Source: a virus. From it: a stretch of 64,000 nucleotides of DNA. The stretch covers positions 1 to 64,000 of the IMG/VR virus record IMGVR_UViG_3300032288_004534; one strand, written 5' to 3'. Below, piece after piece: positions 1-64,000 of the stretch. A program made the translations under genes and the position numbers. Every line of letters starts with the position of its first letter. Within the stretch, counting starts at the first letter, position 1. The notes below the pieces were generated by a model. That model saw only the letters and a program-made list of their open reading frames with translations. It was not told the DNA's origin and did not search any database.

Positions 1-761
1 ATGACTCTATTGCGACCTTTAAAGTTTATTCTGCTATTATGTAGTAGAGTTTCAAATAGCACATCGATATTACCACCAAGCTGTAAATTGATATGCTTTT
101 TGAATTTACCAATAGCATCAAATTCTTTACGGAAAGCTTCGACCACATGATGCTTCTGGTAAGGTTTGTTTAGTTGGTTCCAATCCATGGTATAAAAGAA
201 ATCTTTGACCTCTTGACATAGATAAGGTGTTATAAATTTCTTACCATGAATATCTGCTATACGTTTATGCCAATTATATCCAGCTCTAGAATCATCTGAG
301 AAGTATTGATCACGGAATTCATCAAGCTTTTCTTTGGTCTGCGAATAATGCAATACCGCTTTCTTGCTAATACCATAATAACCATCGGCAGCCCAGCCGC
401 TTAATACCTCATGCTGTTTTATATAAGGATATACATGAATAAACGGAAAACAACACTCAAAGTGGGTCTTTTTTACACACTTAATAGTGTTAGCAAGATA
501 TTTAAAATCTTGCTCTAATCTACCAACAGGTACTTCTATGACATGACAATTCCAGTCCATGATATCACATACTTCGATGGCCTTGTCAGAATCATAACTG
601 GTATGTCCAGTTAATCGAAAGGTATATGCATGAATCTTCTTACCTAACCTTTGTGCCGCGAAAGCCACCGAGAGACTATCCACCCCACCAGAGAGGAGAA
701 TAGCGCACTCAGTATCAGAAGAGGATCTGGAAAGCTCATCACAGAGCAGCTTGTCGATCAT
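1..761 (-). CDS. Asparagine synthase-like ATP pyrophosphatase, partial (3' end outside window)
   Basis: The reading frame stays open from the ATG to the window edge, giving about 253 residues without a stop. Residues about 20-25 form the PP-loop SGGVDS, and near residue 127 there is LSGWAADGYYG, which resembles the ATP-binding LxGxGADE segment of asparagine synthases. These show an adenylating ATP pyrophosphatase (PP-loop) domain. The N-terminal glutaminase domain of ordinary AsnB is absent: the protein begins almost directly at the PP-loop and has no Cys2 nucleophile. It may therefore use ammonia or act on another acid substrate, such as a sugar or nucleotide precursor. It overlaps the end of the deformylase gene by 23 bases, so it is probably the next gene in that transcript. 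The fold assignment is fairly safe; the substrate is unknown. Confidence 0.75.
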   Translation of the reverse strand, partial: MIDKLLCDELSRSSSDTECAILLSGGVDSLSVAFAAQRLGKKIHAYTFRLTGHTSYDSDKAIEVCDIMDWNCHVIEVPVGRLEQDFKYLANTIKCVKKTHFECCFPFIHVYPYIKQHEVLSGWAADGYYGISKKAVLHYSQTKEKLDEFRDQYFSDDSRAGYNWHKRIADIHGKKFITPYLCQEVKDFFYTMDWNQLNKPYQKHHVVEAFRKEFDAIGKFKKHINLQLGGNIDVLFETLLHNSRINFKGRNRV

Positions 762-1266
762 TCGCTTTTCTCACTCTATCAAGTTTTAACTTCTTACGTT
801 TAGCTTGGTCAAGATGAAATCTATTAGCACGTTCAGTAAAAAGTATACCTTGAAGATGATCAAATTCATGTAATGCGACTCTAGCGGTAATGCCCTGAAA
901 ATTATGAGTTTGAACATCACCATCTACATTTGCATAACGCATCCTAACCATATTAGGTCGCTTGACTTTTAAAAATAATCCAGGAAATGTAGAACACTGT
1001 TCTTCATAAATGCTACCCTCATCACTATAATTTACCATGATAGGATTAAACACAGGCATAATGCTATCAGGTTCATCAGGATTACCAAAGACAAATACCT
1101 TTAGCATTATACCTAATTGAGGTGCAGATAGACCTAATGATCTATGCTCGCACATCTTATCTCGCAACAAAAGATACAATTCATTTGCATCCATCTGTGG
1201 AGATGAGAAATCAAACTCTTCGCTTTTCTGCCTAAGCAGAGGGTCATTGGGTTTTAAAAGTTGCAT
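739..1266 (-). CDS. def: Peptide deformylase
   Basis: A 175-residue metalloenzyme that removes the formyl group from nascent protein N-termini. The three family motifs are visible: GLSAPQ (residues 45-50, usually GxGLAAPQ), EEQCSTFPG (88-96, usually EGCLS) and HEFDH (133-137), giving the Cys and two His metal ligands and the catalytic Glu. Motif 2 is divergent, but the Cys is kept. Deformylases are known accessory genes in many T4-like marine phages, where they are thought to support host or phage protein turnover. I prefer the second in-frame ATG because AAGGA lies 8 bases before it; an ATG two codons upstream is possible. It overlaps the 3' end of the GDP-fucose synthase gene. Confidence 0.92.
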   Translation of the reverse strand: MQLLKPNDPLLRQKSEEFDFSSPQMDANELYLLLRDKMCEHRSLGLSAPQLGIMLKVFVFGNPDEPDSIMPVFNPIMVNYSDEGSIYEEQCSTFPGLFLKVKRPNMVRMRYANVDGDVQTHNFQGITARVALHEFDHLQGILFTERANRFHLDQAKRKKLKLDRVRKANDRQAAL

Positions 1267-2167
1267 CCACATATTCCTTCGCTAACATTTCAATACCATA
1301 AGGTAGATCGATCTTAGGAGACCAGCCTACAGATTTTAGCTTGCTTATATCTAGTAGCTTCTTTGGTGTGCCATCAGGCTTTGATGAATCAAATTTCAAT
1401 ATTCCATCCCAACCAACTACCTCAGCCACAAGTAAAACCAACTTTTCTATTGATAAATCTTCACCACTGCCTATATTAACTACAGCATCATTAAGCTTCT
1501 CAGATGCGGTTACAATACCGTCAGCAGCATCGCTCGTATGCAGAAATTCTCTGCGAGGTGTTCCTGTTCCCCAGACTTCAACAATTTCATTTTTATTTTG
1601 ACGGGCATCGCATACTTTACGAACCAAAGCAGATAGAACGTGACCGCCTTCACCAAAATTGTCTCCAGGCCCATAGAGATTGCATGGCATGACAGTCATA
1701 TAATTGAAGCCCTTTTCTCTAGCAAAATTAACGGCTTCAAGTGTTGTAAGCTTTGCGACTGCATAACCTCTATTTGTCTGCTCAAGTGGACCAGAGCCGA
1801 TCATAAGCTCAGTCATTGGCTGCGGACAATTGCGCGGATAGATGCAAGATGAACCAGCAAATACTAATTTGGGAATTTTATATCTGGTAGCAACATCGAC
1901 TACGTTCAATCCCATCTGAGCATTTCTGATAAGAAATGTTAATTGATTATCGCGATTATTGAGAATCCCACCAACATGACCTGCACAGTGATATATTGCT
2001 TTAGGTTTTATTTCAGCAATAGCCATTGATATATCATCTAATAGTGTAAGATCACAATCGGAGCTACCTAAAGCATACACCCGCTCACCATCACGTCGCA
2101 ACCGTTCAACAACGGCGCGGCCGAGCATACCTGTGCCACCAAAGACAATAATATTATTTGAGGTCAT
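1244..2167 (-). CDS. fcl: GDP-L-fucose synthase (epimerase/reductase)
   Basis: A short-chain dehydrogenase/reductase of 307 residues. The nucleotide-binding GGTGMLG is at residues 10-16. The catalytic Ser lies in GSSCIYP (about residue 107), and Tyr135 and Lys139 form YxxxK; these positions nearly match Ser107, Tyr136 and Lys140 of E. coli Fcl. The enzyme converts GDP-4-keto-6-deoxymannose to GDP-L-fucose with NADPH, the step after Gmd, whose gene lies immediately upstream and overlaps it. An ATG preceded by AGGAG was chosen; a TTG two codons upstream is the alternative. Together with gmd it gives the phage its own route from GDP-mannose to GDP-fucose, a donor for glycosyltransferases such as those at 32.8-35.6 kb. 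Confidence 0.93.
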   Translation of the reverse strand: MTSNNIIVFGGTGMLGRAVVERLRRDGERVYALGSSDCDLTLLDDISMAIAEIKPKAIYHCAGHVGGILNNRDNQLTFLIRNAQMGLNVVDVATRYKIPKLVFAGSSCIYPRNCPQPMTELMIGSGPLEQTNRGYAVAKLTTLEAVNFAREKGFNYMTVMPCNLYGPGDNFGEGGHVLSALVRKVCDARQNKNEIVEVWGTGTPRREFLHTSDAADGIVTASEKLNDAVVNIGSGEDLSIEKLVLLVAEVVGWDGILKFDSSKPDGTPKKLLDISKLKSVGWSPKIDLPYGIEMLAKEYVDATFKTQ

Positions 2168-3155
2168 GTTCAACCATCTCCTTAATCAAATCTTCAAAAG
2201 ACGTAGTTGGTTCCCAACCAAGCACATCTTTAGCTTTGGTAGGTATGCCTTGCAGAAAGTCAACCTCATTAGGTCGTCTATATTTTGGATCGGTGATCAC
2301 CAAAATATGCCCAGTCTTTGCATCCGCAGCAAATTCACCGTTTCTACTATCATGCCATTCAAGAGTGATACCTGCATAATCAAATGCTAAATCTATCAGG
2401 TATTTTACTGACAAGCAACGGTTAGTTGCGATCACATAGTCATCTGGTTCTTTTTGTTGAACCATACGCCACATGGCTTCAACATAATCTTTAGCATGGC
2501 CCCAATCACGAATGGCATGAATATTACCGACCACTAGAGGTTCCGTAGAACCTTTTGCGATACGAGCGACAGCCTTTGTAACCTTGCGAGTCACGAATGT
2601 CTCACCTCTGCGTGGGCTTTCATGATTGAATAGAATGCCTGATGAAATATGCATACCATATGACTTGCGATAGTTATCACATAGCCAATGTGCATAAAGC
2701 TTCGCTGATCCATATGGACTGCAAGGCTGAAATGGTGAATCTTCATCTTGTGGTCCGGGCGTCGATCCAAACATTTCTGAAGTGCTAGCTTGATAGATAT
2801 GGCAATTATCTTGCATACCAGCAGACCAAACAGCTTCAAGTATCTTTAGCACACCAAGACCATCGGTCATAAGAGTATATTCGGGAATCTCAAAGCTAAC
2901 CTTGACATGAGACTGTGCTGCAAGATTGTATATTTCATGCGGTCTGACTTTCGAGATGACAGATGTCATTGCACTACCATCAGTCACATCACCAAAATGT
3001 AGCTTTAATTTGTCAAAGATATGATCAATTCGGCCAGTATTGAAAGATGAGGAACGACGGATGATACCGTGAACCTCATATCCTTTCTCTAGCAGCAATT
3101 CAGCCAGATATGATCCATCTTGTCCAGTAATGCCTGTAATTAATGCGCGTCTCAT
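2154..3155 (-). CDS. gmd: GDP-mannose 4,6-dehydratase
   Basis: An extended SDR protein of 333 residues. GITGQDG at residues 8-14 is the cofactor-binding loop, and STSEMFG (124-130) supplies the Thr and Glu of the dehydratase active site. Tyr148 and Lys152 in YGSAK complete the catalytic set, and RRSSSFNTGRI near residue 33 is typical of Gmd. It turns GDP-D-mannose into GDP-4-keto-6-deoxy-D-mannose, the substrate of the following fcl gene. Its ATG overlaps the gp46 stop codon (ATGA), so it is probably translationally coupled to the recombination genes. The length is slightly short for the family (about 350-370) but the core looks complete. Confidence 0.94.
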   Translation of the reverse strand: MRRALITGITGQDGSYLAELLLEKGYEVHGIIRRSSSFNTGRIDHIFDKLKLHFGDVTDGSAMTSVISKVRPHEIYNLAAQSHVKVSFEIPEYTLMTDGLGVLKILEAVWSAGMQDNCHIYQASTSEMFGSTPGPQDEDSPFQPCSPYGSAKLYAHWLCDNYRKSYGMHISSGILFNHESPRRGETFVTRKVTKAVARIAKGSTEPLVVGNIHAIRDWGHAKDYVEAMWRMVQQKEPDDYVIATNRCLSVKYLIDLAFDYAGITLEWHDSRNGEFAADAKTGHILVITDPKYRRPNEVDFLQGIPTKAKDVLGWEPTTSFEDLIKEMVEHDLK

Positions 3156-4873
3156 TGCAAATTATTTCCTGCTATGCGAGAGAAGTTTTTATGCTTCTCA
3201 AAGCGTATGATGTCTTTAAACTTGTCTTGCAGAATCTCACCCTTGTGAGATATGATGAAGGTATTTGTATTATCTAGTGACTGTAGTAGCTTGAGAAAAT
3301 CATCGCAGCCGTTTGTATCAAGCGATGCATCAAATACCTCATCAAGCAAAAGCAAATTGGTGCTTGCACTATTTTTCATCTTAGCAATTGCGCGCCAAGT
3401 AAATAATAGAGCAAGGTCGATTCGCATTTTCTCACCTTCGCTAAAAGAGTCATAGGTAAAGTCATCTCTATGTCGTGATAGCAATTTTTCTTCGAAGGAT
3501 TCATCAAGTTCAAATTTGACAAAGAAATCCATCATGGCCAGATATTTGTTCACTAGCGAATTGATAATTGGAATGTATTGCTTTATGATACGAGATTTAA
3601 TACCAGAATCGCGCAGGATTACAGTCGCAACTTCAAGAAGCTCCTTCTGCTTCATATGCTCAATCTTGCGATCATTAGCAGCTTTAAGTCGAAGCCTTAG
3701 ATCATCAAGTGTATCTTGATCGGTGACTATACGCGGCTTTAGTAAATCTGCTATCTGACGCTGTAATGTCTTTATCTCGCGATTATCTGCGGCAATCTCG
3801 GTATTGATATCGACTATGCTGCGATTTAGTTTTTCAATGCGATCAACCTTAAGCTTGGTGTCATTTATACTAATGCTCAAGGTATCAATATTAGAAGATA
3901 ATTTTTCTAATGCTTGTTCGACTTCCGTAATTGTCGATTGCTTACTTGCGATCTTCTCAGTCTTGAGGGCCTCACTAATTATCTGAGAGCATGTTGGACA
4001 ATTATCATTTTCACTATAAAATGTAACCATCTTTAAAGCTTTGCTACGCTTCTGACCTAGATTCTTTTCCAATTCATTAAGCTTGGTCATGCGCTCACGC
4101 AATAGAGATATATCAACCATATCAGAGGTTTCATTTGTTATCTTGGCCATCAAATCTTCGATAGAACCAGATTGGGTATCAATTCGATCTTGCAGAAATT
4201 TGATGCTATCCTCAAGCTTCTCTATGGTATCAGCTTTGATCTTTTCATCATGATCATCGCGAGATTTCTGTATGCGAATCATATCTTCGACTGAAGAAAC
4301 TTCTTTGTCAGCTAATACCAATTCGCTTTTGTTTGCACTCACACGATCTTTAAGGAGAGAAGACATGGTAGAAAACACGCGGATATCAAGCAGGTCTTCA
4401 ATCACCTCGCGACGAGTTGATGTCGGTAGCTGCATGAAAGGCACGAATGATGATGAACCTAGAATCACGATCTGTGTGAATGATTTCATATTCATTCGCA
4501 GAATGGTGCGCTCTAGCATTTCTTGCTGATCACGAGATGCAGCAAGTTGGTCCATCATTTGTCCATTGCGATGGATTTCAAATACGGTTGGTTTGATACC
4601 TCTGCGAATCAGATAAGAGCTACCGGCAACATTAAATTCAATCTCAACTTCAACATCACGGCCATTGATCGAATTAGCTAATTGGTCTTTCTTAATTTTA
4701 CGAAACGGCTTGCCATATAGACCAAAGCACAGAGCATCTAGAATCGTCGATTTGCCAGCACCGTTCGTACCGACAACCAAAGTATTTTGATTGCGATCTA
4801 ATTCAACCTCTGTGAAAGCATTTCCAGTGGATAGAAAATTCTTCCACCGAACCTTGTTGAAATGAATAGCCAT
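3152..4873 (-). CDS. 46: gp46 recombination endonuclease subunit (Rad50/SbcC-like ATPase)
   Basis: A 573-residue SMC-type ATPase that pairs with gp47 to resect DNA ends for recombination-dependent replication. Walker A GTNGAGKST is at residues 35-43. A long Glu/Lys-rich coiled coil follows, with a Cys-Pro-Thr-Cys zinc hook at about 292-295. A second coil leads to the ABC signature FSEGEK (near 479) and Walker B LLLLDEVFD (about 505-513). The length matches T4 gp46 (560). Its start follows the gp47 stop by one base. Gmd begins within its stop codon. Confidence 0.96.
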   Translation of the reverse strand: MAIHFNKVRWKNFLSTGNAFTEVELDRNQNTLVVGTNGAGKSTILDALCFGLYGKPFRKIKKDQLANSINGRDVEVEIEFNVAGSSYLIRRGIKPTVFEIHRNGQMMDQLAASRDQQEMLERTILRMNMKSFTQIVILGSSSFVPFMQLPTSTRREVIEDLLDIRVFSTMSSLLKDRVSANKSELVLADKEVSSVEDMIRIQKSRDDHDEKIKADTIEKLEDSIKFLQDRIDTQSGSIEDLMAKITNETSDMVDISLLRERMTKLNELEKNLGQKRSKALKMVTFYSENDNCPTCSQIISEALKTEKIASKQSTITEVEQALEKLSSNIDTLSISINDTKLKVDRIEKLNRSIVDINTEIAADNREIKTLQRQIADLLKPRIVTDQDTLDDLRLRLKAANDRKIEHMKQKELLEVATVILRDSGIKSRIIKQYIPIINSLVNKYLAMMDFFVKFELDESFEEKLLSRHRDDFTYDSFSEGEKMRIDLALLFTWRAIAKMKNSASTNLLLLDEVFDASLDTNGCDDFLKLLQSLDNTNTFIISHKGEILQDKFKDIIRFEKHKNFSRIAGNNLQ

Positions 4874-4874
4874 A

Positions 4875-5936
4875 TTATTCAGATGACTCCATCAGTATAG
4901 CCTCATTATAAAGTCCACGCATTAATTTTTCAAGATTAGGTTTGTCAACACCAATCTCAAGTGCTTGAATATATTTTGACAGTATTGTTAAAGTATCTTC
5001 GGCCTCACTCAATAATTCGTCATCACTAATCACATCCATATTACGATGATCTTCAACTATGCTGACATCGAGAGGCGACATCGCGTATATCTTACCCATA
5101 AACAAATCAAACCAATATGGATTAGTTTTACCTTGAACAATAACTTTAACATGTTTACCTGACATATCAGGCATAGACTCAGTAAGCTTTTCTAAGGTCT
5201 TACCTTCATCATCATACCAAACCTTCTTAAAGATAGTCATATGATTTTGCACAAATTCTAATTCTCGGGTCTCAGTATCAAAAATATGAAACCCGCGAGG
5301 ATCAGCACAATCAGACCAAATCATTTCATAGGGTGCACCGAGATAATGAATATTACCTTTGCGTGACATGTGATGATAGTGACCGGAGAATACCAGGTCA
5401 AATTTGTCAAATGTGATAGGCTCAAAACCTTCATGCGAAGGCATACCGCGATACATATCAAAGCCTTTGACTTCAAGATGACCCATGGCCACTTGAGCCT
5501 TAGTATTCTTGATCATATCAATACTAGCTTGATAGTTTTCTTGATTGATCCAAGGTAGAAATAACATATCACATCCGCCAATAGTAACTTCAGCCGGATC
5601 CATGTATAGATTTATATTATCATTACCGGCAAATAACTCACGCATTGCATTGATATCATTTGTATTCTTATATGGAATATCATGATTACCAACAAGAATA
5701 TGAGTATCATAATCGACCAAACGATCGATAAAGCATTGCCGCATACGCCTCAAAGTGACATATGATATAAATTTGCGGCGATCAACTATATCACCTAGAT
5801 GTAATATAGTTTTAATGCCGCGTGATTTTAGGGTAGGAAAAAATAGCTCATCATAAAACCTCACAAAATAATCGAGGAAATCCGAGCTATCATTTCTAGC
5901 ACCAAAATGGGTATCTGTGACTATCGCAATTTTCAT
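4875..5936 (-). CDS. 47: gp47 recombination nuclease subunit (Mre11/SbcD-like)
   Basis: A calcineurin-type phosphoesterase of 353 residues (T4 gp47 is 339). Metal ligands are in the expected order: Asp8 and His10 (TDTHFG), Asp49 (HLGDIVDRR), Asn84-His85-Asp86 (GNHD), His153 (GHLEVKG) and His186/His188 (SGHYHH). It forms the nuclease half of the gp46/gp47 complex that processes double-strand ends for UvsX/UvsY-driven strand invasion. It lies between the gp55 and gp46 genes with gaps of seven bases and one base, so all three probably share a transcript. Confidence 0.96.
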   Translation of the reverse strand: MKIAIVTDTHFGARNDSSDFLDYFVRFYDELFFPTLKSRGIKTILHLGDIVDRRKFISYVTLRRMRQCFIDRLVDYDTHILVGNHDIPYKNTNDINAMRELFAGNDNINLYMDPAEVTIGGCDMLFLPWINQENYQASIDMIKNTKAQVAMGHLEVKGFDMYRGMPSHEGFEPITFDKFDLVFSGHYHHMSRKGNIHYLGAPYEMIWSDCADPRGFHIFDTETRELEFVQNHMTIFKKVWYDDEGKTLEKLTESMPDMSGKHVKVIVQGKTNPYWFDLFMGKIYAMSPLDVSIVEDHRNMDVISDDELLSEAEDTLTILSKYIQALEIGVDKPNLEKLMRGLYNEAILMESSE

Positions 5937-5943
5937 ACAGCAA

Positions 5944-6504
5944 TTATATCACGTCTTGATCTGATTTGTCAACCTGTTTTCGTTTCTTTTTGCGGTTTTT
6001 TCTGCTTTCATCAAAACTAGCCATAAACCGTTCCATTTGTTCTTGTGACCATTCGCCATATTGAATATCATCACTAAATCTTGCGCCTGATCTTTTATCA
6101 GAATCTTGCATTTCGCTAGTTTCACCAAGCAAATTAGCTTTTTCTATTGCGGCATATTTTGTATAAAGATATTTCTTTTCTTTTTGTATGCGACGTATGA
6201 ATGCAAAATAAATTATCTGGGTAAAATATGCAAATGGGTTTTGAGATTTACCCGGATCAAAATTATCGATATATTGCAAGCAGTTTTCTATACCATCGCA
6301 TATCATATCTTCTCTAAAAGTATAGCTTGAGAAATTTGGTTTATGTGAAAGATGGGTAGCTATTTTCATTATGCATTCCGCAATATAGGTGGGTACCTTG
6401 GGCTTACCCGACCCAGTCTCGCGAGATTGCACAACAGCCTTTCGGTATTCAACCATGGCTGCGTATAAATCTGCATTCTTCACATAGTGTTTTTTGCTTG
6501 ACAT
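5944..6504 (-). CDS. 55: gp55 late-transcription sigma factor
   Basis: A 186-residue protein (T4 gp55 is 185) matching the small sigma-70-related late factor. The segment around residues 73-122 holds the recognisable core: REDMICDGIENCLQYIDNF, then NPFAYFTQIIYFAFIRRIQ, a sigma region 2-like helix set for -10 recognition. The C-terminus is strongly basic. In T4, gp55 directs host RNA polymerase to TATAAATA late promoters together with the gp33 coactivator and the gp45 clamp. That fits the TAAATA elements found upstream of the structural genes here. AGGAG lies about 7 bases before the ATG. Confidence 0.93.
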   Translation of the reverse strand: MSSKKHYVKNADLYAAMVEYRKAVVQSRETGSGKPKVPTYIAECIMKIATHLSHKPNFSSYTFREDMICDGIENCLQYIDNFDPGKSQNPFAYFTQIIYFAFIRRIQKEKKYLYTKYAAIEKANLLGETSEMQDSDKRSGARFSDDIQYGEWSQEQMERFMASFDESRKNRKKKRKQVDKSDQDVI

Positions 6505-6554
6505 TTTATAATCTCCTGGTATAATAGGCCTTGCCGTTTACAGGGTATACTATA

Positions 6555-8000
6555 TTACTCTTTAAGTTTTATGGTATGCATCTCATACTTGAATCCTTCT
6601 TGATTATACATCTTGATGCGCTCTATCAAGTGGTTCAGAGTATAGTTTCTGCTAGTCTTTGTTGACATATCATCGGCTACATCAAATAGGGTGCAAGAAT
6701 CTTTGGTATCGCCTTTGCGAAGGCCACGGCCGATAGATTGCAAAGTACGCACTCGACTCTTAGTTGGGCTAGCAAAGATTACATTGTGTAGATTTCTGAT
6801 ATTGATACCAGTGCTAAACGTACCATAAGATGCTATGATAATATTGTTATCGCCAGATTCTGCTAGTGTGCGGATACCATCACGATCTTCTGCTTCTGTG
6901 CCACCATAGACAAATGAAACTGTCTTATCTTTTTCTTCTGCTTTAGCAGACATCATTTGATATAATATTTCACCATGCTTTTCAACCAATGCATATAGCA
7001 CTAAGGTATTACCCTTGAGAGATAATGCTAGATTGCGGATAAATTTATTTCTAGCCTCACTTGAAACTATGCGATCTATCTCATCTTGGTAAGATGCATC
7101 TTTAGATAAAGATGTTGAATGTTTTAATACCAATACCTTGATATCTAAATCTGCAACATGGCCTGCATCCATCAGGTCTTTGGTCTTGACCAATCTTTCA
7201 ATTTTACCAAAGAGACCTTCTAGAACAAGTTCATTGACTTCAGAACCATCTAAGGTACCAGTCATACCGAATCTATATTTTGTGGTAGGCATCTTAGTCA
7301 TTATAGTAATAAGACTTTTAGCCTTGAAAAGATGTGCTTCATCACCGATGATCGTATCAAATTGAGAGAAAAATTCTTCACCCATCTCATATACGGACTG
7401 CCAAGTAGATACGGTAACACCGTCTACAGCTTTCTTTTCTTGACCGCCTCTGATTCCATGTATCTGACCGATATATCCGTAATCTTGAAAATCCTTGACC
7501 ATCTGAATAACCAGAGATACTGTAGGCACCACAATTAATGTGCGACCGCCAAACCATTGTGATATAAGATATGCGACCATTGATTTACCGCTGGCCGTAG
7601 GTGATATGAATACAGCGCGGCGCATACGAATGGCCAATGCAAGCGCGCGTATCTGATAATCTCTAGGCTCTACTGGTAGCTTTAGGTCGCGAATAAAATC
7701 TTGGATTTCGACTAATGATGCTTCATCTTCTGAAATAAGATCAACATCAACTGATACATCATAACCAGATTCTTCTAAAAATGATCTAACACTATGCGCT
7801 AGTCCTGCATACATTGTATAATTGCGAGCATTGAATAGACGAACTTTACCGTCCCAGACTTTGCTTCTATAAGATGGCATGAATTTTGCGCCAGGTACTT
7901 CGAAGGTATATTTTTCTGATACCTCTCTTGCAACAGAACCTGAGCATTGAAGGCGCATGGTTGATTCATCGATTTTAATAATATGTACTTGCTCGGTCAT
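6555..8000 (-). CDS. uvsW: UvsW DNA/RNA helicase
   Basis: A superfamily 2 helicase of 481 residues, close to T4 UvsW (about 500). Motif I is SPTASGKS (133-140), motif II is DEAH (220-223), motif III-like GMTGTLDG follows, and motif VI QSIGRGLRKG lies near 419-428. An N-terminal domain of about 100 residues precedes the motor, as in UvsW. The T4 enzyme unwinds R-loops and branched recombination intermediates, switching replication from origin-dependent to recombination-dependent mode. The ATG overlaps the uvsY stop codon (ATGA), so the two are translationally coupled. Confidence 0.95.
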   Translation of the reverse strand: MTEQVHIIKIDESTMRLQCSGSVAREVSEKYTFEVPGAKFMPSYRSKVWDGKVRLFNARNYTMYAGLAHSVRSFLEESGYDVSVDVDLISEDEASLVEIQDFIRDLKLPVEPRDYQIRALALAIRMRRAVFISPTASGKSMVAYLISQWFGGRTLIVVPTVSLVIQMVKDFQDYGYIGQIHGIRGGQEKKAVDGVTVSTWQSVYEMGEEFFSQFDTIIGDEAHLFKAKSLITIMTKMPTTKYRFGMTGTLDGSEVNELVLEGLFGKIERLVKTKDLMDAGHVADLDIKVLVLKHSTSLSKDASYQDEIDRIVSSEARNKFIRNLALSLKGNTLVLYALVEKHGEILYQMMSAKAEEKDKTVSFVYGGTEAEDRDGIRTLAESGDNNIIIASYGTFSTGINIRNLHNVIFASPTKSRVRTLQSIGRGLRKGDTKDSCTLFDVADDMSTKTSRNYTLNHLIERIKMYNQEGFKYEMHTIKLKE

Positions 8001-8437
8001 TTCATACCTACGGTTAGCTTGCGCCAGTCAATTACATTTTTGATCTGAAAGCCTCGATTGTTTATCGACCTCATAATCTCCTCAAGAACCATCACACATT
8101 CTTGATGAAGACCCAGTATTGATTCAAGACGTATCATGGCTGCATCATTATTCACTCGCTCATCAATATCACCTCTTATGACGCGCTCCATGAATTGATC
8201 ACGACCTAGCTTTTCAAGCTCATCCTGAGTGGCCTTGCCTGAATAATAAGCAATTAGCAATCGTGTAAGGGTCTTTTTATTAGCTGTTAGTTCACGGACT
8301 TTAGCACGCTCTTTTGAAAGCAGCGCCAAATATTTTCCGTGAAGCATAGGGACCTTGATGCTCTCAAGGTCCAAGTTTAGGTCATCCAACTTTGTGTCGA
8401 TAACCCACATGTCGAGAATGTCTTGTGTTTTCATCAT
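7997..8437 (-). CDS. uvsY: UvsY recombination mediator
   Basis: A 146-residue protein (T4 UvsY is 137). It keeps the family pattern: an N-terminal helix pair with MLHGKYL, the segment LTRLLIAYYSGKATQDEL matching YYSG in T4 UvsY, and a C-terminus NNRGFQIKNVIDWRKL that parallels the KSRGFAIKHIQDMRAF end of the T4 protein. UvsY loads the UvsX recombinase onto ssDNA covered by gp32. The position next to uvsW agrees. The gene has a 38-base upstream gap and only a weak ribosome binding site; two adjacent ATGs could start it. Confidence 0.9.
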   Translation of the reverse strand: MMKTQDILDMWVIDTKLDDLNLDLESIKVPMLHGKYLALLSKERAKVRELTANKKTLTRLLIAYYSGKATQDELEKLGRDQFMERVIRGDIDERVNNDAAMIRLESILGLHQECVMVLEEIMRSINNRGFQIKNVIDWRKLTVGMK

Positions 8438-8475
8438 CTAGCCATAATACCAGGTTTCTAGGTAAATGTACAGAA

Positions 8476-9018
8476 CTAAATGCGTTCTAATGTATATTTT
8501 CTATAAGAAAATGTAGCAGTAGCTTCTAGATATTCAACATCATTTGACATTGAGCTAAATTTAAGTGCTGACAAACTAGTAGGAAAGGCATCAGCAAAAA
8601 ATACATTTAACCCAGGATTTTTATGACTTGTCAATACAGTAAGAGTTGCATCTGACATAATTGACATTGCACTACCTATAGTACTTGGTGTTGCAAGAGG
8701 CGATGATGCAGATAAATCACGAAATTGTTTTAAGCTATTAGGGTGACCAAGACCCTCAAGCCAGTTAACCATTTCAATATAATTTTTCATATCTTCATCA
8801 ACACGAAATGTAATCGTAAGAGGATCATATACAAGCTTATCCCCAGGTCTTATTAATGCACTTAGTGGTGTTGGTGTACTGATTGGTGTCATACTAATTG
8901 CAGGGATATCGACCGACTGACAGAAATAATTGACCATAGGTAGACGCCGAAGAGTAAATTTAAACCCTAACGGTGAAAGATAATTTAGATTTGTAGGCTG
9001 GTCGTTAATAGCGTTCAT
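8476..9018 (-). CDS. 3: gp3-like tail completion/tube terminator protein
   Basis: A 180-residue protein located just after the capsid gene and before uvsY, where T4-like cyanophages carry gp3. The opening NYLSPLGFKFTLRRLPMV, a CQSVDIP stretch and GDKLVYDPLTITFRVDEDM are typical of small tail-tube-fold proteins of this phage branch. In T4, gp3 caps the tail tube and sheath before neck attachment. I cannot separate gp3 from another tube-like protein by eye, so the symbol is tentative. GGAGGG precedes the ATG. A terminator for gp23 and a late-promoter-like octamer lie just upstream, suggesting its own late transcript. Confidence 0.6.
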   Translation of the reverse strand: MNAINDQPTNLNYLSPLGFKFTLRRLPMVNYFCQSVDIPAISMTPISTPTPLSALIRPGDKLVYDPLTITFRVDEDMKNYIEMVNWLEGLGHPNSLKQFRDLSASSPLATPSTIGSAMSIMSDATLTVLTSHKNPGLNVFFADAFPTSLSALKFSSMSNDVEYLEATATFSYRKYTLERI

Positions 9019-9036
9019 CGTTGCCCTCCGTGATAC

Positions 9037-9044
9037 TATTTAGG
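9037..9044 (-). promoter_or_regulatory. Putative late promoter, CCTAAATA (gp3-like gene)
   Basis: Minus-strand CCTAAATA sits 19 bases before the gp3-like ATG and abuts the gp23 terminator. It matches 6 of 8 positions of the T4 late element TATAAATA. Confidence 0.45.
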
Positions 9045-9077
9045 CACAAAAAACCCCGTGAGATTTCTCCCACGGGG
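9045..9077 (-). terminator. Rho-independent terminator after gp23
   Basis: On the minus strand a CCCCGTG/CACGGGG stem of at least 7 bp with a short A/T-rich loop is followed by a run of six T. It ends the capsid transcript, placed about 30 bases after the gp23 stop codon. Confidence 0.9.
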
Positions 9078-9104
9078 CTCTTGTTACTAGGCTGTCGCCT
9101 GATA

Positions 9105-10493
9105 TTACATCAGGTTTGTCACGGCCACAAAGCGATAGTAGATATTCGCCTTGCCGTCGCCGAATGAACCAATCGTTCCATCGGCGGCTGTTGTTGCAAA
9201 CGGATTGGCCACAATACCGTAACGAGTCTTGAAGCCAATCTTCGGCTGGAATGTATCCTGACCGATAGCGCGCACCATCTGGAGCGGCACATACGGGCAA
9301 TAGAACAGGCCGGCATCGAAGGCTGAAGAACCCTTGTAGCCAACTGTCAGATACTGCTTGCCAGTTGATGATGAGAAGTACGGGTCGATGTAGACGCGGA
9401 TGCGGCCATTCAGCACACCAGCGAATGTGTTGCCTGTGTCATCAACCTGCAGATTCGCTGACAGAGCAGGTGTATAGTCAAGCACACCAGCCATTGACAG
9501 AGCTGAAGCAACGTCTGATGAGCAGATCATCACGTTGCCCTTACCGCGACGAGTAGCCTTCGCGATTTGGTTAGCTTCACGCTCGATCTGGAACAGCAGA
9601 CCCTTGAACTTTTCAACCATCCAACGACCGTTTGAGTCAACGTCAAGGTTGAATGTGCCTGTTGAAGTCACATTTTCTTGAGCGCCAGCCGTGGCGGTGT
9701 AGTTGATTGTGCGAACCACTTCGCGGTTGATTTCCGCAAGGATTTCAGCAGATAGAATGTTCGCAAGTTCTGATTCGGCGTCCAGACCATGGATAGCCTT
9801 CAGATCTTGCGCCAGTTCCATCGTATATTCAGCCTTCAGAGCGCGTGACACTGCAGTCACGGCGACCTTCTCGACTGAGAATGCCATTTGCTGGAATGCA
9901 TTGGATGAACCGTCACCAAGAGCTTCCGCACGTGATGTTGTCATACCAGTTGACACGGTATAACCTGAAGCACCAGCCTTCACGCGGCCTGTAGGATCTG
10001 TACCGTCCTGAACGCGACCAGATGAAGTATTCGCGACAACAAAGCGAGAAGCTGTGTTACCTGCAGCCGCTGAAGTGAATGTTGTATTCGCTTCATTGAA
10101 CAGCGCTTCTGTACCATCCTGAGATGTATAACGTGAGCGCAGAGCGAAGATCAGACCTGTTGGGCCAGTCATTGGCTGCACGCCGCAGATATCATAGGCA
10201 ATCAGGTTTGGCATCGAACGACGAACCAGTGAGATAAGCACTGGATCGAAGATATCGATATTACCTGCTGAAGCTACTGAAGAAGAAGCACCCATCGCAT
10301 TCGCGGGAGCAGCTTCACCTAGCAGACCAGGCGCGCGATAGCCGCCTGAGCCAATCGCTTGCTGGCGTGAATCAGACTCTTGGTTTTCCAAGAGCTGAGC
10401 CAGCACGGCACGCTTATGTGAATCCTTAACGGAGGGGAGGTCACCATGGTCGATGACCGCGCCCCACTTCTGGATCAGAGACTCTGTATTCAT
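9105..10493 (-). CDS. 23: gp23 major capsid protein
   Basis: A 462-residue capsid protein (T4 gp23 is 521). The N-terminus is a cleavable pro-region. LLGE followed by AAP at residues 57-63 fits the gp21 cleavage rule (I/L-x-E), so mature protein would start at about residue 61, close to the T4 site after Glu65. The following NIDIFDPVLISLVRRSMPNL and QPMTGPTGLIF segments are conserved gp23 signatures. The gene is noticeably richer in G and C than the fibre genes, as expected for a highly expressed, conserved gene. It is followed by a strong terminator and preceded by AAGGGA and a GCTAAATA element. Confidence 0.97.
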   Translation of the reverse strand: MNTESLIQKWGAVIDHGDLPSVKDSHKRAVLAQLLENQESDSRQQAIGSGGYRAPGLLGEAAPANAMGASSSVASAGNIDIFDPVLISLVRRSMPNLIAYDICGVQPMTGPTGLIFALRSRYTSQDGTEALFNEANTTFTSAAAGNTASRFVVANTSSGRVQDGTDPTGRVKAGASGYTVSTGMTTSRAEALGDGSSNAFQQMAFSVEKVAVTAVSRALKAEYTMELAQDLKAIHGLDAESELANILSAEILAEINREVVRTINYTATAGAQENVTSTGTFNLDVDSNGRWMVEKFKGLLFQIEREANQIAKATRRGKGNVMICSSDVASALSMAGVLDYTPALSANLQVDDTGNTFAGVLNGRIRVYIDPYFSSSTGKQYLTVGYKGSSAFDAGLFYCPYVPLQMVRAIGQDTFQPKIGFKTRYGIVANPFATTAADGTIGSFGDGKANIYYRFVAVTNLM

Positions 10494-10521
10494 GGTAGTT
10501 CCCTTTCCTAGGAATATTGGC

Positions 10522-10529
10522 TATTTAGC
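10522..10529 (-). promoter_or_regulatory. Putative late promoter, GCTAAATA (gp23)
   Basis: It lies in the 39-base gap between gp22 and gp23, 29 bases before the gp23 ATG. The element is embedded in the inverted repeat GGCTA-AA-TAGCC. Confidence 0.5.
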
Positions 10530-10532
10530 CGA

Positions 10533-11588
10533 TCAGAACTTTTTAACGGTGCGTGAGATTGCTGAGACATAAGCGGACATCGGCCCTGAAGTCTGCTCAT
10601 TGATATTTTCAATGGGATCAGAATCAAGAGCAGACTCTGTGAGAACTGACTTCAGAGCAGCCTTACGGCCTGACGGGAAGTAGCCTTCACGGAGGTCTTG
10701 TAGCTTAGATGAGAATGACTCAACATCGTTAAATTCAACAGACTCAGCGAGCTTACGCAGCTTTTCGGCCTGAACATCTGTTAAACCTTCTGTCGCTTCC
10801 GCGATCAGCGCACCACAAACTAGAGCTTCATTTTCTGCACGAAGCTCAACTGACTTTTCAATTTCGCTATTCAGCGCATCCGTCAATTCTTCAACTTGAG
10901 CAGCTAGTTGCTCAACCACATCTTCCTTACCTTCCGGCACGTCGATGTAGTGTTCGCTAAAGAGATTGCGAAGACCTGACATGAATGAATTTACGATTTC
11001 AGAACGCAGGCCAGTTTCAACGGCCAGCTTATTTTCGTCCATCCACTGCTCAACAACGTGGTCAAGATAAGAGTCAAGCTCTTCCACAACCTGTGTTACG
11101 CGGGAATCAACAGCTTCTTCGATTTCGGCCTCATGAATAGATGCCATTTCTTCCAGCTTCTCATTGATCTTAGAAACAAGAGCTGTCTGGAAGATATCAG
11201 AAACCTTGTTCTTGAAATCTTCTGAAACTTCAGCGCCTTCAAAGATAGCGCGAACGTCATCAGCGATATCTAGGTCTTCTGATGTTACGCGAGGTGGTTG
11301 AGCAATCTTTGATGTACCCTGCAAAGGAGCAGAATGTTCACCGTCAGGTAGACCCATCACTTTAGCATATGTTGCCTTAAGGTCACCCTTCTTCATCTTT
11401 GTCACTGTATTCACGATGGCTGAAACCATCGCTGAACGTGACGCAGGGTCAACAGAAGTTGGTGATGTGCGGATGATACCATGCTCACCACCCTTATCGC
11501 CACCGGGAGGTGTAACTTTGTTACCAACTGCATCGGGAACGTGAGCGCCAGTGGCATCCACCTCGTCGATCTGCTTTCTTTCGTTCAT
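10533..11588 (-). CDS. 22: gp22 prohead scaffold protein
   Basis: A 351-residue acidic, helix-rich protein between the protease gp21 and capsid gp23 genes, the T4 position of the main scaffold gene. Residues about 120-250 are Glu/Lys-rich and predicted coiled coil. The end PMSAYVSAISRTVKKF is typical of gp22 C-termini, which contact the capsid shell. Candidate I/L-x-E gp21 cleavage sites, such as IHE before AEIEE, are present, consistent with scaffold destruction during maturation. The N-terminal RTSPTSVDP segment resembles one in the gp68-like neighbour. A perfect TATAAATA element stands 39 bases upstream. Confidence 0.92.
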   Translation of the reverse strand: MNERKQIDEVDATGAHVPDAVGNKVTPPGGDKGGEHGIIRTSPTSVDPASRSAMVSAIVNTVTKMKKGDLKATYAKVMGLPDGEHSAPLQGTSKIAQPPRVTSEDLDIADDVRAIFEGAEVSEDFKNKVSDIFQTALVSKINEKLEEMASIHEAEIEEAVDSRVTQVVEELDSYLDHVVEQWMDENKLAVETGLRSEIVNSFMSGLRNLFSEHYIDVPEGKEDVVEQLAAQVEELTDALNSEIEKSVELRAENEALVCGALIAEATEGLTDVQAEKLRKLAESVEFNDVESFSSKLQDLREGYFPSGRKAALKSVLTESALDSDPIENINEQTSGPMSAYVSAISRTVKKF

Positions 11589-11626
11589 TTCCTGTCTCCC
11601 TTGGGACTTAGATGATGATCTTGTGA

Positions 11627-11634
11627 TATTTATA
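11627..11634 (-). promoter_or_regulatory. Late promoter, TATAAATA (gp22)
   Basis: A perfect match to the T4 late consensus, in the gap between gp21 and gp22 and 39 bases before the gp22 ATG. Confidence 0.75.
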
Positions 11635-11646
11635 AAATGTGGTTAT

Positions 11647-12297
11647 TTAAAGCTTGGTAATAAAATCGCGGAACACGTTTAGCACTTCCGATTCGGTGCG
11701 ACGTGAACGAGAAGCTTCGTTTATGCGAGTCTTATAACCAGCAATGTCGACTTCTTTCAAAATTCCATTATCCCAAACCCATTCTTTACCTTCCATAACA
11801 CCATGTACAAATGCATCTGGAGCGGAAGGGTCAGCGACAATATCCGCAGCTGTTGCTAGATGAAAGTCATCTTGAACTTCCATGCAACCGTTACGTTCCT
11901 TTAAAGAACCCATACCACGAGTAGATACCCCAAGACGAGCACCTTCATCCATAAGATTCTTGACAATATTACCATATGGTGTATCCATGATCTTGGCACG
12001 ACCAATGTAATTATTTCCATCTTCGCGCAATTCTTTGATCATGTGTGATACACGCTCAAGATTGATGGTTGGTCCTGATGGGTGACCAAGCTCACCATAA
12101 GCACGATTTTGTTTGATATGTTCATCAACATATCGATTAACTTCGCGCTCCATGATGTGCTTTGGATATGAGCGATTATTACGGTTCTTTTGTTCGGCCT
12201 GCATAAACACGCCTTCAATGAAATAACTGCGTCCACCGCGCTCATTAGCCTCGGTGATGACTTTCAATTCTTCATTGACTTCGCATATGAGTTTCAT
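11647..12297 (-). CDS. 21: gp21 prohead core protease
   Basis: A 216-residue serine protease (T4 gp21 is 212) of the herpesvirus-assemblin-like group. The catalytic His72 is in GELGHPSG and Ser125 in GVSTRGMG, both family landmarks. The N-terminal ANERGGRSYFIEGVFMQAE and NRNNRSYP match other gp21 proteins. It cleaves the scaffold and the capsid protein after I/L-x-E, then itself. It sits between the small unknown protein and gp22, in T4 order apart from that extra gene. AAGGA precedes the ATG. Confidence 0.96.
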   Translation of the reverse strand: MKLICEVNEELKVITEANERGGRSYFIEGVFMQAEQKNRNNRSYPKHIMEREVNRYVDEHIKQNRAYGELGHPSGPTINLERVSHMIKELREDGNNYIGRAKIMDTPYGNIVKNLMDEGARLGVSTRGMGSLKERNGCMEVQDDFHLATAADIVADPSAPDAFVHGVMEGKEWVWDNGILKEVDIAGYKTRINEASRSRRTESEVLNVFRDFITKL

Positions 12298-12309
12298 TGA
12301 AGTTATTCC

Positions 12310-12693
12310 TTAGTAAGATGAACCGCCGGCAATAACCGGCCGTTTGTGTAATTTAATTACCAAGGAAGCAGGACCAGTACCTGCTCTAGTCACTACAACA
12401 TTTGCCGAAGCTTCGCCGCCTGTCTCAAGACCAATACCAGCAGCTTGAAAATCCATTGTGCCAGTTAATGCAAGATTTAATACATTGTTGGCACCGCGCT
12501 TGATATTAAATGTTACACCATTTGCAGCCGACCAAGAGACCACTGAAATTGCCATTTCTTGAACTGTTTCACCTGCTGAGTTAGCAGCTACAACAGCATT
12601 GGAACTGTTTAGAGCGATATAGCCACCGGCAGAAAAATTACCGGTGACATAACCACCCTTAACTCCTTTATTGACTACGCGATCAATGGCCAT
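12310..12693 (-). CDS. Unknown protein in the prohead operon
   Basis: A 127-residue protein between the gp68-like gene and gp21. I do not recognise a function. It is small, neutral and beta-rich in appearance: many Gly, Ala, Val, Asn and Thr, with short alternating stretches such as YVTGNFSAGGYIALNS and ANVVVTRAG, and no membrane segment. This composition suggests a compact beta-sandwich. From the location one could guess a capsid decoration or accessory head protein. The start was placed at the ATG with AGGAG 7 bases upstream; a longer frame upstream overlaps the preceding gene and lacks such a site. Confidence 0.75.
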   Translation of the reverse strand: MAIDRVVNKGVKGGYVTGNFSAGGYIALNSSNAVVAANSAGETVQEMAISVVSWSAANGVTFNIKRGANNVLNLALTGTMDFQAAGIGLETGGEASANVVVTRAGTGPASLVIKLHKRPVIAGGSSY

Positions 12694-13399
12694 CTTCTGA
12701 CTCCTGGGCGTCAATGCTAAATGCAAAATCGATTAGCTCGCGGAGACCTTCTGCGCTAGATGAACCAATCTCAATAAATTTCTTAGCATTTTCATCTTCA
12801 AGCAGCGAATATACTTCAGCTAGCTTTTCAGCAATTGTATCAGCCACATCAACATGACCATCTTCAAAAATTACGCGGCCTCCAATGCGAGATTCTACAA
12901 TACGAAGAATCCCAAATTGCATTGATTCGCGGAATTGCTTGATTGATACTCTAGGTGTCTTTTCAGCAAACGGAGCAACCGCTGATGGTGAAGTGCGAAC
13001 TGGTGATGTCTCACCACCGCGCTTATCAGCATAGTTTGTTGGTGTCTGCTTTGTGTAAGAACCTAACTCAGGACCTTTAACAGTAGAGGTGCCCTGAGTT
13101 ACCTTTTCACGATCACCAACTTTGGGTTCATCGCCTGCACGATGATTGATGCGTGTCTTAGTATCTGCTTGGTTCTTATTATTATCTTGGTCACCAAAGT
13201 CTGTCGTGGTTGATGTATGCATGGCCTTGAAGGCCTTTTCACCAGCAGCCTTGGGTTCAAGAGAACCAGATTCATCGTCATCTACCGAAGTATCAGAACG
13301 ATATGTGCGCTTCTTAGCTTGAACAGTGGCGACATATGCGCCAGCGCCTTCACGTAGGCGAAGCGCCTTTTCTCTAATATCTTTAAGAGTTTTCGCCAT
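12683..13399 (-). CDS. 68: gp68-like prohead core protein
   Basis: A 238-residue protein in the T4 gene 68 position (20-67-68-21). The first 30 residues (AKTLKDIREKALRLREGAG) are helical and basic. A long polar, disordered middle rich in Thr, Lys, Asp and Gln follows, including GGETSPVRTSP, similar to gp22 N-terminal sequence. The last 90 residues (RVSIKQFRESMQFGILRIVE onward) look folded and helical. T4 gp68 is 141 residues, so this is longer. Identification rests mainly on context. The start has GGAGG 6 bases upstream, and it overlaps the gp67-like gene. Confidence 0.6.
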   Translation of the reverse strand: MAKTLKDIREKALRLREGAGAYVATVQAKKRTYRSDTSVDDDESGSLEPKAAGEKAFKAMHTSTTTDFGDQDNNKNQADTKTRINHRAGDEPKVGDREKVTQGTSTVKGPELGSYTKQTPTNYADKRGGETSPVRTSPSAVAPFAEKTPRVSIKQFRESMQFGILRIVESRIGGRVIFEDGHVDVADTIAEKLAEVYSLLEDENAKKFIEIGSSSAEGLRELIDFAFSIDAQESEDGH

Positions 13400-13586
13400 T
13401 TGTCGCCTCCGATGATTGTGCATCAGGAGCAACATCACCGAACATTTGCGAAGCGACGCTAACCTTTTCAACATCCATTCTATTAACCAGTTTATCCATC
13501 AAGATGCTTTTGATGGTCTGAGAAAATTCTACTGGATTGCCACTACGAAGGCTATCTACTGCGTCACGTATAGAATCAAGAGACAT
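13383..13586 (-). CDS. 67: gp67-like prohead core protein
   Basis: A 67-residue protein in the T4 gene 67 position. SLDSIRDAVDSLRSGNPVEF, then KSILMDKLVNRMDVEKVSVA, parallels the N-terminal helices of T4 gp67 (80 residues). The very acidic T4 tail is replaced here by a short polar end. T4 gp67 is a minor scaffold component that shapes the prohead. AGGAG lies 9 bases before the ATG and a perfect TATAAATA element is 33 bases upstream, so the prohead operon appears to restart transcription after the inserted fibre and Bug-like genes. Confidence 0.7.
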   Translation of the reverse strand: MSLDSIRDAVDSLRSGNPVEFSQTIKSILMDKLVNRMDVEKVSVASQMFGDVAPDAQSSEATNGENS

Positions 13587-13618
13587 TACAATATGCTCCT
13601 ATGTTTAACTTAATGCCA

Positions 13619-13626
13619 TATTTATA
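13619..13626 (-). promoter_or_regulatory. Late promoter, TATAAATA (gp67)
   Basis: A perfect consensus match in the 47-base gap between the Bug-like gene and gp67, 33 bases before the gp67 ATG. Confidence 0.75.
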
Positions 13627-13633
13627 ATAAAAG

Positions 13634-14581
13634 TCATCGAATAGAAGGCCATCTTCTAATTTCACTATTAATCAATGACTCATGTTCTTGTAAAGAAACA
13701 TTTAATATATCTTGAGGTTCAATACCAAGTGTTTCAAGTTTTTTACGAATCTCAGTTGAATTTATGGATGACATTACAATTCTATTGAGTTCTTCTCGTA
13801 TAGGTCTTGGTGTATTTGACTTAACCCAAAAAGCTTGAAATGCATAAAATTCATCATTGACACCCAATTCTTTCCATGTAGGAATGTCTGGAAATGATGA
13901 TCTGCGATTACCTGAGCTAATCATTAAAGCTTGACCACCAGCATCGACCAGCTGTCTAGCACTAGGAACCTCAACAGACATTATATCAATTCTACCAGCG
14001 GTGAAATCTACTATGGCTGGAGCTAAACCTGTATATGGTACGTTAAGCATTCGACCACCAATGCCATCTAGAAATACCAAGACACCCATACCAGCTATGC
14101 CGCCGCCACCTATCGAAACAAATGAAAGAGATTCTGGTGCACCTCTAATTCTATCGATATATTGACGTGCATTAGTTATATTTGATGATCTTGATGCAAC
14201 TGTGACTAATGGTGTTTTAACAACAACACTTGCTATGGTAACTTCTCTCAACAAGTCAAGTGTTAAATCTGGATTGAATCTTCGAACCGCAGTCACACCA
14301 TTTCCAGCTAACATCATTGTATGGCCATCTGATGGTTGATTTATCATATACTGCGCGCCTACAGCAACAAATCCACCGGGTCGATTTTCAACAATAACTG
14401 ATTGCTTTATCTCAGTAGAAATACCTTCAGCTATAATACGCGCTAATACATCTGCATATCCACCAGCATTAAAGGGCACCACTATTCTTAATGGTCTTTG
14501 ACCAAAATGCTGATATTGTGAAGCTTGTGCATTTACAAAACACATTGTAAACATCAAACCCAAAATCAATAATCTAAACAT
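13634..14581 (-). CDS. Bug/TctC-family periplasmic solute-binding protein
   Basis: A 315-residue protein with a clear signal peptide: FRLLILGLMFTMCFVNAQA, cleavage probably near residue 20. It continues with PLRIVVPFNAGGYADVLARI, VIVENRPGGFVAVGA and PSDGHTMMLAG, then NVPYTGLAPAIVDFTAGRID and FPDIPTWKELG. These are, in order, the signature segments of the Bug (TctC) family of tripartite tricarboxylate transporter binding proteins, which capture small carboxylates in the periplasm. All main blocks and the usual length are present, so it looks intact. GAGG lies 6 bases before the chosen ATG; the start falls just inside the region after the fibre stop codon. No transporter partners (TctA, TctB) are in the window. 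The ligand and its use in a virion or infected cell are unknown. Confidence 0.92.
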   Translation of the reverse strand: MFRLLILGLMFTMCFVNAQASQYQHFGQRPLRIVVPFNAGGYADVLARIIAEGISTEIKQSVIVENRPGGFVAVGAQYMINQPSDGHTMMLAGNGVTAVRRFNPDLTLDLLREVTIASVVVKTPLVTVASRSSNITNARQYIDRIRGAPESLSFVSIGGGGIAGMGVLVFLDGIGGRMLNVPYTGLAPAIVDFTAGRIDIMSVEVPSARQLVDAGGQALMISSGNRRSSFPDIPTWKELGVNDEFYAFQAFWVKSNTPRPIREELNRIVMSSINSTEIRKKLETLGIEPQDILNVSLQEHESLINSEIRRWPSIR

Positions 14582-14594
14582 TTTATACCTCATA

Positions 14595-17500
14595 TCATGG
14601 ATAAACTTGAGCACCAGTAGAATCATATATGTATATTGGTGCAACAGTGGTTGCACCATCTGGATAACGGAATCCACCAGTAGATGAACGGATAATACCT
14701 GCAACATCAAGCGTTGTGTTTGGTGTCACAGTATTCACACCAATTCGGCTTGCATTTTTCTGAATGAATAGCTTGCCGCTACTGAAGTTTAGCACAGCAG
14801 GTGTGATAGCTACAGTATTACCTGTTATTGTCAGTGTATTTGTAACGGCAGAACCAAGAACTGTATTGCCGGATACCGTTAGATTTGAATTGGCAAATAG
14901 TGTGCCATTGATTGTTGTTCTTTCTGCGGTCGCATTAGGATCACCAAGAACTGTGTTACCTGAGACATACAAGTTTTGACTAATTGCTGCTCGACCGGTA
15001 TGAGAAATTAATCCAGTTGATATAATTGTCTTAGCGGCACCACCAAGTGTTGTATTGCCAGATACCGTCAGATTATTATCAATAGTCTGACGACCCGTAA
15101 CAGTTAGCAGACCGGTAATACCAGTTGTTTTAGCAGCAGCACCAAATGTGGTGTTACCAGAAACCGTTAAATTTTGAGATATTGTTTGCAGTGTTGCAGC
15201 TATTGTACCACCGATAATTGTAGATACACCAGCTCGACCCATAGTTACTTGGCCCGCTGTTGTTGTTATAAGAACCGCAGCATTAGGATTAATATTAATG
15301 CTTGTAGCGCCTGATGCTGTAATACCACCATTAAATGTTGTATTACCTGATACTGTCAGATTGGTGCTAATTGTAGCACGTCCAGTATGAGATAATAAAC
15401 CTGTGGTTGTGATTGTCTTAGCAGCAGCACCAAGTGTTGTATTACCAGATACCGTCAGATTATTATCAATAGTCTGACGGCCAGTAACAGTTAGCAGACC
15501 AGTGATATCAGTTGTCTTAGCAGCAGCACCAAGTGTTGTATTGCCAGATACGGTCAGATTACCATTAGCTGCTAAAATTCCATTAACAATTGTTTTCTTT
15601 AAAGCTGTACCAAGGACGCTATTGCCTGTTACTGCCAAGCTTGTACCAATAGTTGCACGACCTGAATGTGCAAGCAATCCTGACGTTGTTAATGTCTTAC
15701 CAGTACCGCCTAAAGTTGTATTACCGGTATGAATTATATTGCAATTAGCATACAATGTTCCATTGATAATCGTGCGTTCTGCGGTATTTGCCGGATCACC
15801 AAGAACAGTATTACCAAAGACATACAAATTATCTTTGATATTTTGAGAACCGTTAGCATTTAAACGACCATTTACTACCATGGTCTTAGCTGCGGCACCA
15901 AAGACTGAATTACCTGAAACTCTAAAGCTAGTGGTTACTGTGGCCCTTCCGCTATGGGCTAGAAGTCCTGAAGTTGTAGGATTGATTTTTGTGACATATA
16001 ATGTAGCAGCGTTAGCTACTTGCAATTTATCATCAATCAATGAACGAATTGCAGTATTGGTTGCTAGTAGATTGGTTCTAACATTTGTGATAGCAAGATT
16101 TGTATTTGCTAGACGTGCATTTGCAGTTGACTTAGTTTCATATGTTGCGACAGCATTAGCAATCTGCAATCTATCCGCAATCAATGTGCGAAGTGCTGTA
16201 TTGGTTGATGTTAAGTTATTTTTAGCATTTTCTATAGATGTATTTGTATTAGCTAGCCGTGCATTTGCTGAAGTTTTAGTTTCATATGTTGCGACAGCAT
16301 TAGCAACCTGCAATCTATCCGCAATCAATGTGCGAAGTGCTGTATTGGTAGAAGTCAAACCTGTCTTGACATTTGTAATGGCAAGATTTGTATTAGCTAA
16401 TTGGCTTTTAATGAAAGAATTGGTATTAGCTAAGGCCGCACGTTCTACTGCCTTTGTTTGATAGATTGTGGCAGCATTAGCAACTTGTAATCTATCTGAA
16501 ATCAAAGTGCGAAGTGCGGTATTGGTTCCTGTCAGATTTGTATTAAGTCTACCAATAGCAAGATTTGTGTTTGCTAAGGCCGCACGTTCTATTACTTTTG
16601 TCTGATATATCGCAGCAGCATTAGCAACCTGTAATCTATCCGCAATCAATGTTCGAAGTGCAGTATTAGTAGAAGTCAGACCTGTCTTGACATTTGTGAT
16701 TGCCTGATTAGTATTAGCTAAGGCCGCACGTTCTACCGCTTTTGTTTGATAAATTGCAACTGCATTAGCAACTTGTAATCTATCTGAAATCAAAGTACGA
16801 AGTGCAGTATTGGTTGATGTTAGACCGGTCTTGACATTTGTTATAGCTTGATTTGTATTGGCTAAAGCTGCCCGTTCTATAGCTTTGGTCTGGTATGTCG
16901 CAGCAGCATTAGCAACCTGTAACCTATCATCAATTAAAATACGAAGTGCAGTATTGGTTGATGTTAGACCGGTCTTGACATTTGTTATAGCTTGATTAGT
17001 ATTAGCCAATTGACTCTTGATGAAAGAGTTGGTATTAGCTAAGGCCGCACGTTCTACCGCTTTTGTTTGATAAATTGCAACTGCATTAGCAACTTGTAAT
17101 CTATCATTTATTAATAATCTTGTAGCAGCATTCTGTGCATAGCGACCTTCAAGATCATTTCCATTTATTACAATCTTTGGTGTTCTTAACACATTCATGT
17201 TAAGATTTGCAAGTTTAAATGATGAATCTGCAATTACTATATTTGTATTTGGTTCAAAATCATATTCACCAAATAGATGGAATTCTTTAGTTCCAGAATC
17301 TCTAAAGAAACCTGCATGTCTGCCGTTACCATAGTGGCCAAAGAAACCAATATCTAGATTATCTGTTACACTATTTGCGGCAAGATGCAAAAGACCATCA
17401 TCTGTGGTTATTGTTATTAACCGATTAAATGTTGTATTTCCTGTAACAACTAATTTGCCTGCTATTGTTACATTTGCTGAGAAATTAACATTACCAGCAA

Positions 17501-20500
17501 TAGATTGTGCTGAACTTGTTGTTTTACTCAGGAAATTTGTATTGACATATGTGTTAGCTGCTGCATATGCCTTTGTTGCAAATTTAGCATTCGCATTAGA
17601 AATTTGCAGTCTATCCGCGATTAATGTGCGAAGCGCAGTATTGGTGCCAGTTAGATTTGTATTCAGGTTACCAATCGCAAGATTTGTATTAGCCAAACGA
17701 GCATTTGCAGTTGATTTGGTTTCATATGTCGCAACTGCATTGGCAACTTGCAGACGGTCAGATATCAGCGTGCGAAGTGCAGTATTGGTTGATGTCAAAT
17801 TATTCTTGACATTTGTGATTGCTTGATTGGTATTGGCCAAACGAGCATTTGCAGTTGATTTGGTTTCATATGTCGCAACTGCATTGGCAACTTGCAGACG
17901 GTCATCAATTAACGTGCGAAGTGCAGTGTTGGTGCCAGTCAGATTGCTATTAACTAAAGTAATTCGGCTTGCTTCATTTGTTATTCTTGTATTGGTATTA
18001 GCAAGCTGACTCTTAATGAAAGAATTTGTATTTGCTAGACGAGCATTTGCCGTAGATTTTGTTTCATACGTAGCAACGGCATTGGCAACTTGCAGACGGT
18101 CATCAATTAACGTGCGAAGTGCAGTGTTGGTTGATGTCAGATTAGTCTTGACATTACCAATTGCTTGATTGGTATTTGCAAGAGCAGCACGTTCAATAAC
18201 TTTAGTCTGATAAATCGCGGATGCATTAGCAACCTGTAATCTATCAGCAATCAACGTGCGAAGTGCAGTATTGGTTGATGTCAAATTGGTTTTGACATTT
18301 ATGATTGATTGATTGGTATTAGCTAAAGCCGAATTAAATGTTGCATTAGATACAAATCCAGTACCTGATGCAACAGATGCAATATAAGCATTTGTATTGG
18401 CAAGAATTTGCTTAACATAAGTGTTAGATGCAGCATAAGCTTTCGTTGCAAATTTAGCATCTGCATTAGCAATTTGTAAACGATCACGAATTAAAGTGCG
18501 TAAAGCTGTATTTGTACCAGTCAGATTATTGTTTAGATTGTTAATTGCTAAATTGGTATTAGCAAGTGCGGCACGTTCAGTCGATTTTGATTGATACAAA
18601 TTATCCGCATTGGCAACTTGCAATCTATCTGCAATCAATAAGCGTAGAGCCGTATTGGTCGATGATAGATTATTTTTGGTATTGTTAATTGCAAGATTAG
18701 TATTAGCAAGTTGGCTTTTGATGAATGAATTGGTATTTGCAAGACGGGAATCTGATGTAACTTTTGTTTCATAGGTTGCAGCCGCATTAGTCACTTGCAA
18801 TCTATTTGAAATCAATGCACGAAGTGAAGTATTGGTACCAGTTAGATTTGTGTTCAGATTACCAATCGCAAGATTAGTATTCGCAAGACGTGAGTTAGAA
18901 ATTGTCTTAGTTTCATAAGTTGCAGCAGCATTGGCAACTTGCAGACGGTCAGAAATCAAACCACGTAGAGCTGTATTTGTACCTGTTAGATTACCATTTA
19001 GATTACCAATCGCAAGATTTGTATTGGCCAGACGTGAATTGGCTGTAACTTTTGTCTCATAGGTTGCGGCAGCATTGGAAACCTGCAATCTATCTGAAAT
19101 CAAAATACGAAGTGCAGTATTGGTACCAGTCAATGATGACCAAGATGCTTTAGATGCAATATAAGAATTGGTATTTGCTAATATCTGATTGACATAAGAA
19201 TTAGCAGCCTTAGTACCAATTAGACTTGTGATACTTGTTGAGAAATTGGCATTATTAGCTAAAGCATTAGCAAGCTCTGATAATGTATTCAGGGTTGTTG
19301 GTGCTGAATTTACCAAAGCTGATATTGATGAATCAACATATTGACGAATAGACGTATTGGTGCTGGTCAATGCAGACCATGTTGCTCTAGTCGCAATATA
19401 AGAATTGGTATTAGCAAGACGTGAATTAGCCGTAACTTTTGTTTCATAGGTTGCAGCCGCATTAGCAACTTGAAGTCTATCTGAAATCAAACCACGTAGA
19501 GCTGTATTTGTACCTGTCAGATTAGTTTTGACATTGGTAATTGATAAATTAGTATTTGCAAGACGTGAATTGGCCAATACCTTTGTTTCATAGGTAGCAG
19601 CAGCATTTGATACTTGCAATCTATCCGCAATTAGTATGCGGAGTGCAGTATTGGTACCTGTCAGATTTGTATTCAAATTACCAATAGCAAGATTTGTATT
19701 GGCCAGCGCAGATTTAAATGTACCCTCGGATACTCCACCACCACTAGCTACAACAGAAGCAATATAAGCATTAGTATTCGCAAGAATTTGTTTGACATAT
19801 GCATTAGATGCTGCATATGCTTTTGTTGCAAATTTAGCATCTGCATTAGTAACTTGCAATCTATCAGCAATCAAAGTACGTAAAGACGTATTTGTAGATT
19901 GAATATTGCTACGAATATTAATAATTGATTGATTAGTATTTGCAAGAATCTGTTTTACATATGTATTAGATGCTTTTAAACCAATTGAAGTTGTGATCGT
20001 AGTAGAAAAATTAGAATCATTACCTAAAGCAATTGCCAATTCTTTTAAGGTATTTAAAGTTGTAGGAGCAGAATTGACTAATGCAGATACAGATGAATCA
20101 ACATATTGACGAATAGATGTATTGGTGCTAGTTAAAGCAGACCATGTTGCTCTAGTCGCAATATAAGAATTGGTATTAGCAAGAGCGGCTCGTTCAATTG
20201 CTTTTGTTTGATATATTGCAGCGGCATTAGCCACTTGCAATCTATCTGATATCAAAATACGAAGTGCAGTATTGGTAGAAGTCAAACCTGTCTTGACATT
20301 AGTAATCGCAAGATTTGTATTAGCTAAGGTCGCATTAAATGTTGTATTAGAAACACCGCCGCCACCTGCTGATACCGATGCGATATATGCATTTGTATTA
20401 GCCAGGATCTGCTTTACATAGGTGTTAGAAGCCGCATATGATTTGGTAGCAAATTTGGCATCCGCATTAGATACTTGCAATCTATCTGATATCAAAGTAC

Positions 20501-22436
20501 GAAGTGCAGTATTGGTACCAGTTAGATTTGTTTTGACATTTGTTATAGCTTGATTAGTATTAGCTAATGCAGCATTAAATGTACCTACAGATACACCACC
20601 ACCACCTGAAACAATAGATGCGATATATGCATTTGTATTTGCTAAATCAAGTTTTGCTTGATTTATGGTTTGATATGTCGCAACTGCATTAGCAACTTGT
20701 AATCTATTCTTAATTGCAATGTTGGTATTTGCAAGACGAGCATTGGCCGTAGCTTTTGTTTCATAGGTTGCAGCAGCATTAGCCACTTGCAATCTATCTG
20801 ATATCAAAGTACGTAATGCGGTATTAGTACCAGTAAGATTTGTATTTAAGTTACTAATAGCAAGATTAGTATTAGCAAGCCCACCACTACCTGATGATAC
20901 TGATGCGATATATGCATTGGTATTTGCTAGAATCTGTTTAACATATGTGTTAGATGCAGCATAAGCTTTTGTTGCAAATTTGGCATTTGCATTAGCAACT
21001 TGTAATCTATCTTTAATTGCAATATTAGTATTAGCTAAAGCCGCATTGAATGTTGCATTAGAAACGCCGCCACCACCTGCTGATACAGATGCAATATATG
21101 CATTGGTATTAGCAAGGATTTGCTTTACATAGGTATTAGAAGCGGCATAAGCTTTAGTAGCAAATTTTGCATTTGCGTTAGCTACCTGCAAACGGTCTGC
21201 AACCAATGTTCTGATAGCAGTATTTGTGCCAGTCAGATTTGTATTAAGGCGCCCAATAGCAAGGTTTGTATTAGCTAACGCCGCATTAAATGTACCTACA
21301 GATACACCGCCGCCCCCAGATACTATTGATGCGATATATGCATTTGTATTTGCTAAATCAAGTTTTGATTGGCTTATTGTTTGATATGTTGCAACTGCAT
21401 TAGCAACTTGCAATCTAGTTTTAATTGCAGCATTGGTGTTGGCAAGAGCAGCACGCTCTACAGCTTTTGTCTGATATGTTGCAGCCGCATTAGAAACTTG
21501 TAATCTATCAGAGATTAAAGTACGCAGTGCAGTATTAGTGCTAGTTAAATTACCTTTAACATTTGCAATCGCAAGATTTGTATTAGCCAAAATCTGCTTA
21601 ACATATGTGTTAGATGCTGCATAAGCTTTACTAGCATATGTGTCAGTAAGATATGCATTTGATACCAAAGTTTCTGTTTGGCCTGATTGCGTGATAACCT
21701 TAAGCTGTCCTGTTGCACTAGATTTTAGAACAGTATTTCCTAAAAATATAGTGCTACCACTTAGATACAGATTTGCATATCTACGCCCAGGTGAACCAAT
21801 ATTGAAAGTATTATTTGATGAAGGAATAATAGCACGTGTCTGAATAGTAGTGGTAAAATTATTAGTGGCCCCACCACCGCCACCACCACCAACTATTGTA
21901 TTAGCTTGCCATTTACCTAGAGTCTCATTCCATACTAAAGCTTGCCCGTCTGTAGCAGCATCAACAGAATTGATATCAACATCATCAAGACGATTTAATT
22001 TTGTCTCACCAGATCCACCATGCTTTGCTGCTAATGCAAGACGAGTTGCTTGTGAGCTAACTCTCTGTGAAAGTTCATCAAATTTGTTAGTAAGTTTTTC
22101 TTCAACAGAAGACACGTCTCCCGCAGGGCCTTGAGGACCTACTGGACCTACTGGACCGCGATCACCCTTTTCGCCTTGTGGACCTGCAGGACCAATATCA
22201 CCCTTTTCGCCTTTTTCTCCTTTAGGACCTTGCGCTCCTACTGGACCAGGAATACCAGGAAGACCACGATCACCTTTAGGACCAGCGGGCCCACCAGATG
22301 GACCCTGAGGCCCTTCAGGTCCTTGAGGTATCTTGCGAATTTCCTCAAGCAGCTTATTTTCAACTTTGTCGGCTTCATTTTGAGCAGCCTTTAATGCGGC
22401 CGCAAGTATTTTAGCTGCTTCTATGGAAAGAGTCAC
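14595..22436 (-). CDS. Giant repetitive fibre protein with collagen-like N-terminal region
   Basis: A 2613-residue protein. Order of parts: an N-terminal helix (1-36); collagen-like Gly-x-y repeats (about 38-106); a short linker with [12 protein letters not shown] and a poly-Gly stretch; a very long stalk of about 29 degenerate units carrying [16 protein letters not shown] and DRLQVANA; a non-repeat domain at about 1640-1770 ([18 protein letters not shown] and following); more stalk; a second repeat type built on [13 protein letters not shown]; and a C-terminal domain of about 65 residues ending in [12 protein letters not shown]. The C-terminal domain is shared with the 175-residue fibre at 38.0-38.6 kb. 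The GTG start has AAGGGG 8 bases upstream inside gp20, whose stop is 4 bases away. Likely a trimeric tail or head fibre; which one is not shown. Confidence 0.85.
15980..21840 (-). repeat. Coding array of about 29 degenerate [13 protein letters not shown] units
   Basis: Tandem coding repeats inside the giant fibre gene. A unit is roughly 40 codons with the anchors [14 protein letters not shown] and DRLQVANA followed by TYETK, IYQTK or KFATK. Some units are shortened or carry inserts (for example [15 protein letters not shown]). The array is interrupted once, at about 17130-17540, by the non-repeat domain. DNA copies are diverged but strongly similar. Confidence 0.9.
22119..22325 (-). repeat. 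Collagen-like Gly-x-y coding repeats in the giant fibre
   Basis: About 23 Gly-x-y triplets such as [19 protein letters not shown], near residues 38-106. Pro-, Lys-Gly-Glu/Asp-rich triplets are typical of phage collagen-like trimer stalks. Confidence 0.9.
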
Positions 22437-22440
22437 TATC

Positions 22441-24153
22441 TTAACCCCTTGACCTATTAGACGTATTTAATGTATCTTCAGCATCATATGTGCCTATCTT
22501 AGTTATATCTATAGGGTCTCCCTCATTTAGTATTTCTATAGCTTTAGTCATAGATTCTATCAACATTTTTTCTTCATCAGACAATGGTTTATTACTTGAT
22601 TCATTTTTCTGATCAGGTTCATCTAGCATCTGTTCAGGTTCAGTTTTCTTAGCCTGAATTGCTTGATCCATTTCATCGGCCGAAGCTTCTTGCATTTCAG
22701 ATTCCATTTCTTCAATTTCTTCATCAGTAAATCGAAGAACGTTTTTCTGCACCCATTCTTTTGTATAGAATTGATTAATATAAGGTGATATTGTATTCAG
22801 CAGCTGTAGGCGAGATGTCAACACCTCTTGATCTTTTAGCTCTGAAAAATAATTGTCTTTCTGGAAATCATATTTGATATATGACCGCATCTCACGCCAT
22901 TCTTCGCGTGACATCACACCTTTAAGCGCAAGCTGAATTTCCATGAGATGATCAAATAGCATTGTAAAACGATGACGGAGACGACCAATGAAACGAGAGA
23001 ATTTTACTTCATCTCTGGTAATTTCATTTGAGCGTCCTAAGCTAAATTGACCATCTGGCTCAAGACGTGAAATCGGTACTGACAATGATTGATATAATTT
23101 CTTTCTGAAATAATCAACATCTGCCATTTCACCAAGATTTTGACCACCAGGCAATGTAGTAATTTCTGTACCACGGGCACCTTCACGGCGAGGCAACCAG
23201 AAATCTTCAAGCATGGTCATGAATTTGCGGTCGTCACGAACCTCACCTGTCGATGCATCATATACCAAACGATTCTTATGACGAATCATCATATCACGCA
23301 AATATTGCTCAGCTTTAGGCTTAGGTAGATTACCTACGTCAATATAGAATATGCGACGTTCAGGTGCGCGACTTAGGCGATAGATCACAACCGCATCTTC
23401 TAACATGCGTGTCTGATTAAGAGGCTTGATAGCTTTATGCAGATGTGATAGCACCATACGATTGCGATTATCAAGTATACCTGAATTTACATAGCAGATT
23501 GAATCAGGTGAAATCTTGATGCCTTGTGAATATGCTGCACCTGCAAGGCCTGCAGGATTATACAAATAATATTCTGAATAGGCAGGAACTGTGGGATTCT
23601 TATCCTTAGTCGCATCGCCATTTTCTTTTTTCTGAGGTACGCGAACCTTGCGAATACGGCGCGGATCAACATAACGTAGCTCTTTAATACCATCACGAGG
23701 TTTAGCTACGTCAATCATGATATGATAATAAAGACGACCATCAACATACCAACGACGGAATATCTCATAACAAATATTTGAAAAATCTAATAGCTCAAGA
23801 ATTTCTTCAAATTCTTCTTCTATACGTTTCTTAATACGTGTGGGTTGTTTGAGATCATCCATAGAAAGACGAACAACAGAAGCATCTTGATCGGTAACTA
23901 ATGCTTCATTGACAATGTCATCTACAGCAGCTTCAACTTCTGGATTCATAGACATTTCGCGATAGCGAGTAATAAGCTCGGCCTCGCTTTTAGCAGTGCC
24001 TTCTAAATCAACAAATGTTCCGTAAGCGCCGCCAGGTGCGATTTCAACCGCGCCGTCATCCTTCTGTTCCGGAACGAATGACGGGATCTGTACAGCCCTT
24101 TTGGCGTCTTCGTCAGCCTTGCCGATACGGAAGCCAAATAGCTCTATAGCCAT
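22441..24153 (-). CDS. 20: gp20 portal vertex protein
   Basis: The 570-residue portal (T4 gp20 is 524). [13 protein letters not shown] opens the protein, and [56 protein letters not shown] and [18 protein letters not shown] are conserved portal segments. The C-terminal 100 residues are acidic and disordered. Twelve copies form the DNA channel at the head vertex, nucleate prohead assembly and dock the terminase. The following fibre gene starts 4 bases past its stop codon. A putative late promoter lies within the terminator hairpin upstream. Confidence 0.97.
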
Positions 24154-24164
24154 GAGAATCCCTC

Positions 24165-24199
24165 AAAAAAAATAGGTCCGCCATATTTAGCGGACCTAT
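24165..24199 (-). terminator. Rho-independent terminator after gp19
   Basis: A perfect 10-bp stem (ATAGGTCCGC/GCGGACCTAT on the minus strand) with an 8-base loop is followed by a run of eight T. It lies between gp19 and gp20. Its loop contains the TAAATA of a putative gp20 late promoter. Confidence 0.92.
24184..24191 (-). promoter_or_regulatory. Putative late promoter, GCTAAATA (gp20), inside the gp19 terminator loop
   Basis: Minus-strand GCTAAATA spans the stem-loop junction of the gp19 terminator, 31 bases before the gp20 ATG. Confidence 0.45.
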
Positions 24200-24223
24200 C
24201 GTAAGTTCCGCTGACTGTAGCTA

Positions 24224-24781
24224 TTATACTGTCAGCGTACCAGTTGTACCTGGGTTAACTAGATCCCAGTAGTCATAAGCAAATTCCACACCGAACGTTT
24301 CGATCTGGTCCCCATTTTCCCAAGATAGATCGATTGCTCCAATATCTACTGGGAAAATATTGACAAATCTATATGTGCGGATTGATTCGCCAGTCTTAGC
24401 AAACTGTGTCACAGTAGCTGTAGTGCGATATGAAGCTGTTGTTGAGAGCTGTGGCGCACGCAAGTTAGCTTGGTGGCGATTGATCTCATTGCTCCATACT
24501 TCCATTGCTTGACGAACTTGGAAATCTTCATCATTGAGAATTTCCACTCTCCAGTTCGGAAAGGTGCGCGTTCCAGCAACTTTGATACGTCTACCATAAT
24601 ATGCGGGTTCGATCACTGTCAATGTGCTAGATGGAATCTGAGCAGCACGGCATGTGAAAGCAACACGAGCTCCTACATTAGGAACACCAGAAGGCGTATC
24701 GATAATAACATTAAAGAGCGACGGACGGGCACCACCAAGTGGTAACCCTGCCGAAGCAAACTCTGAAATATTGAAGGCCAT
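24224..24781 (-). CDS. 19: gp19 tail tube protein
   Basis: A 185-residue tube protein (T4 gp19 is 163). CRAAQIPSSTL, then AYYGRRIKVAGTRTFPNWRV and the C-terminal FPVDIGAIDLSWENGDQIETFGVEFAYDYW match the T4 tube pattern almost block for block. Hexamer rings stack into the inner tail tube through which DNA passes. The gene lies directly after gp18, as in T4, and ends at a strong terminator. Confidence 0.96.
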   Translation of the reverse strand: MAFNISEFASAGLPLGGARPSLFNVIIDTPSGVPNVGARVAFTCRAAQIPSSTLTVIEPAYYGRRIKVAGTRTFPNWRVEILNDEDFQVRQAMEVWSNEINRHQANLRAPQLSTTASYRTTATVTQFAKTGESIRTYRFVNIFPVDIGAIDLSWENGDQIETFGVEFAYDYWDLVNPGTTGTLTV

Positions 24782-24806
24782 CTCTTAACTCTCCTTTGCC
24801 CGCGCC

Positions 24807-26735
24807 TTAGAAGTTGCCAACAATTTCAGAGAACTCGACGCCGGTGCGGACGGCAACAAAGTTCAACTGGATGAAATTGATCGAGCGAGCTGGCTTCACA
24901 TAAATGTCACCAACAAACTCGTTACGGTCAATTACTTCAGGGGTATTGTTAGATTCATCACAGACCACACGGAAATCATAGATCCCACGACGTCCTTGAA
25001 CGTCACGTAGGAACGGCTCAACCAAATTACGGAACTGAGCGCGAGTAAATTCATCATTGAACTCAAACAGCGTAAATTTGGCTGCTGTAGCAATCGCCTT
25101 CTCAAGAACTATAAACAATCTGCGAACATTGACGCGGTCAAATGCAGACGGCTTCGCAAGAAGAGTCTTATCACCAAATAGCACTGTGCCTTGACCAGGG
25201 AATGTTACAACAGGATTGATGCCGCTCTTATACAGCTGATCACGTTGACCCTTTGTTGGATTTGTCGCAAGCTTGATCACGTTCTTGACCTGACCGCGAT
25301 TAAATCCAGCAGGTGAGAACCAGGGATCACGCTCGTTATCGGTACGAACCATCAGACCTGCTGTGTCACCATTTAGCGGTACATAACGATAGATGTCATT
25401 ATATTTGTCATAGATGTATTTGTAACCGCTATCAAGAACCGCATAAGAAGATGACGGTAGGCTGTTGCGATATGAGATGGTATCATCAACATCTTTACCA
25501 ACATATCCCGAATTATTTACTACGTCTGAACGACGAGGTGAAATAACTGCGATACAGTCTTTACGAACTTCGGCGATATTATTGATAAGATGCACGGCCT
25601 TAGTCAAATTACCGTCACCACCAAGAATTAGCGATACATCAACTTCTTCAGGATTATTGAATTTGTTATAACCGTTGATATAATCGGCCGAGCGAGGTGA
25701 TGCTCCATCACGTCCAAGAACAAATGAATTATTGATTGGGAGACCTTGAGAGCCAAGACCAAAATTCGTACCACTTGCCAAATTACCTATGCTGGTAACA
25801 CCAGTTAGATTGGCTGTCCACCAAGCATATGAAGAACGATCATTGATTACCGTCTTATAATACAAGGCATTACCATCTTCGGAAATTGCATCTGATGCTT
25901 TTGACACATTTGAGAATCGCTCAAGCACAGTATTTGCTGCGCCTGACCAAACCCCAGTTTCGTCGGCAACAACGATATGCATTTCATCATTTGACCCGCC
26001 TCTCAAGCGAGCAAAATCTGAAGTACCAGGAGCTGAATCAAAATAATTGTAAAATTCCCAACGACGAGTTGTTGTTTGACCAGTCGCGGTATTTCCAACA
26101 TATTTGTTACGCAATGTAAGAGATGTACCATTAGAAACAGATGAAACTATGACCTCAGTCTTATCAGGACCAGCTAATAGAATATCACCCACACGAATTT
26201 GTGATGAGAATGATGTGCCAGAACCAGAGACAGTTGTAGAATTATTCGTAAAAGTCAAAGTTCCAGTGAGCACGCTTGACCAAGCATTTGTTGTCGGACA
26301 GACGGAAATGCGAAGGGCATTTCCTTTAGCACCTGGATATTTGGCAACCCAGTGCCCAACACCAGTAATACCTGATGAATAATTTGCTTGATAATCATCA
26401 TCATTTTTGATTATTGTATTTTGAGTATTTGATGATGTGGTAATAGCATTACGGCCGCTGCTTGTCGTACCAGCTTCATTAATGACGCGCACGACGTACA
26501 GCTTATTACCGTAACCTAGAAAACTAGCTGCCGTGAAAAAGTCTGCGGCTGTGTTAGCATTTGGCTTTCCATACTGACTAACTAGAACATCTTCAGATTC
26601 AATCAAGACCCTTTTTTGAACGGGGCCCCAATTAAAATGTCCAGCAATACCACCTTCTGTTGTGCTAACAGCAGGGACGATCGTAGTTAGATCGATTTCG
26701 CTGACGTTCACGCCGGGAGAAACTTGAAATGGCAT
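24807..26735 (-). CDS. 18: gp18 contractile tail sheath protein
   Basis: A 642-residue sheath subunit (T4 gp18 is 659). The N-terminus FQVSPGVNVSEIDLTT, GGIAGHFNWGPV and the C-terminal YVKPARSINFIQLNFVAVRTGVEFSEI are conserved sheath segments at the two ends that form the inner contractile core. The middle holds surface domains. One, residues about 157-220, looks like a phage Ig/beta-type insert that is also present in the 2268-residue baseplate protein. The ATG 8 bases after AGGAGG was chosen over one two codons earlier. Confidence 0.96.
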   Translation of the reverse strand: MPFQVSPGVNVSEIDLTTIVPAVSTTEGGIAGHFNWGPVQKRVLIESEDVLVSQYGKPNANTAADFFTAASFLGYGNKLYVVRVINEAGTTSSGRNAITTSSNTQNTIIKNDDDYQANYSSGITGVGHWVAKYPGAKGNALRISVCPTTNAWSSVLTGTLTFTNNSTTVSGSGTSFSSQIRVGDILLAGPDKTEVIVSSVSNGTSLTLRNKYVGNTATGQTTTRRWEFYNYFDSAPGTSDFARLRGGSNDEMHIVVADETGVWSGAANTVLERFSNVSKASDAISEDGNALYYKTVINDRSSYAWWTANLTGVTSIGNLASGTNFGLGSQGLPINNSFVLGRDGASPRSADYINGYNKFNNPEEVDVSLILGGDGNLTKAVHLINNIAEVRKDCIAVISPRRSDVVNNSGYVGKDVDDTISYRNSLPSSSYAVLDSGYKYIYDKYNDIYRYVPLNGDTAGLMVRTDNERDPWFSPAGFNRGQVKNVIKLATNPTKGQRDQLYKSGINPVVTFPGQGTVLFGDKTLLAKPSAFDRVNVRRLFIVLEKAIATAAKFTLFEFNDEFTRAQFRNLVEPFLRDVQGRRGIYDFRVVCDESNNTPEVIDRNEFVGDIYVKPARSINFIQLNFVAVRTGVEFSEIVGNF

Positions 26736-26777
26736 GATCATTACCTCCTAAGGTGTTTGATGTCTTTCCATCGTCGA

Positions 26778-26785
26778 TATTTATA
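26778..26785 (-). promoter_or_regulatory. Late promoter, TATAAATA (gp18)
   Basis: A perfect consensus match between gp17 and gp18, 43 bases before the gp18 ATG. Confidence 0.75.
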
Positions 26786-26794
26786 AAAAAGCCA

Positions 26795-28420
26795 TTACAC
26801 GCGGGCCCAACGATCAAACCATTCACCATCATCCGATGATCCATCTAAAGACATCGGGTCATCCATTGTACCGTCATCATAAAAACCTGCCGGCAACAAA
26901 TCTTCATCCATCTCCCGTAGCTTTTCTTCAGCTATACGGTGTCTAATATCTATATCAGTTAGTTCTTTAAAGAAAAGTTGCTTTGTTAGCCAACCAAATA
27001 AAACCAATGTCATCACAAGATCATCATTATAACCTTCTTCAGCCTCAAAAGAATTACCTTTTGATACAAAATTTGAAAGTTCTTCAATAGTATCAAAATC
27101 TTCGATGATAAGCTTATCACCTTCGATTAATTCTTTTAAATTAGCACAACCAACAGCTTTCACAAATCTTGAAGTGGTAACGCCTAATTGTGATCTACCT
27201 GAGAATCCGGCACTAAGCTGTTGACCACCACGACCCATTTGTGTAGTGGATAATACGTTATCACACTCAAGATCACGATGTAAAACTTCCGCGATTGTTT
27301 TACCTACATCATTAGTTTCTACCAAGATATAAGCATTATTATAGGCCTTAGCATATCTGGCAATAATTTCTGGATAAAATGATGGAACTACATTATTGTT
27401 TTTATATTTTGCAACAAGTCTATATGGAGCCTGTGTCACATCTATTATACTAAAAGCGGAATAGTCAAGACCAACACCATGACCAGTATCGACCATGATA
27501 GCATAGGTATGCTTATATTCAGGCTGATGATAGATATCAACACCCCAACCATCTCTGGTTACATTCTTAAAGGCCATAGACCTAAGCTTTGAACCGGAGA
27601 TAAGGGTGAGTGTACTACCAAGAAACTCAGTTTCAAATTCTTGCTTGAATTGTTCTTCGCTGGTATTACGAATAGTCTGTTCGCGCCACTTATCATCACG
27701 ACCTGGTGTATCGCGCCAATGCACTTCAATTGGCACATATTCGCTACGTTTCTCAGTCGCATCAACCCACATCTTATAATAATGATTCAGACCGTTAGGT
27801 GTCGATACGACTATGATCTTAGAAGTCTTACCAGAGCTAATCGTAGGATAAACAGATGCAAAAAATTCTTCAGCGATATTACGTGGTACGAATGCAAATT
27901 CGTCAAGAAAGATCAGGTTATATGACCCACCGCGAATCGCGCTAGCTGAAGTTGCAGATGCTAATATCTTTGAACCGTTTTCAAGTTCAATATTGCCTTT
28001 GTTCCATATGACAATACCTTGCTGCATCCACTTTGGTATATGTTCATATGCAAGCTGAATTTTGGAAAGCATGTCTCGCGCAAGACTGCCTTTGTTGGCT
28101 AGAATGGCGATGCTTTGATTATCATGAAACAGTATCAACCACAGCATATATCCAGTAACCGTCGTCGATTTACCAGACTGACGAGGCATCTTGCAGATGG
28201 AAAATCTATTATCTTTAAATGTTCGAACCATCTTGCGCTGATATTGATATAAACCAAAGTTTATCAAACCGCGGTCAACGCTGACAATCTTCATATAATT
28301 TTCAATAAAGTATTCAGGATCTGTAGCACACTTATGATATTCACGAATTTGATCTTCCGTGAAGTTTATTTTAACCCCAGCTTTCTTTAGTGTAGGATTG
28401 CCCAGATAATTATCAGACAT
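26795..28420 (-). CDS. 17: gp17 terminase large subunit
   Basis: The packaging motor ATPase and nuclease, 541 residues (T4 gp17 is 610). Walker A RQSGKST is at 80-86 and Walker B LIFLDEFAF at about 169-177 with the catalytic Glu after the Asp. The C-terminal RNase H-like nuclease has Asp in AIMVDTGHG near 310 and YNDDLVMTLVLFGW near 480. It packs concatemeric DNA through the gp20 portal and cuts it into headfuls. Its start overlaps the gp16 stop codon. Confidence 0.97.
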   Translation of the reverse strand: MSDNYLGNPTLKKAGVKINFTEDQIREYHKCATDPEYFIENYMKIVSVDRGLINFGLYQYQRKMVRTFKDNRFSICKMPRQSGKSTTVTGYMLWLILFHDNQSIAILANKGSLARDMLSKIQLAYEHIPKWMQQGIVIWNKGNIELENGSKILASATSASAIRGGSYNLIFLDEFAFVPRNIAEEFFASVYPTISSGKTSKIIVVSTPNGLNHYYKMWVDATEKRSEYVPIEVHWRDTPGRDDKWREQTIRNTSEEQFKQEFETEFLGSTLTLISGSKLRSMAFKNVTRDGWGVDIYHQPEYKHTYAIMVDTGHGVGLDYSAFSIIDVTQAPYRLVAKYKNNNVVPSFYPEIIARYAKAYNNAYILVETNDVGKTIAEVLHRDLECDNVLSTTQMGRGGQQLSAGFSGRSQLGVTTSRFVKAVGCANLKELIEGDKLIIEDFDTIEELSNFVSKGNSFEAEEGYNDDLVMTLVLFGWLTKQLFFKELTDIDIRHRIAEEKLREMDEDLLPAGFYDDGTMDDPMSLDGSSDDGEWFDRWARV

Positions 28421-28832
28421 CAGAAGCTTGCCCGTCTATGATATCTTCCTTGCGACTGTTTATGATTGCTTGCAGATCAGCTGTGCTACCTATGAATACT
28501 GCATTATTCACCACTGTGCTAGGGCCTGCGGCTTCGCCTCTGATATCTTTATTACGCTTATGAATATCAAGCAAATCTTTATTAACATCAGATATAGTCT
28601 TGATAAGCTGTCCGACAACCTCATATGCACGAGGTGAGTCAAGGTCTTTTGCCATTGTCAAAAGATTCTCAAGGGCTTCTTTACCCTTACCTATAACATC
28701 TTTTAGATTGCTTCGTGCCTCTTTGTAATCTATTTCCAGATCATCAGAATTTTCATTCTGATCTATTACTGCTGGCAGAGTTTCTTTTTTTTGAACTTCT
28801 GGTAGATTTAAAGCATCATGTAAACTGCTCAT
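28413..28832 (-). CDS. 16: gp16 terminase small subunit
   Basis: A 139-residue protein (T4 gp16 is 164). The central helix pair, LDSPRAYEVVGQLIKTISDV followed by LLDIHKRNKDI, parallels the NADSPRHMEVFATLM and ILKLHKDMKDI segments of T4 gp16, which form the oligomerising coiled coil. NNAVFIGSTADL near the C-terminus corresponds to NATVFMGSPTEL. It regulates the gp17 ATPase and recognises DNA for packaging. It lies directly upstream of gp17 and overlaps it by 8 bases. Confidence 0.92.
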   Translation of the reverse strand: MSSLHDALNLPEVQKKETLPAVIDQNENSDDLEIDYKEARSNLKDVIGKGKEALENLLTMAKDLDSPRAYEVVGQLIKTISDVNKDLLDIHKRNKDIRGEAAGPSTVVNNAVFIGSTADLQAIINSRKEDIIDGQASDV

Positions 28833-28833
28833 T

Positions 28834-29751
28834 TTAAGAATCCTGACCTGTTATTGGATCATATTTCACACCACTAGGATAGAAAAATGTATTAGGTGCA
28901 TATTTCCAAGCAGAATTTGCTTGTATGAGATTTGGATTTATAGATGCTGCACTATTTGTAGTACCAACACCATTCGCATAAAGACCTGGTTGAACTGTCA
29001 CTCTAGAGTTGATAAGAACCTTTTCAATTTCTTCATCTGTGATATCAATAGTTATACCATACAAAGTATTAGCTTTAGGTTTTAAATCCATAGCACTAAT
29101 ATTGATAATCGACCGTTTGATCAAACCATCAGAACCAGAATTACGAACCGGACCAAAGAACCAACACTTCATAGTAAAATTAAATGTTTGAACTAAAGCT
29201 CTGCGGTTTTCATAATCGCCTTCATATGTATCTTCTATACTCATACCTGTCAATATAGTAGGTATGTCCATCTTGATACCCATCTCAGGAATCAAATTTA
29301 TACTATTAGTCCATTCGGGTCCAAAATATGGTAAAATCTGTTCCATAATTTGCACACCATCATCAGCATTTCTTACATAAGAATGTAAAGAAAAATTCAA
29401 ATTCCAAGGGACTGGTGTTCTTTGATATCTTAAATTATTAGAATCAGTCGCCGATATAGAAACATTTCTTGTCGTCGATGGTAAACGTCTAGTGCCATCA
29501 TATTCAAAGCCTGTTATCTCAAAAGCTAATCTAGGTAAAATGGTCTGAACTTGTGATGTTAGATCAGGATTATCACGTATTCTGGCTAACCATTTTTCTT
29601 TTGGGCTATATGTTATTGGTACGGCAATAGTTTGAATATTATTGTTATCTGCATCTATTCTACTTACTGTCATATCATTAAACATGTTACCAAAAGCAAT
29701 AACATATTTGCGTAATGTCTGATGATAAAAAGTAGATCCGAACATTGGCAT
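28834..29751 (-). CDS. 15: gp15 tail sheath terminator/neck connector
   Basis: A 305-residue protein (T4 gp15 is 272) in the T4 order 13-14-15-16. The opening FGSTFYHQTLRKYVIAFGNM and SRIDADNN, then PRLAFEITGFEYDGTRRL and PVPWNLNFSLHSYVRNADDG, are typical of gp15. The T4 protein caps the sheath and joins the tail to the head neck. Its stop and the gp16 start are one base apart. The first ATG has a modest AGGT site; a second ATG two codons later is possible. Confidence 0.92.
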   Translation of the reverse strand: MPMFGSTFYHQTLRKYVIAFGNMFNDMTVSRIDADNNNIQTIAVPITYSPKEKWLARIRDNPDLTSQVQTILPRLAFEITGFEYDGTRRLPSTTRNVSISATDSNNLRYQRTPVPWNLNFSLHSYVRNADDGVQIMEQILPYFGPEWTNSINLIPEMGIKMDIPTILTGMSIEDTYEGDYENRRALVQTFNFTMKCWFFGPVRNSGSDGLIKRSIINISAMDLKPKANTLYGITIDITDEEIEKVLINSRVTVQPGLYANGVGTTNSAASINPNLIQANSAWKYAPNTFFYPSGVKYDPITGQDS

Positions 29752-29753
29752 GG

Positions 29754-30590
29754 TTAATACCTGTCTATTTCGCTAAATGGATTTCGTTCGCTAAAATCAA
29801 TATCAGCAAATGATTTTAGTGTAAAGGTTTGATTATTAGCAGTACCACCAAGTAATGTATATTCTTGATATAGAAATCCATTATCTTCAATCAATATTGG
29901 TTCGCTATTTTCGGTCAATAGATTATATCCAAGGACATCTCTGCTATAACGATCTTCTATTATATCTATCGCGGTATTACCAGTATCAATACGTTCAGAG
30001 CTATAACGGAATAGTTCACATGTCATTTCATATGTGTATAACTTGCCGTGTTGATAAAAGACACGTTCATGCTCAACAAATTTTACTTCATAGATAGCGC
30101 CGTTTCCATTGTTTATAAAAGGAATATAAATCAAATCGCCTTCAAGAGGACGCGATGATGAAATAGAATATCCGTTGGCTGATCCTGTTTCTAGCAAATA
30201 ATTGTCTGTGTTTGATGAATAATTTGCAGGATTGTCTTCTGTAAGATATATGTTTCCAACCTCATCAACCATCTTCTCAGTGCGAATCTGATCCCAACGA
30301 CGACGGGCCATTGTGAGTGTAATCTGATCACGAATTTCCAAATTAAACTTACTAAGAAAATCACCCTCACCTTGAAAATTTTCAAGATTATTCACATAGA
30401 CTTCAATAGGTACTGCTAGATCAAATTTTGATAATGGATCTTCACCAAATTCTTCAATCTCATTGAATATGGTGCGCGGCATGTATTGCACATCGACACC
30501 ATAAATCTTGATGACCTCAACCATGAGGTCATCTTCTACCCTTTGTTCTCTTCCGTAATTATAATTGCGAAAATATTTGTTTGTGGCCAT
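29754..30590 (-). CDS. 14: gp14 neck protein
   Basis: A 278-residue protein (T4 gp14 is 256). YFRNYNYGREQRVEDDLMVE and KIYGVDVQYMPRTI at the N-terminus are conserved in gp14 neck proteins, as are the central MARRRWDQI and DLIYIPF segments. With gp13 it forms the neck to which the finished tail binds. The gene is packed between gp13 and gp15 with one- to three-base gaps. Confidence 0.93.
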   Translation of the reverse strand: MATNKYFRNYNYGREQRVEDDLMVEVIKIYGVDVQYMPRTIFNEIEEFGEDPLSKFDLAVPIEVYVNNLENFQGEGDFLSKFNLEIRDQITLTMARRRWDQIRTEKMVDEVGNIYLTEDNPANYSSNTDNYLLETGSANGYSISSSRPLEGDLIYIPFINNGNGAIYEVKFVEHERVFYQHGKLYTYEMTCELFRYSSERIDTGNTAIDIIEDRYSRDVLGYNLLTENSEPILIEDNGFLYQEYTLLGGTANNQTFTLKSFADIDFSERNPFSEIDRY

Positions 30591-30591
30591 A

Positions 30592-31335
30592 TCAATTCAT
30601 CATATCCATGACTGGTAGGCTATATCCACTATTCATTTCTTTTTCAAGAGCATTAATTTCATCATTAGCCTCATCCCAAATCTTCTGACCATTAAATTTA
30701 ATTCCACCAGGAAGATTCATACCTTCAAACTTCTTCAGGTTTTCACCCCATTGCTTTTTGATAAGCGCAGTAGCATATTTCTTTAACCATGGATCTGACC
30801 ATACATCGCTGAAGGTCTCAGAATCAAGCACGCGATAGCAATCGACAATTACATAATCATCAACCTTAACATCTTTATCCCATTTCATATCAACATATAG
30901 ACGATTATTATGGCGATTGAAACGAATTGGTTTGCTACCAACAAATATCTGCTCAAGTTCTTCGATATGTCGCATACCCATAACATATGGTACATAAGTT
31001 GTACTTGTGAAATCAAACAAGTCATTTAAATGAATTTGATAGCGTACATTGAATAGATTTGACACGCTAGATGCACGGCCAATATCAAAAATACGAATAA
31101 CATAATTGATATTGTCAGGAAGCGTGATGAATTTGTTATCTACGTCAGTCTGTGTAATTTTATATGAGAGATAAATGTGCTCTGTACCATCGAAATGAAA
31201 ATCTCGATAATATGCAAGCGCGTCATCTATACGATCATCAATCTGCCCGTCATCAACGTTAATATCGATAACAGGATAACCTAGCCGTCTAAGACAATAA
31301 TCTTTGAACAGCTTACGAGTAGTGGGTACAGCCAT
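30592..31335 (-). CDS. 13: gp13 neck protein
   Basis: A 247-residue protein (T4 gp13 is 309). TRKLFKDYCLRRLGYPVIDI, then DDRIDDALAYYRDFHFDGTE and the region around LNDLFDF are the gp13 signature; WLKKYATALIKKQWGENLKK is the conserved C-terminal helix. It attaches under the portal and seals the filled head with gp14. GGAGG precedes the ATG and a CATAAATA element lies 25 bases upstream inside a small hairpin. Confidence 0.93.
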   Translation of the reverse strand: MAVPTTRKLFKDYCLRRLGYPVIDINVDDGQIDDRIDDALAYYRDFHFDGTEHIYLSYKITQTDVDNKFITLPDNINYVIRIFDIGRASSVSNLFNVRYQIHLNDLFDFTSTTYVPYVMGMRHIEELEQIFVGSKPIRFNRHNNRLYVDMKWDKDVKVDDYVIVDCYRVLDSETFSDVWSDPWLKKYATALIKKQWGENLKKFEGMNLPGGIKFNGQKIWDEANDEINALEKEMNSGYSLPVMDMMN

Positions 31336-31359
31336 ACCTACCTCCGAATTAAGCCATAC

Positions 31360-31367
31360 TATTTATG
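31360..31367 (-). promoter_or_regulatory. Putative late promoter, CATAAATA (gp13)
   Basis: It matches 7 of 8 consensus positions, 25 bases before the gp13 ATG. It overlaps a perfect 7-bp inverted repeat, AAGCCAT/ATGGCTT. Confidence 0.55.
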
Positions 31368-31369
31368 GC

Positions 31370-31885
31370 TTACTTCTTTCCAGCCGCAGCCTCATCTTTT
31401 GCTCTTGAGCCTGCTGATGAACCAAAATAGAATGATACGACGGCACCCCAAGCGGTTCCTAGAGTACCAAGCATCACGAGCATAGCTTCACCACCACCTG
31501 ACGTAGGTAATCCAAACATTAACATATACATTAACACACCAAAGAATCCAATTGTGATAACCGCAGCCAAAGCGCGTGGTGTCCAATCTCGGGGATTCTG
31601 AATTGCCATCTGACGTGCGCTATCACGATCACCTGCGCTAATACGCTCCAGATCAACATCAAGCTTTTTCATTTCAAGTTTAAAATTATTTTCTGCTTGC
31701 TTTAATGCTAATAATTGGGCGGGTGATGCTGTTGTTGCTGCATAAGCTAATTCTTCTTCAGTACCATCCGGATGACCAAGTAAAGTCTCAGACAAAGTAC
31801 GAACAGCCATACCTGCAAGAGGACCACCCATCGCCGTAGCGATGGTTGGCGCAACCGTCTTGACTATATTAAGAAGCTGTTCCAC
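31370..31885 (-). CDS. Holin-like membrane protein (3TM holin family)
   Basis: A 171-residue protein resembling the three-TM phage holin family (PF11351 type). The N-terminus has GGPLAGMAVRTLSETLLG, a charged linker follows with AENNFKLEMKKLDVDLE and DRDSARQMA, then two clear membrane segments (about 112-131 and 136-160), ending in FYFGSSAGSRAKDEAA. This order, including the FGSSxGSxxK end, is characteristic. It would permeabilise the inner membrane at lysis. No free endolysin gene is adjacent; the only muralytic domain seen is in the tail protein at 60.2-62.3 kb. Confidence 0.75.
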   Translation of the reverse strand: MEQLLNIVKTVAPTIATAMGGPLAGMAVRTLSETLLGHPDGTEEELAYAATTASPAQLLALKQAENNFKLEMKKLDVDLERISAGDRDSARQMAIQNPRDWTPRALAAVITIGFFGVLMYMLMFGLPTSGGGEAMLVMLGTLGTAWGAVVSFYFGSSAGSRAKDEAAAGKK

Positions 31886-31889
31886 AAAA

Positions 31890-32159
31890 TTACTTCCTTA
31901 TGAAGTTTGCGGATACCATACCCACAAAGCAACCGACCACTGTCTGGAATGCAGGTCCAAGAATCTCAAATATCTTATTATTGTCAACATCTGGATGAAA
32001 GATACTGATTAACAAAACACCAACCACAGATACCATGATTGATGCAAGAGATATAATTGATATTTTTGTGACAAAAAATGAATGCGCCATTGACAGAGTG
32101 GTTTGTTCTTGTGTAAGAGCAGGCGGCGGCGCTGCGGTTTCTTCTTTATTTTCAGACAT
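31890..32159 (-). CDS. Small membrane protein, possible holin/antiholin partner
   Basis: An 89-residue protein with a polar, Pro-rich N-terminus and two hydrophobic segments, ISIISLASIMVSVVGVLLIS and ILGPAFQTVVGCFVGMVSA. It lies 4 bases upstream of the holin-like gene, so it may be a second lysis protein such as an antiholin. I do not recognise a family. The second ATG is preferred, since GGAGG stands 9 bases before it and touches the first ATG. Confidence 0.7.
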   Translation of the reverse strand: MSENKEETAAPPPALTQEQTTLSMAHSFFVTKISIISLASIMVSVVGVLLISIFHPDVDNNKIFEILGPAFQTVVGCFVGMVSANFIRK

Positions 32160-32172
32160 GATAGGCATCCTC

Positions 32173-32203
32173 CAGCTATACTATTGTCATCATGGTATAG
32201 CTA
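32173..32203 (-). promoter_or_regulatory. Leader hairpin before the membrane/holin genes
   Basis: A perfect 8-bp inverted repeat, AGCTATAC/GTATAGCT, with a 13-base loop, lies between the putative late promoter and the ribosome binding site. It has no T-run, so it is probably not a terminator. A role in mRNA stability or timing is only a guess. Confidence 0.35.
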
Positions 32204-32215
32204 GGTCACATTGTC

Positions 32216-32223
32216 TATTTAGA
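32216..32223 (-). promoter_or_regulatory. Putative late promoter, TCTAAATA (membrane protein-holin-gp13)
   Basis: It lies 57 bases before the 89-residue protein and overlaps the stop end of the preceding gene. It sits in the palindrome GTCTA-AA-TAGAC, like the gp23 element. Confidence 0.4.
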
Positions 32224-32857
32224 CTTGTCCTACCAAAACTGAAGTTTTTAAGGGCAATGAGTTTGTAAAAGCTCCCGTAAATTCATGAGAATATATTTCT
32301 TTGCTAAATGATATTTGGTGTCTTAAATCATCTATAGAAAATATAGGATTTATATTATAAGCTCTGAGTGTATTGTTATTTCCTGCTAAACAAATAATGG
32401 TATCTTTTTTTATATTTGGTAATAATTGTTTAATTGGTAATAATCTATTGACGGACGGAATTATTATAATATTTGATTGGTTTACTTCATTTTGAATGTC
32501 ATCAAATATTACATCTTTTCTAACATATCTAATTGAATTATCTCTTTTTAAAATTTTTTTAATATGATTTCCCATTTTAGATACATTAGGATCATGATCT
32601 AATAGAGTTACGGAATGAAAATTAATTTTACTGTTTATCAACGGTTCTAATATTGGTATGGAAAACCATGAAGCTAATATTGTTATTTTATACAATGGTT
32701 TTAGATATGGTATAATAGCCAAAGCTATAGCATATTCATGAATAGAATTGTAATTGCTTAGACTGAACATTATGCGATCATATGATTCCTTATCTAATAT
32801 TTTTTCTAATGATGAATATTTTGTTCTGATCTCATTAATAAAAATATTATAATTCAC
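32219..32857 (-). CDS. Unknown, Rossmann/methyltransferase-like protein
   Basis: A 212-residue, very AT-rich gene. The pattern YKITILASWFSIPILEPL, then HSVTLLDHDPNVSKMGNHI, RYVRKDVIFDD and SNIIIIPSVNRLL resembles a class I SAM-methyltransferase Rossmann fold (strand, acidic end of strand 2, D in strand 3). The glycine-rich motif I is missing, so activity is doubtful. The GTG start 11 bases inside the end of the upstream glycosyltransferase-like gene was chosen; the longer open frame runs through that gene. It belongs to the glycan-modification island. Confidence 0.55.
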   Translation of the reverse strand: MNYNIFINEIRTKYSSLEKILDKESYDRIMFSLSNYNSIHEYAIALAIIPYLKPLYKITILASWFSIPILEPLINSKINFHSVTLLDHDPNVSKMGNHIKKILKRDNSIRYVRKDVIFDDIQNEVNQSNIIIIPSVNRLLPIKQLLPNIKKDTIICLAGNNNTLRAYNINPIFSIDDLRHQISFSKEIYSHEFTGAFTNSLPLKTSVLVGQV

Positions 32858-33578
32858 GATTTGATTCCCATAAATCTCTAGCCCAATGTTTTGTATCAGA
32901 TATATCAAGACCAATACCATGAGAATTATTGAATATGCATATTTTATAGTCTGGTCTAAAAGTTGCAACTTTTAGATCATTAGGATATTCTGCACCAGAA
33001 TTATATGAATATACTAGTTTTCTTGGATGAAATGAATATTCATTTTCTTGTAAATAATATAATGATTTGTCAAAACTATCATATACTTTACTTATTTTAT
33101 CTATATTTTTTTGATAGAAATTAAAGACACCATCTAACTGATTATCTTTCCATGTTACAAATGACGAATTTATATCACACCAACTATCACCATATGCTGT
33201 CTTTTTATGATTTTCATAATTCCAATAATTTTTAATGATTCTAGGTTCATAAAAATTATAAGAATTAAGATATTCTGTAATATCATTATGAATTAATATA
33301 TCCAAATCCAATAACACATACGGACCATTACAATTTAAAAATCCATTTTTAAAACAACTAACCTTTTCAATTGTAAACATTGAAGATGATGTGCCTCTCC
33401 AATGAGACATTTCTTTTATATCATAGGTCTTTATGTCGATAGATAGACCTGCAGGATTATCAGTAATACAGTTAAAATCAAAATCAAGTTGACAATATTT
33501 TTTTACCATATTATTGAGATAATTTACATATTTGTGTGAATATTTTTTACCCCATTTAAAACATATAAATCTAATCAT
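32847..33578 (-). CDS. Glycosyltransferase-like protein A
   Basis: A 243-residue protein. FDFNCITDNPAGL, YVLLDLDILI with Asp91-Leu-Asp93 (DxD metal/nucleotide-sugar motif) and INSSFVTWKD near residue 145 suggest a GT-A type glycosyltransferase. The gene at 33.6-34.2 kb on the other strand keeps the same landmarks (DLD and NSSFxxWK), so the two are diverged paralogues. No catalytic family can be named. ATG was chosen over GTG/GTT codons just upstream; the site GGTGG is weak. AT content is high compared with the structural genes. Confidence 0.65.
   Translation of the reverse strand: MIRFICFKWGKKYSHKYVNYLNNMVKKYCQLDFDFNCITDNPAGLSIDIKTYDIKEMSHWRGTSSSMFTIEKVSCFKNGFLNCNGPYVLLDLDILIHNDITEYLNSYNFYEPRIIKNYWNYENHKKTAYGDSWCDINSSFVTWKDNQLDGVFNFYQKNIDKISKVYDSFDKSLYYLQENEYSFHPRKLVYSYNSGAEYPNDLKVATFRPDYKICIFNNSHGIGLDISDTKHWARDLWESNREL
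33564..33571 (+). promoter_or_regulatory. Possible late promoter, TATAAATC, for the plus-strand glycosyltransferase
   Basis: It matches 7 of 8 positions of TATAAATA, 36 bases before the plus-strand ATG. It lies inside the first codons of the divergent minus-strand gene. Confidence 0.35.
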
Positions 33579-33606
33579 AACCACCCTTCATCACTGGAGT
33601 TATTTT

Positions 33607-34239
33607 ATGTATAATGTATATTCAGTATTGGTTAAGCCAAAATATAGTGTAAGAGATGTGAAAAAAATAAATGGTCTTTGCCATAGATACATTCCAGGCA
33701 AATTCAAACACTATTGTTTGACTGATGATACTGAGCAATTTGCGGGTGAAAATTTCTGCGAGCTAATCGATATCAAGAAATATGAATTAGATATCTGGTG
33801 GAATAAAATGATATTATTTGAACAAGGTATATGTCCTAAAGATGAAATTTGTTTATTTTTTGATCTTGACTCAACCATAATTAATTCATTAGCACCAATA
33901 TTATCAAATTATAATGGTAAATTAACTTTGGCCACAAATCCACATAAACTTAATAGACAATTTATAAGTTCTATAATGTATCACAAATACGGAAAATATT
34001 ATACGATGATGAACTCATCGTTTATGATGTGGAAAGGTGATCATAATATAGACCTATGGGAAAAATTTGCTAATAATGCAGATTACTATTGCAGCAAATA
34101 CATATTAGGAAATGATCAATTCATGACTTTTGAATATGATAATTTTCATCTATTAGATGAAAAATATATCACAGATTTTCAATTAAAAAGGATGAAGCTT
34201 GACACACCTGAAGCAATCATATCACTAAAAGATTTATGA
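33607..34239 (+). CDS. Glycosyltransferase-like protein B (inverted relative to neighbours)
   Basis: A 210-residue protein on the plus strand within a long minus-strand block. NGLCHRYIPGKFKHYCLTDD, the DxD in LFFDLDST (Asp86, Asp88), NSSFMMWKGD and LGNDQFM near the C-terminus fit small GT-A glycosyltransferases of phages. GGAG is 7 bases before the ATG. Its start is 28 bases from the divergent paralogue, and its stop overlaps the convergent oxygenase-like gene by 6 bases. The single flipped gene and high AT content suggest later insertion or local inversion. Confidence 0.7.
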   Translation: MYNVYSVLVKPKYSVRDVKKINGLCHRYIPGKFKHYCLTDDTEQFAGENFCELIDIKKYELDIWWNKMILFEQGICPKDEICLFFDLDSTIINSLAPILSNYNGKLTLATNPHKLNRQFISSIMYHKYGKYYTMMNSSFMMWKGDHNIDLWEKFANNADYYCSKYILGNDQFMTFEYDNFHLLDEKYITDFQLKRMKLDTPEAIISLKDL

Positions 34240-34869
34240 TTCGATTTCTTCAACCATATTTTCCCAAATATTTTTGTCATAGATGACATAGCTAAGTGTT
34301 AAACGATCACATTCGGTTCTAGCTGAATGCCAATAAATTTTATCAGGCTCACTAAATCTACCAAAATATCCAACCTTAATTGACCAACCTGGCTTGTCTT
34401 TAAATTCTATGATTTCTCTTTTCTCCAAATCATAATGATAAAATGCACCATCGCCAGTTTTGCTATAGGTCATTACTATATTATAACCATGAGCATTTGC
34501 ATTATTATGCCATCCTATAAATCCTTTAGGGGGATAATACATCTTTAATGCATTATTTCTAGCACCAAGAAATGTCATAAGCTCATCATCTAGTTCTTTA
34601 AGAACTGGATGAAAATGTTTTGGAATCTTTTCTGGACGCATCATTAACATATCCGCACCCCATGCATCGCGCGGGAAACCAAATCTATCCGGAGTGGGTA
34701 AAGCATCTTCAAGATATTTTAAACTTGTGCATTCAATATGCGACAAATTTTTCTTGAAATCATCTCTTCGTTGAGTTTCTAGGGATGTATAATCTTGACG
34801 AAAAAACCATTCACTAAAATTATCTAATATCTTTTGGAGATCCGGATGTATTCTCGATAAAACCCGCAT
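34234..34869 (-). CDS. 2-oxoglutarate/Fe(II) oxygenase-like protein
   Basis: A 211-residue protein with the double-stranded beta-helix pattern of 2OG-Fe(II) oxygenases: FIGWHNNANAHGYNIVMTY (His121 proximal), TGDGAFYHYD, KVGYFGRF, then WHSARTECDRLTLSYVIYD with distal His181 and Arg189, the usual 2-oxoglutarate anchor. The third metal ligand is expected two residues after His121, but that residue is Asn123 rather than Asp. Such genes are common in marine T4-like phages; substrates are unknown. It overlaps the upstream GT8-like gene by 50 bases. Confidence 0.7.
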   Translation of the reverse strand: MRVLSRIHPDLQKILDNFSEWFFRQDYTSLETQRRDDFKKNLSHIECTSLKYLEDALPTPDRFGFPRDAWGADMLMMRPEKIPKHFHPVLKELDDELMTFLGARNNALKMYYPPKGFIGWHNNANAHGYNIVMTYSKTGDGAFYHYDLEKREIIEFKDKPGWSIKVGYFGRFSEPDKIYWHSARTECDRLTLSYVIYDKNIWENMVEEIES

Positions 34870-35569
34870 GGATTTTCTCCTTAGGTATAGTATAATGATG
34901 GACCACTATTGGTTTGTCTGTTTCATTGTCATTATAATTATATACGAAATTCCATCTAGCATCATCAGGTAGTGTGGCTACTTTTATATCAAATTGATTT
35001 TCTTTACAAAGGCGCCAAAAAGTAAATTGATCCCAAGGCTTCATTCTTTCAGTATATTTTGGCCAAGGCCAAACTTTGGAATGTATTTGAATTAGATAAT
35101 CATCCCACCATTTTTTCATGAATGCGCGAACCTTCTCTGTATTCCTATACAGAAAAAGACCACAATGATATTTCATTTTTTCGGTATTATTAACCGCAGT
35201 GCCTTTACCGCTATATTCACGGATCTCAGTCAGAGCAATATCATTATCACCTAATAGTTCAAAGATATCTTTAATATCTTCATGCCAAACTTCAGTATCA
35301 CAATCCATATACAATGTTATATCATATGGTGATTTATCAAGCGCATATAGTTTTGCCCTAGTGTGCACAGGAACACCAGTATGAATATTTTCGAAAAGAT
35401 ATCTATCTTTATCTTTTACAAAATCTTTATGTGTAAAAAGAGTTATGCGAGCATCAGGATAATGATCTTTAATTGATACTGCTAATCTAATCCCTGCATC
35501 ATAAAAAGCAGATGATATAGATGCTACAAGTAAAAATCCTTTACTGAGCTGTGTTTGCTGAGGCTCCAT
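34820..35569 (-). CDS. GT8-like glycosyltransferase
   Basis: A 249-residue protein. It starts GFLLVASISSAFYDAGIRLA, then RITLFTHKDF, and has YDITLYMDCDTEVW with Asp89-Cys-Asp91 as the DxD motif. MKPWDQFTFWRL and a C-terminal VVHHYTIPKEK follow. This order is that of GT-A fold glycosyltransferases near family GT8. It would transfer a sugar from a nucleotide donor. Phage-made GDP-fucose is one possible donor, but nothing in the sequence fixes this. It overlaps both neighbours, which suggests one transcript. Confidence 0.72.
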   Translation of the reverse strand: MEPQQTQLSKGFLLVASISSAFYDAGIRLAVSIKDHYPDARITLFTHKDFVKDKDRYLFENIHTGVPVHTRAKLYALDKSPYDITLYMDCDTEVWHEDIKDIFELLGDNDIALTEIREYSGKGTAVNNTEKMKYHCGLFLYRNTEKVRAFMKKWWDDYLIQIHSKVWPWPKYTERMKPWDQFTFWRLCKENQFDIKVATLPDDARWNFVYNYNDNETDKPIVVHHYTIPKEKIHAGFIENTSGSPKDIR

Positions 35570-36032
35570 CTGTCACACCTTCATTATTTAATTGTTCATT
35601 GGTATTTTCAATGGCTTGCTGAGAATTATAATTTTCCATAGCAATCATTGATGCTATTATTGAAACTTCCATAGGACTAGTAGCTTTACGCAATTTAGAT
35701 TTTAATGCCATATTTTTAGAAGTTCTAACTAATTCAATTTCAAAAGCATCACTCTTTGCCATAAACAAAGCTTCACGCTTTTGCATTTCTGCATTACGTT
35801 GTTGGTCCATCTGACGCTTAACACGATTAGATTCATGCGTCTGACGCTTCTTAGCAGTATTAGCATCAATTTCTTCGATACTATATTTTTCAAATATTTC
35901 TATCCAATCAGGATTACCTTCTGCTGTCTGCGTAACAGATGCTGTCAGGATCTTGCCATCATCATATTTGAACAGGCATACTACCTGGTTTTTTAAATTA
36001 GATGCCCAATACGGGTCTAATATTTCTCTCAT
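35541..36032 (-). CDS. Conserved-type unknown protein, helical C-terminus
   Basis: A 163-residue protein I do not recognise. The first 50 residues (SNLKNQVVCLFKYDDGKILT onward) look like a small beta domain. Residues about 55-110 are a charged Lys/Arg/Gln-rich helix or coiled coil, and the last 30 residues are Asn/Thr/Ala-rich and disordered. AAGGA lies 9 bases before the ATG, which follows the stop codon of the tetrapeptide-repeat fibre by one base. The composition and place suggest a structural or assembly protein coupled to that fibre. Confidence 0.7.
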   Translation of the reverse strand: MREILDPYWASNLKNQVVCLFKYDDGKILTASVTQTAEGNPDWIEIFEKYSIEEIDANTAKKRQTHESNRVKRQMDQQRNAEMQKREALFMAKSDAFEIELVRTSKNMALKSKLRKATSPMEVSIIASMIAMENYNSQQAIENTNEQLNNEGVTDGASANTAQ

Positions 36033-36033
36033 C

Positions 36034-38028
36034 TTAGGCTGTCCTTACCCATAAGCTGACTGTTGAAACATTTTCTGTAGTAACTTGAATTGTAGCACCA
36101 GTATAATTTCCCGTATATGTACCACCGTAATTACCTGTATAGCTACCACCATATGTAGACGTAAAATTACCTGCATATGATCCAGTAAATGCGCTAGAAT
36201 AAGCACCTGCATAATTACCAGCAAATGCTCTAGAATATGCACCTGCATAATTACCTGTAAATGTACTAGAATATGCTCCTGCATATGCCCCAGTAAACGT
36301 TCTAGAGTAGTTTCCTGTATAAGAACCAGCATATGATCCTACAAATGATCCTGTATAAGAACCGCCATAGAATCCTGTAAATGCTCTAGCATAATTTCCT
36401 GTATAAGTACCAGCATATGATCCTACAAATGATCCTGTATAAGAACCACCATAGAATCCTGTAAATGCTCTAGCATAATTTCCTGTATAAGAACCAGCAT
36501 ATGATCCCGTAAATGATCCTGTATAAGAACCGCCATAGAATCCTGTAAATGCTCTAGCATAATTTCCTGTATAAGTACCGGAATATGTTGAAGTATAACT
36601 GCCTGTATATGTACCACTATAATTTGTGGTATAGTTACCAGTATATGCACCAGAATATGTTGAGGTATAACTGCCTGTATATGAACCGGTAAAAAACCCA
36701 GTATAATTTCCTGTAAATGTGCCAGTAAATGGTGTTCCAGAAAATGGTGCATTAAATACGCGTGAATAGAATCCTGTAAATACCCTTGAATAAGCCCCTG
36801 CATAGGATCCTGAAAATGCTCTGGAATAAGATCCTGTATATGATCCTGAGAAAGCTCTAGAATAAGATCCTGTATATGATCCTGAGAAAGCACTAGAATA
36901 ACCTCCGGTATAAGCACCAGAATATGTTGAAGTATAACTGCCTGTATATGATCCTGTAAATGGTGACGTATAGGTTCCAGAATATGAGCCAGCAAATGCA
37001 CCAGAATATGTTGAGGTATAGTTACCAGTATATGATCCTGTAAATGGTGACGTATAGGTTCCGGAATATGAACCAGCAAATGCACCAGAATATGTTGAGG
37101 TATAGTTACCAGTATACGATCCACTATATGTGGATGTGTAGCTACCTGTATATGTGCCGCCATATGTTGATGTATAATTACCGGTATATGTACCACCATA
37201 GGTTGATGTATATGTACCGCTATAACCACCAGCAAATGCGCTAGAATAACTACCTGTATATGCGCCGGAATAAGTTCCCGCATAGTTTCCAGTATATGTT
37301 TGATTTGCTAAAGTATTTCTAGTATCAACAAAGGCAGCACCAGCAGTTACCCATGTACCGCCAACAGGTGCCGTTTCTTGTATCGCATATTTACCTATAC
37401 CTGTAGAAACTATTTGATTTCTTAATCTAGGAGTTAATGTTTGAATATTAGCATCGGTCATTTCGCGGATATTAGCACCATCTAAGCGCAATGGTCTAAC
37501 TGTTGTAGGTGCAGCACCACCTGTTTTCCGCCATAGTGTTGTTGAATTAGAACCTGAATTTGTAGTATTTGTAATAGTTGATATTGACGTCCAAGTACCC
37601 GCCGGAGAACTTGGCTGTAATGCATATGAACCAATACCAGTTGTGACTAGATTAGTTAGTGCATTTGATATGATAGCACCATTTAATTGTGTATCATTTT
37701 GGGCCCTAACTGCGCTAGTAGAAAATTCTAATGGCCGCAGTAAACCTGTTTCGGATGCTGAACTTAAATCTTGCTTAAACACATATGATACTGATGTAAT
37801 TGTAGTACCAACTGGATGATCACCAACAGCACCAGGTCTAGTGGTATCAATAAATGTGCCTATTGTAGTACCAGTAGCACCATCAACATTTAATGTGCCC
37901 ACACCAGATTGTGTAGATGCAAAATCTTTCAATATTACATCTATTGAATAATCTTGCTCTGCTGTGGTCATGGTCTGAAGACCTTGGAAGGTAGCTCCAG
38001 ATTTTTTAATTTTTAGAGGCGATGCCAT
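36034..38028 (-). CDS. Aromatic tetrapeptide-repeat fibre protein
   Basis: A 664-residue protein. Residues 1-240 are an ordinary phage structural region: PLKIKKSGATFQGLQTMTTA, a repeated pair around TTGIGSYALQ and STGIGKYAIQE followed by GTW, and RPLRLDGANIREM. From Tyr245 to about 644 it is an almost uninterrupted four-residue repeat, [Y/F]-[T/S/A]-[G/S/R]-x, for example YTGS YTST YSGA FAGS. The last 20 residues are non-repetitive. The N-terminal type is found in structural proteins of cyanophage-like T4 phages; the repeat probably forms an extended beta stalk. It lies between the short fibre and an unknown gene. Confidence 0.8.
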   Translation of the reverse strand: MASPLKIKKSGATFQGLQTMTTAEQDYSIDVILKDFASTQSGVGTLNVDGATGTTIGTFIDTTRPGAVGDHPVGTTITSVSYVFKQDLSSASETGLLRPLEFSTSAVRAQNDTQLNGAIISNALTNLVTTGIGSYALQPSSPAGTWTSISTITNTTNSGSNSTTLWRKTGGAAPTTVRPLRLDGANIREMTDANIQTLTPRLRNQIVSTGIGKYAIQETAPVGGTWVTAGAAFVDTRNTLANQTYTGNYAGTYSGAYTGSYSSAFAGGYSGTYTSTYGGTYTGNYTSTYGGTYTGSYTSTYSGSYTGNYTSTYSGAFAGSYSGTYTSPFTGSYTGNYTSTYSGAFAGSYSGTYTSPFTGSYTGSYTSTYSGAYTGGYSSAFSGSYTGSYSRAFSGSYTGSYSRAFSGSYAGAYSRVFTGFYSRVFNAPFSGTPFTGTFTGNYTGFFTGSYTGSYTSTYSGAYTGNYTTNYSGTYTGSYTSTYSGTYTGNYARAFTGFYGGSYTGSFTGSYAGSYTGNYARAFTGFYGGSYTGSFVGSYAGTYTGNYARAFTGFYGGSYTGSFVGSYAGSYTGNYSRTFTGAYAGAYSSTFTGNYAGAYSRAFAGNYAGAYSSAFTGSYAGNFTSTYGGSYTGNYGGTYTGNYTGATIQVTTENVSTVSLWVRTA
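36097..37296 (-). repeat. About 100 tandem 12-bp units encoding [YF]-[TSA]-[GSR]-x
   Basis: The aromatic residue recurs every four residues over 400 residues with one single-residue slip (FSGTPFTG, near 36735). At the DNA level the unit is about 12 bases, with higher-order copies such as FTGFYGGSYTGSF repeated three times. Confidence 0.92.
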
Positions 38029-38039
38029 ATCATATCACC

Positions 38040-38567
38040 TCAGGGATATACTTGTGAACCAGAAGAGTCATACACATAAAGAGGAGCAGTTGCTGTTCCT
38101 CCATCAGGAAATCTAAAGCCACCGGTAGATGACCGAATTATTCCAGCTACATCAAATGTAGTATTAGGATTAGTCTTACCAACACCAATTCTATTAGTAG
38201 TAGGATTTATGAATAACGTACCAGAATCTATACTTAGTGTGGTTGAAATTGATACTGTATTCGCAGTAAATTCTACCTGCGATGCAGCAGTATCACCAAA
38301 TACCGTATTTCCCGCTACTCTTAGATTTGATGAAATTCTTACACGACCATTAGCTTGCAGCAGACCATTTGTAATAGTAGTATCTAATGAAGAAGCACCT
38401 AGTTTTGTAGGACCAAGTGATATAAATCTAACATTTGCAATTAGTGTATTCGAATACAAAGAAGATTCATTAATTGTAAATTGGCTTAGACGATGAAACG
38501 CCTGATTGGTTCTTATGCGCCAAGTATCAAATGTATTGGTAAGCGCGACATTTGCGATCTTAGCCAT
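38040..38567 (-). CDS. Short fibre/structural protein sharing the giant fibre C-terminus
   Basis: A 175-residue protein. The N-terminus AKIANVALTNTFDTWRIRTN is a common opening of fibre proteins in cyanophage-like T4 phages and may be the attachment part. The middle has one VAGNTVFGD unit like the stalk repeats of the giant fibre. The last 65 residues (GTLFINPTTNRIGVGKTNP, then [21 protein letters not shown] and VYDSSGSQVYP) are nearly the same as the C-terminus of the 2613-residue protein. This could be a shared trimerisation or chaperone-like cap. Confidence 0.8.
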   Translation of the reverse strand: MAKIANVALTNTFDTWRIRTNQAFHRLSQFTINESSLYSNTLIANVRFISLGPTKLGASSLDTTITNGLLQANGRVRISSNLRVAGNTVFGDTAASQVEFTANTVSISTTLSIDSGTLFINPTTNRIGVGKTNPNTTFDVAGIIRSSTGGFRFPDGGTATAPLYVYDSSGSQVYP

Positions 38568-38575
38568 AAATTGCC

Positions 38576-38794
38576 CTACTCATCTTTCTTTGCAAGTAAT
38601 TGCGTTATCATATTTTTTATATCAGACATCTCTTGCTTTAAGGTATTTATATCCTGCAGAGCATTATCTATATTAAGATTCCGCTTCCTTTTATTCCTAT
38701 AAGCCTCCAGTGCTGGCAAATCTGTTGCCAGCACTGCGGAGTTAGTAGGATCTCTAGCAAAACCAGGAGCGTTATCTGCTTTTATTAGTTTCAT
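38576..38794 (-). CDS. Small unknown protein with C-terminal coiled coil
   Basis: A 72-residue protein. The first half (IKADNAPGFARDPTNSAVLA and DLPALEAYRNKRKR) is polar; the second half (DNALQDINTLKQEMSDIKNM) is a heptad-like coiled coil. Its ATG overlaps the stop of the 2268-residue gene, so it is translationally coupled. I know no function; a small virion or fibre-linking protein is possible. Confidence 0.75.
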   Translation of the reverse strand: MKLIKADNAPGFARDPTNSAVLATDLPALEAYRNKRKRNLNIDNALQDINTLKQEMSDIKNMITQLLAKKDE

Positions 38795-41700
38795 CTTTGT
38801 AATGCAATCACTCTAAGATCATCAAGCCGAGGCGGTCTTGTGGTTGTAGTATTTGTAAGCACTATCTTGATTGAAAGATATTTGTACCCTACAAATCTAG
38901 CACCACTTGAATTTCTATATTCAATGATATCAGAATTTGTTGTATTAGCTCCAGAACGATATGTATTACCATAATCTGGTACGCCATAAACATATTCTTT
39001 GAAATCATCTTGATCTTCGGAACTTGAATATACGGTTGATGCGGTAAATCCTTGATCGGCCAATATATCCATCGGAATCCAACGAGCATCATCAAAGGTG
39101 TCGCTATCTTCGCGATGTAATATCTTGTAATATACTAGCACACTAGAACCAGGTGGTCTATATGCTGTCACATAGACTCTGATGTCTTCCGCATCTTGTC
39201 CATCCGCAAGAGTGATCTTGCGGGTAATATATTTTGCATCTGCACCACCACCCGAAGATGCATTGGCTTCACCTGATGTATTATCATTAATCAGATTATG
39301 AACAGTGATTAATGACATACGTTTAGTATCGATCACAGGTGATACAAATGGAGACTGAGATGCCATACCAACAACTATTTCCGCAGAGCGAGTAGAGGCC
39401 AGTGATGATGATGTTGCCGCGGTATTTGATTCCATGCTACGGCTATGCACAAATCTTGGAGCAGGTAGCTCCAGATTATCATTTGGCGGAATAGTTAAGA
39501 ATGTTGTATCACGTCCTGAGGTTGATGTCGAAAATTTACCATAGAATGCAACCCCAGTATTTGATGGTTGAATGTAATCCATATTTAAGTTTATGACATC
39601 GGCTCTCAAACTTTCCATTTTATAAATGTATGCTGTTTGTCCGCCAGTTTGTCCGCGAATAAACGTATTCGCATGGAATACTCTACCCGCAAAGGTATTA
39701 GCTGGTCCGCTATTCACAAAAGATGTATTTGCTAAATGCAGATACGTATTTGAGAATCCTGTTGGATTATAATATACAACTTTACCAACTGGTGTGGTAG
39801 ATGATATAATTGCACCAGTAGAATTACCTATGATAACTCCAGTTTCTGCATTTGTATTACGAATGCGGATGCGTTCGCCTCCGCGGAATTTAGATCCGGT
39901 TGATACATTTCTTATTCTCAGACCCGTAGTACTATAGCGCGAGACAGTTCCAGTCGCACCTGATACCATACCTTGAACATAGGTTACACCAGTATTGACA
40001 AATTTGGTGTTAGCAAATGTTCCGGTTAATATTGTTTCGCCATGAACACTTTCACCAACTGAAGAAAATGCACTAGAAACATTTGATACCATTAGATAAT
40101 CACGTAGCTCATTCTTAAACACAGCAGCAGCGGTGCCGCTAGTTAAGAAATTAGCAACATATAGATTAAATTTCAAATCTTCTTCTTGTATTGGTGAATA
40201 TTGAACGTCATTCGATGACACGAACAACATACCAACGGCAGGAGATGTAGTAACCCTATTACCAGTGGCTATATCAGTATCACCCAATCTTGCTACAAAC
40301 ACATTGTAACCTGGATTTGCACCTATAGGTTTTACGACAACCGCGTATTCTCTACCATTTTGTAAGAATACAGGCGCTTGAAAATATACCGGTGTTGGTG
40401 AGAACCCATTTTCGCTGATATTTACATCATTCGGTGTTAAGAATACTTGGCTAAAGGGAACTATGCGCGATGTAATCATATGCGATACAGGATCCATATC
40501 ACGAATATGAACTTCTACACCTATTGTTGCATGTTTTGTTGCAAAAAATAGATCAATCTTAGTCACAAATGCGCCGGATCCAATATAACCAAATTGTTTG
40601 GTGTCCATCAAGAATGACTGAGCGATTGGTTCATCACCACCACCACCAGAGTCACCACCACCACCGCCACCGTCACCGTCACCACTACTACTGCCTACGC
40701 CACTATCCGAACTAGGACTTGATCCGCCGTTATCAGCAGGGAAAACTGGTACTTCAACTATTCTTTCAACTATCTGAATTACAGGACGATCAACATAGAC
40801 TGTGTTAGTAACTGTTTTAATTACAGTAACAGGTACAGTAACATTTTTAGTGACAGTTTTAGCAACTGTAACTGTTTTGATTACAGTAGTAGGCACATTA
40901 ACATAAACAGGTTTTTCAACTAGTTTTGTAATTGTTTCAATTACAGGTTTTTCAACTACACGATCGACATATTCAATTACAGGCTTATCTACATAAATTA
41001 TAGTTCCTGGGCCTGGTACTTCTACAGTTTTTATTATCTCTTTATCAACATATTCAGTTCTTATGACTTCTTTTTCAACTTCTTTGATAATTTCTCTATC
41101 AACATATACTATCTTATCAACAGGAACTTCTTTGACAACCTCAACATATTGAACAGGGCCTGGTACTTGTATTTCCCTTACAACTTCAACAGGAACAGGT
41201 ACTGGAACCTCAACAATTGTTGGTGGTGGTGGGGGTAAAGGATCAGGTGAGAATACTGTGTTTACCACACTATTCACAACAGTAGTAGATTCATTTACGC
41301 TACTGGTAGTAATTTCAGGATATCTTGTAGATGTTATCGTACTTTGAACTTCTTGTGATAATCCCTCAGCAGTATAAGTTCCCTCGGCTGATGTGATAGT
41401 TAGACCTAATCCTGATTGATTATTGATATTATCCGTTAAACGGAAAATCTTAGAGCCGACTCTAAATTTCAAATTATTATCTGAAGGAAGTCTGAATATT
41501 CCGTATACATCACCAGTCGAATTTACAAGAAGAGGTGAACCTTCTGTTGCAGTAGCATTAAATGATGAATCTGTCGGTGTGACATAAGATGTCACACTGG
41601 TTCCATCAAAGAATGGATATACACGTGATCCAGGACGCAATCCTCTACCAACAAAATTAATACTACGAGAACGCATAAACGGTATGATATTAGATGATAT

Positions 41701-44700
41701 GACTCTAGGACCAAGATTAGTTTTTGTCTCGGCTGGAGTTACCTTAAACTGAGTACCAGTTCTTGATTGCAATGTTTCAGTTGTAGTAGTGGTAATGGTA
41801 GATGTACCTGTTCCTCCTACTGCACCTTGTGAATTTCCAGTACCTGGTTGGTTTTTAACAATATCTACGTCAGTCTTGGTTCCCTGCCATACTGTCTGCC
41901 AAGCATTCCACTGCGTACCCCATGCAGACGGCATGTTTAACCAGTTATCACTAAAAAGATTTACATTGACTTGAACATCTGGTAAATTGACAGTATCCGT
42001 CCAATAGTCAGTATTCGGATCTAATATAACATTACCTTTCCATTGCCATAGCAAACCAGCAGCATTTCTAGTTGTTGTTGCCATCGGCTGTGAAAGATAA
42101 GTCATATGCGAATATGGAAGAGTGATTAAATCACTTGGTGTAGTAGTAGAAACTGCAGTAATTGTTGTTTGAACTGCACTAGTTGTACCACGAATTATAG
42201 TTCCTACTGAAAAATTCGTGCTAGCATCTTCAACATATAGTCGATTACCAACCTTATATCTAAGTTTTGCACTACCACCACTTGATACCAATTGTTCACC
42301 AAAAATAAATGGTAGTGTTGCATCAGCTATTGTAATCATCTGATCACGAGATGTACCATCATCTCTGACATTTGTGCGAACAGTATTGATTGAATTAGCT
42401 GTATTATAGAATAGCTCGATGTTATCCATCTTGAATGGAGGACGAGCTTCGCCCCTAGCAGGATCGATAGAAATTTTATAATCAGGATTTCTAACATCAC
42501 CAATATTATGGCCAGAAAATTGATCTACAATTATACCATTCTTGAAACGATCATTACCACTTGCATCTTGCACAAGCAATGATTTAGTATTAAGTTCTAG
42601 CAAACTAAGTGATGTATAATATTCAAGATTTTCAATTCTATCCCTTAGAACCCCAATATCTTTCATGGTAAATCTTGGATTCTTAATCGGATAAAGTGCA
42701 GATGATAAATCTGTTCTGCTTACACGTCTTGCCTGCTCATCAGGTAATGATGGATAAGGGGTTAAACTTATAGTTGCCAAAGACATCGCACCCATTGGCT
42801 CATCTGGAGTTATGGGTTTTAGTGATGGTTGACCTCTAATAGCTTTGAAATTACCATTTTTATCAACTATGATTCTGTCATTACGTCTTAGATAATAATC
42901 AAGATCCATAGTGAAATTTTCACCAGGAGCAGCAAATCGCATACCACCGGTTGGTAAATCCAATGAAGTAGATATGCTAGGATTCGTTGACATACCTGCG
43001 ATAGTTGAAACACTTGCAGCCGTATCAGTCATCCGTGGTCTAATATCTATAGAATCTCTCAGATCATATGTTCTACCAGTGCGAGGAGATGTATACACCG
43101 GAATTTCATAAGTGTATATTTTTGTAGTATCAGTTCCTGCCGTGCTGTCATCCACAGGATATGAATCAACTGAGAAATAACCAACCCCGCTCGAATAACT
43201 ATGAGTAAAGTGATCAAATTTTACAAGCAGTCTATCACCAGAAGCAAGTGATAATCCAGAAGTTGGTTTTTTAACCAAACGTGCATGTTCATAAATGCTA
43301 TCGCGCATACCACTATCAAGAGTGAAATGACTGGTTACGTCAGTTCCTTCTGTCAATGTGGTAAATGATGAACCACTTTTCTTTCTAACGGATACTAATC
43401 TAAATCCATCAGATAAACCTAATACCCATGGACCAGCCAGATCTGAAGTCAGGCTAAGCTGAACTATACGATCGCGAACAATTACCTTTGCTGCTTCTCT
43501 ACCGTCAACCTTGTTTAATTCTGTTATGACAGTAGCATTTAATGCCGAATTAAGATTTTCATTTATATTGAAAGTTGCTTGAGTTGAAGATGCGATTGAG
43601 ATAGAACGATCGCCCCCACCACCCTTATTACCAAAATCAATTACTTGACCTTCCAAAAATCTTTTATGGAAAGCACCACCAGTAGATGACGCCGCATTAG
43701 CTGTAAGAGTTAAACTAGTTGCGCTTGCTATGCTGCTAACAATAAATTTTTGAGACGGTGAACAAGCTATGATATCACCAGGGCTAAGTTGTGAATCAAA
43801 TTGTGTACCACTACCAGTTACAGAAGTACTTCCTGATGTAACCGTTATGGTTCCAGTCAGATTAGTAGTATTTGACGAACCTCTTGATACCACATAATAA
43901 CCTGTTCTGGTTGCTGAATCGGATAATGCACCACTACCAGAAAATGTTTCTGATGAATCTCCGGTAGATGCCGTTGCAGAGCTACCTGCACCAGTGCTAA
44001 ATGCTATATCAAATGATTTCTTAAATCTAAAATTAGTGTCTATTGCGCTTGTTGTATCACGTATGGTTTTTGTAGCAATAATTGGTAGTGCAAATACGCC
44101 TATATCAAATGATGAATCTGTAGTGGTCGCATTTGTACCATCTGCTCCTACTATATCAGCTTTACCATCAGCAACAGATGTATCATATCCGATAGATTTA
44201 ACTTCGGTAAATGATTTGCTGGGCTCCATCTTAATATCTGTTAGATAAACTTTATATTCGCAAGATGGTAGGCCTGGTGTACCTGAAGAATATTCTATAG
44301 CACGAACGCGCGCATAACCAATTATATTACCAGACAAAGTTGTTGTTGAATATACACCGTTAGTGATGGAATTCATTTTCTCATCACGTAGAGTTATACG
44401 ACTCTGGCCATTGACATCCCATTGACCTGACATATTCAATACAGTAATATAATTACCATAATCTGCTGTAGTCGAAACCTGCTCGACAGAAGCATAATCA
44501 ATAGCTTTGTCTATAGTTACCTTATGACTAACTAAAAATTCATGGTCATATCCCATGATATAGGCTTTGCCGGGAGACATCTCAACCACAAGCCTATCAG
44601 AGCTACCACCTTCAGCTGTTGTGTAAACCCCTTGGTTATCACCACTTATCAGATGTTCTCTAAGTCTAGGTTGTAATCCATTTACAACATAATTACCTGA

Positions 44701-45597
44701 TTCATCATATGTACGTTGCGCCATATAATCTCTGACTAAATCATATTGAGGTTTGTCAGATTGATTTTGAATAATTCCTCTTCTAACAATCATCAACTGC
44801 GCAAAATTATTAGAAGTAGATTCTTGAATAGTTTTTTTGACTAACTTAGCTTCTAATTTTAGACGTGAAGCACCTGGTGCTGCATAGTTATATGATCCTG
44901 AGGCAGGATCTAACAGTGATTCATCTTGAGTATCATTTACTATAGTTTCAACAATTTCAAAGCCAACTCTATAGGTAGAATTTGCTGAATATTTGTCAAG
45001 AATTAAAAGTTGTTCATCTACGCGAATGAAATGATCTTTTGCATAGATGACACCATATCCTACACGAACAGCAGAAGTATAACCTGTTGCACTACTTGAT
45101 ATTAAGTTGGCTGTATATCCATCAGTTGATACTATAACTTCACCATTAGCAAATGTTCTATCAGTACCATTAGCTCCAGTATATTTTACAAATAAAGTTT
45201 TAAAATTGGGTGTATTTGCTTCGGAACCATCATTAACATATAATACATTGGCCTTAACACCTGAAGTAGATCCTGTAATAGAATCAAATGTAAAAGAATA
45301 TACATTGACTGTAGACGTACCATCTGCAGTTTTATCTCTAAGTTTAAGATAAGTTATTGCATTATCTAATTTTATTTCACATCCACGAACAACACTACCT
45401 TCTTTGAATACATGCTCTGCAAATCGATCAATCTGATTTTGCAAGATTGATTGCATCTGTGTAAGCTCGCGCGCTTGCACAGCCATACCCGGTCTAAACA
45501 ATATTCTATGAAAATTCTTAGATTCATTAAAATCATCATAATACGGATCCACATTAAGATTTGTGGATATCGTGACTGTGTTAGCAAGAGATGACAT
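38791..45597 (-). CDS. Very large baseplate/fibre-attachment protein (DUF4815-type N-terminus)
   Basis: A 2268-residue structural protein. Residues 15-75 (DPYYDDFNESKNFHRILFRP, then ARELTQMQSILQNQIDRF) are the start seen in DUF4815 phage proteins. A beta-type insert similar to one in the sheath lies near 575-636. A central region with IVDQFSGHNIGDVRNPDYKI and a Trp-rich stretch follows. From about 1455 to 1620 there is a Val/Pro/Glu-rich repetitive spacer, then a Gly/Ser/Asp linker. A C-terminal half beginning IAQSFLMDTKQFGYIGSGAF has sugar-binding-like beta segments. It sits after gp8 in the wedge operon where T4 has genes 9-12, so it probably takes over baseplate periphery or fibre-holding roles. 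Confidence 0.7.
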   Translation of the reverse strand: MSSLANTVTISTNLNVDPYYDDFNESKNFHRILFRPGMAVQARELTQMQSILQNQIDRFAEHVFKEGSVVRGCEIKLDNAITYLKLRDKTADGTSTVNVYSFTFDSITGSTSGVKANVLYVNDGSEANTPNFKTLFVKYTGANGTDRTFANGEVIVSTDGYTANLISSSATGYTSAVRVGYGVIYAKDHFIRVDEQLLILDKYSANSTYRVGFEIVETIVNDTQDESLLDPASGSYNYAAPGASRLKLEAKLVKKTIQESTSNNFAQLMIVRRGIIQNQSDKPQYDLVRDYMAQRTYDESGNYVVNGLQPRLREHLISGDNQGVYTTAEGGSSDRLVVEMSPGKAYIMGYDHEFLVSHKVTIDKAIDYASVEQVSTTADYGNYITVLNMSGQWDVNGQSRITLRDEKMNSITNGVYSTTTLSGNIIGYARVRAIEYSSGTPGLPSCEYKVYLTDIKMEPSKSFTEVKSIGYDTSVADGKADIVGADGTNATTTDSSFDIGVFALPIIATKTIRDTTSAIDTNFRFKKSFDIAFSTGAGSSATASTGDSSETFSGSGALSDSATRTGYYVVSRGSSNTTNLTGTITVTSGSTSVTGSGTQFDSQLSPGDIIACSPSQKFIVSSIASATSLTLTANAASSTGGAFHKRFLEGQVIDFGNKGGGGDRSISIASSTQATFNINENLNSALNATVITELNKVDGREAAKVIVRDRIVQLSLTSDLAGPWVLGLSDGFRLVSVRKKSGSSFTTLTEGTDVTSHFTLDSGMRDSIYEHARLVKKPTSGLSLASGDRLLVKFDHFTHSYSSGVGYFSVDSYPVDDSTAGTDTTKIYTYEIPVYTSPRTGRTYDLRDSIDIRPRMTDTAASVSTIAGMSTNPSISTSLDLPTGGMRFAAPGENFTMDLDYYLRRNDRIIVDKNGNFKAIRGQPSLKPITPDEPMGAMSLATISLTPYPSLPDEQARRVSRTDLSSALYPIKNPRFTMKDIGVLRDRIENLEYYTSLSLLELNTKSLLVQDASGNDRFKNGIIVDQFSGHNIGDVRNPDYKISIDPARGEARPPFKMDNIELFYNTANSINTVRTNVRDDGTSRDQMITIADATLPFIFGEQLVSSGGSAKLRYKVGNRLYVEDASTNFSVGTIIRGTTSAVQTTITAVSTTTPSDLITLPYSHMTYLSQPMATTTRNAAGLLWQWKGNVILDPNTDYWTDTVNLPDVQVNVNLFSDNWLNMPSAWGTQWNAWQTVWQGTKTDVDIVKNQPGTGNSQGAVGGTGTSTITTTTTETLQSRTGTQFKVTPAETKTNLGPRVISSNIIPFMRSRSINFVGRGLRPGSRVYPFFDGTSVTSYVTPTDSSFNATATEGSPLLVNSTGDVYGIFRLPSDNNLKFRVGSKIFRLTDNINNQSGLGLTITSAEGTYTAEGLSQEVQSTITSTRYPEITTSSVNESTTVVNSVVNTVFSPDPLPPPPPTIVEVPVPVPVEVVREIQVPGPVQYVEVVKEVPVDKIVYVDREIIKEVEKEVIRTEYVDKEIIKTVEVPGPGTIIYVDKPVIEYVDRVVEKPVIETITKLVEKPVYVNVPTTVIKTVTVAKTVTKNVTVPVTVIKTVTNTVYVDRPVIQIVERIVEVPVFPADNGGSSPSSDSGVGSSSGDGDGGGGGGDSGGGGDEPIAQSFLMDTKQFGYIGSGAFVTKIDLFFATKHATIGVEVHIRDMDPVSHMITSRIVPFSQVFLTPNDVNISENGFSPTPVYFQAPVFLQNGREYAVVVKPIGANPGYNVFVARLGDTDIATGNRVTTSPAVGMLFVSSNDVQYSPIQEEDLKFNLYVANFLTSGTAAAVFKNELRDYLMVSNVSSAFSSVGESVHGETILTGTFANTKFVNTGVTYVQGMVSGATGTVSRYSTTGLRIRNVSTGSKFRGGERIRIRNTNAETGVIIGNSTGAIISSTTPVGKVVYYNPTGFSNTYLHLANTSFVNSGPANTFAGRVFHANTFIRGQTGGQTAYIYKMESLRADVINLNMDYIQPSNTGVAFYGKFSTSTSGRDTTFLTIPPNDNLELPAPRFVHSRSMESNTAATSSSLASTRSAEIVVGMASQSPFVSPVIDTKRMSLITVHNLINDNTSGEANASSGGGADAKYITRKITLADGQDAEDIRVYVTAYRPPGSSVLVYYKILHREDSDTFDDARWIPMDILADQGFTASTVYSSSEDQDDFKEYVYGVPDYGNTYRSGANTTNSDIIEYRNSSGARFVGYKYLSIKIVLTNTTTTRPPRLDDLRVIALQR
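40740..41240 (-). repeat. Val/Pro/Glu-rich coding repeat (spacer in the 2268-residue protein)
   Basis: About 165 residues of alternating valine and charged or proline residues, with recurring units such as EVPVPVPVEV, VDREIIKEVEKEV and KPVIETITKLVEKPVY. It starts after a Pro6 run and ends before a Gly/Ser/Asp-rich linker. Confidence 0.8.
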
Positions 45598-45614
45598 CTT
45601 TCGTTTTTATCCTC

Positions 45615-47183
45615 TTAAAAAGTCACGATAAAGCGATAATCTTCAACTTGATCTGAAGTACGAGTGATAGGTGTTTTATTTTCTATGTATAACACTTCTC
45701 CGGTACCTTCTCTAACTGCAGGTTTATCAAATGAGGTAACTATTGCATTTATATTAGTAGTACTTGATACCACAGTTTCTCCTGGTATAAAAAATACTCC
45801 AGTACCTCCTGTAGTAACTCGCGTTAGTTTTAATATACCTTGAGTTCTAGCAGTATTGGTATTGGCAAATAGCACCAATCTACCTCTAGCACCGCTAGTG
45901 GAGCCAGTAATTACTTCATTCTCACGGTAATCACCTAATACACCAGTTACATGTACTCTAGATGTTTGGTCAATCAATACAGAATTTGCTGTAGGTCCAG
46001 AACGAAGTTTTGGATTACGCAATAAACCTACCATTCTCAATTCATTATTTGATGGATATGAATTAGCTTCATTGACACCCATTGAAACTGATATCATGAC
46101 ATTTCGGCCACCTAATTCATTTCTAGCACTTTTTCCGTGGCCACCAGGTGGTGACAAAACTGGATATATTGTGGCACCGGAACCATGAGAAGAATTAGCA
46201 ATTATTACTGCATTAGCGATAGAATAATTACGACCTGGTGTAATCATAGTAATTTTTCTTACCTGGCCTGCAATACAATTTGAAACATAAGCAGTAGCTC
46301 TTTGTGCAATAGTGGCTCCACTATCACCTCTTATAACTACATTAGGGCCTATAATATAAGTTGATGTAGTATTAGGTGTTATGGTAAATGCATTATTGAC
46401 TATTGCAGTTTTTGTAATACCAATATATCTTACTATTCTACGTAATTGTCCTGCACCTAATCCTGATGATATGTACATGGTAGAATAATTATAAATTCCA
46501 TCAACCGAACTAGCTTCAGCTCCAAGTCTAAATGAAGTATTGCTAGATATCTGAACAAACGTATTACTCAATGACAAATATCCAGCACCATTGGCACTTA
46601 TAACTACATGATCTATAGAACCATTTGATGCGGCCTGCATAACAACCCATTGAGCCGAACCATTATTTGCCGTAAGTTCTTTTACCGGTATATTTGTTGA
46701 TGTTAAAAATTTCTGAGCATCGGCCGAGGTTACATTATACATGAATTTCCAACGATAACCATCAGCAGTGCTTATTATTGAAGTACCAATACCTGCAGGT
46801 TCAACAGTAGATGGAGCACCTCTATTATTATCAATACACTTATAAACATTGTTATCTGATGATAGAATATAAAATTGCGTATCATATAAATCCGCATTAG
46901 TATCAGTATATTGTGTATAAACAGTACCGCTAGTCCAATTATATCTCGGTATTACATGCGATACATCTGTATAATTAACCCTTTTTAAAGTTACCATATC
47001 TCTATAGACATCAAATGACGTATTAAAAACATCATTAGCCACTGCCGGTGGAGATGCATCATTAGCAAACGGAATTGTTTTACCTACAAACATATACATG
47101 AGAGTAGGAGCAGCTTCATTGAAAGATTCATGAAACTGCTCCGCGGTATTGATGCTAAAATTTGATGTGGTGGTACCTGGCAT
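45615..47183 (-). CDS. 8: gp8 baseplate wedge protein
   Basis: A 522-residue protein (T4 gp8 is 334). VIPRYNWTSGTVYTQY, YKCIDNNRGAPSTVEPAG and TADGYRWKFMYNV match the T4 segments around AVIPRRDW, VYRCLDV and GDGYVWEYLFEI. The C-terminal VLYIENKTPITRTSDQVEDY matches MIYMENRPPI and DQTEE of T4. The extra middle is beta-rich. In T4, gp8 dimers join gp7 and gp10 in the wedge. The AATAAATA element is 27 bases upstream. Confidence 0.85.
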   Translation of the reverse strand: MPGTTTSNFSINTAEQFHESFNEAAPTLMYMFVGKTIPFANDASPPAVANDVFNTSFDVYRDMVTLKRVNYTDVSHVIPRYNWTSGTVYTQYTDTNADLYDTQFYILSSDNNVYKCIDNNRGAPSTVEPAGIGTSIISTADGYRWKFMYNVTSADAQKFLTSTNIPVKELTANNGSAQWVVMQAASNGSIDHVVISANGAGYLSLSNTFVQISSNTSFRLGAEASSVDGIYNYSTMYISSGLGAGQLRRIVRYIGITKTAIVNNAFTITPNTTSTYIIGPNVVIRGDSGATIAQRATAYVSNCIAGQVRKITMITPGRNYSIANAVIIANSSHGSGATIYPVLSPPGGHGKSARNELGGRNVMISVSMGVNEANSYPSNNELRMVGLLRNPKLRSGPTANSVLIDQTSRVHVTGVLGDYRENEVITGSTSGARGRLVLFANTNTARTQGILKLTRVTTGGTGVFFIPGETVVSSTTNINAIVTSFDKPAVREGTGEVLYIENKTPITRTSDQVEDYRFIVTF

Positions 47184-47209
47184 CTATTTGATCACCTTTC
47201 TGTGCAGGC

Positions 47210-47217
47210 TATTTATT
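47210..47217 (-). promoter_or_regulatory. Putative late promoter, AATAAATA (gp8)
   Basis: It matches 7 of 8 consensus positions in the 29-base gap between the propeller-bearing wedge gene and gp8, overlapping the former's stop end. Confidence 0.5.
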
Positions 47218-49915
47218 CCTGTATCACGAACTCTGAAGATTGTGTTAGTAATGCTGATCGATCTTGATTCAATAATCTTGGATTATGTTGGAACATATCA
47301 ATTCTATCCTGCACAGAATCGCATACAAATAATTTAGTCTGATCAGGATTGAATGTAATACCTGTTGGTGAAGTACCTACAGTAGCAATATACTGATTCA
47401 GATATGCCGCAGTCTCTACATTCCATGCCTCAGATAATGCAAATCCATAGATTCTATCACTATTTGACCCAGAGATAAACATCTGAGTCCCCTCAATATT
47501 AAACTGGACATCATTTGGATTTAAATCTTGATTTCCTATGTAAAAGAAACTACTGCTTTCAAGCACTAGATGTTGTGCATCTTCCATCACACATACATCA
47601 TCATTTTCAAATAATATATTATCATATAATATCGTGGCCGTTCTAACATCCCAAGCAGATGTTAATTGGCATTCAACTATCTTTCTATCACCCTCACCAA
47701 CAACAAATAATTTGTATCCATCAGGTTTAAATGCAAATCCTTGATTTCCTGTATCAAGCTCGGTAAGTGACAAATCTGTGGTTGTTGTTGAGAAATCACC
47801 AAGTGCATCACCTGATTCAGTAGTTATGATATCACCAGCATGGGTCAAAAATTTATCTAATACAACATAAGCTGTCGATACATCCCATGCGGTACCAAGA
47901 TCATATTGAGTTATATTATCTCTGGTATTTCCAATGACATACATTCGACTACCATCAGGTTTAAACCTAATACCTGTTGGATTAATATCACCATAGTCAG
48001 AAGTTTTTGCTGTTGTATTTGCTACGGAAAAACTTTTTGATGCATAAGCCGCAGTAGTTATATCAAAAGGTGTAGTTAAATTATATTGATAAACTCTATC
48101 TGTGGTTATACCAACAATATACATTTTTTGACCAGATGGACTAAATTCAACACCGCTAACATTCAATTCTTGACTGCCAATATTAAAATGAGTATTTGTA
48201 GCAAGTCTACTCAAATTATTGGCAAATATAACCATACGAGTAGCGGTATCAGCATCAGTTCTGACAATATTGTGACCAGGATGTGGCAAAGTAGAGATGG
48301 TTTGAAATTCACCAAACATCTTAGTGCCAGCAGGATGCAATATACGCTTGACAACATCACGGTATTTGTTTATGGTTTCTGTTATTCTTAAAACATAAGA
48401 ATATTCTTGATAAAAATTGTTATCTTGTAATTTGTTGTTCCAGCTTATAAAGCCTTTAGTATCAGTATAGCGGCCTGGTAAAGTTATAACACCGGATACT
48501 TCTGGAGAAATTACACCATTATAGGTATTAGCACGTAATGTATAACGAGTTATTCCTGCCAAATCTGTATATGATTCGGGTGTAAGTGCAGTACCTCTAA
48601 TATTAGTCAATGAGGCGGTAGAAAATCTATCAAATGATGCATCAGATGCAACTATTGAAATTGCATCAATCGTACCAGGAGCATTTTCAGCAACTATTAA
48701 TCCATCACCACCTTGAAAGAGATTGTTTTGTCCAGGTATGGCCCTATCATAAATTTCTTGGTCTCTAACCACAACAGTTGGTAAAGATGTTTGATAACCA
48801 CGACCAACGGATGTTACTGTTATCGAATTTATAGAACCTACAATAGAATTTGTAAAATTTAATGCTGTAGCAAGCTGTGATGATATATTTGCAGCAGCAA
48901 GATTGGCAGATAACGCAGTGCTATTAGTACCTAATGACGCAAAAGTAGCTCCGGTAGATAAAACTACATTACTAACAGAACGAATTAAATCATTATTTAA
49001 TGATAATGTTGATGTGTTTGAAAGTGAAGTAACAACTGCTGATGCGCCATTACCACTTCCGCCAGTAATAGATATTAAGCTAGTATTTCCAAGTCTATAA
49101 CCACTACCACCTCTGGTAATTTTAAATGTAATAGCGCCGCCGGTAGGGGCAGTAGATACCACTCTACCAGTGGCAACAGCAACACCTGATGTTATGGTTA
49201 TATTATCACCAGCAGTATGATATGCACCACCATCTAAAACACTAGCTTTTACTATAGAACCAAATTGCGATTGAATGCGAGCCGTATTTCCTAAGTTATC
49301 CTGAACAATTTCATCATTTTGAAAAGTACCAATTACATTTTCTATGGTCAATTCATATAGATCAATACCTAACACATTTACTTGTGATACACCTTGAACC
49401 TTTGCTCTAGCACCAGATGTAAGACCTATTAGATTACGGCCCTCAAAAACCGTAGGTAATGCATTAAACGGACGTCCTACTCTAAGCAGAGTTTCTTTTG
49501 TCCATCGTCCATCTGATGCTCTAAGAATATAATCACCGGGATAATATAAATCAATTTCTTTATTGAAAAGTGCACGAAACAAAAATCTATAAGAAAATTC
49601 AGAACCTCTGGTTCTGTAGAATTGACGAATATGTTTAGTAAGAAGTCGTTGATCAGCTAATACATCTTTTGGTATGTTTAGCATAAACTCTTTACGAAAA
49701 TAATCAAGAAATGAATCTATAGTCCTATCAATATCTTGATATTCTATAAGACTTCTACCTGTTGTGACTACGTTTCCTGATTGCTCTAAAAATTCATAAT
49801 AAGCTTTTAGAAATGAAACAAATCTAGGGCCTTCTTCTCTAATAAATGCAGGAAATTGTGCCTCTATTAGAGGTGAAATCTTCTTAAAGATTTCTTCAGC
49901 GCCGGATATATTCAT
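47213..49915 (-). CDS. gp7-position baseplate wedge protein with C-terminal beta-propeller repeats
   Basis: A 900-residue protein between gp6 and gp8, the T4 place of gp7 (1032 residues). The N-terminus FPAFIREEGPRFVSFLKAYY, then IDRTIDSFLDYFRKEF, KHIRQFYRTRGSEFSYRFLF and YYPGDYILRASDG is typical of wedge proteins in cyanophage-like T4 phages. From about residue 575 to the end there are five propeller-like repeats of the form FxPDGxxMYVxGxxxDRIxQYxLxxxWDVxTA. I do not see clear T4 gp7 homology, so the symbol is left blank. Confidence 0.65.
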   Translation of the reverse strand: MNISGAEEIFKKISPLIEAQFPAFIREEGPRFVSFLKAYYEFLEQSGNVVTTGRSLIEYQDIDRTIDSFLDYFRKEFMLNIPKDVLADQRLLTKHIRQFYRTRGSEFSYRFLFRALFNKEIDLYYPGDYILRASDGRWTKETLLRVGRPFNALPTVFEGRNLIGLTSGARAKVQGVSQVNVLGIDLYELTIENVIGTFQNDEIVQDNLGNTARIQSQFGSIVKASVLDGGAYHTAGDNITITSGVAVATGRVVSTAPTGGAITFKITRGGSGYRLGNTSLISITGGSGNGASAVVTSLSNTSTLSLNNDLIRSVSNVVLSTGATFASLGTNSTALSANLAAANISSQLATALNFTNSIVGSINSITVTSVGRGYQTSLPTVVVRDQEIYDRAIPGQNNLFQGGDGLIVAENAPGTIDAISIVASDASFDRFSTASLTNIRGTALTPESYTDLAGITRYTLRANTYNGVISPEVSGVITLPGRYTDTKGFISWNNKLQDNNFYQEYSYVLRITETINKYRDVVKRILHPAGTKMFGEFQTISTLPHPGHNIVRTDADTATRMVIFANNLSRLATNTHFNIGSQELNVSGVEFSPSGQKMYIVGITTDRVYQYNLTTPFDITTAAYASKSFSVANTTAKTSDYGDINPTGIRFKPDGSRMYVIGNTRDNITQYDLGTAWDVSTAYVVLDKFLTHAGDIITTESGDALGDFSTTTTDLSLTELDTGNQGFAFKPDGYKLFVVGEGDRKIVECQLTSAWDVRTATILYDNILFENDDVCVMEDAQHLVLESSSFFYIGNQDLNPNDVQFNIEGTQMFISGSNSDRIYGFALSEAWNVETAAYLNQYIATVGTSPTGITFNPDQTKLFVCDSVQDRIDMFQHNPRLLNQDRSALLTQSSEFVIQE

Positions 49916-49916
49916 C

Positions 49917-51764
49917 TTAGAAAGATGTCACAAAAGTAATAGAAGTTGAACTAAGTGTAGTAGTGGTACCAATTGTATTGATTGGATCAATCAATGATTC
50001 CTCTCTACCAGTATTATCATTTAATACCTTAACCCTAGAATTGCTTATTAGCAATATCTGATTTCGTATAGGATATACATTATAATCTGCAATCTTAACT
50101 GAAAAATTGATCTCACCATTTAATGATTGGGGTCTAAATGAATTGATAATTATTCTTCCAGTATTGTAATCTATAGATCCTATGTTATTAACCACAAAAT
50201 TCTTTTGTGCATTTCTCAAAAAATAAATTCGAATATTACCAAAACCATCATCATCAAAATAACACTGTTCGCCTGCATATCCAAATGCATTTGAACTCAC
50301 AGCAGAGACATACCCATCATTTGGATGAAATATGGGTCTATTAAAAGTTAATGTATAGGTATTTTCACCAGTTAAAGATGGTATAAATCTTTTCTGTACA
50401 GAAATATCAGCAGTGGTCGATTCGATAGATGTGCTGGCCGAATCTAAAATATCTAAGAATCTAGAATATCTAAATTTGCCTTCAAATCTATTCAAATATG
50501 TTGATTCATATTGAATAATTTTATTTGCAACAGCATCACCAATTTCAGATGCAGATAAAGTAGTCTTTAATGGGTCATATCTTACAGTGATAACTGGATT
50601 AACATAAAGATATGTTGGATCCACTATTTCCATATCTATAGTCTGAACATTGTATTTACGCATGTCAGCTTTAATCTGATTTTTGCGTCTAGTAGATATT
50701 AATGTACCTTGTTTAGCTGTTAAGGATGCATATACTTTACCATATACTGGTGGTGAATTTTCTTCACCACCCCATATATTAACACCGGATATATCTGGAT
50801 TGTTCTGTAAAATAATACGTCGATAATCTTCAGAAGTAACAGCTCTACCTTGAGTTTCATATAATCTAGGTGCATTAAATCTGATTGATTCCATTGTTTC
50901 TACATCAGCGCCACCAATTGCTCTTTCCATTGTCGATAGTGTAAATGATGACTGCCCACCCACAGTACCAGAAGCAGTAAAATTATTTGCACCATTTGGT
51001 CTGACGCCATTACAAACACGATATGAAATTAATACAGTGCTATTATATGCAGGTCTAGTACCTAAAACATTGTCACCAAATCCGACTTTATAAAGCTTAT
51101 TCTTATCAGGTTCTACGAAAAAGATTTTTGATGATGAATTTACTGTTGTTAAATCAGTTGCTTGTATATATGTTTGTGTATTACCACCAGTGGTTACGTC
51201 AACTGATATGCTTGATATATCCGTATTCGCATTAGGTAAAACAAATGATGTATTAGCTGTCGTAAATGCATATCTATGGGTAAGAGGAGTTCCCTCAGTT
51301 ATATCAATATAACCAGTAAACCGATTTGTAGTATTAGCTTTTATAGAATAAGATTTAGGTGTGACAAAAATATAAGATACACCATTTACTAAGGTTGTAA
51401 ATCTAGTATTTTTTGCGACAGTTATAGTACGAAAGCTTGCATTAGCTACAGCAGAGGTAAAGGTCACCTTTACATTAGCAGTTGCACCACGCGCAGAATT
51501 AGGAAGATAACCAAGCATTTTAGCTCTTGATACAACATTGTCATATATCTGAGCGGTATCTAAGAAAGATTCATTTGCAGCCATATTAGCATAAAAGGAC
51601 ATATAATATGTGTTGTATGCTAATAAATCAAGCAAGGTACCAATCGCAGAATCTTCAAAATCAAAATCTGAAAATTCTGATCTGCCTGCAATAAAATTTC
51701 TCAGATTTAAACGGATCGAATCAAAATCTAGACCCGCTACTGTTAGAGCTGTATTTGCGGCCAT
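49917..51764 (-). CDS. 6: gp6 baseplate wedge protein
   Basis: A 615-residue protein (T4 gp6 is 660) of the baseplate J family. LDFDSIRLNLRNFIAGRSEF, DFEDSAIGTLLDLLAYNTYY, SRAKMLGYLPNSARGATANV and the segment GGADVETMESIRFNAPRLYE, then VTSEDYRRIILQNNPDISGV, are classic gp6/J signatures. gp6 dimers form the inner ring that ties the six wedges together. Its start overlaps the gp25 stop codon by one base. Confidence 0.95.
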   Translation of the reverse strand: MAANTALTVAGLDFDSIRLNLRNFIAGRSEFSDFDFEDSAIGTLLDLLAYNTYYMSFYANMAANESFLDTAQIYDNVVSRAKMLGYLPNSARGATANVKVTFTSAVANASFRTITVAKNTRFTTLVNGVSYIFVTPKSYSIKANTTNRFTGYIDITEGTPLTHRYAFTTANTSFVLPNANTDISSISVDVTTGGNTQTYIQATDLTTVNSSSKIFFVEPDKNKLYKVGFGDNVLGTRPAYNSTVLISYRVCNGVRPNGANNFTASGTVGGQSSFTLSTMERAIGGADVETMESIRFNAPRLYETQGRAVTSEDYRRIILQNNPDISGVNIWGGEENSPPVYGKVYASLTAKQGTLISTRRKNQIKADMRKYNVQTIDMEIVDPTYLYVNPVITVRYDPLKTTLSASEIGDAVANKIIQYESTYLNRFEGKFRYSRFLDILDSASTSIESTTADISVQKRFIPSLTGENTYTLTFNRPIFHPNDGYVSAVSSNAFGYAGEQCYFDDDGFGNIRIYFLRNAQKNFVVNNIGSIDYNTGRIIINSFRPQSLNGEINFSVKIADYNVYPIRNQILLISNSRVKVLNDNTGREESLIDPINTIGTTTTLSSTSITFVTSF

Positions 51765-52162
51765 TAACGTAAGGCCTCCAATGAGAGAACCAAATTAGAC
51801 GGTGTTTGATTAGTTATAGTCCTGAATGATATATTTACCTGAAGTGCATTATCTTCAGGTGCGCCATCAACAGCAACATTTAATATTTGAACACGTTCCT
51901 CATAATTGGCCGCGGCAAGTCTAACATCTAGGTCTATACCTGTTGCTATACCTGGATCCATCAAATCAAATAGCTGCTGTCTAATATCTGAACCAAATGC
52001 AGGACGAAAAGGACGTTCACCTCTATCTGTCAAAATCAAGCATTTAAGAGCTTGTTTGACAGAATCATTATTCTTACGAATGATTAGCTTACCCGTTACA
52101 GGATGAACCTTCATGTTCAAGTCTAGATCCCTGAATACTGGCGTTTTGACTACACTTGACAT
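51764..52162 (-). CDS. 25: gp25 baseplate wedge protein
   Basis: A 132-residue protein, exactly the length of T4 gp25. FRDLDLNMKVHPVTGKLIIR, DSVKQALKCLILTDRGERPF and FGSDIRQQLFDLMDPG are the conserved core, with ERPF in place of the EPR-type motif. It nucleates sheath polymerisation on the inner baseplate; related proteins occur in type VI secretion. The GATAAATA element is 22 bases upstream. Confidence 0.95.
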   Translation of the reverse strand: MSSVVKTPVFRDLDLNMKVHPVTGKLIIRKNNDSVKQALKCLILTDRGERPFRPAFGSDIRQQLFDLMDPGIATGIDLDVRLAAANYEERVQILNVAVDGAPEDNALQVNISFRTITNQTPSNLVLSLEALR

Positions 52163-52183
52163 GAGACCTCTCCGTTTATGGCA

Positions 52184-52191
52184 TATTTATC
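52184..52191 (-). promoter_or_regulatory. Putative late promoter, GATAAATA (gp25)
   Basis: It matches 7 of 8 consensus positions and is 22 bases before the gp25 ATG, at the end of the preceding gene. Confidence 0.5.
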
Positions 52192-52984
52192 AGGAACCAG
52201 AACCACCTATATTGAGTGATGATAAACGGCTATTAACATCAGCTAGTTCAGATTGCAATCTCTGTATCTCATTAGGATCACTATTAGCATTAGCTCTTAA
52301 ATGAGAAAGTTCCAATTCAAGTCTATATCGTTGAACATTTAATCTTGCAGATTCCACAAATCTCATTTGACCTAATGTATTCTGTGCTTGAGTAGGATTA
52401 TTACCAGATAATACTTGTGATGTAACACCAGAATTAGGAGAATTTACTTGACCAGGAACTTGTGGGCCTGGGACTCGTGGTGGTGATTGATTAGCATTCT
52501 GCCCAGAAGGTGGTGGTACTGATGATCCACCGGCAGCAATTGATATCAAGCTACAAAAACCAGAACCTTGTGCAATCTGTTGCAATAGATTTTGTAAATT
52601 TATATTTGGATATAAACCTTGTGTTCTTAAATACTGTGCTGCAAATGCAACAGGATCATTAACTAATCTAAGTAGATTTGCTATATCTTGCCTAAGTGTA
52701 TTACCAGTTGGTGTTGGTAAACCACCTAATACATTACCTAGTTGATTAACTGTTGAATTTATCTGTGCGGATATAAGATTTGGTATATTTTGAACAACTG
52801 ATACAATATTCTGTGCGCCACCAATCGCACCATTTATTGCACTTCGCGCACCTGCTAATGCAGAATTAAGACCTGATTGCGATGCACCAGTACCACATAT
52901 CGAAGATGCGCCTATGCTGCTATTTACTACACCAGATGCGCTTCGTAATATCTGCTGTATCTGTTCTAAACCGCTAACTACCAT
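52190..52984 (-). CDS. Unknown protein between gp5 and gp25
   Basis: A 264-residue protein I do not recognise. Residues 1-100 are Ser/Ala/Gly/Asn-rich and probably helical (SGLNSALAGARSAINGAIGG). Residues about 95-150 look folded (LRQDIANLLRLVNDPVAFAA). A Pro/Asn/Gln-rich disordered linker covers about 155-205, and the last 60 residues are a helical coil (RLNVQRYRLELELSHLRANA). Two cysteines are present. Its place among hub and wedge genes suggests a minor baseplate component, for example one acting at the spike or hub. Confidence 0.75.
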   Translation of the reverse strand: MVVSGLEQIQQILRSASGVVNSSIGASSICGTGASQSGLNSALAGARSAINGAIGGAQNIVSVVQNIPNLISAQINSTVNQLGNVLGGLPTPTGNTLRQDIANLLRLVNDPVAFAAQYLRTQGLYPNINLQNLLQQIAQGSGFCSLISIAAGGSSVPPPSGQNANQSPPRVPGPQVPGQVNSPNSGVTSQVLSGNNPTQAQNTLGQMRFVESARLNVQRYRLELELSHLRANANSDPNEIQRLQSELADVNSRLSSLNIGGSGS

Positions 52985-52996
52985 GTTATCTTCCTA

Positions 52997-54238
52997 TCAA
53001 TCGCTTGGAGGATTAAGGTCTATTGTAGATCCCTTGACCACCGTTGGTCCAGGTGATCCTACATTCATCGATGTGGCACCAGCAGCTTGAAATGTCTCAC
53101 CTGATGCCAGATTTACATCACCTGATGTAACTGAATTAAAAGTACCTTGATTCATGAAAAAATAATTACCTTGAATTACATGGCTGACATCATTGGTGCC
53201 TGTATATTGGTTTGTGCCTTTTACATTTTCAACAACATTTCCGCCTACTATGAGAGCTTTATCTCCTGAGATTCTTTTGGCCTCATTTACGTTTATCTGT
53301 GTATTTACAGAACCAAGAACTTCTTTTTCTTCATTACCTTCTATCTTTGATACCATAGATCCTTTGACGTTAAGATAATAGTCTCCTGAAATTTCTTCAA
53401 CCTTATTTCCGTCAATTCGTACTCTAGTATCACCAATTATAGTTACATTACAATTTCCGTATATTAATACATTCTTATCTTTTAGAAAAATCTCATAATC
53501 ATCACCTACTATGCGAGTGACTCGAGTACCATCATCCATTATCTCGCGATTGGTACCTGAAGCATGATATTCATGTATACGTCTAGCACCAACTGTATCA
53601 TCGACTTCAAACACATGACCTGATTCAGTTGTTTTGACATGATTGTAAGGATAAAGAGGTGGTGTAGTTATTGCATGTAATTGAGGCTGATCCCATGTTG
53701 GTGTCTCATATTCGGCGGAGTCTAGATCATCAGAGACCGAATCCGTTTTTCTAATAGCCGACATAGGAACCGATGTGATCCTATTTTCCACACGCTCCTT
53801 TGTAGTTGGATGGTCAAGATATACATCACCTTGAGCAAAAAATGATGTATCAGGTATACCTTTAGTTAAAGGGTATACTGAATATGGATCATCGAATCCT
53901 GCGCCTTGATTACTATCGCCATTAACACCATGAAATGACCCTAGAATCATGGGTACTTGGGCTAGCTGACCATCCATATAAAAACCTATCACCCAAGAAC
54001 CTTCAACCAGTCCTGTAGGTGATGTACCAACTCCGCTAATTGAAGCTGATGTGACAGGAATTAATACCTGAGCCCATGGTAAAGATTCTGTTGGAAGAAC
54101 ACTTTTATCTCTAGTATGCCATCCAAAACATCTAACTCGAACACGACCTATTTTTAGAGGATCATTTCTATCCTCAACTATACCGACAAACCATACAAAG
54201 CCGTTCGTACCCATCCATTCTTCATCACGAACTGGCAT
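52997..54238 (-). CDS. 5: gp5-like baseplate hub/spike, lacking a lysozyme domain
   Basis: A 413-residue protein. The N-terminal half has the OB-fold of gp5/VgrG (WFVGIVEDRNDPLKIGRVRV, CFGWHT, PWAQVLIPVT, GSWVIGFYMDG). Residues about 210-390 are a repetitive beta-helix spike (TTESGHVFEVDDTVG, GNCNVTIIGDTRVRIDG and similar). T4 gp5 (575) has a lysozyme domain between these two parts; here it is missing. The ATG with GGGAG 8 bases upstream was chosen. That site lies in the end of gp27, whose stop is 4 bases away. Upstream in-frame ATGs overlap gp27. Confidence 0.9.
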   Translation of the reverse strand: MPVRDEEWMGTNGFVWFVGIVEDRNDPLKIGRVRVRCFGWHTRDKSVLPTESLPWAQVLIPVTSASISGVGTSPTGLVEGSWVIGFYMDGQLAQVPMILGSFHGVNGDSNQGAGFDDPYSVYPLTKGIPDTSFFAQGDVYLDHPTTKERVENRITSVPMSAIRKTDSVSDDLDSAEYETPTWDQPQLHAITTPPLYPYNHVKTTESGHVFEVDDTVGARRIHEYHASGTNREIMDDGTRVTRIVGDDYEIFLKDKNVLIYGNCNVTIIGDTRVRIDGNKVEEISGDYYLNVKGSMVSKIEGNEEKEVLGSVNTQINVNEAKRISGDKALIVGGNVVENVKGTNQYTGTNDVSHVIQGNYFFMNQGTFNSVTSGDVNLASGETFQAAGATSMNVGSPGPTVVKGSTIDLNPPSD

Positions 54239-54242
54239 ATCA

Positions 54243-55547
54243 TTATCTCCCATCCACAGGTTGTATGTAAGAATCTTTGACACATTCTAGAACCGTGCCA
54301 TATGCTAGACCACCAGCTTTTATTCTATGAGCGACTGCCGTAACCAGATATTTACCACCAACAAAATTATCCATTCTACGTTGCGAGATGGGAACATCAC
54401 CAGATCGAGGTACACGTATTTCTATAGTATCACCAGCACAAATACCCGAATCACCATGAACCAATACTTTCGTTACATGAGTAAGAATGTCTGCCTTAGC
54501 ACCAGTTTCTTTTCCTAAAAATTCTTGTCGTCTTCTATAAGTATTCTGCATATCTGAATCACGATCTGCAACATAAGATATTGAACCTTGATATGAATTT
54601 GAAACTATGAATTTTTCGCGAGATATTTCAGAACTTAATTGTTGTGATATTTCAGGTGATACTCTTTGATTTCTAGCTAAATGATCTACCTGATTGAAAT
54701 CTCTATTATACAAATAATTTGATGTACGAAATCTTTTTGCTACAGGATCTAATACTAATACATTAGTTCCCCATTGACCATAAGAAATGCCTTTTAATAT
54801 ATCAAATCCAACTGGTTCTTCTAAAGCAACTACACGATTTCTTTCAAATTGACGATCTCCCGCAAGATAATCTTCAAAATGATAAAAGATTTTAGTTGGT
54901 GGTTGTCTCATCAAATATTGAAATGATGCAAAATGATATCCTCTAGCATTTTCAAAAAAGAAATAATTTGATGTACTTCTATCACTAGATGATTTTGCTT
55001 CACTTGCAAGATATTTCATTGCTGTAAATGGACTTACTCTAGGAAATGCTGTATCGAAAAGTCCATCGGTCTCATCCAGCGTCATTAATCCTTTACCTGA
55101 TACAGGAAGAATATAATCATCAAATATTTTAACGGCCATATCGCTAACTGTTGTAGAATCAAATGCATTTGAGACTCGTTTATACTGATCTTCCATCAAT
55201 TCAAAAGATGACATAAACAAATCATAAGAATCAACATGTGGTTTTAATCGTACTCTGTTTGCTAGCTTATACAGCTGCATTTGACCTTGGATTGTAGTAG
55301 TATTTCTTTCCGAATCAGAAAATGAATAATTTACAGTCTCGCCACCTATAATAGGTAATTCATTTCTTAATCCAGCACCATCAACCATTGCTATGGCAAT
55401 CGAAGTTGATACAGAATCAATACTTTCATAATAGTTAAATTCAGCCATCAATGATTTAAAATCGATTGTCATACCAGTCGTTGTCGATTGCACCGACAAT
55501 GCTTTTATTAATCCTGTACCTGATCTAGTTTCAATATTACCAGACAT
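54243..55547 (-). CDS. 27: gp27 baseplate hub protein
   Basis: A 434-residue protein (T4 gp27 is 391). It has the two-domain hub layout seen in gpD-like proteins: IDFKSLMAEFNYYESIDSVS, GGETVNYSFSDSE, YDLFMSSFELMEDQYKRVS, SPFTAMKYLASEAKS and the late ICAGDTIEIRVPRSGD. Trimeric gp27 is the adaptor between the tube and the gp5 spike, whose gene follows after 4 bases. It overlaps the end of gp53 by one base. Confidence 0.9.
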   Translation of the reverse strand: MSGNIETRSGTGLIKALSVQSTTTGMTIDFKSLMAEFNYYESIDSVSTSIAIAMVDGAGLRNELPIIGGETVNYSFSDSERNTTTIQGQMQLYKLANRVRLKPHVDSYDLFMSSFELMEDQYKRVSNAFDSTTVSDMAVKIFDDYILPVSGKGLMTLDETDGLFDTAFPRVSPFTAMKYLASEAKSSSDRSTSNYFFFENARGYHFASFQYLMRQPPTKIFYHFEDYLAGDRQFERNRVVALEEPVGFDILKGISYGQWGTNVLVLDPVAKRFRTSNYLYNRDFNQVDHLARNQRVSPEISQQLSSEISREKFIVSNSYQGSISYVADRDSDMQNTYRRRQEFLGKETGAKADILTHVTKVLVHGDSGICAGDTIEIRVPRSGDVPISQRRMDNFVGGKYLVTAVAHRIKAGGLAYGTVLECVKDSYIQPVDGR

Positions 55548-56125
55548 TATCTGTATACATTCCTAAAAGCTTCTAATATTGAGGGAACATAACTAGCATC
55601 TATGATTGAGATATTTCTTCTCTTATCATTTAATGATATCTCATAATCATATGCATATACAAGTTTACGATTTGCTGCATCATTCTCAAAATATGTAGTT
55701 CGATCTACAACTAAAGTCTTTTCAGGTAATAATATCTTTTCACCATCTGCATTAGTTATCTCATTTCTTTTCTGTGTTATGACTTCATAATGATGAATTT
55801 GCGTCATTGCATTTTCAACACTACCATATTTTTTACGAATGTAATCATTAAATCTATTTGTCTCAAGAGGCCATTGATAATATGGATCCAATATCTCATT
55901 TGGTAATAAAATTAACCAATCTAATGTAGATTCTCTATAAAATTTATATGCAACGTTATCAGGTCTTTCGCCATCTTGTATATCATAGGTATAATATGAA
56001 AGAAAATTACGTCTATAAAAATCACGCAACACGACTCTTTTAGTAATATCCGTTGCGAATACTCTTTCACCTAAAGCAGGAAGCTTATAATTTATTATTG
56101 GGAAATTGCTAAAATATTGTGACAT
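55547..56125 (-). CDS. 53: gp53 baseplate wedge protein
   Basis: A 192-residue protein (T4 gp53 is 196). ITKRVVLRDFYRRNFLSYYT, then DNVAYKFYRESTLDWLILLP and NEILDPYYQWPLE, matches the T4 gp53 core (LysM-like fold; NPQLYWVLLMCNDNYDPYYG region). gp53 clamps gp6-gp7-gp25 around the hub. It sits between gp48 and gp27, a rearranged order compared with T4. Confidence 0.92.
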   Translation of the reverse strand: MSQYFSNFPIINYKLPALGERVFATDITKRVVLRDFYRRNFLSYYTYDIQDGERPDNVAYKFYRESTLDWLILLPNEILDPYYQWPLETNRFNDYIRKKYGSVENAMTQIHHYEVITQKRNEITNADGEKILLPEKTLVVDRTTYFENDAANRKLVYAYDYEISLNDKRRNISIIDASYVPSILEAFRNVYR

Positions 56126-56127
56126 GA

Positions 56128-57255
56128 TTACCTATTATTTTCCTTGATTTGTTCTTTTGTCACTATATCTGTTTCTTTGAAAGTAAGAGATATAACTACT
56201 TCCGATGGTGAAGCTATATTTGGACTATCTAATGATCTAACATATGCTGGATAATTTTGAGGATGATAATTTACACCAAAATCAGTTAGTACAGATTCGC
56301 CTATTTGAAACAATTCATCTTTATTTCTAAATCTGATAACAAATACTTCAGGATATTCAAAAAATGCTCTTGATGTAGCGCCAGCTTCTGCTGTAATACT
56401 ACTCGTAGTCTGACCAAGTTCTGGAAAACCTAATCCTGTAAGCAACCCTCTAGATATACCAGGCAGACCACCCACACCATAACTTGGTGACATATAATAT
56501 TTAAATAATCTAATAATGTCTTTTATATTTCTAGCTTCTCTAGCATTTCTAGGTGTCAAACTATATGTAAAACTATGCGTTCTAAAATTAACACCACTAA
56601 ACAATACAACCTTATGGGGATTTCTAGCAATTCCAGCCATATTAGCTAAAACTGCCGTTGATGCTGGTGTTAATCTAGCTAATGCACCTGCTGCTGCCGA
56701 AGCTGTTGCAGCAGCAACCGTACCACTGCTAACACCCAAATTACCTAATACCGCAGCAAGATTATTTTGTAATCTCTGTAATGCTTGTGAAACACCTTGT
56801 CCTGTAGTTTGACCACCAAAGGCCCGCGCATATTCGGCAGGATTAATAGTCTGCCCCAATTGTCTGGCAAAACTTTCAGCATTAGAACCACCAACATTTG
56901 ATGATGCTGTAGCTACAATTTCTCCTAATGCACCTATTGGCGTTTCATCATAATTTACGCCGTAATTTGTTAGCAATGCGCCTGGCATAGGTAGTGTAAT
57001 TCTATGAACAGTTCGTGCAGCCTCTGTTGTACGATTAGTTAAGAGAGGTCCATCGCTAGCCAAAGATGATGTTCGTGTAACACTTTCAAATTTCAATACA
57101 TTAAATGTGACAAAATGATCAATATTCAGATAATCATTTGGAAAATAAATATTACCTGGTGGCGCTATATTAATAACAGGACCAGCGGGTTGAATAGTTT
57201 GACCTACAGACCCGGCGGCCGCAGCCTCAGCATAAGTTGCTCCCTCAAATGCCAT
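56128..57255 (-). CDS. 48: gp48 baseplate tail-tube cap protein
   Basis: A 375-residue protein (T4 gp48 is 364). HRITLPMPGALLTNYGVNYD, NPHKVVLFSGVNFRTHSFTY, LTPRNAREARNIKDIIRLFK with YYMSPSYG, and FQIGESVLTDFGVNYHPQNY, match gp48. It begins the tail tube on the hub together with gp54. Residues about 110-200 are Ala/Gln-rich and helical. The gene is divergent from gp4; AATAAATA lies 29 bases upstream. Confidence 0.92.
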   Translation of the reverse strand: MAFEGATYAEAAAAGSVGQTIQPAGPVINIAPPGNIYFPNDYLNIDHFVTFNVLKFESVTRTSSLASDGPLLTNRTTEAARTVHRITLPMPGALLTNYGVNYDETPIGALGEIVATASSNVGGSNAESFARQLGQTINPAEYARAFGGQTTGQGVSQALQRLQNNLAAVLGNLGVSSGTVAAATASAAAGALARLTPASTAVLANMAGIARNPHKVVLFSGVNFRTHSFTYSLTPRNAREARNIKDIIRLFKYYMSPSYGVGGLPGISRGLLTGLGFPELGQTTSSITAEAGATSRAFFEYPEVFVIRFRNKDELFQIGESVLTDFGVNYHPQNYPAYVRSLDSPNIASPSEVVISLTFKETDIVTKEQIKENNR

Positions 57256-57283
57256 CTGTGTTTTACCTCACTAATTAGTATTA

Positions 57284-57291
57284 TATTTATT
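57284..57291 (-). promoter_or_regulatory. Putative late promoter, AATAAATA (gp48)
   Basis: It matches 7 of 8 consensus positions in the 52-base divergent gap between gp48 and gp4. I see no similar element pointing toward gp4 in that gap. Confidence 0.5.
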
Positions 57292-57307
57292 GCACTTGGA
57301 ACAAAGT

Positions 57308-57754
57308 ATGGCTTACAAAGGCAAATACAGACCTATCAACCCAAAAAAATATAAAGGTGATCCTACCAATATTGTCTTTCGTTCACTTTGGGAACGAAAG
57401 GTCATGGTCGAATTTGATACGAATGATTCGGTTCTTGAATGGGCATCCGAAGAAACGTTTGTTCCATATAAGTCACCCATAGACAATAAGTGGCATAGAT
57501 ATTTTCCCGATTTCATTATAAAAATGCGTGATAGGGGTGGTAATATAAAAGTCAAAATGATTGAGGTCAAACCCTATAACGAAACAAAACCTCCAGCTAA
57601 ACACGACGGATCAAAAAGACCAACTAGAAAATATCTTACTGAGGTTGCCAAATATGGGATAAATAGCGCAAAGTGGAAAGCTGCCCAAGAATATTGTGCT
57701 GATCGCGGGTGGGATTTTGAGATAATCACAGAAAAGGAATTAGGACTGCGCTGA
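57308..57754 (+). CDS. 4: gp4 head completion protein
   Basis: A 148-residue protein (T4 gp4 is 150). The opening AYKGKYRPINPKKYKGDPTN matches T4 AYSGKF and KYRGDP. FRSLWERKVMVEFDTNDSV, WASEETFVPY, YFPDFIIKM and MIEVKP are the conserved nuclease-like core (E, D, ExK). It acts late in head completion, apparently on the packaged DNA end. The ATG at AYKG was chosen by homology; an upstream ATG gives six extra residues. Confidence 0.92.
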   Translation: MAYKGKYRPINPKKYKGDPTNIVFRSLWERKVMVEFDTNDSVLEWASEETFVPYKSPIDNKWHRYFPDFIIKMRDRGGNIKVKMIEVKPYNETKPPAKHDGSKRPTRKYLTEVAKYGINSAKWKAAQEYCADRGWDFEIITEKELGLR

Positions 57755-58368
57755 TGGTAGCATATGTCTTTGATAACATATTAAAGCAGGGTTCAGGACG
57801 AGGTATACTACAAACAAAAGAGCAGACATCAAGAAATTGGTTTCGCGCTCAGGCCAGCAAAGTTGCTATGAATCCAAATGCTTTAATGGCACAAGACCGA
57901 AGCGCATTTCAATCCGTACCTATGATTGGTCAGATGTATCTTTTTGCATATGATCCAAAGACAAAAGATAAACTACCATATTATGATGCATATCCCCTAG
58001 TAATACCTATTGATTCTGTTAGAACTGGTGGTAGAGCAGGTAAAGAAGGTAGTTTTATGGGTTTGAATATGCATTACCTACCTTTACGCTTGCGCGCAAG
58101 ATTAATGGATGCCCTTTATACTGTGATTAGTGACGAAAAATATGATGAAAGAACCCATCTAGAAATTTCATACAAAATGTTGAAATCAATAACACGGTAT
58201 GAACTCTATAAACCTTGCATCAAGCAATATCTATTTTCTCATGTACGCACTAAATTCTTTAGAATAGATCCAACATCTTGGGACTTAGCCCTTTTCATGC
58301 CTCTTGATAGATTTGTCGGCTCAAGCAGAGAAGGTGTATATAATGATAGCTATAGGAAACTGAAATAA
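57754..58368 (+). CDS. Conserved-type virion protein of unknown role (gp2-like?)
   Basis: A 204-residue basic protein between gp4 and gp54. QSVPMIGQMYLFAYDPKTKD, YYDAYPLVIPIDS, FMGLNMHYLPLRLRARLMDA and FRIDPTSWDLALFMPLDRF are compact motifs that I associate with structural proteins of T4-like and jumbo phages, without a firm name. In T4, gene 2 (DNA end protector) is next to gene 4, so gp2 function is a possible but unproven reading. It overlaps gp4 and gp54 by one base each, implying translational coupling. Confidence 0.7.
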   Translation: MVAYVFDNILKQGSGRGILQTKEQTSRNWFRAQASKVAMNPNALMAQDRSAFQSVPMIGQMYLFAYDPKTKDKLPYYDAYPLVIPIDSVRTGGRAGKEGSFMGLNMHYLPLRLRARLMDALYTVISDEKYDERTHLEISYKMLKSITRYELYKPCIKQYLFSHVRTKFFRIDPTSWDLALFMPLDRFVGSSREGVYNDSYRKLK

Positions 58369-59276
58369 TGGCTAATCGCAGATTTAATGTCTCAGAATTT
58401 ACTGCTGAAGTACATAAACGTGGTATTGCGAAACCGACTCATTTTTCCGTTATGGTAACTCTACCTAGCGCCATACGAGGATTTTTCAATACATCATTCA
58501 TGCCATTTAAGATTGAAAGCGCATCCATTCCTTCACGCAATCTGATGACAATAGATCAAAATTATCATGGACCAGTCAGAAAGATTCCATATCGGGTTAT
58601 GAATTTTCCAATGCGACTAAGGGTTGCTCTTAGCGAAAACATGATAGAGCGCGAAATATTCATGGCTTGGCAAGACCTTGCGATATCTTCTGGTGGTATT
58701 TCCAGTTATCGTAGAGGTGGAGGAAAGGCACCAAAAGCTGGTGGATTTGATTCTACATTCTATGATGAAATGACTGGAATGATAGACATATTACAATTTG
58801 CAGAATCACCAAAATTTCAAATACCTTCTGCATTAGAAGTTGGCGGTAGCTTGATTAGAGGTGATGTTGGAAGCTTGATTAATGATGTAATCGATATTTT
58901 CAATCCACTGAATATTAATGTATTTGATTCTCCTGGTGATAGATCAATATTTCCTCAATATCGCATTCAATTAGTGGAAGCATATCCAATCAATATTGGA
59001 GAAGTTGAAATGGATTGGTCTACTGATGGGCAAGCCAAACTTAATGTAGATATTGAATATTTCATCGCATATGAAAGACATCCCGATGCTCTTCCATTTG
59101 AAAATCTATATGCTTTGGAGTCTTTGATCCGTGGTGTAGCAAATATGTTAGATCAATTTTCTCCGCTTATATCATTGTTTACCAGAAATGGTATATCTGG
59201 TGGTGTACGCGGTATTGTGAATCAGGTCGGAAATAATTTTAGAAATTCATTTTCGACTCAAAGATTTGGTATCTGA
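58368..59276 (+). CDS. 54: gp54 baseplate tail-tube initiator
   Basis: A 302-residue protein (T4 gp54 is 320). FNVSEFTAEVHKRGIAKPTH, then FKIESASIPSRNLMTIDQNY, PYRVMNFPMRLRVALSENM and YPINIGEVEMDWSTDGQAKL with DIEYFIAYE show the tube-like fold shared with gp19. gp54 sits on gp48 and starts tube growth. The gene starts on the TAATG junction with the preceding gene. Confidence 0.93.
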   Translation: MANRRFNVSEFTAEVHKRGIAKPTHFSVMVTLPSAIRGFFNTSFMPFKIESASIPSRNLMTIDQNYHGPVRKIPYRVMNFPMRLRVALSENMIEREIFMAWQDLAISSGGISSYRRGGGKAPKAGGFDSTFYDEMTGMIDILQFAESPKFQIPSALEVGGSLIRGDVGSLINDVIDIFNPLNINVFDSPGDRSIFPQYRIQLVEAYPINIGEVEMDWSTDGQAKLNVDIEYFIAYERHPDALPFENLYALESLIRGVANMLDQFSPLISLFTRNGISGGVRGIVNQVGNNFRNSFSTQRFGI

Positions 59277-59294
59277 ATGTGATAGGAGAACATC

Positions 59295-60002
59295 ATGCCC
59301 TTACCTAAAGTTTCGTCACCTACGTTTTCATTTAAGCTTCCTTCTACAGGAAAAGATGTTGTGTTTAGACCTTTTCTTGTCAAAGAGGAAAAGTCACTTC
59401 TTGTGGCAATGGAATCTAAGGACCTAGATCATATGCAAAGGGCTATGATTGAAGTTCTATCTGAATGTATTATGACAGAAGGTGTCGATGTTAAAAAACT
59501 ACCGATGTTTGATCTCGAATATCTTTTTCTAAAGATTAGATCAAAATCTGTAAGCGAAAAAGTAACATTAAATTATCGACATGTTGATGGGATCAATTAT
59601 GAAGGAAAAGAATGTAGCATTGTCACACCTGTAGAAATTGACCTTGAAGAAGTTGAAGTCAAATTTAGAGATGATCATAAAAATACTATAGAATTGACTG
59701 ATAAACTTGTATTGAAAATGAGATATCCTAGCTTTGTTGATACCGTAGTAGGTGAAATTAATGATGAATTGGATTTGATTGCAAGATGCATAGAAGCTGT
59801 ATATGACGATGATGAAATCTATGAACCTGATAATCTGGAAGAGGCTAAACAATTCATTGGTTCTCTCAACAGTCAACAATTCTTAAAAGTTATGCAATTT
59901 TTTGAAACCATGCCAACATTAGAGCATACCGTGACCTACAAATGTACAGGGTGTGGTCAAGATGACACTATAGTGCTGAGAGGTTTATCTGATTTTTTTT
60001 GA
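59295..60002 (+). CDS. 26: gp26 baseplate hub assembly chaperone
   Basis: A 235-residue protein (T4 gp26 is 208; PF12322 type). FSFKLPSTGKDVVFRPFLVK, EEKSLLVAMES and LPMFDLEYLFLKIRSKSVSE are the typical N-terminal half, and YKCTGCGQDD near the end is a Cys-x-x-Cys pair. It is thought to assist hub assembly together with gp51. The last sense codons are GAT TTT TTT before TGA, with a run of eight T (59993-60000). The next ORF begins in the -1 frame on the overlapping TGATG, which resembles the frameshifted tail assembly chaperone pairs of other phages. Confidence 0.9.
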   Translation: MPLPKVSSPTFSFKLPSTGKDVVFRPFLVKEEKSLLVAMESKDLDHMQRAMIEVLSECIMTEGVDVKKLPMFDLEYLFLKIRSKSVSEKVTLNYRHVDGINYEGKECSIVTPVEIDLEEVEVKFRDDHKNTIELTDKLVLKMRYPSFVDTVVGEINDELDLIARCIEAVYDDDEIYEPDNLEEAKQFIGSLNSQQFLKVMQFFETMPTLEHTVTYKCTGCGQDDTIVLRGLSDFF

Positions 60003-60175
60003 TGGCCCTCTCTCATAATACGCTGTCAAATTACTATACATTGAATTTTTCGCTTATGCAATACCACAAGTATAGCTTGACTGAAATAGAATCTATGATG
60101 CCATGGGAGAGGGAAGTTTACGTGAAGCTTTTGATAGATTACATCGAAACTGAAAAAGCTAAAAGGGAACAGTAA
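60002..60175 (+). CDS. gp51-position small chaperone ORF, -1 frame to gp26
   Basis: A 57-residue [38 protein letters not shown] and [16 protein letters not shown]. It follows gp26 as gene 51 does in T4 but is far shorter than T4 gp51 (249). [16 protein letters not shown] is like the downstream half of frameshifted tail assembly chaperones (MPWxREVYxxLL). It may be made alone from the TGATG overlap or as a gp26 fusion of about 293 residues through the T8 run. No separate ribosome binding site stands out in the gp26 end. Confidence 0.7.
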
Positions 60176-60176
60176 A

Positions 60177-62285
60177 TTGGCATCACTTACCGAGGCCATA
60201 ATGAGATATAATATGAGCGGCCTCGAAACAAAAGCTGCTAACATAGCTGTATTGCCATTTCTATCATTAGTCACAAACAAAATTAAACCTAATACAAATG
60301 TCATCAGAACTTCTGGTGGTATATCTGATCAGCTTTTATCCCTTCGAAATTATGGTAGAAGGATGTTATCCATATTAAAAGGGATAAATGCTGAAAAAGA
60401 AAGACAGAAAGCTATTCTTCAAAGAATAGAACGTGAAGAAGAAGAAAATAAAATTGAAGCATCTACCAGAGCGGTAGCAACTAAAGGTGAAATACAAAAA
60501 GTAAAACCTGATGAAAATGAAGAAGATGATGGGTCTTCAATATTAAGAAGAATATTTGATGTAATCCGCGGAGCTTTTACTCTTTTACGCCGAATGATTA
60601 CTAGACTAACTACAGGTCTAAGAAGTATTATACCAGCATTAAGTGCAATAGGTACAGCAGTAAGCAGATTTTTACCGGGCCCATTAAGAGCTTTGGTATT
60701 AGGTACTTCATTGGCATTGCAATTTATGACAAGAAGAGGTTCGGCTGCAACAAGATCAACTGAACCTGAAGATATAACTGGTCAAGGTTTTGATAATTTA
60801 CTTAATCCTGAAATTTCTGGTGGTGCGGCAGAGTCATCACAACCGTCTGGTCGAACGCAACCTGCCGCTGCTGCCGCGGCCGGGGCGGCCGCATCCGGAG
60901 CTACTGGAAGAGAAACGACAATTCCAGGAAGACCCTCTAGAGATTTTGCATCAGAGGTAACTGAAGGTGGTGGTCGTAGAAATTCACAAGGGGTTTTGTT
61001 AGACATACCACCTGAAGGTAGAGGTTTATTAGATGCAATTGCTGTACCAGAAAGTGCAGGAAGATATGATGTTATTTACGGAGGACAAACATTATCTGAT
61101 TATGGACTTGACTATTCTAGACATCCTAGAATAGATATTCCAATTCAAAGTGGCCCAAACGTAAGAAATACGTCTAGTGCAGCAGGTAGATATCAATTTA
61201 TCAAAGGCACTTGGGATAAAATATCGACAAAATATGATTTAAATGATTTTAGTCCGGCAAGCCAAGATAGAGCAGCTTGGTATCTAGCACAAGAAGATTA
61301 CAAAAAACGCACTGGACGAGATTTGTATACAGATTTACGATCTGGTAATCTTCAAGAAGTTTCTCGCATGTTAAGTCCGACATGGACATCACTTGCAGGT
61401 GGAATAGAAGCCCAATCATCTGGTGGTGGAACTGCATTTGAAAGAAATTATCAAGCAGGTCTTGCAGCAGGTAGACAGCAAATAGAGACATCTCGAAATG
61501 CTCGAACATCCACAGCAGCACAATCTAGATCACAAACACAATCAACTGGAAATCCATCAGGCACTTCTACTACCCCACAATCCGCTCAACCAACAAATCA
61601 ACGTACATCATCAAATTCTACTGTACCGGGTCAAAATATTATAATATCTGCTAATGAGCAAACTACTATCAACAATCAATCGCAATCAGAAATTGAAACT
61701 AATCGTATTAGAACAAATAATACAGAAATTAATAGAGAAAATTCATCTACAAATAATACCGTTCAAAATATTGAAAACAACAGATCTTCACAAAGATTGG
61801 TGCCAAATGAAAATAGAGTGAACAATAATGAGGGCGCAAATCAAGGTAGAGTAACTAGAGATTTACCCACCACAAATAGTAATATACCAAGAGAATCACA
61901 AGATACTTCTTCAAGATCAGAAGATAATAGACAAGCAGGTAGACAATCATCTGAAGGTAATAGACAATCATCGGAAAACACAAGTCGAGATAGAATAACT
62001 AGAGATTTACCCACCACAAATAGTAATATACCAAGAGAATCACAAGATATTTCAAGTTCAAGCGAAACTCGTAGACAGACAACAGGTAGACAAGCAACAA
62101 CACCTGCAACAGCATCTATAGAACCTTCAAGATCATATGGTAGAACACCATTTAATCAAGGGGTGCCAATACCTTCCAATGTTGTAGCATCAGCATCCCC
62201 TCGAGGTTTAAATGAGTTAGCAACCGGCCGCACACCATCAGGTGGTGTGCAATTTATACTTTTACCTATAGTATTTGAGGCATAG
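60177..62285 (+). CDS. Tail hub/tape-measure-like protein with lambda-R-type transglycosylase domain
   Basis: A 702-residue protein. N-terminal part (1-120) is helical and charged; 125-185 is basic and hydrophobic with membrane-like stretches ([16 protein letters not shown]). About 282-406 is a lambda endolysin R-like (GH104-type) domain: PES with Glu292 as likely catalytic acid, [45 protein letters not shown] and [11 protein letters not shown]. About 440-660 is Gln/Asn/Ser/Arg-rich and disordered, with one 18-residue duplication. It likely opens peptidoglycan during DNA entry. Start: TTG one base after the upstream stop with AGGGA 8-9 bases before it; an ATG eight codons later is the alternative. 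Confidence 0.8.
61852..62049 (+). repeat. Pair of identical 54-bp direct repeats
   Basis: Copies at 61852-61905 and 61996-62049 are identical and encode the segment [17 protein letters not shown] in the disordered region of the transglycosylase-domain protein. The offset (144 bases) keeps frame. Confidence 0.95.
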
Positions 62286-62292
62286 CATATAG

Positions 62293-64000
62293 ATGGCAAC
62301 TTTATCAGAACTTTTTCAAAGAAATCCAAATGAAAATCAAGACTATCGTGATGCACTTTCTCGATATAGAGAAATTGCATCAAATGTGCGTATAGAAAAA
62401 GATGATAGTATTACCAGAGCTGATAGAGAAAAAGCTCAAGATCAATATGTACCCTTATCTACTTTTTTAGCTTTTCGAAGTGATGTTTATCTTTATATTA
62501 GTCAAATAGCGGATTTAACTCGTTCTGGTCTTGAAGAATTACAAAAAATTCTCAATTCTCAAGCTAAAGATACTGAGACTTTACGCAAATATGAGATGGA
62601 AAAGGATGAAAGTAATTTAGAAAAGGGCCCAGGGCTTCTAGAACGTTCTTATGATAAAGTAAAAGATACTGTAAAAAATAACAAAGGTACAATTGCAGGT
62701 TTATTCGGTCTATTAGCCTTAGCTGGATTTATGAGTATCAATCCACAGCAGTTTGAAGATTTTGGTCAAGGAATTGATGATCTTATTTCTACCATAAGAG
62801 AGGGATTATTAACAGCTGCTGGAATATTGGCAGCTGCCGAAGCAGCAAGAAGAGTTTTCAATAGAACAACAGGAAGAACACCAGCACCAAGCGCTGGTGG
62901 TGGGGGTTCTGGAACAACTGGTAATAGGGGATCCTCATCGGGTGCACCAGGTAATGCGGGTTCTGCGGGACCTGGTGGTCGACCAGGAACTTCAGGAAGT
63001 CCTGGAACTGCAGGTACAAGTGGTACAAGCGGTGGAATGGGTATTCCAGGATCTGCTGGTCAGAGAGGAACCGCAGGAACCGCCGGAACTGCTGGAACTG
63101 CTGGTCAAAGAGGAACTGCAGGCACTGCTGGAACCACCGGAACTGCTGGAACTGCAGGTCAAAGAGGAACTGCAGGCACTGCTGGTCAGAGAGGAATTCC
63201 TGGTACTGCAGAAATTTCACGTGCAACGGAAACTTCTGGGCAAAGAGGAATTCCAGGTGCTGCAGGTCGAAGAGGAATTCCGGGCGCGCCAGGTGCTGGT
63301 GGTCAAAGAGGAACTGCAGGAACTGCTGGTCAAAGAGGTACAGCGCTGCGCGGCCCTGCTGGTGAAACTGGTGCTAGGGGAGCTCCCGGTGCTCAGGGAA
63401 CTACCGCAAGAACTCCTATATCAGGTCAAAGAGCGATTGGTCGTAGAATAGAACCGAGGCTTCTACCCGAAACTAGACCATCAGGTGGTTCTAGAGGAAC
63501 AGTCGTATGGAATGAAAGAGCAGGTCGTTTTCAAGATACAAGTCGTCCAAGAAATCCATTTATAACTTTTAGAGAAGCTGCTTCAAGGGGTTATTATCCA
63601 CCACCAGGAAGTCCTGAACGAATTTCACCCACACCATCATCTAGAGTGGCACCTGCAATAGCACCTGAAGCTGCATCAAGACCTTCAATGGTATCTAGAA
63701 TATCAGGTATGATAACCAGACCGGGTGAACTTTTAAGAACAGCAGTAGCCTCGCCAGTGGGTCAAGCATTGACAAGAACATTTAGTGGTGTGATGACCGC
63801 GACATATGTTATATCTCAGGCAAGTGAAATCAACAGTTTACGTCAACAATTTAATTCAGGATTAATTACAAGAGAACAATATAGAGCAGGCATAGCTAGA
63901 ATAGTTGGTGAAACTGCTGGTGGTGTTTTAGGATCTGCATTAGGTTCTCGTGGTGGTTTTATAGGAGCAATGCTTGGTGGATTTGGTGGTCACGTATTAG
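62293..64000 (+). CDS. Collagen-like tail/hub protein, partial (3' end outside window)
   Basis: The frame is open from this ATG through the window edge, about 569 codons. Residues 1-115 are polar and helical (SELFQRNPNENQDYRDALSR; a coil around LEELQKILNSQAKDTETLRK). A hydrophobic segment follows (GTIAGLFGLLALAGFMSI, about 134-151), then another (LLTAAGILAAAEAARRVF). About 203-376 is Gly-x-y repeat sequence such as GTAGTAGQRGTAG. After it comes a basic, Pro/Ser-rich stretch and a C-terminal part with GVLGSALGSRGGFIGAML, typical of tape-measure membrane-inserting ends. Start follows the upstream gene by 7 bases. It may be the tape measure or a hub protein that works with the preceding gene; T4 gp29 homology is not visible. 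Confidence 0.75.
   Translation, partial: MATLSELFQRNPNENQDYRDALSRYREIASNVRIEKDDSITRADREKAQDQYVPLSTFLAFRSDVYLYISQIADLTRSGLEELQKILNSQAKDTETLRKYEMEKDESNLEKGPGLLERSYDKVKDTVKNNKGTIAGLFGLLALAGFMSINPQQFEDFGQGIDDLISTIREGLLTAAGILAAAEAARRVFNRTTGRTPAPSAGGGGSGTTGNRGSSSGAPGNAGSAGPGGRPGTSGSPGTAGTSGTSGGMGIPGSAGQRGTAGTAGTAGTAGQRGTAGTAGTTGTAGTAGQRGTAGTAGQRGIPGTAEISRATETSGQRGIPGAAGRRGIPGAPGAGGQRGTAGTAGQRGTALRGPAGETGARGAPGAQGTTARTPISGQRAIGRRIEPRLLPETRPSGGSRGTVVWNERAGRFQDTSRPRNPFITFREAASRGYYPPPGSPERISPTPSSRVAPAIAPEAASRPSMVSRISGMITRPGELLRTAVASPVGQALTRTFSGVMTATYVISQASEINSLRQQFNSGLITREQYRAGIARIVGETAGGVLGSALGSRGGFIGAMLGGFGGHVL
62890..63425 (+). repeat. Collagen-like Gly-x-y coding repeat in the 3'-partial protein
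   Basis: Gly every third residue over roughly 170 residues, with units GQRGTAGTAGTAGTAG and GQRGIPG. DNA units of about 30 bases (GGT CAA AGA GGA ACT GCA) recur near 63100-63340. One non-repeat break lies at about 63200 (AEISRATETS). Confidence 0.9.

Follow-up and report, generated by a model that had tools for sequence, protein, structure and literature searches.

In many Proteobacteria the orphan solute-binding proteins of the Bug/TctC family far outnumber the TctAB membrane parts, and it has been proposed that they share TctAB or function in signalling (PMC5812351, PMC11452294). Marine phages encode a binding protein of another kind, the phosphate-binding PstS (PMC6359870), and among other viral sequences, a tctA domain match is on record for SUP05 viral contigs (PMC4164917), and a viral scaffold from oxygen-depleted water carries a tricarboxylate-transport gene (PMC8115048). 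In the open-licence literature we found no paper on phage Bug/TctC proteins. Phage Bugs as such are already known by annotation, since UniProt/BFVD holds proteins of uncultured Caudovirales labelled 'PBP2_Bug_TTT' or 'Bordetella uptake' (A0A6J5L7K0, A0A6J5T247, A0A6J5T9X7, A0A6J5M1T7, A0A6J5LDG7), which share the Bug fold with the protein described here (Foldseek E 9e-20 to 9e-10) at 16-23% identity. The original prediction, made from the DNA itself, knew of no T4-like structural operon with a Bug; this is half right, as it holds for 50,697 annotated phage records and fails for 15 other IMG/VR contigs presented below. The annotated records contained no convincing phage TctC: there were two matches, MT836965 and MT835824, and the first of these (MT836965.1, 8555-19316), though filed as phage, looks like a bacterial contig with TctC and TctA.

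The gene analysed here lies in a window of 64,000 nucleotides, the whole stretch of DNA that was studied, taken from the 70-kb IMG/VR record IMGVR_UViG_3300032288_004534. Its neighbourhood is the following:

22441..24153, minus strand: gp20 portal protein (Portal_T4, E 7e-177)
14595..22436, minus strand: long collagen-like repeat fibre gene, 2613 aa, directly upstream of Bug (open reading frame and Collagen Pfam match); one type of C-terminus is shared by every Bug carrier
14588..14591, minus strand: ribosome-binding site (GAGG) for Bug, between the fibre stop and the Bug start, which lie 13 bp apart (read directly)
13634..14581, minus strand: Bug/TctC solute-binding protein gene, 315 aa, starting with ATG at 14581 (PF03401, phmmer, AlphaFold/Foldseek)
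14522..14581, minus strand: signal-peptide-like leader of about 20 aa, MFRLLILGLMFTMCFVNAQA, without a lipobox cysteine (read by eye)
13619..13626, minus strand: TATAAATA, a T4-type late-promoter motif, just past the Bug stop and upstream of gp67
13383..13586, minus strand: gp67-like ORF, 67 aa (open reading frame and synteny; the name follows from position)
12683..13474, minus strand: orf263, a conserved neighbour, 97-98% identical in contigs L090 and L096-L098, although the Bugs of these contigs share just 38-58% with the window Bug
11647..12297, minus strand: gp21 prohead protease (Peptidase_S77, E 3e-38)

The gene order of T4 is gp20-67-68-21-22-23. Pfam and PHROGs confirm the T4-like nature that had been claimed for the flanks (gp20, the collagen-repeat fibre, the S77 protease gp21 and gp23), which also include a gp22-like gene; the gp67-sized ORF between Bug and orf263 had been overlooked.

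The frame from 13634 to 14581 is uninterrupted from ATG to stop, and the assignment first made by reading it is borne out by the Pfam profile TctC (PF03401), which covers residues 47-314 with E 1.6e-37 and 129.9 bits against a cut-off of 27. With phmmer the protein matches 11 solved Bug/TctC proteins, among them TphC (7ndr, E 1.6e-30) and BugD (2f5x, E 1.1e-28), and a terephthalate-binding protein is also among its best matches; searches of PHROGs and NCBIfam gave no family assignment. In the AlphaFold model, built from 53 aligned homologues (pLDDT 90.3, pTM 0.85), the protein adopts the two-lobed Bug fold, nearest to TphC, BugD and Bug27, and ranks 1-17 of a Foldseek search against the PDB are all of Bug/TctC type (TphC: E 1.7e-25, TM 0.82-0.88). 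The frame stays open upstream as far as a TTG at 14710, yet the sequence marks ATG 14581 as the natural start, because the GAGG site precedes it, the leader begins there, and the ORFs of relatives start at the equivalent place or a few codons from it. The leader, modelled as a helix at residues 2-25, has the expected look of a putative export signal, as originally noted: by eye, a charged beginning, a hydrophobic core and small residues at the end recur in all allele groups, with varying letters. Altogether, the protein resembles the orphan Bugs of Proteobacteria (BugD, Bug27, TphC, MatC, AdpC) in Pfam family, PFxAGGxxD motif, signal-peptide-like leader and two-lobed fold (TM 0.74-0.89), with transporter genes nearby in neither case, but differs from them in its position within a phage late operon, in altered pocket residues, above all at the pincer in the window's allele group, and in its own long-stemmed clade.

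This clade comprises the 11 locus Bugs, with an SH-aLRT of 100 and a stem of 1.07 changes per site in a quick-search tree of 64 TctCs. The bacterial Bugs sampled are at most 33% identical to those of the phages, and the best of them score about 197 bits versus about 490 for a phage member. No closer Bug emerged from 300 Burkholderiales or 337 Alphaproteobacteria genomes, in a search that scored the best few candidates per genome and had no positive control; with that proviso, a recent transfer from either group was set aside. One old acquisition is probable, given the single clade, its long stem and the lack of a close bacterial Bug.

Fifteen further IMG/VR contigs, no two of them from the same metagenome, show the order fibre, Bug, gp67-like ORF and orf263, with a few of the shorter ones ending before orf263. 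One of the fifteen, G048, with 155,201 bp, can be taken as complete because it has a 123-bp terminal repeat. Among 20 informative contigs, some of them near-copies of one another, Bug is present in 16 (window included) and absent from four (L115, L117, L118, L120); it is a viral gene that these four relatives lack, and any effect on metabolism is putative. A scan of 38 other T4-like records, mostly more distant ones, gave no Bug match, and the TctCs of contigs L101 and L103 look bacterial. As had been observed for the window, there is no TctA partner (PF01970) in the whole 70-kb record, nor in ten other records, one of them complete, so none of these 11 encodes a complete tripartite tricarboxylate transporter.

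As to timing, Bug is probably read late, together with gp20 and the fibre, since it begins 13 bp behind the fibre stop, has a GAGG site and is not preceded by a TATAAATA-type late-promoter motif of its own. Between the Bug position and gp67, the motif occupies one conserved spot in the window as well as in 12/12 related contigs inspected, whether Bug is present or absent; the window has no more copies of it than chance predicts, and the argument for a late promoter consequently rests on this conserved place.

The simplest explanation, considering that orphan Bugs may share TctAB and that phage PstS offers a precedent, is that Bug serves as an auxiliary protein akin to PstS, made late, exported and acting through the membrane parts (TctAB) of the host, to which we give a probability of roughly 0.55. 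Late in infection, Bug would leave the cytoplasm via Sec; in the host periplasm its two lobes would shut on a small organic acid, or on a ligand related to one, and the loaded protein would dock onto the host's own TctA/TctB. Uptake would thereby be raised or redirected to supply phage synthesis, much as the PstS of cyanophages is expected to assist the host's Pst transporter. Each allele would suit other ligands or hosts, from which the swapping of the binding domain between a constant leader and constant flanks would follow. The comparison with the PstS of T4-like cyanophages, likewise an exported solute-binding protein of T4-like phages that is expected to serve a host transporter, has its bounds: Bug belongs to the secondary TTT class rather than to the ABC class, would bind another class of ligand, and is embedded between fibre and gp67 in a multi-allelic locus. 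Late placement, and alleles that are exchanged within a variable fibre island, would suggest interaction with the host sooner than metabolism.

A periplasmic ligand role is favoured over a fibre role by TctCs unlinked to fibres. G048 has a second, divergent TctC (C1:70109-71062, or L209:10109-11059; PF03401 E 7e-16), overlooked in the original prediction, which has a Tat-like leader (RRNMLIG..) and directly follows a tRNA cluster; four further phage records (G049, G050, G350, G351) hold one or two TctCs away from fibres, the main ones next to another gene family, and TctA is absent from all five. Two TctCs per record are seen in G049, G350 and G351. In six contigs (L104, L105, L106, L108, L109, L110) the TctC adjoins a family of genes of 377-409 aa starting FGFYxVGxxKxxSKxEA, for which we found no convincing Pfam match. 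As a working guess, the host of the phage group is alphaproteobacterial, since G048 has a permuted tmRNA of alphaproteobacterial type (L210:4564-4881; RF01849, 123.5 bits, tag ANDNGFAVALAA) and its DNA matches 129/337 Alphaproteobacteria as against 0/150 Burkholderiales. The same genome contains a curli-type cluster (C1:38790-41653, L207/L208) of CsgF, CsgG, a curlin-repeat protein and a FecR-domain protein; curli genes have been discussed for pelagiphages and a methylophage (PMC7029224, PMC9004378).

The extreme allelic divergence of Bug, which had gone unnoticed earlier, bears on the first alternative, namely that Bug is exported late to the periplasm and there excludes rival phages or blocks a receptor at the host surface or inner membrane, using its scaffold as a binding domain, with alleles shifting according to the competitors or hosts encountered. 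Three allele groups can be distinguished, A (window, L001, L090), B (L005, L091-L095) and C (L096-L100, L102), within which identity is 56-75%, 81-95% and 75-98%, respectively, compared with 37-57% between groups. Phages with 97-99% identical gp67 and orf263 hold Bugs that are just 38-58% identical, with values falling to 38-41%; for instance, L090 and L098 share 99% of gp67, 97% of gp20 and 98% of orf263, but 41% of Bug, and their synonymous distance is 0.94 in Bug versus 0.05-0.16 in neighbouring genes (Nei-Gojobori, the larger distances being near saturation). Similarly, the window and G048 are 79-99.5% identical across the genes in 739-31885, except for the fibre (53%) and Bug (38%). The tail and baseplate region of the window (32219-57255) is 38-75% identical to G048 and the head region mostly 79-99%, a mosaic divergence. 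DNA identity rises sharply at the gp67 leader, from about 50% to 95-100%, and in L096 and L098 the leader-peptide region of Bug is 97% identical, the remaining Bug 67-85%. Together with dN/dS values of 0.07-0.22 for close pairs inside allele groups (Nei-Gojobori), which argue against a relaxed, decaying gene and for alleles that are swapped, this pattern fits old alleles that trade their binding domain and are individually kept by purifying selection.

Such exchange of old alleles, which diversifying selection might sustain, is consistent with host interaction or exclusion, as are the probable late transcription of Bug upstream of the gp67 motif and its position at the end of a hypervariable fibre island, adjoining an adhesion gene; the body of the fibre is variable too, and Bug tops the island in divergence at the protein level. 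Against this reading, the ligand-binding scaffold has been retained, the TctC near the tRNA genes of G048 and those of other phages have no fibre neighbour, and similarity of the fibre C-terminus is weakly linked to that of Bug across the whole set of 11 phages (Mantel r 0.38, p 0.03). The stronger correlation among the six closest phages (0.89, p 0.05) is what neighbouring genes would be expected to show. Superinfection-exclusion proteins are not known to share the Bug fold. On balance we consider exclusion or receptor blocking unlikely, if still the foremost of the alternatives, and we entertain with slightly more sympathy, though tentatively, a broader form of the idea, in which the fibre-adjacent Bug is a domesticated multi-allelic exported module under diversifying selection, serving to block rivals or to rewire sensing in the periplasm.

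The ligand pocket bears on the auxiliary reading and on a second alternative. Its positions were taken from TphC (PMC8556258), onto which the Bug alleles were mapped:

14450..14476, minus strand: loop 1 ligand motif P-F-N-A-G-G-Y-A-D, residues 36-44, of the family form PFxAGGxxD (alignment of 53 Bugs)
14093..14113, minus strand: loop 2 of the pocket, I157-GGGGI-A163, mapped onto TphC Q150-S156
14015..14038, minus strand: pincer loop PYTGLAPA, including T184, mapped onto TphC K177-T179

The motif of loop 1 is the one defined for the Bug family in PMC8556258, and in the alignment G40 and D44 are invariant and V35, P36, F37 and G41 are conserved in at least 90% of the 53 Bugs. The ligand loops, whose comparison had been suggested along with structure prediction, differ by allele group at the selecting positions (38 N/A; 42 Y/A/Q; 184 T,S/R; 186 L,Y/S; 204 E/T,N,I,G), with the structural positions F37, G40, G41, D44 and G185 unchanged in all alleles; different groups may well take different ligands. 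At pincer position 184, 41/42 bacterial Bugs have K or R, the window Bug has T and its allele group T or S, and this group also carries an added acidic E204 by mapping onto TphC. Accordingly, an ordinary dicarboxylate is not assured as the ligand of the window's group. In TphC the bonds S31-K177 and T35-N197 span the closed cleft (PMC8556258), and the equivalent pairs in group A, N38-T/S184 and Y42-E204, could still bond. Divergence in the pocket does not clearly exceed that elsewhere in the protein, and selection aimed at the pocket does not follow from it.

The loss of the basic pincer residue is compatible with a decoy, a Bug that would hold a nutrient or signal ligand without passing it to TctAB and so alter periplasmic signalling, much as BctC of Bordetella contributes to signalling to the sensor pair BctDE. 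The absence of TctA from the 11 phage records agrees with such a role, and an excess of TctCs with a signalling function is documented for bacteria (PMC5812351). No sensor partner is known, however, and we regard a decoy as improbable, less so than a role in the virion.

That third alternative, in which a Bug was recruited as an adhesin or as a partner of the fibre, had been raised by the original prediction on account of gene position and is now weakened. Bug does directly follow the fibre and matches it in composition (GC3 20.3 and 20.8); the T4 adhesin/chaperone gp38 is likewise encoded directly downstream of the long fibre in a variable island. But Bug, unlike gp38, has a leader, which in all alleles would send it away from virion assembly, and the fibre can do without it: L117 and L118 retain the long fibre type with its conserved end and have no Bug, the fibre stop lying 36 bp from gp67. 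Bug is thus an accessory gene that the fibre does not require, and a chaperone or adhesin that always accompanies its fibre does not match this distribution. Moreover, the fibre end is 74-81% conserved among phages whose Bugs share 38-58% identity and, as noted, tracks the allele weakly, so we hold a virion role to be very unlikely. The other two contigs lacking Bug, L115 and L120, have a short fibre with a C-terminus of the ..ISGTTYKIPYFL type where the others have the long type; this switch of fibre end goes together with the absence of Bug.

Finally, errors that join host and phage DNA do exist, as MT836965 illustrates, but nothing points to one in the window, and the assembly artefact once feared can be dismissed because identical junctions are seen again in independent contigs, the complete 155-kb genome among them.

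Of the readings first put forward, that of an auxiliary metabolic gene remains the best supported, here in the form of a protein that would be exported late and work with host TctAB. Its conserved late-operon locus, the exchange of its alleles and the paired TctCs we found described nowhere in the open-licence literature. Phage-carried binding proteins are already known for phosphate; a fixed Bug locus with divergent, swapped alleles and a second TctC suggests that small organic acids, or their sensing, matter to infection as well. The naturally occurring relatives with and without Bug that share the same fibre type, together with three allele groups having different pockets, constitute a system in which this can be tested.
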